The notes beneath the pieces are model-generated. The model had not been told where the DNA came from. It searched no databases and saw only the letters and a list, made by a program, of their open reading frames with translations. Source: Pseudomonadales bacterium (lineage in GTDB: Bacteria; Pseudomonadota; Gammaproteobacteria; Pseudomonadales; Pseudohongiellaceae). Taken from it: DNA of 45,409 nucleotides. The stretch spans positions 1-45,409 of the forward strand of contig JAJDYJ010000003.1 in NCBI GenBank assembly GCA_022822865.1, written 5' to 3'. A program made the position numbers and the translations under genes. Shown here in pieces: positions 1 to 45,409 of the stretch. Every line of letters begins with the position of its first letter. Positions within the stretch are counted from its first letter, which is position 1.

Positions 1-2
1 TC

Positions 3-116
3 ACCCCCGCCGAAGCGCACTTCCACGCCGCCGCGGGCCAACCCGGCTGGCTCCCCGTGGCCGACGCGCTCCGGTGCATGGAGCAACAATCCTTGCGGGA
101 GGCATTGTCACGATAG
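3..116 (+). CDS. C-terminal fragment of an unidentified protein
   Basis: The window opens inside a plausible reading frame whose last 37 codons end at TAG (114-116). The visible tail is rich in Ala, His and Leu and ends in LREALSR. It reads more like protein than the other two frames, which are Arg/Pro-rich. No domain can be recognised from so short a piece. It is followed immediately by repeat-bearing non-coding DNA, consistent with a true gene end. The frame choice is an inference. Confidence 0.4.
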   Translation, partial: TPAEAHFHAAAGQPGWLPVADALRCMEQQSLREALSR

Positions 117-160
117 ACCCGAGATGCAGCCCATTCCGCGCTGAGCGAAGCATTCGCCCC

Positions 161-199
161 GTCATTCCGCGCGAAGCGAAGCGCAGTCGCGGAATCTCT
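161..199 (+). repeat. Family 1 palindromic repeat, single arm
   Basis: This arm begins GTCATTCCGCGCGAAGCG and runs to GTCGCGGAATCTC. It is nearly identical to the arm at 341-379 and related to the arms at 7389-7416 and 7435-7472. The element is internally symmetric (ATTCCGCG near the start, CGCGGAAT near the end), so it can fold on itself. It resembles REP/BIME-type intergenic elements; mobility is not shown. Confidence 0.75.
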
Positions 200-340
200 T
201 TGGGGATTCTGTGTGAGGGTGCACGCCTTCCCTGGCGCGGCTTTGGTGGTTTCGCTAAACCCCAGTCTCGACATCCTGTCGAGCCGTTCGAGCTTTCAAA
301 AGCCGCGCTTTTGATCGGCTACGCCGACCAGCTCTCACCC

Positions 341-424
341 GTCATTTCGCGCGAAGCGAAGCGCAGTCGCGGAATCTCCCTGGAAGGCTCCTGCATGAGA
401 TTCTGCGACTGCGCGCAGAATGAC
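341..424. repeat. Family 1 palindromic repeat, inverted pair
   Basis: The left arm (341-379) matches the 161-199 copy almost base for base. The right arm (397-424) starts GAGATTCTGCGACTGCGCGC and ends in AGAATGAC, an approximate reverse complement of the left arm. A further fragment of the right arm, CGCGCAGAATGAC, follows at 436-448. The inverted-pair layout is like a BIME. Confidence 0.75.
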
Positions 425-601
425 CGTGCTTGGGGCGCGCAGAATGACAGTAGCAAGGGCGCACCGCCTGACAATCGCCAAAAAATAGCGCGATGCCAAC
501 TGTGCTGTGGTAGATTAGCGCGCCATGACAAAGCCGCCGCTGCCCGCCGCGGCTCATGACTCCGGTGCGTTGCAGCCGCGCCGTCAGGTAAAGGAACGAA
601 A

Positions 602-3600
602 ATGAAACCACTGCAATGGATGACCATGCCATGCCTCGGCCTGGCATTGATTGGCGGCGCGGCATTCGCGCAACCGCCGGCCGACGATTCCGGCGATGAC
701 CGGAACGTCGAGGAAACCGCGGTGCAGTCCTCGATTCCCGGCGGCGCCATCGGCGAGCGGGCGGTGGACGAGATCGTCATTACCGGCTCGCGCATCCGCC
801 GCGACGCCTACTCCGATTCGCTGCCGCTCACGGTCATCAACAACGAGCAGGCGTTGCTCGCCGGCCTCGACAACGTTTCGGACATCCTCCAGGGCAGCGC
901 CCTGGCCTCCGGCGTGCAGGTGGACAATTCCTTCAGCGGCTTCGTGGTTTCCGGCGGCCCCGGCGCGAGCACATTCGGCCTGCGCAATCTCGACGCCGGC
1001 CGCACCCTGGTATTGCTCAACGGCCGCCGCTTCACCGCCGCGGGCACCCGGGGCCAGGTGGCCAGCGTGGAATTGAGTTCGATTCCCTTCATTGCCGTCC
1101 AGCGCATCGAAGTGCTCAAGGACGGGGCGTCCTCGGTCTACGGCGCCGACGCCGTGGCCGGGGTGGTCAATATCATCACCCGCCGCCGCTTCGACGATTT
1201 CGTGGTGGAAGTCGACTGGCAGGACGACGCCGACTACGGCGCCGTCAGCATGATCTGGGGGCGCACCTTCGACCGGGGCTATATCGACTTTGCCCTGGAA
1301 ACTTCCAGATTCGGCCCGGTCACCCGTTCCGAGCGCGAGTTTGCGTATTGCGACGAACGGCCGCTCACCGATGGCGAAATCCACCCTTCGCTGTTCGCGC
1401 CGACCCAGGGCAGGTGTTTTGGCTCGGTGCACGCTTTCGTCGATGTGTACGGGCTGCAGGGAACGCCGATTTCCATGGTCCCCGACCCGTACGGCAATCT
1501 GTTCGACCGGGGCCTGCCCTGGCGCACGGCGACCTACGCCCCGGACGGCAGCCGCATTGTCGAGCCGAATTTGCGCGACGACCGCAACTGGACCACCGAA
1601 GATCTGCTGCCGCAACGCGAACTCGTCCAGGTCTACAGCGACGGCCTGCTCGATCTCGACCTCGGCGACGCCCTCGGCGCCGCGAGCGCCACCTACGAGT
1701 TCTATTTCAGCCGCCGGGAAGACGAATTCAACGGCGGCTACGGCCAGTTCTTCCCCTTCGTGCATCCCAACAATCCCACCAACCCCTTCGGGCCGCTGGG
1801 AGGCATCGCCCAGCCGGTCATCATGAGCTACGACCTGCGCGATCCGGTTTCCTACGCGGATAACGACGTAACCGCCCTCAATCTCGGCCTGGAAGGCGAC
1901 CGCGGCGATTTTTCCTGGGATCTCGACATGGGCTATTCCTGGAGCCGGGGCGGCTGGAACTACGACGCCTGGCTCAAGGACAAGGTGGCCCGCTCGCTGT
2001 CGAGCGCGGTGGCGCCCGACGGCAGCCTGCAATGCGCTTTCGACCCCCTGCAGATCTACTTCGCGTCCAACTTCGAAGACGCCGTGCTGAACCGCGTCCT
2101 CGCCGAAGGCGTCGATCCGGGCTGCGTGCCGATGAATCTTTTCTCCACCCGGGCGCTGCGCGGCGGCGTCGATCCCCAGGCCATCGACTACATCAGCGAA
2201 AGGCAGTTTCTCGAAACCGACTACGATCTGCTCACCGCCGCCTTCAATCTCGAAGGCCGCCTGTTCGACATGCCCGCCGGGGAAGCCCGGGGCGTGCTCG
2301 GCCTCGAATGGCGCAGCCGGGAAATCGACGACCGTCCGCCGTTGGCTTCGGCGCTGGACAACCAGTGGGGCTTCACCGGCGCCGGCCGCACCCGGGGCGA
2401 CGACCGGGTCAGCGAAGCCTACGGAGAAGTCGAGTTTCCGCTGCTGGCGGGAAGACCCATGGCGGAAGAGCTCACCCTCAACACTTCCTACCGCTGGACC
2501 GACTACAGCTCCTACGGCGACGACACCACCTGGCGCGCCCTGCTCAACTACGCGCCGAACACCACCTTCCGGTTGCGGACTTCCCTGGGCACTTCGTTCC
2601 GGGCGCCGGCGCTGTACGAATTGTTTCTTGCCAACCAGACGGGCTTCGCCAGCGCCAGAATCGACCCCTGCAACAACTTCCGCGACCCATCCAGCGACAT
2701 CGACACCGGCAGCGAGCGCTACCGGAACTGCGCCAGCCTGGAAGAGCAGGGCATTCTGCCGCCGGGCTTCAGCGCGACTTCCTCGGTGAACGTGATCACC
2801 GGCGGCAATCTCGATCTCAAGGCGGAAACTTCCAAATCGAGAACCGTGGGCCTGGTGGTGACTCCCGACCTCGCCGACCTGCTGCCCGCCCTGGGCGTCG
2901 ACATGAGCCTGGCGGTGGACTATTACGATATCGACCTGAACAACTCGATCCAGAATCTCGGCGCCGGCACGGTGCTGTCGCGCTGCTACAACTCGGCCGG
3001 CTTCTCGGCGCCGGAGTGCGCCCTGATCGGCGAGCGCAACCCCGAAAACGGCCAGCTCAGCTTCGTCAATTCCTCCTTCGTCAATGTGGCGCTGGAACGA
3101 TCCCGTGGCTTTGACGTTTCGCTTCGCAGCGACCGCGAGTTCGGCTTCGGGGACCTCAGCGTGGACATTCTGGCGACCCGCGTGCTCAGTTACGAGTACG
3201 GCCTTACCGGCGGCAGCGACCCGTTCCAATACGTAGGCCACCACGCCTATCCCAAATGGCGCGGCGAGGCCGACATCCGCTTCGACTGGCGCGACTTCAC
3301 CTTTACCTGGGCCATGGACTATGTAGGCTCCACCGACGAGGAACCGGTGTATTCGCTGCCGGACAATGAGTTCGTCACCAATGTGCATCGAGCCGACAAT
3401 ATCCTGTACCACACCCTGTCCACGCGTTACACTGACCCGAACGGCCGTTTCGTCTGGGTGCTCGGCCTGCTCAATGCGCTGGACGAAAATCCGCCGGTGG
3501 TGGGCTGGAGCGGATTCTCGCCCTCGCTTACCGCGCCGGTGAGCTACAACATTCCCATCGGCGCGGGCTACGAGTATCTCGGCCGCAGGCTGTTCGCCTC

Positions 3601-3628
3601 GTTCAGCTACAGTTTCACGGGTCCCTGA
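602..3628 (+). CDS. TonB-dependent outer-membrane receptor
   Basis: This 1,008-residue protein should bind a scarce ligand at the outer membrane and import it using TonB energy. Residues 1-23 form a signal peptide ending AAFA before QPPADD. The plug domain lies at about 55-195: it opens with DEIVITGSRIRR, includes LVLLNGRRF, and closes with RIEVLKDGASSVYGADAVAG and VVNIITRR, typical of large gammaproteobacterial and sphingomonad receptors. The rest is a beta-barrel with many aromatic/Gly strands, including LRTSLGTSFRAPALYELF. The C-terminus is FSYSFTGP. ATG 602 follows an AAAGGAACG site. A secreted S9 peptidase starts 20 bases downstream, so peptides are a reasonable ligand guess, but the substrate cannot be read from sequence. 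No N-terminal signalling domain is visible. Confidence 0.93.
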   Translation: MKPLQWMTMPCLGLALIGGAAFAQPPADDSGDDRNVEETAVQSSIPGGAIGERAVDEIVITGSRIRRDAYSDSLPLTVINNEQALLAGLDNVSDILQGSALASGVQVDNSFSGFVVSGGPGASTFGLRNLDAGRTLVLLNGRRFTAAGTRGQVASVELSSIPFIAVQRIEVLKDGASSVYGADAVAGVVNIITRRRFDDFVVEVDWQDDADYGAVSMIWGRTFDRGYIDFALETSRFGPVTRSEREFAYCDERPLTDGEIHPSLFAPTQGRCFGSVHAFVDVYGLQGTPISMVPDPYGNLFDRGLPWRTATYAPDGSRIVEPNLRDDRNWTTEDLLPQRELVQVYSDGLLDLDLGDALGAASATYEFYFSRREDEFNGGYGQFFPFVHPNNPTNPFGPLGGIAQPVIMSYDLRDPVSYADNDVTALNLGLEGDRGDFSWDLDMGYSWSRGGWNYDAWLKDKVARSLSSAVAPDGSLQCAFDPLQIYFASNFEDAVLNRVLAEGVDPGCVPMNLFSTRALRGGVDPQAIDYISERQFLETDYDLLTAAFNLEGRLFDMPAGEARGVLGLEWRSREIDDRPPLASALDNQWGFTGAGRTRGDDRVSEAYGEVEFPLLAGRPMAEELTLNTSYRWTDYSSYGDDTTWRALLNYAPNTTFRLRTSLGTSFRAPALYELFLANQTGFASARIDPCNNFRDPSSDIDTGSERYRNCASLEEQGILPPGFSATSSVNVITGGNLDLKAETSKSRTVGLVVTPDLADLLPALGVDMSLAVDYYDIDLNNSIQNLGAGTVLSRCYNSAGFSAPECALIGERNPENGQLSFVNSSFVNVALERSRGFDVSLRSDREFGFGDLSVDILATRVLSYEYGLTGGSDPFQYVGHHAYPKWRGEADIRFDWRDFTFTWAMDYVGSTDEEPVYSLPDNEFVTNVHRADNILYHTLSTRYTDPNGRFVWVLGLLNALDENPPVVGWSGFSPSLTAPVSYNIPIGAGYEYLGRRLFASFSYSFTGP

Positions 3629-3648
3629 TCGACCGGGAGGAAGGACCA

Positions 3649-5691
3649 ATGATTCGCAGAAACGGATTGCTCGGTCTCGCCGCGCTGGCGGGCATGGCCG
3701 GCGGCCTGTTGGCGCCCGCCCTGGCTTCGGCTCAAGCCGGGTCGCCGGAGCCGCCGCCGCTGGAAGCCTTCGCCATGCGGCCCATCATTCTAGATGTGGA
3801 TCTGTCTCCGTCCGGCGAGCATCTCGCCGTGCTGCGCCTGCCGGGGCAGGGCGAGAATTACGTGATCCAGGTGTTCCGGACCGCGGACATGACCGCCGCC
3901 CCCTACACCCTGGGCGCGGAACACATGGACATCGTCGGCGTCAACTGGGCCAACGACGAGCGCCTGCTCGTGCGCACCCGGCAGCCGGTGGAAGTGCCGG
4001 GGCGCCGCATCGGCTACAACACGCCGGGAATCGGCCTCACCGGGCGCGTCAAGACCTACGCCTGGAAGCTGCTTTCGGTGGGCCTCGACGGCGGCCGCTG
4101 GGTCGAATTGCCGAGCAAGTCGAATATCGCCCGCTTTGCCTCGGAAACCGTGGTGCAGCGGCTGGCGAGCCCGGGCCTGGTGCACCGCCTCCCCGACGAA
4201 GACGACTGGGTATTGATCGAGTGGTTCGGTTCGGACGATGTCGGCACCGAAATATTCCGGGTCAATATCGAGGACGGCCGCAGCGAATCGCTGCTGCAAT
4301 TGTCGTCCAGCTATGGCGACTACCGGTTCGATTACGACGGGGACCTGCGCATTCGCTCGGTGGTGGCCCGCAACGAAAACCGCATACACATGGAGTACCG
4401 GCTCAAGGGCGAAACCGCGTGGAACGAATGGCTCAGTTACGATGTGGACGAGCGGCGTCCGCTGTCGGTGATCGGCTTCGCGCCGGGGGAGCCCAACCAG
4501 GTGTACATGCTTTCGGCCCGGGGCCGGGACACCGAAGGCATCTTCCTCTACGACATGACCGCTCCCGAGGCCGAGCCCGAACTGCTGTTCGCCATCGACC
4601 GCTACGACGCCGGCGGCGTGGTCACCGCCTGTATCTCCCAGGCCTGCATCGACGGCGACGAGGACCCGCGCCTCGTGGGCTTCCAATACACCGGAGACGC
4701 GCCGGAGATCTACTATATCGACGAAGAAGCCGAAGGACTGCAGCGCTCCATCGACGCGGTCCTGCCGGCGGACAATTTCAACGCCATCCACGACCGGGCG
4801 GCGGACGACAAGTACATCGTCATCCATTCCACCGGCCCCAAAGAACCGGGCCGCTACTACCTGCTCACCGACAAGCAACAACTCCAGTTGCTCGGCCAGA
4901 CCACCGCCATCGAATCCGGGCAGCTCGGCGAAAGCCGCGTGGTCTGGTACGAGGCCAGGGACGGAATGCTGCTCAATGCGGTATTGACCCTGCCGCCGCA
5001 AGGCGAGGCGCCTTTTCCCACCGTCGCCAATCCACACGGCGGCCCCCAGTCCAGGGATTCGCTGCACTGGAGCTCATCGTACTGGGACGAATGGCCGCAA
5101 TTGCTCGCCACCCGGGGCTATGCCGTGCTGCAGCCCAATTTCCGCGGCTCCATCGGCTTCGGCCACGAGTATTTCGCCGCCGGCGACCGGCAATGGGGCT
5201 ACCGCATGCAGGACGACGTCGACGACGGCATGCAGTTCCTCGTGGAGCAGGGTATCGCCGACCCGGAGCGGATGGCGATTTTCGGCTGGAGCTACGGCGG
5301 TTACTCGGCCATGGTCGGCGCCATGCGCGAGCCGAACATCTACCAGTGCTCGATCGCCGGCGCCGGGGTCAGCAGCATGGAACTGATCTCCAAGGAAGCG
5401 TGGAATTACCGCTTTCGGGAAGTGATCCAGCGCAGCCAGGGCGGCCTTTCGCCGATCGTGAACATGGACGATGTCAATATCCCGGTATTGCTCGTTCATG
5501 GCGACCGCGATCTCATCGTGCCGATCCGGCATAGCGACCTGTTCGCGCTCGAACTCGAGCGGCGCGACAAGCCGTTCCGCTACGAAAAGCTCATCGATGC
5601 CGCGCACACCGTGGACACTCTCGGCTTCGACCACAACATGCAGTTCTACACCGCGCTATTCGATTTCCTCTACAACGACTGCGGGTTTTAG
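3649..5691 (+). CDS. Secreted S9-family (prolyl oligopeptidase type) serine peptidase
   Basis: This 680-residue exported peptidase cleaves small peptides, as expected for S9 enzymes with a gating propeller. A signal peptide covers about 1-29, ending ALASAQA. Residues 40-410 are beta-propeller-like. The alpha/beta hydrolase domain begins near 430 and contains NPHGGPQSRD. The triad is visible: Ser548 in FGWSYGGYSAM, Asp621 in VHGDRDLIVP and His653 in DAAHTVD. ATG 3649 has a GGGAGGAAGG ribosome binding site. The gene follows the TonB-dependent receptor by 20 bases, so the two are probably co-transcribed. That pairing is common in bacteria that scavenge peptides. The exact substrate is unknown. 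Confidence 0.93.
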   Translation: MIRRNGLLGLAALAGMAGGLLAPALASAQAGSPEPPPLEAFAMRPIILDVDLSPSGEHLAVLRLPGQGENYVIQVFRTADMTAAPYTLGAEHMDIVGVNWANDERLLVRTRQPVEVPGRRIGYNTPGIGLTGRVKTYAWKLLSVGLDGGRWVELPSKSNIARFASETVVQRLASPGLVHRLPDEDDWVLIEWFGSDDVGTEIFRVNIEDGRSESLLQLSSSYGDYRFDYDGDLRIRSVVARNENRIHMEYRLKGETAWNEWLSYDVDERRPLSVIGFAPGEPNQVYMLSARGRDTEGIFLYDMTAPEAEPELLFAIDRYDAGGVVTACISQACIDGDEDPRLVGFQYTGDAPEIYYIDEEAEGLQRSIDAVLPADNFNAIHDRAADDKYIVIHSTGPKEPGRYYLLTDKQQLQLLGQTTAIESGQLGESRVVWYEARDGMLLNAVLTLPPQGEAPFPTVANPHGGPQSRDSLHWSSSYWDEWPQLLATRGYAVLQPNFRGSIGFGHEYFAAGDRQWGYRMQDDVDDGMQFLVEQGIADPERMAIFGWSYGGYSAMVGAMREPNIYQCSIAGAGVSSMELISKEAWNYRFREVIQRSQGGLSPIVNMDDVNIPVLLVHGDRDLIVPIRHSDLFALELERRDKPFRYEKLIDAAHTVDTLGFDHNMQFYTALFDFLYNDCGF

Positions 5692-5723
5692 GCACTCCCG
5701 CTTTCCGCCATGCCGCGCGGAAA

Positions 5724-5843
5724 GCCCCCTCCGAATCCGCAAGCGGATTCGACTCCCCCGAAGGGGGAGTAATGTGAGATTCTCGGACCCCGGACTACTC
5801 CCCCTCTGGGGGAGTCAGATCCGCGAAGCGGATCTGGTGGGGG
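5724..5843. repeat. Family 2 palindromic repeat, inverted pair between convergent genes
   Basis: Two half-elements face each other. The left (5724-5770) is GCCCCCTCC, then the stem GAATCCGC/GCGGATTC, then GACTCCCCC-GAA-GGGGGAGT. The right (5796-5843) is ACTCCCCC-TCT-GGGGGAGTC, then the stem AGATCCGC/GCGGATCT, then GGTGGGGGC. It lies between the convergent peptidase and symporter genes and could act as a two-way terminator. Its A/T-free stems without U-tracts are not classical terminators. The same family is at 24094-24259 and 25718-25765. Confidence 0.85.
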
Positions 5844-5846
5844 CGC

Positions 5847-7256
5847 TCAGGCACCGAATTTGCGAGTAGCAATCAACACCGCGAACGCGCAAAAGAACGG
5901 CGCCAGGCGTTCGAGAATCTCACCCGGCGTGTCGGGCATCAGATAGAACAGCACCGCCAGCGAAAATCCGGTCAGAATCGATAGCAGAATCCCCATCGGC
6001 GCCGCCTCGTATCCCGCCAGACGCAGGAAAACCAGCGGCCCGAACGCCGACCCGAGCGCGATCCAGGCGAACAGCACCCGATCGAATATGCTCTCGGGCA
6101 GGTACACCGCCACCCCCACCGCCGCCGCCACCAGTAGCACGATCACGATTCGCGAAACCCGCAACAGCGAAGCGCGCCCGAGATGGCCGAGCCCGAGATC
6201 GTGGGCGATCACGCCGGCGGCCACCAGCAACTGGCTGTCGGCGGTGGACATGATCGCCGCCAGCACCGCCGCCAGCAGCACCGCGCCGAGCAATGGCGGC
6301 AGCAATGCCTCGTTGACGCCGAAGAAAACGGTCTCCGGATCGCCAAGTTCCGGCAACAGCACGCGGCCCGCCAGACCGAGCAGAATCATTCCCGCGAAGA
6401 CCGTCAGATACCAGAAGGCCACGATCCAGCGCGCCCGCAACAGCGCCCGCTCGTTCCGCAAGGCCATGAAGCGCACCAGCAAATGGGGCTGGCCATAGGT
6501 GCCGATGCCGATGCTGACGCCGCCGATCGCCACCCCCGCGGCAAACCAGAAGCCGCCGCCGGCCGCCAGGCTCAACTGCCGCGGGCTTCCCGCCTCCCGC
6601 AGTCCTTCGGCCAGCCCGCCGATTCCTCCCACCGAAACCATCGCCGCCGCCGGCAGCAGCAGCGCGGTAATCGCCATCAGAATCCCCTGCAGGGTGTCGG
6701 TCACGCTCACCGCCCAGAAGCCGCCGAGAAAGGTGTAGATCATGATGACCAGCGCGCCGACGGCGATGCTGGCGGAAAGGGAGACGTCGAAAGTCGAGGC
6801 GAACATGCTGCCGGCGCCCTGGAACTGGGCGGCGACATAGAACACGAAGCAGGAGACGATGACCAGGGAAGACAGGTAAACGATGGCGCGCCGGGCGCCG
6901 CCGCTGGCGCCATGGGCCAGAAAGTCGGTGAGGGTCAACTGATCGTGCTTCCGGCTGAAGCGCATCAGTCGCGGCGCGATCCACCACCAGGCCACGAACA
7001 TGCCGCTGATGGAGCCCAGCGCGACCCATACCGCCGAGACCCCCGCGGCATAGGCGGCGCCGCTGAGGCCAAGCAGCGTCCAGGCAGAAGAAGCGCTGGA
7101 GGCATAGCTGACCCCGGCCACCACCGGCCCAAGCTGCCGCCCGCCCAGAAAGAAATCCTCGCCGTCGGTGGTGCGCCGCGAAGCCCAAAAGCCAATGCCG
7201 AGCAACACGACCTGGTAGATCGCGAGCACGGCAATGACGATGTCGGCTCTTTCCAT
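5847..7256 (-). CDS. Sodium:solute symporter (SSS family, PutP-like)
   Basis: A 469-residue polytopic inner-membrane protein expected to couple solute uptake to Na+. About 12-13 hydrophobic segments are spread over the whole length. The early segment FFLGGRQLGPVVAGVSYASS is typical of SSS permeases. Ser337 and Thr338 in AIMSTADSQLLVAAG align with the PutP segment AVMSTLSCQLLV that carries the Na+-site Ser/Thr. This favours a PutP-like amino-acid or related small-solute substrate, but specificity is not readable. The gene stands alone, convergent with the peptidase gene and divergent from the efflux operon. ATG 7256 has no strong ribosome binding site. Confidence 0.9.
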   Translation of the reverse strand: MERADIVIAVLAIYQVVLLGIGFWASRRTTDGEDFFLGGRQLGPVVAGVSYASSASSAWTLLGLSGAAYAAGVSAVWVALGSISGMFVAWWWIAPRLMRFSRKHDQLTLTDFLAHGASGGARRAIVYLSSLVIVSCFVFYVAAQFQGAGSMFASTFDVSLSASIAVGALVIMIYTFLGGFWAVSVTDTLQGILMAITALLLPAAAMVSVGGIGGLAEGLREAGSPRQLSLAAGGGFWFAAGVAIGGVSIGIGTYGQPHLLVRFMALRNERALLRARWIVAFWYLTVFAGMILLGLAGRVLLPELGDPETVFFGVNEALLPPLLGAVLLAAVLAAIMSTADSQLLVAAGVIAHDLGLGHLGRASLLRVSRIVIVLLVAAAVGVAVYLPESIFDRVLFAWIALGSAFGPLVFLRLAGYEAAPMGILLSILTGFSLAVLFYLMPDTPGEILERLAPFFCAFAVLIATRKFGA

Positions 7257-7388
7257 GACGGAATCACTGTTTGCCGGGGCTCAGTCGTTGTCCCCGATTG
7301 CGGGGCATAACATAGCACGCTGGCGGAACGAAAGGCTTTGCATTGCCCGCCAGCAATTCTCATTATGGCAGTGGGCGTGCTCACATCA

Positions 7389-7472
7389 GTCATCCTGCGC
7401 GTAGTCGCGGGATCTCATTGCGTGGCCACTGAAAGAGATTCTGCGACTACGCTTCGCTCCGCGCGGAATGAC
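7389..7472. repeat. Family 1 palindromic repeat, inverted pair
   Basis: The left arm (7389-7416) begins GTCATCCTGCGCGTAGTCGC. The right arm (7435-7472) begins GAGATTCTGCGACTACGC and ends CGCGCGGAATGAC. It shares the GTCAT...GTCGCGGxATCTC / GAGATTCTGCGAC...GAATGAC framework with the copies at 161-199 and 341-424, with changed bases inside the arms. It sits in the divergent spacer upstream of the efflux promoter. Confidence 0.75.
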
Positions 7473-7520
7473 ATGGGGTGAGGCGCCAAATTGAGAATTG
7501 CTGGAACGAGAGGACCTTCA

Positions 7521-7548
7521 TTGCCCGCAAGTTGCGGAGTGCTATAAT
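7521..7548 (+). promoter_or_regulatory. Putative sigma-70 promoter of the efflux operon
   Basis: TTGCCC (7521-7526) and a perfect TATAAT (7543-7548) are separated by 16 bases. Transcription would start near 7555, about 35 bases before the chosen GTG start at 7589. The -35 box matches consensus at 4 of 6 positions. Prediction from sequence only. Confidence 0.6.
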
Positions 7549-7588
7549 TTTTCGTCGTTTCGAAAGGGCAACCCAAGGATTCGCCCGG

Positions 7589-9085
7589 GTGAAGATCAGT
7601 CCAACAAGAATAACGTTCGCGCTGGCGGCGGGGGTCTCGATCGCCGGTTGCGCACTCCCGGATTTCCGGCTTCCTCCCGCCCCGGAACCCGCCGTCGAAT
7701 TGCAGAACCAGTTCGCCGCCGCCGAAAACACCGCGGCCCCGGAGCCCCTGGCGTGGTGGGAATCCTTCGCCGATCCGGTACTCAACCAGGTCGTGGAAGC
7801 CGTGCTCGAATCCAATTTCGACCTCGCCCAAGCCGTGGCGCGGGTCGATCAGGCCCGTGCGCGAGCACGCATCGCCGATGCCGTGGCCTACCCTCTGGTC
7901 AATCCCGTCGCGGGTATCGTGGATTTCGATATTCCCACCAATGCGGGAATCGGCGCGCAACTCGACGAACTCGGACTCGGTTCAGACTTGACGGAAGTTT
8001 TCGGTTTATCGCTGCCCGACCGCGTGGGCCTGACGACATACACCTTCGGCGCGGAATTCGCATACGAAGCAGACTTCTGGGGCCGCAACCGCAACACCAG
8101 GCTCGCCGCCGGCGCGCAGCGACTTGCTTCGGAATCGGATTATGTCGCCGCCAGAATCTCGGTGCTCGCGGAAACCGTCCGCACCTACCTGGAACTCGTG
8201 GACCTGCGGCGGCAACGTGGGCTGGCGCTTGAGAACATCGAAATTCTTCAGGAACGCGAGGCGTTGGCGCAGTCTCGCTATGAAAGCGGATTGATCGACG
8301 CACTGGGTCTGTACGCCATGCGCCGGGCCCTGCGCGACGCGCGCGCGGGACTGCCGCGACTCGAAGCCGGGCTGGCCGAAGCCGAAGCGCGGCTGTGGAT
8401 TCTGCTCGGAGGATTTCGGGACGACATCGCGGGCTCGCTGCCTGACGCCTTGTCCATCGCCGGCAGCGGCGACCCGGCGCCCGCGGGAATACCCGCCGAT
8501 TTGCTCATTCAGCGTCCCGACGTCGCCGGCGCCAGGCAGCGCATGGAAGCGGCCCGTTTCGCTCTCGGCGCCAGACGTGCCGAATTGTTGCCGGCGCTGT
8601 CCCTGTCAGGCTCGATCGGCCTGCAGGCCACCGATGCCGGCGACTGGTTCGATCCAGATCAATGGTTCCGCAATCTCAGCGTCAATCTGCTGGGGCCGGC
8701 GATCCAGGGATCGCGCCTGCGCGATAATGTCGAACTGGCCGAAGCGCAATTGAATGAAGCCGCGGCCGCTTACGGGAGTTCCGTGGTAACCGCTGTCAAT
8801 GAGGTCGAGGCCGCCCTGTCGGGCCTCGAAGCCGGCCGCCGCCGTCACGATGTACTGGATTCCTTTCTTGACGAAGCCCGGGCCGAATCGGGATTACAGG
8901 GCGAAAGGTATTCTGCCGGCATCGGCAGTTATGAAGAAGTGCTGAGCGCGGCGCAGGTCCTCGTCGGCGCCAGAGCGGCGCTTTCCGCGGCGGAGCGCGA
9001 TCTCGGTTTCGCCCGGCTGGCCCTGCATCGGGCTCTTGGCGGCGCCTGGACCGCCGATGATTTGGAATACTTGTCGAACGAGTGA
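7589..9085 (+). CDS. Outer-membrane efflux lipoprotein (TolC/OprM/NodT family)
   Basis: This protein of 498 residues is the outer-membrane channel of a tripartite efflux pump. I chose GTG 7589 because AAGGAT (7575-7580) lies a suitable distance upstream and the product then starts with a compact lipoprotein signal, ALAAGVSIAGC, with the lipidated Cys at about residue 21. After it come the usual Pro-rich linker and ...LAWWESFADPVLNQVVEAVL, the classic NodT/OprM opening. Two repeats of the OEP domain follow (about 60-260 and 270-480), with alpha-helical Ala/Glu/Arg-rich barrel segments. The C-terminus overlaps the next gene by 4 bases (GTGA), so translation is coupled to the HlyD-type adaptor. 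Confidence 0.9.
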   Translation: MKISPTRITFALAAGVSIAGCALPDFRLPPAPEPAVELQNQFAAAENTAAPEPLAWWESFADPVLNQVVEAVLESNFDLAQAVARVDQARARARIADAVAYPLVNPVAGIVDFDIPTNAGIGAQLDELGLGSDLTEVFGLSLPDRVGLTTYTFGAEFAYEADFWGRNRNTRLAAGAQRLASESDYVAARISVLAETVRTYLELVDLRRQRGLALENIEILQEREALAQSRYESGLIDALGLYAMRRALRDARAGLPRLEAGLAEAEARLWILLGGFRDDIAGSLPDALSIAGSGDPAPAGIPADLLIQRPDVAGARQRMEAARFALGARRAELLPALSLSGSIGLQATDAGDWFDPDQWFRNLSVNLLGPAIQGSRLRDNVELAEAQLNEAAAAYGSSVVTAVNEVEAALSGLEAGRRRHDVLDSFLDEARAESGLQGERYSAGIGSYEEVLSAAQVLVGARAALSAAERDLGFARLALHRALGGAWTADDLEYLSNE

Positions 9086-10296
9086 ACGCCATGGGAAGAG
9101 TTACCGGATTTTTAGCCGCCCTGGTCATTGTCGCCGCATCGGTGGCCCTGGCAATGTTTCTGATTTCGCTGGCGCCGGAGCCGGAAAGCCGCGAGCTCCC
9201 GCCCCAGATACCTTTTGTTCTGACCGGCACGGTGACTTCATCGCCTGGCGCCATTCCCGTTTTCGGTTCCGGAACCGTGCGGCCCGCCCGGGAAGTCAAT
9301 ATTGCGCCGCAAGTGGGCGGCAGGGTCGAAAGCGTAAACCCTGCGTTCCGCAGCGGCGGCCGGGTGGAAGCGGGGCAGACGCTGTTCGAAATCGAAGAAG
9401 AGGATTACCGGTATCGGGTCGAAGTCGCCTTGGCCGATGTGGCGGCCAGGCAGGTTGCCTTGCTTGAAGCGCGGGAGCAAGCCGAAATTGCAACGGCGGA
9501 ATATGAAAGCTTCTCGCGGCGGCAAACCGGCGATGCGCTCTCGGAACCAAGCCCGCTGACCTTGCGGCAGCCTCAATTGCAGGCTGCCGAGGCCGCGCTT
9601 GCGCGCGATGAAGCCCGGCTCGCCGAGGCCCGGCTGGCGTTGTCGCGAACCGTGATTACGGCCCCATTCGATGGTTTCGTGCGCGCGGAATCGGTCGATG
9701 CCGGCCAGATCGTGGCGCCCGGACAATCGGTCGGCAGCCTGTTTGCGGCGGATGCGGCGGAAATCCTGGTAGCCCTGCCCGACAGTGACGCCGCGCTGAT
9801 TCCCGGACTCTGGGAACTTCGCGCGGGAGACGACTCGCAACAGGTGGCGGCGCGCGTAATCGCCGAATACGGGGAGCAGGGATTCGCCTGGAGCGGCTAT
9901 GTCGACCGGGCCGAAGCTGCGGTCGATTCGCAGACGAGAACGGTCGACGTGGTCATACGCGTGCCGGATCCCTTTACCGCGGGCGCCCCGGTCAACGGCC
10001 CGGCCGCCGGCGGCAATCCGCCCTTGCTTGTCGGCGAATACGTCGATGTCGAGATCGAGGGCATCGTGATGGCGAACATTTACCGGATTCCCCGCGCGGC
10101 GCTGCAGGCCGGCAACGAGGTCTGGGTGGTAAACGGCGACGGCGCGGTCGGCATTGTTCCTGTTCGCATCTTCCAGCGCGCCGACGATGAGGCTTACGTC
10201 ACCGGTTCCCTGCAGTCCGGCCAGCCGGTTATCACCGGCGGCCTGCAATTCGCCGTCGAAGGCATGCGGGTGCTGACCGAGGCCCGGCCGCTGTAA
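9082..10296 (+). CDS. Periplasmic adaptor of RND efflux pump (HlyD/MFP family)
   Basis: A 404-residue membrane-fusion protein that links the inner-membrane pump to the outer-membrane channel. It has one N-terminal membrane anchor (residues about 5-30, FLAALVIVAASVALAMFLIS), a split lipoyl/barrel-sandwich domain opening with VNIAPQVGGRVESVNP, and a helical hairpin at about 110-190 rich in Ala/Glu/Arg. The second lipoyl half contains APFDGFVRAESVDAGQIV; beta-barrel and membrane-proximal domains reach the C-terminus. The predicted GTG start at 9082 overlaps the upstream stop. ATG 9091 three codons later is an equally good start. The stop overlaps the pump gene start (TAATG). Confidence 0.92.
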   Translation: MNAMGRVTGFLAALVIVAASVALAMFLISLAPEPESRELPPQIPFVLTGTVTSSPGAIPVFGSGTVRPAREVNIAPQVGGRVESVNPAFRSGGRVEAGQTLFEIEEEDYRYRVEVALADVAARQVALLEAREQAEIATAEYESFSRRQTGDALSEPSPLTLRQPQLQAAEAALARDEARLAEARLALSRTVITAPFDGFVRAESVDAGQIVAPGQSVGSLFAADAAEILVALPDSDAALIPGLWELRAGDDSQQVAARVIAEYGEQGFAWSGYVDRAEAAVDSQTRTVDVVIRVPDPFTAGAPVNGPAAGGNPPLLVGEYVDVEIEGIVMANIYRIPRAALQAGNEVWVVNGDGAVGIVPVRIFQRADDEAYVTGSLQSGQPVITGGLQFAVEGMRVLTEARPL

Positions 10297-13200
10297 TGAA
10301 CGCCAACGATCCTTACCAGGGAGAGCCGCCGGGCCCCATCGCCTACATGGCGAGCAACGGTGTTGCCGCCAATCTGCTGATGCTGGTGATCCTCGCCGCG
10401 GGGCTCGTCTCCCTGACCGGGCTCGAACGGGAATCGTGGCCAGTTCTGGACTTTTATACCATCGAAGTTTCCATGGCCTATCCCGGCGCGAACCCGGAAG
10501 AAATCGAGGAATCCATCGTCATCAAGATCGAGGACCAGGTCAGCGGGCTGGAAGATGTCAATACGGTGCGGTCGGTGGCCGCGCCGGGCATGGCTTCCGT
10601 GCGCGTTGAAATGAATTCCGGCGTCGATATGGGCCAGGCGCTCAGCGACGTGGAATCGGCGGTGGCCAGGATCCAGACTTTTCCCGCCAACGCCGAGCGG
10701 CCGGAAATCCGCGAGATGACCAGCAATCAGAGCATCATACGCATGATTCTCTACGGCGACATGTCCGAGCGATCGCTGAAGGAACTTGCCCATCGGATCG
10801 AAGACGAGTTTACCGCCTTGCCCGAAGTCTCCCTGGCCGAGGTCAGCGGCATACGCGAATACGAAATTTCCATCGAAGTTCCGGGGCAGCGGCTACGCGC
10901 CCTCGGCCTGACCCTGGACGATATCGCGAATACCGTTCGCGCCAATTCGCTGGACCTTTCCGCCGGCAGCATCGATACCAGCGAAGCCCAGGTGCGCGTG
11001 CGGACGCTGGGGCAGCGCTATGTGCAACAGGAATTCGAGGACATCGTGCTCCTGGCCCAGGACGACGGAGCCGTGTTGCGGCTCGGCGATATAGCTACGG
11101 TCCGCGACGAGTTTCAGGATATCGACATCATCGTGCGGCACAGGAATCAACCGGCGGTTTTCATCGAAATCTACCGTTCTGAAAGCGAACAGGTCATGGA
11201 CGTCGCCACAGCGGTGTACGAACACCTCGCCGACGCGATCGAACCCTCGCTGCCCGAAGGCGCCGGCATCGGCATCTGGAATGACGAATCGGGAGCTTAT
11301 TCCGAACGCGCCGCCCTGTTGCTGAAGAACGGCTCACTCGGCTTGCTGCTGGTATTCGCCGTGCTGGCGCTGTTCCTGCAGATCAGGCTGGCGATCTGGG
11401 TAACCGTGGGCCTGGCCACAGCCTTTGTCGGCGCGCTCGCGGTCATGTTGCTGTTCGATGTTGCCCTTCACGCGATTTCCCTGTTCATCTTCGTACTGGC
11501 GATCGGCATTATCGTCGACGATGCCATCGTCACGGCGGACAGTATCTACAAGGAACGCAACCAGGGATTGCCCGGCGTAGCCGCGGCGATTCGCGGAACG
11601 CGCAGAATCAGGATTCCGTTGACCTTTGCCGTGCTGACTTCGATCGCGGCATTCATTCCCCTGCTTTTCATTCCCGGCGCAATCGGCGATGTCTGGCGGG
11701 CTTTGCCGATTATTGTCATCGGTATGCTGGTGATCTCCCTGGTGGAATCGCTGTTCATACTGCCCGCTCACTTGTCGCATCTGCCGGGCCCGGATTGGCG
11801 CCCGACCAACCTGGTCGACCGGTTTCTCTCCGATACGCAGGGCATGGTGGATCGGGGACTGCAAGCCTTTGTCGAAGGACCGCTTGACCGGGCGCTCAAA
11901 TTCACTACTGCCCAGCCGCTAGTGATCATCGCAGGCGCCATCGGCGCTCTCATCGTTAGCGTTTCGCTAGTGCCCGCGGGCCTGATCGCGGTCCTATTCG
12001 CCGATGTGGTGGAAGGCGATTCCGTTACCGCCTCGCTGGAGATGCCCGAAGGAACCACAGCCTCACGAACCTGGGAAGTCGCCAGGGAACTGGAAGCCTC
12101 CGGTCTGCGAGTGATCGAGCGTTTCTCGGCCGAACAGCCGGATGGGTCTCCCGACCTGCTCGACGGGTCCATGCTCGTAGTCGGCCAACGGCCCAGACTC
12201 GAAGGCGGCGGCGTGGCGTCGCAACCCAGCCTGAACCCGGCGGCCAATCTCGGCACCGTGGAATTCAAGTTGATCAGCGCCCAGGACAGGGACATAACCA
12301 CCAGGGAAGTTGCGCAGGCCTGGCGCGACGAAGTGGGCACTCTTTCTCAGGCGCGCGGGGTCGTTTTCAGTGGCGACCTGATCGATTTCGGCAATCCCAT
12401 TGAAGCGATATTGTCGCATCCGGATCCCGCGCAGCTTGTCGAGCACGCGGAATCCGTAGTCGCCAGCTTGCGCGATATTGAAGGCGTATTCGACATCCGT
12501 TCGGATCACACGCCGGGCGTGCGAGAGATTCAATTGGAATTGCGGCCCGAGGCCCGCACCTTCGGCTTGAGCTTGCAGGATCTGGCCGGCCAGGCGCGCG
12601 CGGCATTCTTTGGCGCCGAGGCCTTGCGCGTACAGCGGGGCGGAGAAGAGGTTCGCGTTTACGCCCGATTGCCCGAGGCGGAACGCAATGCGATAACCGA
12701 CATCGAGGAATACATCATCCGCACGCCCTCTGGCGCCGAGGTTCCCTTGCGGCAGGTTGCCTCGATGAAATCGGGCAATTCCCCGCCGGCGATCGCGCGC
12801 CGGGACGAGCAACGCGTCGTCACCGTTGCCGGGGATATCGACACCGACGTGATTTCGGCGGGAGAGGCCAACGGCATACTCACCGGCACGATTCTGGCGA
12901 ATCTGATCGAGGAAGACCCGAACCTTAGTTATATCCTCGGTGGCGAGCAACAGGTGCAAGCCGATTCGCTCGGCTCGCTGTATCGCGGCTTCGCGCTGGC
13001 CATGCTGCTGATCTTCGCCTTGCTGGCGATTCCGCTGCGTTCCTACACCAAGCCTTTCATCATCATGTCGATCATTCCCTTCGGCCTGATCGGGGTGATG
13101 TTCGGACATTTCATTTTGCAGGTGCCGGTCAGCGCCACCACGATCATGGGGGTTCTGGGGCTCAGCGGAGTGATAGTCAACGACTCGCTGGTGATGGTCG

Positions 13201-13493
13201 ACCTCATCGATCAGAAGTTGCGGGACGGGGCCTCTCCACGCAACGCGGTCATCGAGGGCGCCAAGGGTCGATTCCGGCCGATCCTGCTGACTTCGGTAAC
13301 GACCTTCATGGGCTTCACGCCGCTGATTCTCGACCGCTCCATCCAGGCGCAGTTCATGATGCCGTTCGCTGCCTCGATCGGCGTAGGCATTTTGATCACC
13401 ACCTTCGTCCTGATGCTCCTTGTGCCGGCAATCTCGATCATGCATCTGGGCCTGATAAAACCGAAGGGGCAGCCCTTGCCGGTCACAGGTTAG
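10296..13493 (+). CDS. RND efflux pump, inner-membrane permease (AcrB/HAE1-like)
   Basis: A 1,065-residue proton-driven exporter, close to AcrB length (about 1,049). The architecture is standard: one TM segment (about 25-45), a large periplasmic loop, six TM segments, a second periplasmic loop (about 560-860) and five more TM segments. The TM4 proton-relay pair is Asp408-Asp409 in GIIVDDAIVTAD. In TM10 the segment is GLSGVIVNDSLVMVD, so the lysine that AcrB has at the equivalent GLSAKNAIL segment is absent. This is seen in several AcrB relatives and points away from a strict AcrB orthologue. ATG 10296 overlaps the upstream stop. Substrates could be drugs, lipids or a product of the neighbouring P450 locus. 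Confidence 0.93.
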   Translation: MNANDPYQGEPPGPIAYMASNGVAANLLMLVILAAGLVSLTGLERESWPVLDFYTIEVSMAYPGANPEEIEESIVIKIEDQVSGLEDVNTVRSVAAPGMASVRVEMNSGVDMGQALSDVESAVARIQTFPANAERPEIREMTSNQSIIRMILYGDMSERSLKELAHRIEDEFTALPEVSLAEVSGIREYEISIEVPGQRLRALGLTLDDIANTVRANSLDLSAGSIDTSEAQVRVRTLGQRYVQQEFEDIVLLAQDDGAVLRLGDIATVRDEFQDIDIIVRHRNQPAVFIEIYRSESEQVMDVATAVYEHLADAIEPSLPEGAGIGIWNDESGAYSERAALLLKNGSLGLLLVFAVLALFLQIRLAIWVTVGLATAFVGALAVMLLFDVALHAISLFIFVLAIGIIVDDAIVTADSIYKERNQGLPGVAAAIRGTRRIRIPLTFAVLTSIAAFIPLLFIPGAIGDVWRALPIIVIGMLVISLVESLFILPAHLSHLPGPDWRPTNLVDRFLSDTQGMVDRGLQAFVEGPLDRALKFTTAQPLVIIAGAIGALIVSVSLVPAGLIAVLFADVVEGDSVTASLEMPEGTTASRTWEVARELEASGLRVIERFSAEQPDGSPDLLDGSMLVVGQRPRLEGGGVASQPSLNPAANLGTVEFKLISAQDRDITTREVAQAWRDEVGTLSQARGVVFSGDLIDFGNPIEAILSHPDPAQLVEHAESVVASLRDIEGVFDIRSDHTPGVREIQLELRPEARTFGLSLQDLAGQARAAFFGAEALRVQRGGEEVRVYARLPEAERNAITDIEEYIIRTPSGAEVPLRQVASMKSGNSPPAIARRDEQRVVTVAGDIDTDVISAGEANGILTGTILANLIEEDPNLSYILGGEQQVQADSLGSLYRGFALAMLLIFALLAIPLRSYTKPFIIMSIIPFGLIGVMFGHFILQVPVSATTIMGVLGLSGVIVNDSLVMVDLIDQKLRDGASPRNAVIEGAKGRFRPILLTSVTTFMGFTPLILDRSIQAQFMMPFAASIGVGILITTFVLMLLVPAISIMHLGLIKPKGQPLPVTG

Positions 13494-13589
13494 CGAACTT
13501 GCGCCGATTTCGGCTAGAATTCAAACGCTGCTCGGCTTCGGTCAGATGATTCTTCGATCGAAGATTTCCAATAACACAAGAGTCGTGAA

Positions 13590-15593
13590 ATGACGTTTGC
13601 CGAAGAAGTACTGCTCTTGCTGCTCGATGAAAACACCGGGTACTTCGCTCCCGTGCCCGAGTGGAAAATGTCCTGCGCTTTCGCCGGCGGGGTTCTCATG
13701 GACCTTGCCTTGAAGAATCGAATCGATTCGGACCTTGAGACTCTCACCGTCATCAGCAGGCAGCCCACCGGAGACGACATTCTCGACCCGGTACTTGAGG
13801 AAATCGCCCAGGAGAAGAAAACGCACAACGCCCGGTTCTGGGTCGAACGGATCGCCGCCAGGGCCGAAAGCATCAGCGACAAGGCATTCACTCGCCTGGT
13901 CAAGATGGGAATTCTCGACTTCGACTCCGCCGGTTTCTGGTCGCTTTCGAAGAAGGTCTCCCGAACCGGCCGTTATCCGCTTGTTGACGGCGCACCCGGA
14001 GAGGAGATCAAACGACGGATAACCCGCATTCTGGTAACCGATGAGATTCCCGAACCGCGGGACGTCGCCATCATTGGGCTGTTGAACAATTGCGATGGCG
14101 TGCGCACCTTGCTCGAACCCGAAGAGCTCGAAGGCGCCGGGCAAAGAATCGAATTGCTCAGTGGAATGGACCTGATCGGGCGCACGATCGGCGAAGCGGT
14201 GCGCAGTTCCTATCGGCCGCCGGAAGCCTTGCGCACTGGCCGCCGCAAGAAACTGCCATCGATCGGCTTGTTCGATCTCCTGCGCTCGCGTCCGATGCGG
14301 CAGGGAAATCTGCCCAAGTTCTTTGCCGAACAGGCCAAAAAACACGGACCCGTCTTCGAAATCAACGCCGGCGGCCGCAAGCTGGTCGTTCTTGCCAGTC
14401 AGGAACTGAATCTCTGGACCGGTAAAAAGGGACGACTACTGCTTCGGACCCGGGATTATCTCGAGGGATTCCAGCAGGAATGGGGGACGGCGCGGTCGAT
14501 CGCCAGCATGGACGGCGCCGATCATTTTCGCATGCGCAAGGCCATGCGCGACGGCGTTTCCCGAGTAGTTGTCGAGGATCGGATTCACGATGTGTTCGCT
14601 CTTGCCAGGGAAACCTTCAGCAGCTGGGAAGTAGACAGCGTGATTCCCGTGGAACAATCCTGCCAGCGCCTGATCGGCGCGCAGATCGCCGAATTGAGCT
14701 TGAGCTTCGTGCCGAGTCATGAACTGCTCGACGATCTGCTGAAGTTCGAATATCGCGCGCTGTTGGTACACGTATTCGGCATTATGCCTGAATTTACGCT
14801 GCATACGCCGCGGATGAAGAAATACAAGCAAAGCGTGCTCGATCTGTATGCGCAGATTCATGCGACGCATACTCCGGCGCAGCGTGCGGGCAAGCGGCGC
14901 GACCTGGCTGACGATCTCCTGGAATTGCATCAATCGGACCCGCAATTCCTGCCCGAGACCGACCTGGGATTTACCTTTATCGCGGCGATCATCGCCGGCC
15001 ACTATACCGGCAGCGCCATGGCGTTTTCGATCTACGAAATGCTGGCGAATCCCGAGCTGCACGAACGCATCGTCGCCGAGGCCGACGCCCTGTTCGAAAA
15101 CGGAGAGCCGGAGGCGGAGGCGATGACGCCGGAAGCGCTCGATGTCACACATCGATTTGCCATGGAAGTGTTGCGGCTGCATCCGGTGATCAATGCGCAT
15201 CGACGCACCGCGATGAACTCCTTCGATATCGATGGTATGCCCATACCGGCCTATAGCGAGATCCTGATCGCGTTCACGGCAACGCATTTCTTCGAGAAAC
15301 ATTTCAAGGAACCGGACAAGTTCGATATAGACCGCTTCCTGCCGCCCCGGAACGAACACCATCAGACGGGCGCCTTCGTGCCCTTCGGCACGGGCACCCA
15401 TACTTGCGGCGGAAGGCGCTGGACGGAGTTTCAACTGGTGCTGAACATTTTGCTGGTCGCGCGATATCTGGACATGGAAATGGTCCCGAAGAATTACAAG
15501 CTGAAAATCAGTCCGTTCCCCAAGCTTAGCCCCAGGAAAAATTTCAGGATCAGGATAAAAGGCTACCGGCGTCCGTTAGCCGCTGCGGAATAA
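13590..15593 (+). CDS. GPP34 domain-cytochrome P450 fusion protein
   Basis: A 667-residue two-domain protein. Residues 1-215 match the GPP34 (GOLPH3-like) family: it opens TFAEEVLLLLLDENTG, then FAGGVLMDLALKNRI, LVKMGILDFDS and TGRYPLVDG followed by EEIKRRITRIL. Residues about 235-660 are a P450. The I-helix is A469-G-H-Y-T473 followed by GS, reminiscent of the AGxHTS of CYP51 sterol demethylases, with Tyr where many P450s have an acid. E526 and R529 form the ExxR pair (MEVLRLHP). The heme loop is FGTGTHTCGG with Cys606 as the iron ligand. GPP34 domains bind acidic or phosphoinositide membranes in eukaryotes; here one may dock a soluble P450 to a membrane (inference). The gene is convergent with the Rieske gene, 26 bases apart. 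No redox partner is nearby. Confidence 0.9.
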   Translation: MTFAEEVLLLLLDENTGYFAPVPEWKMSCAFAGGVLMDLALKNRIDSDLETLTVISRQPTGDDILDPVLEEIAQEKKTHNARFWVERIAARAESISDKAFTRLVKMGILDFDSAGFWSLSKKVSRTGRYPLVDGAPGEEIKRRITRILVTDEIPEPRDVAIIGLLNNCDGVRTLLEPEELEGAGQRIELLSGMDLIGRTIGEAVRSSYRPPEALRTGRRKKLPSIGLFDLLRSRPMRQGNLPKFFAEQAKKHGPVFEINAGGRKLVVLASQELNLWTGKKGRLLLRTRDYLEGFQQEWGTARSIASMDGADHFRMRKAMRDGVSRVVVEDRIHDVFALARETFSSWEVDSVIPVEQSCQRLIGAQIAELSLSFVPSHELLDDLLKFEYRALLVHVFGIMPEFTLHTPRMKKYKQSVLDLYAQIHATHTPAQRAGKRRDLADDLLELHQSDPQFLPETDLGFTFIAAIIAGHYTGSAMAFSIYEMLANPELHERIVAEADALFENGEPEAEAMTPEALDVTHRFAMEVLRLHPVINAHRRTAMNSFDIDGMPIPAYSEILIAFTATHFFEKHFKEPDKFDIDRFLPPRNEHHQTGAFVPFGTGTHTCGGRRWTEFQLVLNILLVARYLDMEMVPKNYKLKISPFPKLSPRKNFRIRIKGYRRPLAAAE

Positions 15594-15619
15594 CCGGCTT
15601 CCTGCCGATCTGCGCGGAA

Positions 15620-16642
15620 TCAGTCCCGCGTCTCGCGCTCCGGATAGAATTGCTTGCACCAGCGGCGGTACAGCCCGATTTCGCCGTCGGACCGGCTCAG
15701 AACCGGCGTCGTCCTGTAGCGCTTGCGGCTCCAGATTCTCTCGTCCTGCGCCACGTCGAGCTTCTGGTTGGTGAGCATGAACTGGTTGATAACCGGCGCG
15801 CGCCAACGTGGCGGCAGAAAGCGCAAGCCCATGAAAAACCGTTTCGGTTTGCGTATTTCGCGCACCTGGCAGGCAAGCGTAAGGTAGATTTCCCTTCCGT
15901 CGATGGGGGTGGCAAGCACCCACAGGCGCAGGTCCATCTCGATGGTGTTTTCCCGTACTTCAACGAAGGAGTAACCCACGCCGTGGACGTGAGTCACCGC
16001 GTCGACGTCGTTCATCATTTTCCAGATATTGGCTATCCGGCGAATTCGCGTGAAATGAAACTTGCTGAGCAGATACGCGCCGTCGACTTCCACTTCGCCG
16101 TTCGGATAGACATTGTCGTAACCGTGCACGTAAAGCAGGTGGGCGATATCGACCGAGTTTTCGGCGGTTTCCTGGGGATGTCCCGGGAAGCGGAATCGAC
16201 GATAGCCGATGGAGCACCAATCCGGGCCTTGCGGCACGTCCGGCAGGCGCCATTGCGGCGGCCTGCCTTCGAATCCCCACCAGACGAAGATCATGCCGGC
16301 GATTTCCCGGGTCTCGTACAACTTCAGCCGCGCATTGGGCGGAGGCGGGGCGAATGGCGTCGCCACGCATTTTCCCGAAGCGTCGAACTCGAAGCCGTGG
16401 AAGGGACAAACCAGGCAACCGTCGCGCACCTTGCCGCCGGCCCTGGGTCCGAGATGCGAGCCGAGATGAGGACAATATGCGTCCGCGACGCAGATATTGC
16501 CATCGGCGTCGCACCAGATGACGATTTCCTCGCCCATCCAGGTGCGCTCGATCAGCTTCTTGGCCGTTACGGTCTTGCGGTCGGTCAGGAAATACCAGCC
16601 TTCCGGAAATGGCGGCAGTTCTTTCGCCCTTTTCAAGCTCAC
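15620..16642 (-). CDS. Rieske non-heme iron oxygenase, possible sterol oxygenase/desaturase
   Basis: A 340-residue oxygenase, last gene of the methyltransferase operon. The N-terminal Rieske domain binds a 2Fe-2S cluster through Cys57-Pro-His59 and Cys79-Pro-Phe-His82 (CPHLGSHLG and CPFHGFEF). The catalytic domain has the mononuclear iron motif Asn162-x2-Asp165-x2-His168-x4-His173 in ENSVDIAHLLYVH. That wording resembles the DAF-36/Neverland cholesterol 7-desaturases and KshA-like steroid hydroxylases more than aromatic-ring dioxygenases. Together with the sterol methyltransferase this suggests a sterol or steroid substrate (inference). Sterol C-4 demethylation by a Rieske enzyme is another option. 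The start is GTG at 16642 with a weak ribosome binding site, 38 bases after the aminotransferase stop. No ferredoxin or reductase lies alongside. Confidence 0.88.
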   Translation of the reverse strand: MSLKRAKELPPFPEGWYFLTDRKTVTAKKLIERTWMGEEIVIWCDADGNICVADAYCPHLGSHLGPRAGGKVRDGCLVCPFHGFEFDASGKCVATPFAPPPPNARLKLYETREIAGMIFVWWGFEGRPPQWRLPDVPQGPDWCSIGYRRFRFPGHPQETAENSVDIAHLLYVHGYDNVYPNGEVEVDGAYLLSKFHFTRIRRIANIWKMMNDVDAVTHVHGVGYSFVEVRENTIEMDLRLWVLATPIDGREIYLTLACQVREIRKPKRFFMGLRFLPPRWRAPVINQFMLTNQKLDVAQDERIWSRKRYRTTPVLSRSDGEIGLYRRWCKQFYPERETRD

Positions 16643-16680
16643 GATTCCGTGTCGATCGTTCTTGTCTTATGCCGTTCCGA

Positions 16681-17826
16681 TCATCCGTACAGCCTCTTGT
16701 ACGTCTGTACGAAATAACGCATCTCGTCGGGTTTCGCCATGCTCAGCCGCATCCAGTTCGTGAAAGGCGGGAACGGTCTGCCGACCTGGATGTTCTCTTC
16801 CAGAAACCGGGCCTGGACTTCCTCGATGGGATGTCCGGTTTCGATAAAGCTGAAATTGGCGTTCGACTCGATGAATTTGATGCCGGCGGAACGCAGGTAG
16901 CTCTCGACGATGTCGAGAGATTCCCGCGCAGTGCGCAGCACGAAATTCGAATGTTCCGCGTCCTGGTAGCTGGCCTCGGCGGCGCGAATGCCCACGATGT
17001 TTTGCAAACCGGTCTGCCGGTCGGTGATTTCCCGCGCCAGTTCGGGGTGGGAAAAGGCGAAACCGACGCGCAAACCGGCCAGGCCGTGAATCTTCGAAGC
17101 CGTGCGCGTGATGATCAGGTTGCGCTGGCCATTGCGTACCAGGTCCATCATGGTGCTGTAATCGGGATTGTCGACGAACTCGTGATAGGCCTCGTCGAGA
17201 AACACCATGCGGTCCCGGGCGATTTCGACGATGAAATCCCGCAGCGCGTTCTTTTCGATAATATTCGGTATCGGGTTGTTGGGATTGCAGAGATAGACTA
17301 GCCTGGTGTCGGCGCGGATGGCGCTTGCCATCGCTTCCAGATCGGTTTTCATCTCGCCGTTCACCGGCACGCGGATCACCTCGGTGCCGTTGGCTTCCGC
17401 ATAGTCCGGCAGATCCTCGAAGGTGGGATGGGGGATGACGATGGAACCGCCGCGCATGCCCGCGAGCAGTCCGCCCACTTTCAGCAATTCCGCCGAACCC
17501 GCGCCGAGGCTGATGTGGTCACGGCCGATATTCTGCTGGCGGCCGATCAGTTCCGGCAGGGGATTACCGTAAAAGGAATACAGATTGGCTTCGTCAATGG
17601 CGTTGTAGATCGCGCGCAGGGCGACGCGCGACGGCCCCCAGGGATTCTCGTTGGAACTCATGCGGATGATGTAGTCCGGCTTGGGAATCACATCTTGCGC
17701 ATGTGCGCTTTGCATCAATTCGAGGCGGGGCAGGAACCGGCCGCCCGGAATCGACTGCAAGGCGTTGGCGGCGAACAGGGCCGATCCGCCGAGCAATACT
17801 TGTCTTCTGCTTACTCTGCCTGACAT
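16681..17826 (-). CDS. Tat-exported PLP-dependent aminotransferase (HisC-like, class I/II)
   Basis: A 381-residue aminotransferase. I start it at ATG 17826, preceded by GGGAGA, which gives a clean twin-arginine signal: VSRRQVLLGGSALFAANAL. An upstream in-frame ATG at 17895 lacks a ribosome site. The mature fold is type I: SSNENPWGPS near the N-terminus, GAGSAELLK for PLP phosphate binding, CNPNNPIPN where HisC proteins usually have NPNNPTG, and DEAYHEF. The Schiff-base lysine is Lys245 in ASKIHGLAGLRVGFAF. HisC-like aminotransferases transfer amino groups to 2-oxo or imidazole substrates, but a Tat-exported member would not serve cytoplasmic histidine synthesis. It lies between the sterol methyltransferase (84 bases upstream) and the Rieske oxygenase, so it may act on the same product. 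The substrate is unknown. Confidence 0.88.
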   Translation of the reverse strand: MSGRVSRRQVLLGGSALFAANALQSIPGGRFLPRLELMQSAHAQDVIPKPDYIIRMSSNENPWGPSRVALRAIYNAIDEANLYSFYGNPLPELIGRQQNIGRDHISLGAGSAELLKVGGLLAGMRGGSIVIPHPTFEDLPDYAEANGTEVIRVPVNGEMKTDLEAMASAIRADTRLVYLCNPNNPIPNIIEKNALRDFIVEIARDRMVFLDEAYHEFVDNPDYSTMMDLVRNGQRNLIITRTASKIHGLAGLRVGFAFSHPELAREITDRQTGLQNIVGIRAAEASYQDAEHSNFVLRTARESLDIVESYLRSAGIKFIESNANFSFIETGHPIEEVQARFLEENIQVGRPFPPFTNWMRLSMAKPDEMRYFVQTYKRLYG

Positions 17827-17910
17827 GAATCCGTCTCCCAATCCAGCGTTGGCGATGCGGTTCAAGTCTACCATGTAGTCAATATGGCCAACCAAGACTC
17901 CGCGCTGCGT

Positions 17911-18942
17911 TTATTCCGGTTTGCGGGCGAGGAAACAGTAGAGCGGGGTAAAAATTCCCGACTTGCCGCCCATGACATAAGCGTCGGCGGTTCGATTCAT
18001 CATGCGGACAACAGCGGTCGAGCCTTTCGGAACGAATCTGCATGCCTCGGCCAGCCGCAAGCCGCCGATCATCATCTTGATGCCCCACGGCGTGCGGCGA
18101 AATGCGCTTCTCAACGTGCCGCCGAGACTTTCCATGGGTCGATACCAGGGTGTGCCGGGGCCATCCACTGCGCCTCTGTTCGTCGCCTCGACGATTTCGA
18201 ATCCGGCGGCTTCGAGCGCGCGATTCACTTCGGAGAACGTGGCGATGCCGTCAAGCGCGATTCCCTGCATGAGTTCATCCCTGGCGGTCCGGTCCCGACT
18301 GCTTTCCGGATCGAACTTGTCCGTCATGCACATCTCCTGGCCCCAGAACAGGGCTCCAGGCTTCAGCACACGATATATCTGCTCGAACGCGCCCTGCTTG
18401 TCCGGCGCGTGGCACGTGGACTCGATCGCGTAACCCGCATCGAACGAGTTGGCCTCGATGGAACTCATATCCATGAAGTTGCAGCGCAGGTACTCCGCCA
18501 GATGATCGAGTCCCTCTTCGCTGTTCCTTTGCCGGGCCTTGTTGAGCTGTTGTTCATTGTTGTTTAGGCAGAGAACCCTGGCGCCGGACTCGCGGGCGAC
18601 CCGCCGCATCGGGCCGCCGTTGCCGCAGCCAACGTCGATTACCCGCATGTCTTCGCGCAGTTCCAGCTTCTCGATCATCAGGCGCTGATGGCGAACGATG
18701 GATTCCTCCAGTGTCTCATCGGGCCGCAACGGCGCGAAGTGCAGGGACTCGTTCCACCCGAACTGCATGAATTCGTTGCACAGATCGTAATAGTCGTTGA
18801 CCGTTTCCGTGTGATCATAGGCCTCACCACCGGTATCCGCCCGCTTGCTTCTCTCCATCCAGCCGCTGAAACGCGTCAGGCGGCCCGAGACGTCCCAGCC
18901 CCGATACGCATTCCACAGAGGTTCGGATAATTTCTTCAACAT
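17911..18942 (-). CDS. Sterol 24-C-methyltransferase-like SAM methyltransferase
   Basis: A 343-residue enzyme that, by family, transfers methyl from SAM to C-24 of a sterol side chain. Visible SMT signatures are the aromatic region I FGWNESLHFAP (61-71), SAM motif I VIDVGCGNGGPMRR (101-114), CLNNNEQQ (125-132), YAIESTCHAP (171-180) and RVLKPG (191-196). The C-terminal sterol-MT domain ends MGGKSGIFTPLYCFLARKP. The yeast ERG6 segment YEYGWGSSFHF corresponds to MQFGWNESLHF here, so region I is diverged and specificity may differ. ATG 18942 follows AAGGAGCG at ideal spacing; the upstream ATG at 18993 has none. First gene of an operon with the aminotransferase and Rieske oxygenase. The yeast comparison is from memory; the family call is firm, the exact sterol is not. 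Confidence 0.9.
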   Translation of the reverse strand: MLKKLSEPLWNAYRGWDVSGRLTRFSGWMERSKRADTGGEAYDHTETVNDYYDLCNEFMQFGWNESLHFAPLRPDETLEESIVRHQRLMIEKLELREDMRVIDVGCGNGGPMRRVARESGARVLCLNNNEQQLNKARQRNSEEGLDHLAEYLRCNFMDMSSIEANSFDAGYAIESTCHAPDKQGAFEQIYRVLKPGALFWGQEMCMTDKFDPESSRDRTARDELMQGIALDGIATFSEVNRALEAAGFEIVEATNRGAVDGPGTPWYRPMESLGGTLRSAFRRTPWGIKMMIGGLRLAEACRFVPKGSTAVVRMMNRTADAYVMGGKSGIFTPLYCFLARKPE

Positions 18943-18992
18943 GTCGCGCTCCTTGGTATGGCCACAAATTTTTATGTTCCTGGCAGATCGCA

Positions 18993-19000
18993 AGTATAAT
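18993..19000. promoter_or_regulatory. Possible bidirectional -10 element between the methyltransferase operon and ggt
   Basis: In the 87-base divergent spacer, AGTATAAT contains TATAAT on the plus strand (18995-19000, toward the transpeptidase) and TATACT on the minus strand (18998 to 18993, toward the methyltransferase). Starts from either would leave short leaders of about 25 and 45 bases. No good -35 box is visible for either direction. Prediction only. Confidence 0.45.
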
Positions 19001-19029
19001 CCGGTTTTTGTCCTGCGGGTGGTTTCGTG

Positions 19030-20733
19030 ATGCAGCTTCGAATTTTCCGGATTATCGTTTCTTTCCTTTTACTGGCCCTGGTCAGCCAGGCTTGGGCCGA
19101 AGGCGGCCGCACGCCGACTTATGCGAAGAACGGGATGGTCAGCAGCGCTTCCCGGCTGGCTTCCGAGGTCGGCGTGGAGACGCTCCGAAACGGCGGCAAC
19201 GCCGTTGACGCGGCTATCGCCACGGCATTCGCCCTCGCGGTCACCTGGCCGAGTGCGGGCAATATCGGCGGCGGCGGCTTTCTGGTCTATCACGGCAGCG
19301 ACGGCCACGCCACGGCCTTCGATTTTCGCGAGAAGGCGCCGCTGGCAGCGACCGAACAGATGTATCTGGGAGTCGATGGCCGGGTCGTAAACAATTCCAA
19401 TCATTTCGGGCCGCTGGCGGTTGGCGTCCCCGGCACTGTAGCGGGATTGTGGAAAGCGCATCAGGAACTCGGCAACCTGCCCTGGGCCGATCTCGTGGCG
19501 CCCGCGGTCGCACTGGCGCGGGAAGGCATCCCGATCACCTATACGCTGCAACGCAGTTTCGCCGGCAATCAGCGGCGCTTCCAGCAATATCCTTCGAGCG
19601 CCGCCGTGTTTGCCAAAGCGGACGGATCGCTCTATGAAATGGGCGATACCTGGTTGCAGCCGGACCTGGCGGCGACGCTGGAACTGATCCGCGACAATGG
19701 CAGGGACGGCTTTTACGCGGGCGAGAATGCCCGGCGGCTGGCGCAATTCATGGCGGACATCGGCGGCCTGATTACCGAGGAGGATCTGGCAGGCTACGAA
19801 GCGGTGGAGCGCGAGCCCATCCGCGGCAACTATCGCGGTCACGAAATCGTCAGCATGCCGCCGCCGAGTTCGGGCGGTGTCGTGCTGGTGGAGATGCTCA
19901 ACATCCTGGAAGGCTACGATCTGGCCGCGATGGGCCATAACTCGGCGGAGTATCTGCACGTGTTGACCGAAACCATGCGCCGGGCCTATGCCGACCGCGC
20001 CGAGCATCTCGGCGATCCGGACTTCAACGAAGGCATGCCGCTCGAACGCCTCACATCGAAGGAATATGCCGAAGAACTGCGCAACACCATAGATCTCGAA
20101 CGCGCCTCGAACAGCGATCCCGAACTGTTCGCCCAGGCATACGAAAGCGAGGAGACCACACATTTCTCCGTGGTCGACAGGGACGGCAACATGGTCAGCC
20201 TGACCTACACGCTGGAATTCGGTTATGGCTCGGCCATTGTCGTCGAAGGCGGCGGATACCTGCTCAATAATGAAATGGGCGATTTCAACGCCGTACCGGG
20301 GGTCACCGACGCCAATGGCCTGATCGGTACGCCGCCGAACCTGATCCGCCCCGGGAAACGGCCGCTTTCGAGCATGACGCCGACCATCGTTGCGTTCGAC
20401 GGTCAGCCACTGTTCGCGGTCGGCAGTCCCGGCGGCAAGACCATCATCAATACCGTCTTGCAACTAGTGCTGAACATCGTCGACCACGACTACGACATCG
20501 CCGAATCGGTCGAAGCGCCGCGCATCCATCACCAATGGCTGCCGGACGTGACGAGCGCGGAGCCCAACGCCTTGTCGGCGGACACGATGCGGCTGTACGA
20601 AGCCATGGGTCACAGTCTCATGTCCCGCGGCAGCCAGGGAGCGGCCATGGGGGTATATCACGACCGTGAAGCCGGTCTCTTTCTCGGCGCCTCCGATTCG
20701 CGTCGCGGAGACGGCGCGGCGGTAGGATTTTAG
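19030..20733 (+). CDS. ggt: Gamma-glutamyltranspeptidase, exported
   Basis: A 567-residue N-terminal-nucleophile hydrolase that removes or transfers the gamma-glutamyl group of glutathione and related compounds in the periplasm. The signal peptide covers about 1-23, ending SQAWA. The large-subunit markers are GNAVDAAIATAFAL and NIGGGGFLVYH. The precursor should self-cleave before the first Thr of ETTHFSVVDRDGNMVS (Thr376), generating the small subunit. LLNNEMGDF and PLSSMTPTIV fit the donor-site region. ATG 19030 is used; GTG 19027 immediately before it is an alternative. It diverges from the sterol methyltransferase operon and is followed 32 bases later by the FAD/Fe-S dehydrogenase, so the two may be co-transcribed. 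Full length, no missing key residues. Confidence 0.93.
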   Translation: MQLRIFRIIVSFLLLALVSQAWAEGGRTPTYAKNGMVSSASRLASEVGVETLRNGGNAVDAAIATAFALAVTWPSAGNIGGGGFLVYHGSDGHATAFDFREKAPLAATEQMYLGVDGRVVNNSNHFGPLAVGVPGTVAGLWKAHQELGNLPWADLVAPAVALAREGIPITYTLQRSFAGNQRRFQQYPSSAAVFAKADGSLYEMGDTWLQPDLAATLELIRDNGRDGFYAGENARRLAQFMADIGGLITEEDLAGYEAVEREPIRGNYRGHEIVSMPPPSSGGVVLVEMLNILEGYDLAAMGHNSAEYLHVLTETMRRAYADRAEHLGDPDFNEGMPLERLTSKEYAEELRNTIDLERASNSDPELFAQAYESEETTHFSVVDRDGNMVSLTYTLEFGYGSAIVVEGGGYLLNNEMGDFNAVPGVTDANGLIGTPPNLIRPGKRPLSSMTPTIVAFDGQPLFAVGSPGGKTIINTVLQLVLNIVDHDYDIAESVEAPRIHHQWLPDVTSAEPNALSADTMRLYEAMGHSLMSRGSQGAAMGVYHDREAGLFLGASDSRRGDGAAVGF

Positions 20734-20765
20734 CCCAGCGCGCCGCTGCCGGTTCGGTTTCGCTC

Positions 20766-23645
20766 ATGGCTTCGGGAAACCTGCAAGGCCGGCTGGAAAA
20801 GGAACTTCGGGGACAGGTCTGGTTCGACGCTTTCAATCGCGGGCGTTATAGCACCGACGCGTCGATCTACCAGATCATGCCGGTTGGCGTGACCGTGCCC
20901 GCCGACGAGGAGGACGCCGCGGCCGCGCTCGCCATTGCCGAAGAAGAAGGCGTGCCGGTGTTGCCGCGGGGCGCGGGAACTTCGCAGAACGGCCAGGCCA
21001 TCGGCGAAGCGCTGATCCTCGACTGTACCCGCCATCTGAACCAGGTCATCGATTTCGACGCCGCGGCGCGCACGGTCTGCGTACAGCCCGGCATCGTACT
21101 CGAGCAACTCAATCTTTATCTCAAGCCACACGGGCTGTTCTATCCGGTCGACGTGTCCACCGCCAATCGCGCCACCATCGGCGGCATGACCGGCAATAAC
21201 AGTTGCGGCGCCCGCTCGATCCGCTATGGCAACATGGTGCATAACGTGCGCTCGATCGAAGCCCTGCTCGCCGGCGGCGTCAAGGCCCATTTCCGCCCGG
21301 TTGATTCGGGCAACGGCGACATGCCGCCGGAGCTCGTGGAAAACCTGCTTGACCTCGGCGACAGCGAAGCCGAAGAAATCCGGCGCCGATTTCCCGATTT
21401 GCTGCGTCGCGTCGGCGGCTACAACATTGACGAACTGACCCTGGATCGGCCCAACCTCGCGCGGCTGCTCGTGGGTTCGGAAGGCACCCTGGGATTCTTC
21501 CGGCGAATTCATCTCGACCTGCAGCCGATTCCGCGCCACAAGGTACTCGGCATCTGCCATTTTTCGCGGTTTTACGACGCCATGGACAGCGTCCGCCATA
21601 TCGTCGAACTCAAGCCCGCGGCAGTGGAATTGATGGACCGCACGATGATCGAACTGGCGCGGGAAATCCCGCTGTTCGCGCCGACCGTCGCCCGTTTCGT
21701 GCAAGGCGAGCCCGACGCCCTGTTGCTGGTCGAGTTCGCCGGCGAAGATCACGCCGAACAACTGGCCTCGCTGCGGCAACTCGTGGAGTTGATGGAATCG
21801 CAATCTGAATCCCGGTGGCGCCCTTCCTCCGTGGTCGAAGCGGTCGATCCTTCGTTCCAGCAGGCGGTCTGGGAAGTGAGGGCTTCGGGCCTGAACATCA
21901 TGATGTCGATGAAGGGCGACGCCAAGCCGGTTTCCTTCATCGAGGATTGCGCCGTGGCGCTGGAAGACTTGGCGGAGTACACAGCCCGCCTGAGCGAAGT
22001 CTTCGCGCGCCATGGCACGACGGGAACCTTTTATGCCCACGCCTCGGTGGGCTGTCTGCATGTGCGGCCGGTGCTGAACATGAAACAGGCCGGAGGGGCG
22101 AAGGCGATGCGCTCCATCGCCGAAGAGGCGCTGGAAATGGTGCGCGAATACAAGGGCTCCCATTCCGGCGAACACGGTGACGGCATCTCGCGCTCGGAAT
22201 TTCACGAGCCCATGTTCGGCCGCCGCATGGTGGAGAATTTCGAACGGGTGAAACGCTGGTTCGACCCGGAAAACGTCTTCAATCCCGGCAAGATCGTCAA
22301 TCCTCGTCGCTTCGACGATCGCTCGATCATGCGTTATCCCCCCGGTTACCAATGCAAGCCGGTCGAAACCGCGCTCGACTGGTCCGCGTGGCAGGGCTAC
22401 GACCGCGCCCTGGAAATGTGCAACAACAATGGCGCCTGCCGCAAGGCGAAGGGCGGTGTCATGTGTCCTTCCTTCCGCGTTACGGGCGAGGAAGTCCATC
22501 TCACGCGCGGCCGCGCCAACAGTCTGCGGCTCGCCTTGAGCGGGGCCGCCGGCGCGGAAGCGCTGCAGTCAGGGGAGTTGTACGACACCATGGCCTTGTG
22601 CGTGGGTTGCAAGGCCTGCCGGCGCGAATGTCCCACCGGGGTCGACATGGCGCGGATGAAGACCGAATTCCTGTATCAGTATCGCCAGAGCCCGGGTTCA
22701 GGAAAGCGCATCGGTCTGCGCGACCGGCTGTTCGCCTGGCTGCCGCGATACGCCCATCGGCTCGGTCCGCTCGGCTCGCTGCTGAATCTGCGCGACCGAA
22801 TTCCCGGGCTTGCCTCGCTGTCGCAATGGCTGCTCGGTCTGAGCGCGAGCCGCCCGCTGCCGCGCTGGCGGCGCGACCGTTTCCGGCCGGCCGGCGACAC
22901 GGGCGAGGGCAGGGAAGTGGTATTGCTCGTCGATACCTTCAACAGTTGTTTCGAACGCGAGAACGCCGAAGCCGCGCAAAGGGTATTGCAAGCGGCGGGC
23001 TATCGCGTCGTGGCGCCGGCAGCCGGCGATTCCAAACCGCTATGTTGTGGCCGCACCTTTCTCAGCAGCGGCCTGGTGGACGAGGCGAAGGCCGAAGCCC
23101 GGCGCATGCTCGAAGCCCTGCGCCCGTTTGTCGAACGCGGCGCGCCGATCATCGGGCTGGAGCCGTCCTGCCTGCTCAGCCTGCGCGACGAGTATCTCGT
23201 TATGGGACTCGGCCCGGAGGCGGAAAAGTTGGCCGCCAACGGCTTTCTACTGGAAGAGTTTCTGGCGGCCGAGCACGAAGCCGGCAAGCTCGAATTGAAG
23301 CTGAAACCGATCGCGCAAAAGCGGGCGCTGGTGCACGGTCATTGCCACCAGAAATCCTTCGCCGTCATGCCAGCGCTGAACAAGACACTTGCGCTGGTGC
23401 CGGAACTCGAAATCGAGGTGATCGATTCGTCCTGTTGCGGCATGGCCGGCTCTTTCGGCTACGAGGGCGAACATTACCGCTACTCGATGGATATGGCGGA
23501 ATTGAGCCTGCTGCCCGCGGTGCGCGCCGCGGACGAGGACAGCCTGATCGTCGCCAACGGCGTAAGTTGCCGCGGCCAGATCAGCCACGGCGCTTCCCGG
23601 GAGGCCCTGCACGTGGCCAGAGTGCTTGAAATGGCGCTGGCCTGA
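20766..23645 (+). CDS. FAD-linked oxidase/4Fe-4S dehydrogenase, YdiJ-like (GlcD-GlpC fusion)
   Basis: A 959-residue flavin and iron-sulfur enzyme. Residues about 40-480 are FAD-binding type 4 plus the C-terminal FAD oxidase domain: LPRGAGTSQNGQAIG, then ATIGGMTGNNSCGARSIRYG, EGTLGFF and HSGEHGDGISRSEF. Residues about 550-625 carry cysteine motifs for 4Fe-4S clusters: CNNNGACRK with MCPSF, and CVGCKACRRECPTG. Residues about 700-959 have CCG-type motifs (CCGRTFLSSG near 760, HGHCHQKS, SSCCGMAGSFGYE near 890). The layout and length match E. coli YdiJ, a D-2-hydroxyglutarate dehydrogenase, and D-lactate dehydrogenases of the same family. A D-2-hydroxyacid is therefore the likely substrate, with electrons passed to the respiratory chain. 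Its exact acid is not readable. Confidence 0.9.
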   Translation: MASGNLQGRLEKELRGQVWFDAFNRGRYSTDASIYQIMPVGVTVPADEEDAAAALAIAEEEGVPVLPRGAGTSQNGQAIGEALILDCTRHLNQVIDFDAAARTVCVQPGIVLEQLNLYLKPHGLFYPVDVSTANRATIGGMTGNNSCGARSIRYGNMVHNVRSIEALLAGGVKAHFRPVDSGNGDMPPELVENLLDLGDSEAEEIRRRFPDLLRRVGGYNIDELTLDRPNLARLLVGSEGTLGFFRRIHLDLQPIPRHKVLGICHFSRFYDAMDSVRHIVELKPAAVELMDRTMIELAREIPLFAPTVARFVQGEPDALLLVEFAGEDHAEQLASLRQLVELMESQSESRWRPSSVVEAVDPSFQQAVWEVRASGLNIMMSMKGDAKPVSFIEDCAVALEDLAEYTARLSEVFARHGTTGTFYAHASVGCLHVRPVLNMKQAGGAKAMRSIAEEALEMVREYKGSHSGEHGDGISRSEFHEPMFGRRMVENFERVKRWFDPENVFNPGKIVNPRRFDDRSIMRYPPGYQCKPVETALDWSAWQGYDRALEMCNNNGACRKAKGGVMCPSFRVTGEEVHLTRGRANSLRLALSGAAGAEALQSGELYDTMALCVGCKACRRECPTGVDMARMKTEFLYQYRQSPGSGKRIGLRDRLFAWLPRYAHRLGPLGSLLNLRDRIPGLASLSQWLLGLSASRPLPRWRRDRFRPAGDTGEGREVVLLVDTFNSCFERENAEAAQRVLQAAGYRVVAPAAGDSKPLCCGRTFLSSGLVDEAKAEARRMLEALRPFVERGAPIIGLEPSCLLSLRDEYLVMGLGPEAEKLAANGFLLEEFLAAEHEAGKLELKLKPIAQKRALVHGHCHQKSFAVMPALNKTLALVPELEIEVIDSSCCGMAGSFGYEGEHYRYSMDMAELSLLPAVRAADEDSLIVANGVSCRGQISHGASREALHVARVLEMALA

Positions 23646-23696
23646 TTCCCGCTCGAAACGGCTTACGGGCCGCCTATGCGGACTTGCTTGACATCA

Positions 23697-24074
23697 ATGA
23701 ATTCACCTGAGTTTCAAAATAAATTGATTCGAGACCGCGCGCGGAAGCTTCGTCGCGAGCAAACCACTGCGGAGATGTTGTTGTGGCGCCAACTTCGCAA
23801 TCGGCGATTGGCGGGAGAAAAGTTTCGCAGACAGCATCCGATCGACCCCTATATTGTCGACTTTGTCTGCCTTTCCCGGAGATTGATTATTGAGCTTGAC
23901 GGTGGTCAGCACGCGGAGCTGCGGAAGGCATACGATCTGAAGAGGGATAATTTTCTGCGTTCCAGGGGCTTCGGGATACTCAGATTCTGGAACAATGACG
24001 TGTTTGACAACCTCGAAGGGGTTCTCGGCAGAATTCAGCGGGAATTGGAGACTATTATAGCTCGCGGCTCTTGA
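23697..24074 (+). CDS. DUF559 single-domain endonuclease-like protein (VSR/PD-(D/E)XK type)
   Basis: A 125-residue protein from ATG 23697; ATG 23676 is a weaker in-frame alternative. The family signature is plain: LRREQTTAEMLLWRQLRNRR, then KFRRQHPIDPYIVDFVC and LIIELDGGQHAE, with the acidic/Gln residues of a VSR-like nuclease core, and a C-terminal LRSRGFGILRFWNNDV. DUF559 proteins are predicted nucleases of unknown role. The gene is small, stands alone and is followed 19 bases later by a family 2 repeat pair. It is more AT-rich than its neighbours, which hints at transfer (inference). Confidence 0.88.
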   Translation: MNSPEFQNKLIRDRARKLRREQTTAEMLLWRQLRNRRLAGEKFRRQHPIDPYIVDFVCLSRRLIIELDGGQHAELRKAYDLKRDNFLRSRGFGILRFWNNDVFDNLEGVLGRIQRELETIIARGS

Positions 24075-24093
24075 ATGTGTGCGTCGTTCGTGG

Positions 24094-24259
24094 TCCCCCA
24101 CCAAAGCCGCTTCGCGGCTTTGACTCCCCCGGAGGGGGAGTTGATTGCGGCTTCGATTGAATTGGTTGGATTAAATGGGCATTTTGTACGCACTACCATT
24201 ACTCCCCCTTTGGGGGAGTCGAAAAAACCGAGCGAAGCGAAAGTTTTTACGGTGGGGGA
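24094..24259. repeat. Family 2 palindromic repeat, inverted pair between convergent genes
   Basis: The left half (24094-24141) is TCCCCCACC, the stem AAAGCCGC/GCGGCTTT, then GACTCCCCC-GGA-GGGGGAGT. The right half (24200-24259) is ACTCCCCC-TTT-GGGGGAGTC, an imperfect AAAAAC/GTTTTT stem around GAGCGAAGCG, then GGTGGGGGAA. It lies between the convergent DUF559 and GntP genes. The conserved CTCCCCC hairpin is unchanged from 5724-5843 while the second stem differs. 24260-24316 holds nothing recognisable. Confidence 0.85.
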
Positions 24260-24316
24260 AATAAGGCGCCCAGTCTCGGCAACAAAACTCAATAGTATGC
24301 CGACCTCTCCGCCAGA

Positions 24317-25681
24317 TCACACCAACCCCGTCACCCAGAATACCCATACGGCCGCGAAGGAAACCAGCCCACCCATCAGGGTCGCTCCGCCGTAGCTGAA
24401 TACCGCATCGGGCACGCTGAGCCGTGACAGCGAAGTGCAGACCCAGAAATAACTGCTGTTGACATACTTGATGATGACCGATCCGCTGGCGCCGGCGAGC
24501 ATCGCCGCTTCCGGCGACAGGCCGAGATTGCCGAGCATGGGCGCGCTCAGCGAAGCCGCGGTGATCACCCCGACCGTGGTCGAACCGGTGATCATGTTGC
24601 CGATGATGCCGATGGTGAAGGGCAGCAGAATTGCCGGCAGGCCGAAATCGGTAAACAGCGCCGCGATGTAGTCAACCGCCGGGGTGCCGCGCAGGATGGC
24701 GCTCAGCGAGCCGCCCAATCCGGTAACCACGAGGATCATCGCCGAAGTCTTCAGGGCGGCTTCGACCCAGGCGTCGCGCGATTGTTCGCGCTGCTCGGTG
24801 CTGCGGATATTGCGATAGGCGAGCCAGACGCCGATCGACAGCGCGACCACCGGCCAGCCGAGATAAGCGAATACGGTGCGCAGGATATGGCCTTCCTCGA
24901 AAACCAGCGAGACCACGCTTTGCGATGCGATCAAAACGATGGGTATGACGATAGGTGTATAGGAACTGAGCGTCGAAGGCAGATTCTCGCCGCCGTCCAG
25001 ACTGCTTTCGACGCTGCCGAACTCGTCGCTCGCCGGGGTTTTCACGCGCGGCCCGCAGACGAACTTGCCCCATGCCCAGCATGCCAGTGAGCCGAACAGG
25101 CAGGCGATTCCGCCGTAGATGATGGTCTTGCCGATATCGGCTCCCACCAGTGCGGCGGCCGCGAGCGGGCCGGGTGTCGGCGGCACGATGGCGTGGGTCA
25201 ATTGCAGCGCGCCGACGAGCCCGGTGGACATGGCGGCGATGCCGACGTTCATGGTGCGGGCGGCGGAATGCACGAGGGGATTGAGGATGACGTAGGCGAC
25301 GTCCGAGAAGATCGCGATGCCGATGATGAAGCCGGTCAGTGTCAGCGCCAGCGGCATGCGCGCCGAACCCACGAGGTTCACCATCGAACGGGTGATGACC
25401 TGGATGCCGCCGGTATGCTTCAGCGCCTCGGCGATGATCGAGCCGAGCACGATGACGACGCCGATAGACCCGAGCGTGGTTCCGAAACCGCTCTCGAAAG
25501 CTTCGATGAAATTGTTCTGCTGGATGCCCGGCAATATCCCGAACAGCATGATCGGAATCAGCAGGGCGAAGAATACGTGCCATTTCCATTTCGCGATCAG
25601 GAACAGCAGCAGGAAGATGAGTACGCCGAATCCGAGCAGGGATACGGCGGCGCTGGTATTGACCGCGGTGGTCGGGTCCAT
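24317..25681 (-). CDS. GntP-family carboxylate:H+ symporter
   Basis: A 454-residue inner-membrane permease, hydrophobic throughout with about 12 TM segments. It starts at ATG 25681, preceded by a near-perfect AAAGGAGG site. The GntP family marks are LGSIIAEALKHTGGIQVI, then GFIIGIAIFSDVAYVILNP, THAIVPPTPGPLAAA, and GSTTVGVITAA near the C-terminal half. GntP proteins import gluconate, idonate, glycerate or other hydroxy-acids. Here it is the last gene downstream of a class V aminotransferase, separated by 91 bases containing a family 2 repeat. A hydroxy- or oxo-acid substrate produced or consumed by the neighbouring enzymes is plausible, but specificity is not readable. Confidence 0.9.
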   Translation of the reverse strand: MDPTTAVNTSAAVSLLGFGVLIFLLLFLIAKWKWHVFFALLIPIMLFGILPGIQQNNFIEAFESGFGTTLGSIGVVIVLGSIIAEALKHTGGIQVITRSMVNLVGSARMPLALTLTGFIIGIAIFSDVAYVILNPLVHSAARTMNVGIAAMSTGLVGALQLTHAIVPPTPGPLAAAALVGADIGKTIIYGGIACLFGSLACWAWGKFVCGPRVKTPASDEFGSVESSLDGGENLPSTLSSYTPIVIPIVLIASQSVVSLVFEEGHILRTVFAYLGWPVVALSIGVWLAYRNIRSTEQREQSRDAWVEAALKTSAMILVVTGLGGSLSAILRGTPAVDYIAALFTDFGLPAILLPFTIGIIGNMITGSTTVGVITAASLSAPMLGNLGLSPEAAMLAGASGSVIIKYVNSSYFWVCTSLSRLSVPDAVFSYGGATLMGGLVSFAAVWVFWVTGLV

Positions 25682-25717
25682 GGTGTCCTCCTTTCGATCG
25701 TTGTGCGTTGCGTTCCA

Positions 25718-25765
25718 GCCCCCACCAAATTTGCTTTGCAAATTTGACTCCCCCTGAGGGGGAGT
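25718..25765. repeat. Family 2 palindromic repeat, single half-element
   Basis: One half-element: GCCCCCACC, a perfect stem AAATTTGC/GCAAATTT with a TTT loop, then GACTCCCCC-TGA-GGGGGAGT. It lies between two co-directional minus-strand genes (aminotransferase and GntP permease). The stem is AT-rich here where other copies are GC-rich, yet pairing is kept in full. Confidence 0.85.
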
Positions 25766-25772
25766 GGTGCGG

Positions 25773-26951
25773 TTACTTTTTCGGGTCGGTTGCGGCCGTT
25801 GTCAGTAATTCCAGCGCGGCGTTGATTCCGCCCTTGCCATGGGGCGCGCCGGCCAGTTCCAGTCCCATTTCCACGCCGCTCAGGGTTCCCGCAAGCATCA
25901 GGTCGTTGAAGTTGCCGAGATGCCCGATACGGAAACAGCGGCCCTTGAGTTTGCCGAGGCCCGTTCCCAGCGACATGTTGAAGCGTTCGAGAACGATCTT
26001 TCGCAACAGGTCCGCGTCACAGCCCTCGGGCAGCAGAATCGCAGTGGTGGAATTGCTGTATTCGTGTTCGTTGACGCAGACGTTTTCCAGCCCCCAGGCC
26101 GCGACCGCGGCCCGCGTCGCCGCGGCGTGGCGGGCATGGCGCGCGAAGACGTTTTCCATGCCTTCCTCGAGCAGCATCTTGAGCGCCTCGTCGAGCCCGT
26201 ACAACAGCGTGGTGGCCGGCGTATAGGGAAAATATCCTTGCCGGTTGTTGTCCAGCATCGCCTGCCAGTTCCAGTAGGCATTGCGGGAAGTCGAATGCGA
26301 CGCGCGCTCCAGGGCCCTGGGGCCGATGGCGTTGAATCCGAGTCCCGGCGGCAGCATCAGCCCCTTCTGGGAGCCGCTGATGACGACGTCTATGCCCCAG
26401 TCGTCCATCGGCAATGGCGCACAGGCAAGCGAAGAAATCGCGTCCACCAGCAACAGGGCGGAATGGCCGCAGGCGTCCATGGCGGCGCGCACGGCGGCGA
26501 TGTCGCTGGTGACGCCGGTCGAAGTCTCGTTATGCATGGCGAGTACGGCGGCGATGCCGCTGTCCTCCCGCAGCCAATCTTCGACCAACCGCGGATCGAT
26601 TCCCCGGCGCCAGTCTCCTTCGACCCAGACCACGTCGAGGTCGAGTTTTTGCGCGACTTCTTTCCACAACGTGGAAAAATGGCCGGTCTCGAAGGCCAGC
26701 ACCCTGTCGCCGGGGGAAAGGGTATTGACTAGGGCGGCTTCCCAGGCGCCGGTACCGGATGACGGAAACATCAGAACAGGGTTTTCGGTCGCGAAAACCT
26801 TCCGCAGATTTCCGAATATCCGCAAGGTCAGTTCGGGGAAGCCGGCGCCGCGATGGTCGACCACCGCCCGAGCCATGGCCAGGGACACGCGTTCCGGCAC
26901 GTTGGTCGGCCCCGGTATCTGAAGGAAGTGGCGTCCGTGACCTGGATTCAT
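25773..26951 (-). CDS. Class V aminotransferase (serine/alanine-glyoxylate type)
   Basis: A 392-residue PLP enzyme. It starts at ATG 26951, with GGGGA six bases upstream, 16 bases after the acylase stop. Family marks: QIPGPTNVPERV at the N-terminus, FPSSGTGAWEAALVN for PLP phosphate contacts, HNETSTGV, VDAISSLA, and the Schiff-base Lys196 in ISGSQKGLMLPPGLGF. The last is the form seen in serine-glyoxylate aminotransferases of methylotrophs and peroxisomal AGXT. It would move an amino group from serine or alanine to glyoxylate, or act on a related 2-oxo-acid. It is downstream of two exported amide-hydrolysing enzymes, so it may process the released amino compound. Length is normal; no key residue is missing. 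Confidence 0.9.
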   Translation of the reverse strand: MNPGHGRHFLQIPGPTNVPERVSLAMARAVVDHRGAGFPELTLRIFGNLRKVFATENPVLMFPSSGTGAWEAALVNTLSPGDRVLAFETGHFSTLWKEVAQKLDLDVVWVEGDWRRGIDPRLVEDWLREDSGIAAVLAMHNETSTGVTSDIAAVRAAMDACGHSALLLVDAISSLACAPLPMDDWGIDVVISGSQKGLMLPPGLGFNAIGPRALERASHSTSRNAYWNWQAMLDNNRQGYFPYTPATTLLYGLDEALKMLLEEGMENVFARHARHAAATRAAVAAWGLENVCVNEHEYSNSTTAILLPEGCDADLLRKIVLERFNMSLGTGLGKLKGRCFRIGHLGNFNDLMLAGTLSGVEMGLELAGAPHGKGGINAALELLTTAATDPKK

Positions 26952-26967
26952 CGCGTGTCCCCGGACT

Positions 26968-29166
26968 TCATTCGCCGGGCCGGTAACTGCGTTCGAGATT
27001 CGCTTCTATTTCGTCCCGATAGAACAGCACATCGCGAAATTCGCCGCTGGCGTACATCTCCGCCTGATCGTCGAAATGGGGCAATGCAGGGTCGTTTTGC
27101 AGGCCGCCGACGGTGATCGCCTTTGCGCGCAATGGGCTGCCGAATTCCACCGCCGCGACGAAACTGTTGCCGCTGGTGCCGTACATGCGTCGCGTGCCGG
27201 GATACTTGCGGCTGCCGAAGGACGCCAGCGCGCCCCAGCGCCCGGAAGCGAATCCTACCGGCCAGCTTTCTTCCCCGTCGTTGAACTGCTGCACGATATC
27301 GCCAGTTATGCGCTGGTAGCGATTGACTTCGCCCCAGGGCGCCTGCCAGGAACCCCAGTCGGACTCCAGTTCGGCGGAAGCCTCGCGCAAGGCGTCCAGT
27401 TGCTGCGCCGCGCTCGCGTTAGCCGCCATGTAGTCGTAGATATTGATTCCAGCCGCGCCGGCCTCGTCGTTGACGCTGTCCATCAGCGCCTGGGCCCAGT
27501 ACACCGCCAGCGTCGTTTCGACGGAATCGACGCCGAAGCGATAGTCCCAATCGGCCAGCAGTGCAAGTTGTTCTCCGAGATCGTCCGCGGGCGCCTCTTC
27601 GGCGGCGGCGAGCAAGGCCGGTATCAACGGTTCGAAGGCGGTGAGCAGGGAGTCGTAGGCGGCCTCGATCAACGAATCGAGCGTGAAATCGGTTTTGTTC
27701 TCAAGCACCCGGACGGCATGGATGCCGCGCGGATTTTCGGGATTGTTCGCCATGTAGGCCGGATAGTCCTCGGCCCGGGGGCTGTATTCGCCCGCCGCCG
27801 AGAACGGCGTGTTATTGGTGTTCTGAATCCAGCCGTTCGGCGGATTCAGCACGGTAATCAACTCGTCGAGCGGGTGGAGGCCCTGCCAGTCGGTCGCCGG
27901 ATCGCTGCCGTCGAGCGGCGCGTTCCAGTCGAACGAGGGGTCGCGACGCGGAATGAAGTTGCCGTGATAGTAGGCGATATTGCCGTCGGAATCCGCGTAA
28001 ACCGTGTTGTTGGAGGAATTGGTCAGCAATTCCATGCTGGCGTTGAATTCCATGTAATTGCGCGACTTGGTGCGCAAATAGGACTGCGTCAGCGCCCGCA
28101 CCGGTTCTTCCATCAGGCTGATGGCGACCCACCGGCCGTCCTGTTCCCGGATGATCGGACCGTGATGGCTGTGGTAGACCGTGAACTCGCGCGTGTTCAA
28201 GTCATCGCCGTCGCGATAATCGATTTCGATCTCGCTTTCCTGCAGTTTCCTCTCTTCATCGCCATAGACGTAGTAATAGCCGTCGTCGCGTTCGACGATG
28301 GTTTCCAGGTACTCGTCGATGGCGTCGGCCCGGCTCGAAGTGTGCATCCAGCCGGTGTTCTCGTTGAAGCCCTGGTAGATAAAGAACTGGCCCCAGGTTA
28401 CGGCGCCGTATGCGTTGAGGCCTTCCTCGCTGACCATGTGCAACTCGGAGCGAAAGAAGAAGGAGGTATGGGGATTGATCAGGAACAGCGCATTGCCGTT
28501 CGCGGTATTGGACGGCGCGATGGAGAAACCGTTGGAGCCGCGCGGCTCCATGTCGACGACCAGGTCGTCGGCCATGGCGATCGTGTCGCCGGGGCCGTAG
28601 AAATCGCGCAGTCTGGCGATATTGACGCGTTCAATGTCGCCGCCGATGGAGCCTTCCGTGAAAGTCAGCGCCATCCAGGGTTCGAAGCGGTGGAATACCC
28701 GAGGCGTGACCTCGGGATGGGTATAAAGATAGTAATTCAGGCCATCGGCGAATGCGTCCATCAACTGTTTCAGCCAGTCGGGACTGCTCTCGTAAAGTTC
28801 TTCCATTTCCGATTGGCGAATGAACAGGCGCATGCGCAGGTCGCGATAGATCTCGCCCGCGCCTTCGGATTCCGCCAGCCTGCCCATGGCGTTGATGTAG
28901 TTGGTTTCGACCCGGTTGAAGTCGTCTTCGGCCTGGGCGTACAAGGTTCCGAAGACCGTATCGGCGTCGGTTTCGCCGTAGATATGGGCAATGCCCCAGC
29001 GGTCCCGCAGAATCTCGACCCTGGCAGCGCGTTCCTGCCAGCGGGCGACATCCTCGTCGCTGAAAATTTCCGTATTCATATTTGCATCGCCTCCTTGCGG
29101 CGCCGGGCTGCATGCGGCCACGGCAAAAATTGTCAGTAACAGCAGCAACGGCCGCAACAGGTTCAT
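26968..29166 (-). CDS. Penicillin-acylase-family lipoprotein (Ntn amidohydrolase)
   Basis: A 732-residue precursor of an N-terminal-nucleophile acylase, which cleaves amide-linked acyl groups (penicillins, acyl-homoserine lactones, N-acyl amino acids). I start it at ATG 29166 after GAGGAG; a longer frame upstream lacks protein character. The signal has a lipobox, FAVAACS, with the lipidated Cys near residue 18, so it is probably anchored outside the inner membrane. The expected autocleavage site and nucleophile is Ser211 in EPRGSNGFSIAPS, giving an alpha chain before it and a beta chain after. HHGPI, NSSNNTVYAD and PPNGWIQNTNN are standard beta-chain landmarks. Gaps to both neighbours are 16 bases. 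The natural substrate is unknown; quorum-signal cleavage is possible but not shown. Confidence 0.9.
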   Translation of the reverse strand: MNLLRPLLLLLTIFAVAACSPAPQGGDANMNTEIFSDEDVARWQERAARVEILRDRWGIAHIYGETDADTVFGTLYAQAEDDFNRVETNYINAMGRLAESEGAGEIYRDLRMRLFIRQSEMEELYESSPDWLKQLMDAFADGLNYYLYTHPEVTPRVFHRFEPWMALTFTEGSIGGDIERVNIARLRDFYGPGDTIAMADDLVVDMEPRGSNGFSIAPSNTANGNALFLINPHTSFFFRSELHMVSEEGLNAYGAVTWGQFFIYQGFNENTGWMHTSSRADAIDEYLETIVERDDGYYYVYGDEERKLQESEIEIDYRDGDDLNTREFTVYHSHHGPIIREQDGRWVAISLMEEPVRALTQSYLRTKSRNYMEFNASMELLTNSSNNTVYADSDGNIAYYHGNFIPRRDPSFDWNAPLDGSDPATDWQGLHPLDELITVLNPPNGWIQNTNNTPFSAAGEYSPRAEDYPAYMANNPENPRGIHAVRVLENKTDFTLDSLIEAAYDSLLTAFEPLIPALLAAAEEAPADDLGEQLALLADWDYRFGVDSVETTLAVYWAQALMDSVNDEAGAAGINIYDYMAANASAAQQLDALREASAELESDWGSWQAPWGEVNRYQRITGDIVQQFNDGEESWPVGFASGRWGALASFGSRKYPGTRRMYGTSGNSFVAAVEFGSPLRAKAITVGGLQNDPALPHFDDQAEMYASGEFRDVLFYRDEIEANLERSYRPGE

Positions 29167-29182
29167 GGTCACTCCTCTCAAT

Positions 29183-30853
29183 TCAATTTGCAGCGTCGGT
29201 TCGTGTCGCGCGGGAATACACCCGTTCGCCGTTGACCCAGGTTTCCAGCACCTGGATCTGCCAGATTTCGCTCGCGGGAACATCGAACAGATCCCGGTCG
29301 AGCAACAGGAAGTCGGCTTTCTTGCCCGGCTCGAGCGTTCCGAGTACGTCTTCCTGGTGTCCGGCCCAGGCGGCGTCAATGGTGAAACTGGCGAAGGCTT
29401 CCTCCAGCGTCATGTTCTCTTCGGAATACCAGCCGCCGTCGGGCTCGTTGGCCTGATCCTGGCGCGTGACCGATGCGTGCAGGCCGTGGAAAGGATTCGG
29501 ATGCTCGACCGGAAAATCCGAGCCATTGGCGATGATCACACCGGTTTCGAGAAATTTGCGCCAGGCATAGGCGCCCTGAATGCGCACCGGTCCCAGCCGG
29601 TCCTCGGCCATGTTCTTGTCGCTGGTGGCGTGGACCGCCTGCATCGAGGGGACTACGCCGAGTTCGGCGAATCGCAGGATGTCGTCGAAGGTCAGCACCT
29701 GGGCGTGTTCGACCCGGTGCCGCAGATCGCCTCTGCCGGTTTCATTGATGAGTTGCTCGTAGGTATCGAGCACTATCTGGTTTGCAGCGTCGCCGATGGC
29801 GTGGGTGTTTACCTGGAAGCCGGCGTTCATCGCCGCGCGCATCAGATACTCCAATTGCTCGTCGGTGTAGCGCAGCAGACCGTGATTGCCCGGATCGTCG
29901 GAATATTCTTCGATCAGCGCAGCGCCGCGGCTGCCGAGGGCGCCATCGCCGACTACCTTTACCGAATGCATGACGAAAAAATCGTTTGCATCGCGGAAGT
30001 GCCCTTCCGCCAGGCGCTCCTCGTAGAATTCATCGCTCGCCGCCAGCATCAGGTTGACGCGAATCGGCATCTCGCCCGCTTCGAGCAACTCCATGAACGC
30101 CGCGATTACCGCACTGCCCGACCCGGCGTCGTGGACACTGGTCAGGCCCCAGCCGGCGAGATCCTGCATGGAAATCGAAAGCGCACGTTTGATCTCGTCG
30201 CGGCCGGGTGCGGGAATGATTCCGGAAACGAGGCTCATGGCGGTGTCGACGAATACGCCGGTGGGATTACCATCGGCGTCCCTGATGATTTGCCCGCCGT
30301 CCGGGTCTTCGCTTTGCGCCGTCACGCCCGCCATTTCCATCGCCAGCGAATTGGCCCAGGCCGCATGACCATCGACGCGTCCGAGCCATACCGGCCGGTC
30401 GCTGACCACCGCATCGAGACTGGCGGCGGCGGGAAATTCGTTGCTCTCCCATAGCACCTGGTTCCAGCCCCGGCCCTGGATCCATTCGACTTCGGGATTT
30501 TCCGCGGCGAAATCCGCCACTCTTTGCGCGGCTTCCCGTTCCGAAGCCGCTCCGGTCAGGATTACCGAAAGCAGCGCCCGGCCGTGGCTGAACACGTGAC
30601 CGTGAGCGTCGATCAGGCCGGGGATCACGGTCCTGCCGGCGCCGTCGACGCGCCGGTTCGCATCTTCCGGCAGAACGTCATCCGCGCCGAATAAGCGGTC
30701 GACCTCTCCGTCGGTGAATTGCAGGGCGGAGAATCGGATGAGTTCGCGGTTGCCGTCGAGGGTGTATCCGTTCACGTTCTCCAGCAGAACGGTGTCGCCC
30801 AGCGCCGGCCAGGCGGCGAGCAGCAGTGCGCAAGCGGGAAGGTAAGATCGCAT
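29183..30853 (-). CDS. Exported amidohydrolase (Amidohydrolase_3, YtcJ-like)
   Basis: A 556-residue metal-dependent hydrolase with a signal peptide (about 1-19, ending WPALG). Metal-site motifs appear in family order: PGLIDAHGHVFSHG, KVVGDGALGSRGA (the lysine may be carbamylated), THAIGDAAN, HRVEHAQ and IANGSDFPVEH. LGTLEPGKKADFLLLD is the conserved end of the composite beta-sandwich. Family members hydrolyse N-substituted formamides or amides and related C-N bonds; the substrate here is unknown. It sits between an exported hypothetical (12 bases) and an exported acylase (16 bases). Three consecutive secreted proteins suggest a periplasmic amide-degrading module. ATG 30853 has a weak ribosome site. 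Confidence 0.9.
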   Translation of the reverse strand: MRSYLPACALLLAAWPALGDTVLLENVNGYTLDGNRELIRFSALQFTDGEVDRLFGADDVLPEDANRRVDGAGRTVIPGLIDAHGHVFSHGRALLSVILTGAASEREAAQRVADFAAENPEVEWIQGRGWNQVLWESNEFPAAASLDAVVSDRPVWLGRVDGHAAWANSLAMEMAGVTAQSEDPDGGQIIRDADGNPTGVFVDTAMSLVSGIIPAPGRDEIKRALSISMQDLAGWGLTSVHDAGSGSAVIAAFMELLEAGEMPIRVNLMLAASDEFYEERLAEGHFRDANDFFVMHSVKVVGDGALGSRGAALIEEYSDDPGNHGLLRYTDEQLEYLMRAAMNAGFQVNTHAIGDAANQIVLDTYEQLINETGRGDLRHRVEHAQVLTFDDILRFAELGVVPSMQAVHATSDKNMAEDRLGPVRIQGAYAWRKFLETGVIIANGSDFPVEHPNPFHGLHASVTRQDQANEPDGGWYSEENMTLEEAFASFTIDAAWAGHQEDVLGTLEPGKKADFLLLDRDLFDVPASEIWQIQVLETWVNGERVYSRATRTDAAN

Positions 30854-30865
30854 GTTGTCTGTCTG

Positions 30866-31408
30866 TTATTGCAATTCGATGAGGAAATAATCGTCGTTCA
30901 TGAGTTCGCGGATCAGGCGGGTGAGGGCGGCGTGGGTGGCGCCGCCGATATCTTCCGCCGAACCGCGGCCAAAGAGGTTGGTCTGCCAGATCGAGCGGCC
31001 GCCGCGATTGAGTTGCAGATTCACGCGAATCGTCAGGCGGATGTCGCCGTCGATTACCTCGGATTCAATGGAATTCACGCTGCCTTCGACGCTGAAGTCC
31101 TCGCCGCTTTCCACAAGGCGGGCGTTGCCGTGCTCGAATCCCTGGACCAGCGCCGCGCGCACGAGGGCCGACATTTCGATTTCCGCGAGATAGCCGTCGC
31201 CGCCCTGGGCGTCGCTGTCTACGATCAGGCGGCCGTCCGCCAGCCCCCGGCTATCGGTGAATTCCGCCACCCGCAAGGTTCCGCGCATGCGGCTGAGGTC
31301 GGCGCGGTGATTGCCGTCGTACTGGTAATTCACATTGATCGGTTCGGCGGCCATGGCCGCGGTACAAAACAGCGCCGCGAGGGCAAGCGTCAGGCTTCTT
31401 GCAAGCAT
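30866..31408 (-). CDS. Exported protein of unknown function
   Basis: A 180-residue protein with a clear signal peptide (about 1-21, ending TAAMA before AEPINVNYQ). The mature part is short and beta-rich: RGTLRVAEFTDSRG, FSVEGSVNSIES, then DIRLTIRVNLQLNRGGRSIW, and a helical tail, THAALTRLIRELMNDDYFL. This alternation recalls YajG-like or LptE-like small envelope proteins, but the match is by eye and weak. No catalytic motif or mature cysteine stands out. It lies between an NHL-repeat protein and an amidohydrolase in the same direction with small gaps (64 and 12 bases), so it is probably co-expressed. Function unknown. Confidence 0.75.
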   Translation of the reverse strand: MLARSLTLALAALFCTAAMAAEPINVNYQYDGNHRADLSRMRGTLRVAEFTDSRGLADGRLIVDSDAQGGDGYLAEIEMSALVRAALVQGFEHGNARLVESGEDFSVEGSVNSIESEVIDGDIRLTIRVNLQLNRGGRSIWQTNLFGRGSAEDIGGATHAALTRLIRELMNDDYFLIELQ

Positions 31409-31472
31409 GGATCGATTCTCTTGATTATGAGCGGGAATCCCGCCGAACCGGCTGGCCCGGCGGTGATTCGGT

Positions 31473-32669
31473 TCAGTTGATCTCGGTTGTCGGCCACGGC
31501 GCTCCCGGACGGATATCGCCCAGGGGAATCATGCCGCGATAGAGAAACTTCTGCACGCGCTTGCCTTCGTAGGTTTCCGTCGTGTAAACGTTGCCGGCCG
31601 AGTCGGTGACGATGCTGTGGGTGCCGAAGAACAGCCCCGGCTGGCGGCCGCCGTCGCCGTAGGTGTAAAGCACTTCCAGCGATTCGCGCTCCAGCACGTG
31701 CACCAGCATGTTCGAACCGTCGGCGAGATAGATGAACTCCTGCTCCGGGTCGTGGGAGAACGAGATGTCCCAGGTCGAGCCCGACAGGGTGGCCGGCGCG
31801 ACCAGCCCTTCCTTGACGAATGTGCCGTCGCGCTGGAAAACCTGGATGCGGTCGGCGCCGCGGTCGCAGACGTAGATCAATTCGTCCGCCGAAGGTTCGG
31901 CGCAATGTACGGGCGGCCGGAATTGCTGCGGCAGCGGTTCGCCGGGGATGTAGGTATTGTCGGCATCGTCGTCGGGCGTATTGCCGTAGGCGCCCCAGAA
32001 ATTCTTGAACTCGCCGGTCGTGGCGTCGAGCACGACCACGCGGCGATTGCCGTAGCCGTCGGCGATCCAGGCTTCGTTGTTCGCGGCGTCGATCGCGATC
32101 TCGGCGACCCGGGAGAAATGCGTGGTGCTGTTGCTGTCCGGAAGATTGCCCGGCTCGCCGATGGTGCGGATGTAATCGCCATCGCGGGTGAACACGAGAA
32201 TGTGGGAATCGGTGCTGCCGTTGCCGCCGATCCAGACATCCCCGTTCGCGGCCACTTCGATGCCGTGGTTCGACGCCGGCCATTCGTAATCGCCGTTTTC
32301 GACCGGACCGCCCCAGGCGTTGACGAGGTTGCCGTCGGGGTCGAATTCGAGAATCGGCGGCGCCGCGGTGCAACAGGACGCAACGCCGCGGTCGAGCCCG
32401 AGTTCCTGGCTCATGAACATGTCTGGAGAATCCCGGTGCACGATGAAAATGTGGTCCCTGGCGTCGACGGCGACGCCGATGGTGCGTCCGAGCAGCCACT
32501 GGTTGGGCAGGGGCTGGGGCCAGAAGGGATCCACTTCGAAACTCGGCACGAGTTGATCGCTGTTGGCCGCCTGCGGCGCCTGCTCCATTCTGTCCTGTCC
32601 GATGAACAACGCGGCCAGGGCGAGTACCGCTACAAGAGCGATGATCAGGGTCGATCTGCTGAAGTTCAT
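31473..32669 (-). CDS. NHL-repeat six-bladed beta-propeller protein, exported (copy 1)
   Basis: A 398-residue protein anchored or exported through an N-terminal hydrophobic segment (about 8-24). The body is NHL repeats, e.g. DGNLVNAWGGP, NHGIEVAANGDVWIGGNG, DSAGNVYTTETYEGKRVQKF. Two cysteine clusters are conserved with the neighbouring paralogue: adjacent Cys in ASCCTAAPP, and HCAEPS followed by YVCDRGADRIQVF. The first could bind a metal or form disulfides (inference). NHL propellers include peptidyl-hydroxyglycine lyases and scaffold proteins; no catalytic residue can be assigned. It has its own promoter (32709-32737) and heads the amidohydrolase/acylase gene run. Copy 2 lies immediately upstream, a tandem duplication. 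Confidence 0.85.
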   Translation of the reverse strand: MNFSRSTLIIALVAVLALAALFIGQDRMEQAPQAANSDQLVPSFEVDPFWPQPLPNQWLLGRTIGVAVDARDHIFIVHRDSPDMFMSQELGLDRGVASCCTAAPPILEFDPDGNLVNAWGGPVENGDYEWPASNHGIEVAANGDVWIGGNGSTDSHILVFTRDGDYIRTIGEPGNLPDSNSTTHFSRVAEIAIDAANNEAWIADGYGNRRVVVLDATTGEFKNFWGAYGNTPDDDADNTYIPGEPLPQQFRPPVHCAEPSADELIYVCDRGADRIQVFQRDGTFVKEGLVAPATLSGSTWDISFSHDPEQEFIYLADGSNMLVHVLERESLEVLYTYGDGGRQPGLFFGTHSIVTDSAGNVYTTETYEGKRVQKFLYRGMIPLGDIRPGAPWPTTEIN

Positions 32670-32708
32670 ATCGATGTACCGTGGGCAATGCGGAATCAGG
32701 TTGCGGCC

Positions 32709-32737
32709 AGTATAAGCCGCTTTTTTGGCTATAACAA
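32709..32737 (-). promoter_or_regulatory. Putative promoter of the NHL-amidohydrolase-acylase operon
   Basis: On the minus strand TTGTTA (32737 to 32732) and TATACT (32714 to 32709) are separated by 17 bases. Transcription would start near 32702, about 33 bases before ATG 32669. The -35 overlaps the T-run of the terminator of the upstream gene. Prediction from sequence. Confidence 0.6.
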
Positions 32738-32770
32738 AAAAAGCCGCATCGGGTTGATGCGGCTTTTTTC
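32736..32770 (-). terminator. Rho-independent terminator of NHL copy 2
   Basis: A hairpin with arms AGCCGCATC and GATGCGGCT and loop GGGTT is flanked by A6-7 on one side and T6 on the other. It is therefore a terminator on either strand. It sits 27 bases past the stop of the 32797-33987 gene on the minus strand and insulates it from the operon promoter that follows. Confidence 0.92.
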
Positions 32771-32796
32771 GTTCGGGGCCTGGACGTTTGGGACGC

Positions 32797-33987
32797 TTAC
32801 AGTTCGTCGGGCGGCCAGGTCGGGGCGCGGTCGGTGACGGTGACCGGCCTCATGCCCTGGTAGAGGAACTTCTGCACCCGCTTGCCTTCGTAGGTCTCGG
32901 TTGTGTAGATGTTGCCCTCGGAGTCGGTGGCGATGCTGTGCGGGGCGAAGAACAGGCCGGGCTGCCTGCCGCCGTCGCCGAATGTGTACAGCACTTCCAT
33001 GGACTCGCGGTCGATGATGTAGATCTTGAAGTTCTGGCCGTCGGCCAGGTAGATGAACTCCTGCTCGTCATCGGGCGAGAAAGCGATATCCCAGGTGGAG
33101 CCTTGCGCGAGCGTGGCGGGCGAGATGATCACTTCCTGCACGTAGGTGCCGTCGGTGCGGAACACCTGGATGCGGTCGGCGCCCCGGTCGCAGACGTAGA
33201 CCAGTCCGTCGTTGGACGGCTCGGCGCAGTGGACCGGGCCGCGGAACTGGTCGGGGCCCGGCACGCCCGGAGTGTAGGTCACATCGGCATCGTCGTCGGG
33301 GCGATTGCCGTAGGCGCCCCAGTAGCGTAGAAAGTTGCCTTCGAGATCGACCACGGCGACGCGCTTGTGCGTATAGCCGTCGGCGAAGTAAACCTCGCCG
33401 GCTGCTTCGTCGATGGCGATTTCCGCGATGCGGCCGTAATGCGTTTCGCTGTTGCTGTCCACGTCCTGGCCGGGAACGCCGACCGTGCGGACGTACTCGC
33501 CGTCCCGGGTAAACACTAGAGCGTGGGAGTCGCCGCCGCCGTTGCCGCCGATCCAGACGTTGCCGTCGGGAGCGACTTCAATGCCGTGGTTGGATTCGGG
33601 CCATTGATAAGGCGCGCCTTCCATCGGGCCGCCCCAGGCGTTGATCAGGTTGCCTTCCAGGTCGAACTCGAGAATGGGAGGCGCCGGAGTGCAACATTCC
33701 GCCACGCCGGCGTAGAGGCCGATCTCCTGGATGCGCATGAACTGGGATTCGGTATTACGGTGCACGATGAAGATGTGGTCCCGTTCGTCCACGTCCACGC
33801 CGATGGTGTTGCCTTGCACCCAGTGGTTGGGCAGGGGCTTCGGCCAGAGCGGATCAACGAGGAAGTGCGGCGCCATGACATCGTCGCTGGCGGCAATGCT
33901 GGGAGCCTGCATATAGCCATGACCGATCCCCAGAGCAACCAGGGCGGCCGCCAAGACAACCCCGGCCAGCAGTTTGATCTTGGTCAT
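32797..33987 (-). CDS. NHL-repeat six-bladed beta-propeller protein, exported (copy 2)
   Basis: A 396-residue paralogue of the next gene downstream (31473-32669), alike along the whole length. N-terminal hydrophobic segment about 5-25. Shared marks: DPLWPKPLPNHWVQG, then NHGIEVAPDGNVWIGGNGGG, HCAEPS, YVCDRGADRIQVF, and a C-terminal TYEGKRVQKFLYQGM. The Cys pair in AECCTPAPP is conserved. Start ATG 33987 with GAGGAG upstream. A strong terminator follows, so this copy is a separate transcription unit, and it diverges from the HupE-type gene across a symmetric promoter region. Duplicate copies under separate promoters suggest related but separately controlled roles. The molecular function is unknown. 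Confidence 0.86.
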   Translation of the reverse strand: MTKIKLLAGVVLAAALVALGIGHGYMQAPSIAASDDVMAPHFLVDPLWPKPLPNHWVQGNTIGVDVDERDHIFIVHRNTESQFMRIQEIGLYAGVAECCTPAPPILEFDLEGNLINAWGGPMEGAPYQWPESNHGIEVAPDGNVWIGGNGGGDSHALVFTRDGEYVRTVGVPGQDVDSNSETHYGRIAEIAIDEAAGEVYFADGYTHKRVAVVDLEGNFLRYWGAYGNRPDDDADVTYTPGVPGPDQFRGPVHCAEPSNDGLVYVCDRGADRIQVFRTDGTYVQEVIISPATLAQGSTWDIAFSPDDEQEFIYLADGQNFKIYIIDRESMEVLYTFGDGGRQPGLFFAPHSIATDSEGNIYTTETYEGKRVQKFLYQGMRPVTVTDRAPTWPPDEL

Positions 33988-34037
33988 TCTTGATCTCCTC
34001 TTGGTAATGGAAGGCCCGTATGGCCCTTGTCCGAGCG

Positions 34038-34068
34038 AGTATACTGCCTCATTTCGGCACAGTATACT
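34038..34068. promoter_or_regulatory. Symmetric AGTATACT pair: overlapping divergent promoter or operator
   Basis: A perfect 9-base inverted repeat, AGTATACTG (34038-34046) and CAGTATACT (34060-34068). Each arm contains the self-complementary octamer AGTATACT, so each carries TATACT on both strands. The two TATACT boxes are 17 bases apart in either reading direction, as a -35/-10 pair would be. The right one could be the -10 for the HupE-type gene and the left one the -10 for NHL copy 2, with leaders of about 40-46 bases. Alternatively it is a dimeric repressor site. Confidence 0.55.
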
Positions 34069-34115
34069 AGTCCGCCGAAAAATCTCCCCGGGCGAAGATT
34101 TCAGGAGGACACAGA

Positions 34116-35523
34116 ATGAAATGCAGCGGATTGGCGCGGCTGCTGGCAGCGGGCGCGATGCTGGCCGGCCTGTTGATGTTTCCGGCCGCGGGCTCGGCGC
34201 ACGACATTCCGAGCCGGGTCACCGTATACGCTTTCGTCAAGCCCGAGGGCAACACGCTCACGGCGTTGTTGCGCATTCCGATGGAAGCCTTCGGCGAGAT
34301 CAGTTTCCCTTTGCGCGGTCCCGGCTATCTGCGCATCAGCGACGCCGATTTCGCCTTGCGCGACGCGGCCCGGGTGTACATCACCGAATCCCTGCACTTC
34401 TACGAAAACGGCGTGGAACTCGAAGAGAAGTATCTCGAGGCCACGCGGGTATCGCTGCCGTCGAGCCGCGCGTTCACCGATTTCGAAACCGCGCTGGAGA
34501 ACATACAGTCGCCGCCGCTCGACGACGACGTCAACCTGTTCTGGCGCCAGGGCATGCTCGACGTGCTGGTGACCTACCCCATCGAGTCGGAAGATTCCGA
34601 TTTTTCGGTGAATCCGCAACTTGGCACCTTGTCCGACCAGACCACGACGGTACTGCGTTTCATTTTGCCCAATGGCGGCGAAAGACCGTTCAACTATCTC
34701 GGCAATCCGGGCCTGGTCGAACTCGATCCGCGCTGGCACCAGGCGTCACTGCGCTTCATCGTCATGGGCTTCTGGCACATCCTGGAAGGCATCGACCACC
34801 TGCTGTTCCTGTTCTGCCTGGTGATACCGGTGCGCAGTCTCAGGCATCTGATCCCCGTGGTCACCTCGTTCACCATCGCCCATTCGATCACGCTGATCGC
34901 CTCGGCCATGGGCATCGCGCCCCGGGCGCTCTGGTTTCCGCCGCTGATCGAGACGCTGATCGCCTTGTCGATCGTCTACATGGCCTTCGAGAATATCGTC
35001 GGCTCGAGGCCGGAGCGGCGCTGGATGGTATCGTTCGGCTTCGGCCTCGTGCACGGTTTCGGCTTTTCCTTCCTGTTCAGCGAGACCCTGCAATTCGCCG
35101 GCGGCCATCTGCTATCGTCCCTGCTGGCGTTCAACGTCGGCGTGGAACTCGGGCAACTGCTGATCCTGGTCATGGTGATTCCGGTATTGAACCTGATGTT
35201 TCGATACCTGGTCGCAGAACACCTCGGCTGCATCCTGTTATCGGCCCTGCTTGCCCACAGCGCCTGGCACTGGATGCTGGACCGGGGCGCCCAATTGCAG
35301 TTGTTCACTTTTCAATTGCCGATATTCGACAGCCTGTTCTACGCGGCGCTCATGCGCTGGGGCATGTTGCTGATCGTCGTCGTCGGCAGCTTCTGGCTGA
35401 CCTACGAACTGTTCCGCCGCTTCAAACTGGTAATGAGCTTCGCCGAGCTCGGAGAATTGCGCGCATCCAATGCGCGCCCCGGCCCACGTGGAGCGCTGGC
35501 TGCGGGTGGCGATGTCGCGGTAG
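34116..35523 (+). CDS. HupE/UreJ-type membrane protein with probable 3' frameshift
   Basis: An exported, polytopic protein with AGGAGG before ATG 34116. The signal peptide ends at about residue 28 (PAAGSA before HDIPSRV), followed by a periplasmic domain (about 30-205) and 6-7 TM segments. The HupE/UreJ motif appears as WHILEGIDHLLFLF, with FTIAHSITLIA and FGLVHGFGFSFLF adding further His; such proteins are linked to nickel or cobalt handling. As written, the frame runs past the natural end to 35657, over the 3' end of the opposite ATPase gene, with a low-complexity tail. If one C of the C4 run at 35477-35480 is removed, the protein ends RPAHVERWLRVAMSR at TAG 35521-35523, just 9 bases before the ATPase stop. 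I take that as the true end (about 468 residues). Indel in the genome or assembly error cannot be told apart. Confidence 0.82.
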
Positions 35524-35532
35524 ACCCGGGGT

Positions 35533-36810
35533 TCAGGCGGACGGCGTCGCCGCCGGCAGCGCCCGCAGGTAGTCTCCCAGGGACGGAATCGGAATCCGGT
35601 AGTGATCCGGCAGTTCCCGGTCCGGGGCCAGCAGGCCGGCATGCAGGGCGTCGGTGAGAAAATCCTCCATGGACTCCCCCGTTCTTCCGCGAACCTCCCC
35701 GGTAAGCGATTCGATTCCGTCCCAGGCCAATACGCCGCCGTTCCTTTCCATGGCCAGGGCGAGGTCCCGGTAAATCCAGTAGCGGCTCGAGGCGGCTTCC
35801 AGCCGACCGGCATAGTATTCCCGCTTGTATGCCTCCCCGGCCGCCGCGGCCTCGTCCAGATGCGCCGCATCGATCCGCCCGCCGTTGGCCCGGATGACGC
35901 GGCTCGCCGCGATCGCCACCCGGTTGACATGCTGCGGCCAGCCCTGGGACAACTCGGCGAGCCGGCCCACCCAGGACTCTCGATCTTCCGGCGCCCCCGT
36001 GAAACCGTAGGCTTCGAACACATTCCGAATCGCGCGGGCGGAATCTTCATGCGGAAGGGGTTCCAGGGTTACCACCCGTCCGCTGGCGAATCCAGACAGG
36101 CCGCAACGGCGCAGTACGCGCTTGGTGTCGCTCAGGCCGAAAAACGCCGCCACCAGGGGAATGCCCTGGGGATCCCGGTGCAGACAATCGAGCGCGTCCC
36201 GGGTCATTTCTCCCAGCGGCGTGTTCTGGGCTTCGTCCACGCACACGACAATGTGGAACTTGCCGAGAAGGGGCGCCACATGTTCGAACAGGCCCTCGGC
36301 GGACACTTCCCTCTCCCGCCCGCTCCATGACACGCCTCCCAACGAAACGTTCCGATCCGGTATCTCATTGAGAATCTGCCTGCCCCGGTCGAGAAATTCT
36401 CCCAGCAAGCGGGAGGCAGCGCCGGACGCCTCCCGCCGGAGACGTTCGCTTTCCGCGTTGGCTGCGTCCACCATCCCCCGGACTATCTTGTCGGGGTAGC
36501 GCAGGGATCCGGGATTCAAGGCAAGCGCCACCCAGGGCGCCTCGGGAGTCGAATGGCGCCGCACCGCTTCGAGGCATTCTTCCATCAGCGCCGACTTGCC
36601 GGCGCCCGGAGCGCCCTGGAAAACCATCGTGCCGCCGCCGACCCGGCCGTCATGGAGACTGCCCGCCGCCCTGCGAAAGACATCGAACTCCGCATCGCGC
36701 CCGCGGAAGAACGGCTCGAGTCCGACTTCGGAACGGTCGGTCTGGTCCAGCCAGGTTTCCAGCGGCAGGGGATCGGCCGGCGGCGGCTTTGGAAAGCGTC
36801 TGTCTTCCAT
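35533..36810 (-). CDS. AAA-family ATPase, function unknown
   Basis: A 425-residue soluble ATPase. I start it at ATG 36810 (MEDRRFPKPPPADP); the upstream extension is Cys/Arg-rich and not protein-like. Walker A is GAPGAGKSAL (66-75) and Walker B HIVVCVDEAQ (186-195). FFRGRDAEFDVFRRAAG before Walker A resembles the AAA_16/AAA_22 or ORC/Cdc6-like entry seen in STAND-type ATPases. FFGLSDTKRVLRRCGLSGFAS and LAELSQGWPQHVNRVA fit sensor and lid regions. The C-terminal third (about 330-425) is helical, with IPIPSLGDYLRAL at the end, perhaps a winged helix. No effector domain is visible. It diverges from the giant Calx-beta gene across an AT-rich spacer and converges on the HupE-type gene. No partner gene is obvious. 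Confidence 0.85.
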   Translation of the reverse strand: MEDRRFPKPPPADPLPLETWLDQTDRSEVGLEPFFRGRDAEFDVFRRAAGSLHDGRVGGGTMVFQGAPGAGKSALMEECLEAVRRHSTPEAPWVALALNPGSLRYPDKIVRGMVDAANAESERLRREASGAASRLLGEFLDRGRQILNEIPDRNVSLGGVSWSGREREVSAEGLFEHVAPLLGKFHIVVCVDEAQNTPLGEMTRDALDCLHRDPQGIPLVAAFFGLSDTKRVLRRCGLSGFASGRVVTLEPLPHEDSARAIRNVFEAYGFTGAPEDRESWVGRLAELSQGWPQHVNRVAIAASRVIRANGGRIDAAHLDEAAAAGEAYKREYYAGRLEAASSRYWIYRDLALAMERNGGVLAWDGIESLTGEVRGRTGESMEDFLTDALHAGLLAPDRELPDHYRIPIPSLGDYLRALPAATPSA

Positions 36811-36985
36811 GCGGACGATGTTACCCCAGGCGCGGGAATCATGGTACTTCGGGCGCGGTGACGACCGGGAAACGGAATGCCCGCGCGGGTTCATCGTCAG
36901 GCAGCATCCTCGGCGCGGCGCATGCCGCGCGTCGTATGGCGGGCCTGCTGAACATGCGTTCAAAAAGTGACGCCGCGCTTGAATA

Positions 36986-37014
36986 TTGCAACATTTGCAA
37001 ACAAAATGTAGCAA
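36986..37014. promoter_or_regulatory. Imperfect palindrome, candidate operator
   Basis: TTGCAACATTT (36986-36996) faces AAATGTAGCAA (37004-37014): arms of 11 bases with one mismatch, spaced by 7 bases. It lies just upstream of the candidate promoter of the giant gene, where a regulator dimer could bind and also affect the divergent ATPase gene. The family of the regulator is unknown and none is encoded nearby. Confidence 0.5.
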
Positions 37015-37018
37015 TTAG

Positions 37019-37046
37019 TTGTCGCAGATTGAAAAATTGTTATATT
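37019..37046 (+). promoter_or_regulatory. Putative promoter of the giant repeat-protein gene
   Basis: TTGTCG (37019-37024), 16 bases, then TATATT (37041-37046), within the most AT-rich stretch of the window. The palindrome at 36986-37014 ends just upstream of it. The leader to ATG 37329 would be about 275 bases, so another promoter nearer the gene is possible. Confidence 0.45.
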
Positions 37047-37328
37047 TTGTAGTCAAAGCATCAGGGAACGAAACAAGGAGAGAGTGGACGCTGGATGTGC
37101 GCGGCAACTGTGGGGGGCGCTGCGAGATGGATACCACAAGCTCGGTCCGAAACGCCATTCACACGCTGATTCGCCCGGCGCCGCAGCCTCTCTACATTCC
37201 ACAATTCGCAATACAACCAGCACGTGACAGGGACAGGGAGCGCCATCGTTCCGCACTTGTTTCCCTCCTGAGATTGACGCGCCTTTGTGGGCGCCGACCC
37301 CGGCGCTGCCTGACAGGGCGGGTGGATC

Positions 37329-40300
37329 ATGTTCCGGTGTCCGCGCCATAGCGGGTTGGCCGCCGCCTTTCTGGCGGGGCTGTTCGCCCTGCTGCCGGGA
37401 CTTGCCGTTGCGCAGACTCCGACCGATCCGATCCATGTGTCGAGCGAATGGGCGCTGACGCCCGCCGGAATCGCCCCGGGCGGGCAATTCCGGCTGCTGT
37501 TCGTGACTTCGGGCAAACGCGACGGTTCGGCCACCAGCATTGGCGTCTACAACAACTTCGTCCAGAACCAGGTCAGGAACGGCGGACATGGCGCATTCGG
37601 GCAGCTTGACGGCCTGACGCTCACCGAACTCGCGGCCAGGTTCCGGGTAGTCGGTTCGACCCGCACCGTGAGCGCGCGCGCCAATACGTTCACCGCGGGC
37701 AGCGGGGGGCCGCCGATCTACTGGGTCGGCGGGGAAAAAGTCGCCGACGATTACGGGGATTTCTATGACGGAAGTTGGGACAGCAGCGATGTCAGAAACC
37801 AGAACGGAAAAACCGTCGGAGTAGAGTCAACTTTAAAGGCCGTAGTTGTATTTACGGGCTCGACATCGCAAGGAGAACCCGACGTAGAAACATACGAGGG
37901 AACCACTTTTTCGAACTGGCTGGGCAGTAGTTCAGGAGTCCGATTCGGGATCCCCAATGCAGAGGACTCGGGGAATATCGCCCCCCTAAGCCAGCGCCTT
38001 TCCATTGTCGCTGACCCAGATAGCGATCTCCCATTCTACGCCCTCTCCCCGATCTTCCAGGTGAAGGGGACGGTGGATCTGGTAGCCGAGGTTGCCGAAG
38101 CCACGGAAGGGCGAAACGAACCTCGCGCCGATATGCTGACCGCCAAGATTGTCGTGGAGCCGCCGCCGACCGCCACCGATCGGGTCGATCTCGCGTTTCA
38201 CGTCAGTGACGACGACACGCGAGATTTCCTCGCGCCCGCCCGTGAAGGGAAGAAGACCCTTTCGTTCCAGACCGCTACTCGGCTCTATAGGATTGCCACG
38301 CAGGTAGACCCCTTCACGGACGCCGATGGAACGATCACGGTGGAAATGAAGGTATCCGACCTTCCGTCCACCCATGAGTTCAAGGGAGACAAAAACAGCG
38401 ACAAGAAACTGACGCTCACCGTAAAAAACGATCCCGACGCCACCCATCCCGACCTCGGCATCGCGGCGGCTAAAACCCCCGTTGACGAAGGGGAAACGGC
38501 GGAATTCACGCTGAAGCTCGACAAGCCATGGGACGAGGACAGCGATCTGGTGGTGGATGTCGAGATTACCGGGGACGATTTTGTCCTGTTTGGCAAAAAT
38601 CAGGGCGGCACGAGGAAAGTGCGATTCAGGAAAGGCGAAAGCGCGGCCACGCTGGAAGTGGCCACCCAGGTCAATGCGGTCGACGACGACGATGGAACAG
38701 TCACGGCCGTCCTGGGCAAAACGTCGCATCCAGTCCTCAAGACAGGCGCCCTTAAGGCCGAGGTGACGCTGGAAAACGTCGCGGCAATGACCGGCCTCAT
38801 ACTTCGGGTAGCGGACGTTACCGCGGCCGAAGGCGGGACCGCGGTTTTCACGCTGGAGCTCGACAAACCGCTCCAGAGCGACGGCTCGGTCAAGGTGCAG
38901 GCCCTGGTTGGAAACGATCTGACCGTTCGCCGCGCGCTTCCCGATTCCACGAGTTCGGCCTCGATCCCCGATGACTTCAACGCCGTTCAGCCCGATGTCG
39001 GAAACATTCAAACCGGAACATCGGTCACCTTGAAATCCGGCCAGACCCGATTTCCCATTGCCGTGAAGACAAACGACGACAACAACTACGAAGGCGACGA
39101 AGCGTTCGGGCTGCGGATTTACGACTCGAAGGGTCTGGTCCTCGGTGATCGAAGCGAGGACGAACTGGTGGCGCTCGCCACGATCACGGACGAGGCCGAT
39201 TATCCCGTCCTGACTGTCGGCTCGCCGTCGGTGGAAGAGGGAAACAACAGCCTTGACGGCGGCCAACCCGTCAACAGTCTGGAATTTCAACTCAAGCTCG
39301 ACAAGCCAAGCAACCGGACCGTTTCGGCGTACGTGCGCAACGCGCTCACCGGCACGGCGGACAGCGCGACCGATATCCGGAACATCGCGGCGCAAACCAT
39401 CGAAATTGCGCCTGGAGACTTGACGAAGACCATTTCCATCGATGTCGATGGAGACACCGATGTGGAACCGGACGAGACCGTCGTGCTTCGCTTCAGCCGC
39501 CTGGAAAACGCGAACTTCGCCGACGGCGCCCGGACCCTCGAAGCCACGGGCACGATCGAGAACGACGACACTGTCAAGCCACTCTTGCGATTCTCGGGGC
39601 CGAGACTGGTAATCGAGGGCGAGGTTGCCGTTTTTGGAGCGCATTTGCTGGACCCCTCGGGGAAGGAAGCGTTCGAGGCGGACCGGGATTACCCCGTATT
39701 CTGGACGAGCCATGGCGTAGGAGGGGAGGGTAAGGCGGGAGAGGATTTTGAAAAGGCGAACAGGAAAGTAGCGACGATCGTCAAAGGCAGTTCCAGCGTC
39801 AACGTGGAAGTGCGGACTCACAAGGATCAGGTGAAGGAAGGCGAAGAGAGGTTTTTTGTCGAGTTCATACCGCATCCCGATTCGGTTCTCCTTCTTCAAT
39901 ACCCGGAATATCAGGAACGGTTGAAGTACGTCGCTATCACCGACAATCCCGCCGTATTCGTCGAGGATGCGGAAAAGACCACCGAAGGGCTGGTCATGGA
40001 ATTTCCGGTGAATCTGAGCATGGCGGCGTCGGCCGACGTGACCGTCGCCTGGAAAACCGCGGACGGTACCGCGAAAGCAGGCAAGGACTACGTAGCCCAG
40101 GCCAGCGGGACGCTCACGATACCCGCGGGCAAGACGAAGGGCGTGATCCAGGTCGCCACCACCCAGGATGCCGTGGACGAACACGACGAGGCACTCAGCG
40201 TCGAGGTCGTGAGCGTCTCCGGCGGCTTGTCGATCGGGCGGGGCGCCGCCGCCGGTCTCATCCGCGACGACGATTCGCGGCCCGATATAAATATCGGCGA

Positions 40301-43300
40301 CGTCACCGTGAACGAAGGCGACGCGGCGTCGCTCCGCATCAGTCTTTCGGCGGCGTCGGAAAAGGAAGTCGAGGTGAGCTGGGCAACCCGGGACGGCGCC
40401 GCGGAACGAACGGCCGCACGATCCGGCAGCGACTATGCCAAAGCCGCCGGCATGCTCACCTTCGCGCCGGGAGAACTGCGCAAGGACATTTCCGTGCAGA
40501 CCCTCGACGATACGGCGGACGAGCCGGACGAGGAATTCGACGTGCTGCTGTTCCACAACCCGGAAGGCAAGCGGCAGATGCTGGGCCAGGCGACGGTCAC
40601 GATCGTGGACGATGAATCCACCTTTCTTTCGGTATCCGACGCCGCTCCGGTGACCGAGTCTGGCGGCGCCGCGGAAGCGGTATTCGAGGTCACGTTGTCC
40701 AGCGCGCAAACCGGGAATGTCACCGTGGACTGGATGACGCTCAACGGCGATGGGGACAATCCCGCGATCGGCGACGGGCGCGCCGCGTCCCAGAAGGATT
40801 TCCAGCCCGTGCCGTCGACGACGCTGACATTCGCTCCCGGCGAGACGGCAAAGCAGGTCCGGGTGACGATACTGGACGACCAGGAGGCGGAACCGACCGA
40901 AACCTTCCGCGTGATGCTGGAGAATCCGCTGGGCGCCGCCATCGGGCGGGCGACGGCCTACGGTCAAATCGCCGACGACGACACGATTCGCTACTGGTTC
41001 GTCAATGCCGGCGCCGAAGTCCGGGAAGGAAGCAGCCTCGTCGTGCGGGTCCGGCGCAACCGCGCCACCACCAGTGAACACTTCATGCGTCTCTGCCTGC
41101 AAGGCGTAAATCGCTCCGTCGATGGGAGATATACCGGCGGTAACGGCACGGCGGTGATTTCCAATCCATTCACACGGCCGGATTCCAGCTCGGAATACGC
41201 GGGACTGGACGATGTCCGGGTCGTGGGCCGGCACGGGAATACCAACGACTGCTCTATCCTGGGCGAACCGGGCCGTTTCAGTTCGGTCAGGTTCGCGCCT
41301 GGGGACCTCGAAAAATCGATCCGCGTCCATACTGTTCAGGACGGTCGGGTCGAAGGGGACGAGACCTTCACGGTGAAGGTCGGAACGGGAAGTCAATATG
41401 GCCGCGACAATCGTCGAGATGTCACAGAACCCAGTGGGGTCTTCACCATTGTCGATGACGATGTGCGCCGGATTCGGGTGACGCCGCGCGAGGACATCGT
41501 ATGGGAAGGCGAGAAGGCGGTTTACGATCTCCATGTGGAGCCGCCGCTCGCCGCGGGAACCACCGCGACCGTCGAGTATTGGACGGCCGACGGCACCGCT
41601 GTCGGCGGCGGTGACGAAAGCAGGCACGACTACGCCAGCCAGGCGAAAACGACCCTGACCCTGCGCGCGCCCGCGAGAGACGGCGATCCGTCCCCCAAAA
41701 CCACGATAGAGATCCAGACCCACGACGAGCCGGTTCTGAACTCGGTCCACGAGCCGGACGAAACCTTCACCGTCGTCCTCGCCAATCCGTCCAGGGACCT
41801 TGCCCTGCCCGCGGGCGGCGGCGATGTGCTTACCGTCACCATTCGCGACGACGACCGGAGCGAGGTGACCATCGAGGATACCGTGGTGGACGAAGGCGAG
41901 GAAGCCAGGCTGACGGTTGCCCTTTCCCGGGCGTTCGCCGAGGGCGTCACCATCGATTGGGAAACGGTCGCTCTCGCGGACGGCGCCGGAGCCCCCGGCG
42001 ACTTCGCCGCGGTTGCTTCCGGCGCCGCGACCATCCGCGCCGGCGAAGTAAAAACCAGCGTCCGGGTGCAGACCAAAGAGGACGACCTGGTCGAGGACGA
42101 CGAAGACTTCCAGGTCAGGATCACCGGAATTTCGCTGCCGGACGTCGACATCGGCGACGCGGCGACCGTGACCATCCGCGATGACGATTACGGCGGCCTG
42201 ATGTTTTCGGGTCTCGCGGACGGTTCCGTGGAGGAAAACAAGGCTTGGGGACCCTTCACCCCCACCCTGACCGGCAAGCCCGTCGGCGTCGTGACCTGGA
42301 CCCTGGAGGGCGCGGACGCGGCCAGCTTCCGCATCGACGCCCGGAGCGGCCGGGTGACCCTGCCGAAGCAGAACTTCGAGGACCCTGAAGACAGTGGCAA
42401 GAACAACGTCTACGAGGCGACGGTTCGCGCCACCGACGAGGACGGCAACACGGGCGCGCACGACCTGGCCGTGACCGTGACCGATGTCACCGTTGCCAGG
42501 GTTCAAGCGCGTGTGCGCGCGGAGTCCGGGGTGCGGATCAGGGAGGGATCGAATGCAGTCATCACCATCCAGCGCGTGAATCTGGAAAGGGATCAACATG
42601 CCGGGCCGGCAGTGTCATACAACTGGTACACCGCCGCACACGGCGCCGGGGGGAATCCCGCGGACGAGAACGACTACGAGCCGCGCGGCAAAGGCTCCGC
42701 CCCGGAGACGTTGCCCAGGAATACGAGATTTCACCGGAGCCGGTTGGAAATCAAGAAGGACGATGTCGACGAACTCGAAGAAACCCTCCTCGTTGTGGTG
42801 CATGGCCTGCGTGTCAACGGGACCGACGACGTCGTGTTCGTGGATTCCGGTGGAGACCCGATTCCGGGAAGTCAACGCGAATTCGTCGTTCCCATCGTTG
42901 ACGCCACCCCCACCGGCGTGACCCTGGCGCGCGCGGGCTCGGGCGGCATCGCGGAGGCCGGCGGCACGGAGGACATCACGATCACCCTGGGACGCGACCT
43001 CGCGGCGGGCGAGAGCGTCAAGGTTCCGCTGGCGGTGACCGGAGCCACCGTGACGACGCACTACAACCTGGGGTTGAAGGGCGGGGGCGGTACGGGTGTT
43101 TCCATCGACACGAAGACCCCCAACAGCGCCCAGAACCCCGCCGTGACCCTGGCCGGCGCGGGCGCGCGGACGGCGACGCTCACGCTCACCGCCGTGGCGA
43201 ACGCCGACAATGACCGGCGCACCGTCGAAATCGGCTACGGAACCAATGTCAACAACGTGGACCGCAGGCCCACATCGAGGGGTCTTGACGGCGGCATCGA

Positions 43301-45409
43301 GACAGCGGGTTCGGCGTCGGTGCCGATCACGGACGACGATGCGGTGATCACGGTAGCCAACGCGAGCGCGATGGAGGGCGCCGCCGTCGAGTTCAGCGTA
43401 ACGCTGCCGGAAGCCGCGCCGGCCGGCGGCGTGACCATCGGGTACTCGACGTCCGACGGCCGCGGCAACGACGGCGACGAGATCTGGCAGATCGCCACCG
43501 GCGCCGACTACACGGCGGCGGCGAACAATGCGGCCATTACCGTCGCCGAGGGCCAGTCGAGCGGCGCCATCAGCATAGCCACCGCCGATGACGATACCTA
43601 CGAAGGCGACCACCATTTCACCGTGACGCTCGACAGCACCGACTTTTTCAACATCAGCGCGGATTCGGGTTCGGCGGTGGGCACGATCACCGACGAGGCC
43701 GACCGGCCGAGCTTCGCGTTCTCCACGGCCTCCAGCACGGTCGATGAGGACGATGGCACGGTGACCCTGACCGTGGAGAAAACCGGCGCGACCCTGCTGC
43801 CCGCGACGGTGAGCTACGCCACCGCCGACGGCGCCGCCATGGGCGGCAGCGACTTCACGGCCATCGCCGCCACCGATCTGGTGTTCGCCGCCAAGGAGAC
43901 GAGCAAGACCTTCGCCGTCACCATCACCGACGACTCCGCCGACGAGTTGCAAGAGAGCTTCAGCGCCGACCTGACGGCCGGAACCGGCGCCGCGCTCGGC
44001 ACGGTTGCAAGCCACGCCCTCACCATCACCGACAACGACGCCACGGAAGTCACCCTGTCGGCGCCAGCGGGCGCCATCGCCGAGGACGGCGGCGCGAAGA
44101 CCGTCACCGTCACGCTGGGCCGGGCGCTGACGGGGAACGAGACGTTGTCCGTGCCGCTCACCTTCTCCGGCACGGCGGCCTTCGGCGTGGACTACACGCT
44201 CAGCGCGCCCAACTCGACGCCCACCGGGGTGACCTACTCGAACCTCGCCAGCACCGACCTCGGGGACGACCCGCCGACCGTCGCGTTCTCCGGCATCGCC
44301 GGCGCCGCGGGTTCGGCGACCCTGACGCTCACCGCCAAGGATGACCCAACCGACGAGGGCGCGTCCGAGTCGGTGAGCCTCGGCCTCGGCGCGCTGGTCC
44401 CCGCCAACCTCGACGGCGGCGCGAGTGGCAGCGGCGCGCCGGGCTTCACCATCACCGACGACGACGACGCGCCGGTAATCTCCATCGACGCGCCGAGCGT
44501 GGACGAGGGCGCGTCGGGAACCAGCCCCAGGTTGCGCTTCACCGTCACGCTGAGCGCGGCAAGCGGCAAGGAGGTCACCGTCGCCTACGCCGAGGCCAGC
44601 GGCGGCACGGCCACCCAGGGCGCCGACTACACGGCCCTCGCCAGCGGTACGCTCACTTTCGCCGCGGGCGAGACGAGCAAGCACATCGACATCGCGGTTA
44701 CCGGCGACGGCATCGACGAAGACAACGAGACGGTGAAGGTGCAACTGTCCTCGCCATCGAACGCGACCCTCAACGGTGGTGGAACCACCTTCGACGCCAC
44801 CGGCACGATCAACGACGACGAGGCGACGCCGGTGGCGACGCTGATCCTGACGCCGGCCCGTATCGACGAGTCCGGCGCAAGCAACGCCAGCACCGTGACG
44901 GCGAGCCTGTCCGGCGCCTCGGACCAGGCCGTCACGCTGACCGTGGCGGCGGCGGCGGTGTCTCCGGCCAAGGCAGGCGACTTCAGCTTGAGCGGCACGA
45001 CGCTCACCATCGCCGCCGGCAGCAAGGCGAGCACGGGGACCGTCACCGTCACCGCCGTGGACGACAAGATCGACGACGCGAACAAGACCGTCACCGTCTC
45101 GGCCACCGCGAGCGGCGGGCGCGGCGTGGCGAACCCGGCGAACCAGACCCTGACCATCACCGACGACGACAGCGCGCCCACGGGCATCACGCTGACCACC
45201 GACACGCCCACCATCGCCGAGGATGCGGCGACGAAGACGGTGAAGGTGACCGCCACCGTGAACGGCGACACCACCTACGCGACCGACACCACCGTCCAGG
45301 TCAGCGTTGGGCACAAGGACGACAGCGCCATATCGGGCACCGACTACGCGGCGGTGACGGCCTTCGACATCGAGGTCGAGGCGGGCAGAATGAGCGGCGA
45401 GAGGACCTT
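37329..45409 (+). CDS. Giant secreted Calx-beta/cadherin-repeat protein, 3' end outside window
   Basis: One frame stays open from ATG 37329 to the window end, at least 2,693 codons. I checked the phase at several points (39183, 41451, 43671, 45303) and it is the same. Residues 1-28 are a signal peptide ending GLAVAQ. Residues about 30-240 are an N-terminal domain with WALTPAGIAPGGQFRLLFVT, FRVVGSTRTVSARANTFT and IYWVGGEKVADDYGDFYDGS. About eighteen Calx-beta-like units follow, each with a DEG/EEG entry and an exit such as ITDDDA or IRDDDS; these acidic loops should bind Ca2+. A cadherin-like unit lies at about 1622-1722 (GSVEENKAWGP ... DEDGNTG). It is probably a surface or secreted adhesin. 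No secretion or sorting signal is visible before the window ends. GGTGG lies just before ATG. 37750-38040 is more AT-rich than the rest. Confidence 0.9.
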   Translation, partial: MFRCPRHSGLAAAFLAGLFALLPGLAVAQTPTDPIHVSSEWALTPAGIAPGGQFRLLFVTSGKRDGSATSIGVYNNFVQNQVRNGGHGAFGQLDGLTLTELAARFRVVGSTRTVSARANTFTAGSGGPPIYWVGGEKVADDYGDFYDGSWDSSDVRNQNGKTVGVESTLKAVVVFTGSTSQGEPDVETYEGTTFSNWLGSSSGVRFGIPNAEDSGNIAPLSQRLSIVADPDSDLPFYALSPIFQVKGTVDLVAEVAEATEGRNEPRADMLTAKIVVEPPPTATDRVDLAFHVSDDDTRDFLAPAREGKKTLSFQTATRLYRIATQVDPFTDADGTITVEMKVSDLPSTHEFKGDKNSDKKLTLTVKNDPDATHPDLGIAAAKTPVDEGETAEFTLKLDKPWDEDSDLVVDVEITGDDFVLFGKNQGGTRKVRFRKGESAATLEVATQVNAVDDDDGTVTAVLGKTSHPVLKTGALKAEVTLENVAAMTGLILRVADVTAAEGGTAVFTLELDKPLQSDGSVKVQALVGNDLTVRRALPDSTSSASIPDDFNAVQPDVGNIQTGTSVTLKSGQTRFPIAVKTNDDNNYEGDEAFGLRIYDSKGLVLGDRSEDELVALATITDEADYPVLTVGSPSVEEGNNSLDGGQPVNSLEFQLKLDKPSNRTVSAYVRNALTGTADSATDIRNIAAQTIEIAPGDLTKTISIDVDGDTDVEPDETVVLRFSRLENANFADGARTLEATGTIENDDTVKPLLRFSGPRLVIEGEVAVFGAHLLDPSGKEAFEADRDYPVFWTSHGVGGEGKAGEDFEKANRKVATIVKGSSSVNVEVRTHKDQVKEGEERFFVEFIPHPDSVLLLQYPEYQERLKYVAITDNPAVFVEDAEKTTEGLVMEFPVNLSMAASADVTVAWKTADGTAKAGKDYVAQASGTLTIPAGKTKGVIQVATTQDAVDEHDEALSVEVVSVSGGLSIGRGAAAGLIRDDDSRPDINIGDVTVNEGDAASLRISLSAASEKEVEVSWATRDGAAERTAARSGSDYAKAAGMLTFAPGELRKDISVQTLDDTADEPDEEFDVLLFHNPEGKRQMLGQATVTIVDDESTFLSVSDAAPVTESGGAAEAVFEVTLSSAQTGNVTVDWMTLNGDGDNPAIGDGRAASQKDFQPVPSTTLTFAPGETAKQVRVTILDDQEAEPTETFRVMLENPLGAAIGRATAYGQIADDDTIRYWFVNAGAEVREGSSLVVRVRRNRATTSEHFMRLCLQGVNRSVDGRYTGGNGTAVISNPFTRPDSSSEYAGLDDVRVVGRHGNTNDCSILGEPGRFSSVRFAPGDLEKSIRVHTVQDGRVEGDETFTVKVGTGSQYGRDNRRDVTEPSGVFTIVDDDVRRIRVTPREDIVWEGEKAVYDLHVEPPLAAGTTATVEYWTADGTAVGGGDESRHDYASQAKTTLTLRAPARDGDPSPKTTIEIQTHDEPVLNSVHEPDETFTVVLANPSRDLALPAGGGDVLTVTIRDDDRSEVTIEDTVVDEGEEARLTVALSRAFAEGVTIDWETVALADGAGAPGDFAAVASGAATIRAGEVKTSVRVQTKEDDLVEDDEDFQVRITGISLPDVDIGDAATVTIRDDDYGGLMFSGLADGSVEENKAWGPFTPTLTGKPVGVVTWTLEGADAASFRIDARSGRVTLPKQNFEDPEDSGKNNVYEATVRATDEDGNTGAHDLAVTVTDVTVARVQARVRAESGVRIREGSNAVITIQRVNLERDQHAGPAVSYNWYTAAHGAGGNPADENDYEPRGKGSAPETLPRNTRFHRSRLEIKKDDVDELEETLLVVVHGLRVNGTDDVVFVDSGGDPIPGSQREFVVPIVDATPTGVTLARAGSGGIAEAGGTEDITITLGRDLAAGESVKVPLAVTGATVTTHYNLGLKGGGGTGVSIDTKTPNSAQNPAVTLAGAGARTATLTLTAVANADNDRRTVEIGYGTNVNNVDRRPTSRGLDGGIETAGSASVPITDDDAVITVANASAMEGAAVEFSVTLPEAAPAGGVTIGYSTSDGRGNDGDEIWQIATGADYTAAANNAAITVAEGQSSGAISIATADDDTYEGDHHFTVTLDSTDFFNISADSGSAVGTITDEADRPSFAFSTASSTVDEDDGTVTLTVEKTGATLLPATVSYATADGAAMGGSDFTAIAATDLVFAAKETSKTFAVTITDDSADELQESFSADLTAGTGAALGTVASHALTITDNDATEVTLSAPAGAIAEDGGAKTVTVTLGRALTGNETLSVPLTFSGTAAFGVDYTLSAPNSTPTGVTYSNLASTDLGDDPPTVAFSGIAGAAGSATLTLTAKDDPTDEGASESVSLGLGALVPANLDGGASGSGAPGFTITDDDDAPVISIDAPSVDEGASGTSPRLRFTVTLSAASGKEVTVAYAEASGGTATQGADYTALASGTLTFAAGETSKHIDIAVTGDGIDEDNETVKVQLSSPSNATLNGGGTTFDATGTINDDEATPVATLILTPARIDESGASNASTVTASLSGASDQAVTLTVAAAAVSPAKAGDFSLSGTTLTIAAGSKASTGTVTVTAVDDKIDDANKTVTVSATASGGRGVANPANQTLTITDDDSAPTGITLTTDTPTIAEDAATKTVKVTATVNGDTTYATDTTVQVSVGHKDDSAISGTDYAAVTAFDIEVEAGRMSGERT

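Follow-up and report, generated by a model that had tools for sequence, protein, structure and literature searches.

A putative sterol tailoring-and-export module containing a divergent sterol methyltransferase homologue in a Pseudohongiellaceae bacterium

What would a sterol methyltransferase homologue, a Rieske oxygenase and a cytochrome P450 be doing together in a bacterial genome, and on which substrate would they act? These genes lie in the window analysed here, a stretch of 45,409 nt (positions 1-45,409 of contig JAJDYJ010000003.1, assembly GCA_022822865.1) from a Pseudomonadales bacterium of the Pseudohongiellaceae. A first-pass annotation had placed a sterol methyltransferase (SMT), an aminotransferase, a Rieske oxygenase and a P450 in it, and all four genes were confirmed, three of them running along the minus strand in the order SMT (17911..18942, with an ATG start at 18942, a possible alternative TTG at 18993, to which the frame is open, and the stop at 17911), HisC-like PLP aminotransferase (16681..17895) and Rieske oxygenase (15620..16642), with the plus-strand P450 gene (13590..15593) converging on the Rieske end. 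The P450 gene directly follows plus-strand genes for a pump, namely an outer-membrane factor (7478..9085; OEP, 126 bits), an HlyD-type periplasmic adaptor (9082..10296; profile match) and an RND inner-membrane subunit of the AcrB/MexB class (10296..13493; Pfam ACR_tran). The locus is larger than was first described; the conserved upstream pump genes, a GPP34 domain in the P450 protein and a sterol pathway elsewhere in the genome had all been missed.

The methyltransferase carries both a SAM-binding methyltransferase domain (Pfam Methyltransf_11) and the Sterol_MT_C domain (PF08498; 17914..18105, minus strand), the latter scoring 63.4 bits against a cut-off of 21.7; Sterol_MT_C is present in all 46 aligned window-type rows and was matched twice in the source genome and in none of 14 control genomes. 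In a quick tree, one branch (SH-aLRT 96) parted 32 SMT rows, including the window type, from 15 other methyltransferases (a set in which sarcosine and tocopherol methyltransferase references were absent), so that the expected grouping with SMTs was borne out against these 15, and among the SMTs the window protein fell in a subclade of its own. Two features that we take to be canonical SMT signatures, region I (YEYGWG) and the aromatic region IV, are both altered: Met replaces Tyr/Phe of region I in 80/80 window-type rows compared to (Y/F)E(Y/F)GW in 23/23 other SMTs, and region IV reads GQEMC in 80/80 compared to 0/23, hence our name "GQEM type". The first-pass label of sterol 24-C-methyltransferase thus holds as far as the Sterol_MT_C domain and the grouping with SMTs go, but as the two canonical signatures are missing that identity is not established, and the absence of these residues means that the substrate could be a non-sterol acceptor. 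Also counting against a sterol reading, the PDB folds closest to the SMT model belong to small-molecule O- and N-methyltransferases, terpenoid C-methyltransferases coming further down, and the best NCBIfam match is sarcosine/dimethylglycine methyltransferase, far under its cut-off. Judged by its domains, motifs and tree position, the protein is an SMT homologue from a separate subclade in which regions I and IV are altered.

The Rieske protein matches the Pfam Rieske and KshA_C models (95.3 bits), and its Cys-His, Cys-His and Asn-Asp-His-His iron-ligand motifs are invariant in 36 aligned rows. With two Cys/His cluster motifs, a 2-His-1-Asp site and a KshA_C domain it is classed by sequence as a KshA-type oxygenase, and it lies in the same minus-strand run as the SMT. 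Its closest solved relative is KshA (3-ketosteroid 9alpha-hydroxylase oxygenase, PDB 4qdc and 2zyl; 3.9e-36), with which it shares the domains and ligand motifs; against SdmA, a 4-methylsterol monooxygenase, it scored 38.9 bits, well short of the NCBIfam NF052579 cut-off of 600 bits. The kinship with KshA would fit steroid catabolism or detoxification, with the Rieske protein genuinely a 3-ketosteroid 9alpha-hydroxylase and the whole locus serving in sterol degradation, and divergent KshA clusters, some without other degradation genes, are described from sponge MAGs (PMC5790920). We regard this as quite improbable, because the window Rieske gene, unlike KshA, is linked to an SMT and a pump with no ring-degradation genes identified nearby (0 among the identified neighbour families, a set outside which most small clusters fall), and methylation linked to a pump of the export class does not look like catabolism.

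The P450 was found to be part of a fusion, with a GPP34 (GOLPH3-like) domain at residues 4-205 (114.8 bits) and a p450 domain at residues 403-644 (126.4 bits); both Pfam domains are present in 46/46 family rows, and a structure model of the fusion had a pLDDT of 83.7. GOLPH3 and Vps74 belong to the same Pfam family and align weakly (3kn1 and 2zii, E 0.0025-0.0044), but the GPP34 domain of the window is bacterial and fused to a P450. The I-helix string AGHYTGS, which had been read as recalling CYP51, is indeed present, but AGHYT is common to just 5 of the 46 aligned family members and is therefore no CYP51 hallmark. The other 41 rows have AS-x-Y-x-G and have lost the I-helix threonine, so the P450 chemistry may be unusual, which counts against a sterol module. 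A CYP51 identity was rejected, as the match to CYP51 (1.9e-24) covers only residues 404-637, the N-terminus is GPP34, most of the family lacks the AGHYT pattern and a true CYP51 is encoded on contig C78 of the source genome.

Comparison of gene order showed the neighbourhood to be conserved in relatives, with 33 of 52 related full-length loci, in four named phyla, having both P450 and Rieske genes near the SMT (30 of these 33 also a pump); linkage was counted by tblastn because a longest-ORF gene caller chose antisense frames in these GC-rich loci. This linkage of P450 and Rieske to the SMT is more than chance and, as each of these families has a tie to sterols or steroids, counts for a sterol module. 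That the genes are unrelated neighbours is suggested by two of them, the aminotransferase, which lies between SMT and Rieske as annotated at first pass, and a gamma-glutamyltranspeptidase, each linked to the SMT in only 3/80 loci, but for the SMT, P450, Rieske and pump this explanation is contradicted by the ties across phyla and is hardly credible. The aminotransferase (whose N-terminus looks twin-arginine-like by eye) was ruled out as a pathway enzyme on its linkage and appears to be a local passenger outside the conserved module. Counting against a module, 14 of the 52 full-length loci have no P450, Rieske, FADox or aminotransferase nearby, and in Actinomycetota linkage was seen in 0/7. All three enzymes are present in 36 of the 40 SMT-bearing genomes examined (P450 in 38, Rieske in 37), while a spread sample of Gammaproteobacteria yielded the SMT (E <= 1e-40) in 1/369, the source genome only, and the full GPP34-P450 fusion in 2/369 (the P450 part only in two more), a comparison confounded by habitat as the 40 seem to be MAGs from sponges and the 369 are a mixed set. 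The dN/dS values are low for P450, Rieske and SMT (0.08-0.26; two or three pairs each).

The pump is also part of this conserved neighbourhood, with RND subunit homologues (63-90% identity) in 26/80 SMT loci, HlyD adaptor homologues in 14/80 and the outer-membrane factor in 7/80. The companion transporter is a tripartite RND pump in Pseudomonadota, Gemmatimonadota and Acidobacteriota and a Patched/HpnN-like MMPL protein in Chloroflexota. Counting for a sterol module, a representative Chloroflexota transporter matches Patched and Sterol-sensing models, and a profile of 17 such MMPL proteins matches MmpL5, HpnN, NPC1-type and Patched chains. RND-superfamily lipid transport is shared with HpnN, NPC1, Patched and the Bst sterol transporters described for Methylococcus (PMC10942540), but scores against BstA and HpnN lie far under the equivalog cut-offs (for one Chloroflexota protein, a weak BstA match of 35.2 bits against 1400). 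The window pump is of AcrB/MexB class; among solved chains it is closest to multidrug efflux RND pumps, and this general drug-efflux class counts against a sterol module.

The suggestion that a sterol pathway may be split in the genome proved right, as a sterol cluster sits on another contig. Contig C78 encodes a squalene/phytoene-synthase family protein, a squalene-monooxygenase-oxidosqualene-cyclase fusion (SQMO-OSC, with a DCTAE motif), a CYP51 (full-length match to CYP51 chains, 2.1e-105) and an ERG4/ERG24 reductase. SdmA-like and SdmB-like proteins are also found there, although both score under the NCBIfam cut-offs (for the SdmA-like Rieske protein, 412.2 bits against the 600 of NF052579). 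The idea that the genome has no cyclase was thus discarded, an interrupted second SQMO-OSC copy also lying on contig C47, beside a GPP34-P450 paralogue, which counts for a sterol module. C78 further has the ERG24-CYP51-LSS gene run of the Ircinia symbiont CSGs, reported, together with evidence for horizontal transfer, from 11 classes in 10 phyla (Kelly et al. 2022, PMC9531527), whereas the window module is made up of other genes. A flavoprotein beside the squalene-synthase-family gene of C78 recurs near GQEM-type SMTs in 24/80 loci, again counting for a sterol module.

With such a cluster, the locus could belong to ordinary 24-alkyl-sterol synthesis, a plain 24-SMT ending the cell's own de novo pathway and the P450 and Rieske proteins acting as further nuclear or side-chain oxidases, and bacterial SMTs of sponge symbionts are reported to alkylate C-24 in vitro (Brown et al. 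2023, PMC10070321). We think this unlikely, as a second, more canonical SMT is already encoded on contig C50, canonical SMTs adjoin SQMO-OSC at two other loci (L134 and L135), the two signatures are missing from every window-type row and most carriers gave no OSC match. SQMO-OSC was found in 8 of the 40 SMT-bearing genomes, each oxidosqualene cyclase found being fused to squalene monooxygenase, and the remaining 32/40 had no OSC match, bearing in mind that genes may have escaped notice through gaps in the MAGs and that some titles may reflect misbinning. Among these 32, squalene-hopene cyclase (SHC) was found in 10 and no cyclase match at all in 22; the classified non-fused cyclase matches (11 in 10 genomes, excluding the fusion carriers G060, G068, G071, G082 and G090) were all squalene-hopene type by motif. 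Most carrier bacteria seem, from their gene content, unable to make sterols themselves.

The absence of OSC from 32/40 genomes also fits a non-sterol substrate, such as a hopanoid, another triterpenoid or an unrelated lipid, with the pump acting in resistance or secretion. In one locus (L182) a GPP34-P450 paralogue lies directly beside a squalene-hopene cyclase gene (33 bases between the matched stretches), and the SHC-only genomes, the altered SMT motifs and the drug-efflux class of the pump point the same way. Against this, Sterol_MT_C is kept throughout the aligned family, the oxygenase has KshA_C, most OSC-less genomes lack any cyclase match, and an ERG4/ERG24-type reductase is present in 30/40 genomes, 22 of them without OSC; we hold this explanation to be as doubtful as ordinary 24-alkyl-sterol synthesis.

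On balance we favour the view that the locus is probably a horizontally spread sterol tailoring-and-export module, often acting on sterol from outside the cell, a reading in which the sterol theme of the first-pass annotation survives, given the C78 cluster, the conserved neighbourhood and the grouping with SMTs. The KshA-type Rieske oxygenase and a GPP34-P450 tethered to the membrane would oxidise a sterol or close triterpenoid, the divergent SMT would methylate it, at positions and in an order that may vary from this outline, and a dedicated RND-superfamily transporter, tripartite in diderms and in Chloroflexota just one MMPL protein of Patched/HpnN-like type, would extract the product from the cytoplasmic membrane. 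The source cell could make the substrate itself via the C78 cluster, whereas in most other carriers, as no OSC was found, the module probably works on sterol from the host or neighbouring symbionts; relatives of the source bacterium seem to inhabit marine sponges.

SMTs of bacteria and sterol clusters of sponge symbionts have been published before, but no description of the module, of its GPP34-P450 fusion or of the GQEM subtype was found in the literature searched. The SMTs of Brown et al. 2023 (PMC10070321) share with the window type the methyltransferase and C-terminal domains, an origin in sponge metagenomes and clustering with sterol genes, and a fused SMO/OSC is named in the methods of that paper; the window type differs in its region I and IV residues, its P450-fusion, Rieske and pump neighbourhood and its mostly OSC-less genomes, and none of the words Rieske, P450, transporter and fusion occurs in the paper's main text. 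The fusion would be a novel means of bringing a P450 to the bacterial membrane.

According to the same paper, C-26-methylating enzymes are still undiscovered. It is conceivable, though a long shot, that the GQEM-type SMT is the missing enzyme for another sterol methylation (e.g. terminal, C-26-type) and not a 24-SMT, and that the module is common to bacteria from several phyla within one sponge, which would convert sterols of host or neighbours to sponge-type sterols and return them via the pumps. Symbiont sterol processing becomes testable with few genes, namely those of two oxygenases, a pump and an SMT subfamily whose active-site changes are fixed, in carriers most of which yielded no cyclase. 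Which organism produces the side-chain-modified sterols of sponges matters for the oldest chemical fossils attributed to animals and, if this idea were true, symbionts would contribute to sterol biomarkers credited to animals.

All four genes that the first-pass annotation had placed in a candidate bacterial sterol-tailoring locus were confirmed at their positions. The sterol-methyltransferase homologue (SMT; 17911..18942), an aminotransferase and a KshA-type Rieske oxygenase (15620..16642) follow one another on the minus strand with intergenic gaps of 15 and 38 bases, and a P450 (13590..15593, plus strand) is convergent with them, ending 26 bases from the Rieske stop. The P450 is preceded on its own strand by genes for an outer-membrane factor, an HlyD adaptor and an RND pump; the first two of these overlap by four bases and the last two by one base, and 96 bases separate the pump from the P450 start. 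Pfam domains found were Sterol_MT_C (63.4 bits) in the methyltransferase, Rieske and KshA_C in the oxygenase, and p450 with an N-terminal GPP34 (GOLPH3-like) domain (114.8 bits) in the P450. A TTG at 18993 is a possible SMT start, and the ATG at 18942 appears likelier because most homologues among the matches listed align only from residue 18 or 19. A small ORF (23676-24074) downstream of an FAD/4Fe-4S oxidase, the oxidase assigned by Pfam, looks DUF559/Vsr-like by eye.

A scan of GTDB genomes for the SMT picked out 115 stretches. Relatives are encoded in 114 of these, and the best 80 (58-82% identical to the window SMT) were retained as loci. The titles of these MAGs name Gammaproteobacteria, Alphaproteobacteria, Chloroflexi/SAR202/Dehalococcoidia, Gemmatimonadetes, Acidobacteria, Acidimicrobiia and Dadabacteria among others, and the nearest kin in the tree are L036 (Gammaproteobacteria), L050 and L037 (both labelled Pseudohongiella). 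By tblastn on the 80 loci, the GPP34-P450 lies near the SMT in 50, the Rieske gene in 43, the RND gene in 26, a flavoprotein gene of the type on contig C78 of the window's genome in 24 and the aminotransferase gene in three. Comparison of gene order in relatives bore out the proposed grouping, as both P450 and Rieske genes accompany the SMT in 33 of the 52 loci of at least 20.9 kb, taken as full-length (Pseudomonadota 10/15, Chloroflexota 17/21, Gemmatimonadota 3/3, Acidobacteriota 2/2, phylum-unnamed loci 1/6, Dadabacteria 0/1, Actinomycetota 0/4). A pump is also present in 30 of these 33 (Pseudomonadota 8, Chloroflexota 17, Gemmatimonadota 3, Acidobacteriota 2), and in 14 of the 52 tblastn found no P450, Rieske, flavoprotein or aminotransferase gene nearby.

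Across the 80 loci, RND pumps near the SMT are limited to Pseudomonadota, Gemmatimonadota and Acidobacteriota, and an MMPL protein of ~827 residues replaces them in 19 loci, all Chloroflexota (20 loci by clustering). One representative of the latter matched Patched and Sterol-sensing domains, and a profile from 17 MMPL proteins matched solved chains of MmpL5, HpnN, MmpL3, Dispatched, an NPC1-related protein and Patched. We read the two pump types as equivalents, the RND pump serving carriers presumed to have an outer membrane and the MMPL protein those presumed to lack one. At L181, in gammaproteobacterial genome G276, a GPP34-P450 (62%) adjoins the same pump genes (RND, HlyD and outer-membrane; 60-63%), and no SMT match at E <= 1e-40 was found in that genome.

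Forty of the 80 SMT-bearing genomes, chosen to spread over the list, were searched; a full GPP34-P450 was found in 38, the Rieske gene in 37 and both together with the SMT in 36. No GPP34-P450 was found in G061, G090 has only a stand-alone GPP34, and the best match in each of G062 and G064 holds one in-frame stop; the Rieske gene is absent from G064, G070 and G090, partial in G089 and in two pieces in G088. Among 369 evenly drawn control Gammaproteobacteria (up to five SMT and three fusion candidates scored per genome), one, the window's own, had an SMT at E <= 1e-40 and two, the same genome and G276, had the full fusion, with only the P450 part matched in G340 and G436; this comparison of 40 carriers with 369 controls is confounded by habitat, and the cross-phylum linkage does not rest on it. 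A search of 197 genomes from the class of G084 gave 19 with an SMT match at E <= 1e-40; identity is 58-64% in 16 of them and only 38-42% in the other three. The closest other SMTs among 58 relatives (own genome included) were in G029, G018 and G032 (44-45%) and G021 (35%), and these group with canonical SMTs. Many of the genomes of L036-L113 also gave matches to a GPP34 domain standing alone, most of them in frames of ~216-350 aa.

For a "quick" tree, with long branches flagged, 118 rows were at hand, of which 13 were dropped either as duplicates or deliberately and two for being too short; one branch (SH-aLRT 100) splits the 80 window-type SMTs from 23 other SMTs found in these genomes and in relatives. 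In another tree, which contained no sarcosine or tocopherol reference, SMTs as a whole split from 15 other methyltransferases (SH-aLRT 96). Region I has Met in 80/80 window-type SMTs against Tyr or Phe in 23/23 others, and its Glu is present in 3/80 against 23/23; region IV reads GQEMC in 80/80 against 0/23, and of the others 20/23 carry Tyr or Phe in place of the Gln and 23/23 an aromatic in place of the Met. Work in yeast and plants places these positions in the lining of the sterol pocket, where they set the number of methyls added, and thus the window-type SMT is likely to have a changed acceptor or methylation position. Fold comparison of its model (pLDDT 85.3) ranked small-molecule O- and N-methyltransferases closest and placed geranyl and farnesyl diphosphate C-methyltransferases lower.

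Both GPP34 and p450 domains occur in all 46 aligned rows of the fusion family, with invariant ExxR and haem cysteine. The I-helix reads AGHYT in five rows, the window's included, and AS-x-Y-x-G, with the threonine lost, in 41; L036 has an ASIYLG-type copy at the same place on the opposite strand, which looks like a replacement. GPP34 aligns weakly to human GOLPH3 and yeast Vps74, and we infer that it tethers the P450 to the membrane. Pairwise dN/dS (Nei-Gojobori) is low for P450 (0.08-0.12, two pairs), Rieske (0.08-0.14, three pairs) and SMT (0.15-0.26, three pairs), and hence all three are constrained. In an Acidobacteria MAG (L182:7958-11865) a GPP34-P450 paralogue directly adjoins a squalene-hopene cyclase, with 33 bases between the matched stretches.

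The suggestion that the pathway is split in the genome (3.2 Mb, 105 contigs, 96% complete; the window is contig C39) proved right. Contig C78 carries a sterol cluster of, in order, an SdmB-like dehydrogenase and an SdmA-like Rieske protein (303 and 412 bits, NCBIfam cut-off 600 for each), an ERG4/ERG24 reductase, a P450 matching CYP51 chains at 2.1e-105 (best 6mcw, which we take to be from Methylococcus), a natural squalene-monooxygenase-oxidosqualene-cyclase fusion (SQMO-OSC) with DCTAE (L009:6509-9913), a squalene/phytoene-synthase family protein and an amine-oxidase-family flavoprotein. Contig C50 has another SMT, closer to the canonical form, and on contig C47 (L010, 5 kb) a second SQMO-OSC adjoins a second GPP34-P450, both interrupted by a stop or frameshift. 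From these genes, the cell can plausibly make sterols. Adjoining the canonical SMT of C50 is a KshA_C oxygenase homologue (L003:4029-4958) with an open frame and its 2Fe-2S segment lost; the L137 homologue, likewise open and lacking the segment, is 84% identical (dN/dS 0.18), that of L034 has the same loss and an apparent frameshift near its start, that of L139 has stops, and those of Acidobacteria L145 and L146 retain the cluster motifs.

A full-length SQMO-OSC, 59-87% identical to the C78 fusion, was found in eight of the 40 carriers, all eight with DCTAE; of the remaining 32, ten have a squalene-hopene-type cyclase by motif and 22 gave no cyclase match. An ERG4/ERG24 family reductase is present in 30/40 carriers, including 22 of the 32 without the fusion, and in 0/14 control genomes, and at least two Sterol_MT_C matches occur in 20/40, the second in G084 being a fragment. 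Three carriers (G061, G069 and G090) have genomes of 1.3-1.7 Mb. These cyclase and reductase counts suggest that the module often outlives, or stands apart from, de novo sterol synthesis. Dadabacteria genome G069 (L206) holds the reductase and relic-looking pieces of Rieske and CYP51 genes, with no cyclase found.

The MAG titles name no hosts, and the SB06 names, looked for in the literature, gave no confirmation of a sponge origin. We take the project names MPM/MPN to denote Aplysina and SB06 Ircinia. The prefixes RHO, COS, IRC and APA fit sponge genera named in PMC8163846, and on these grounds we take the carriers as sponge symbionts. Sponge symbionts are already on record as having steroid gene clusters, SMTs of their own and SMO/OSC fusions (PMC10070321 and PMC9531527). 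No description of the window module, the GPP34-P450 fusion or the GQEM subtype was found in the literature searched, which also took in PMC5790920 and PMC10942540, covered few subscription papers and extended to neither bioRxiv nor supplements. The window is best read as encoding sterol tailoring together with export, a rather probable reading whose confidence a recount left the same; its chemistry is a prediction, and its strong part is the conserved multi-phylum unit.
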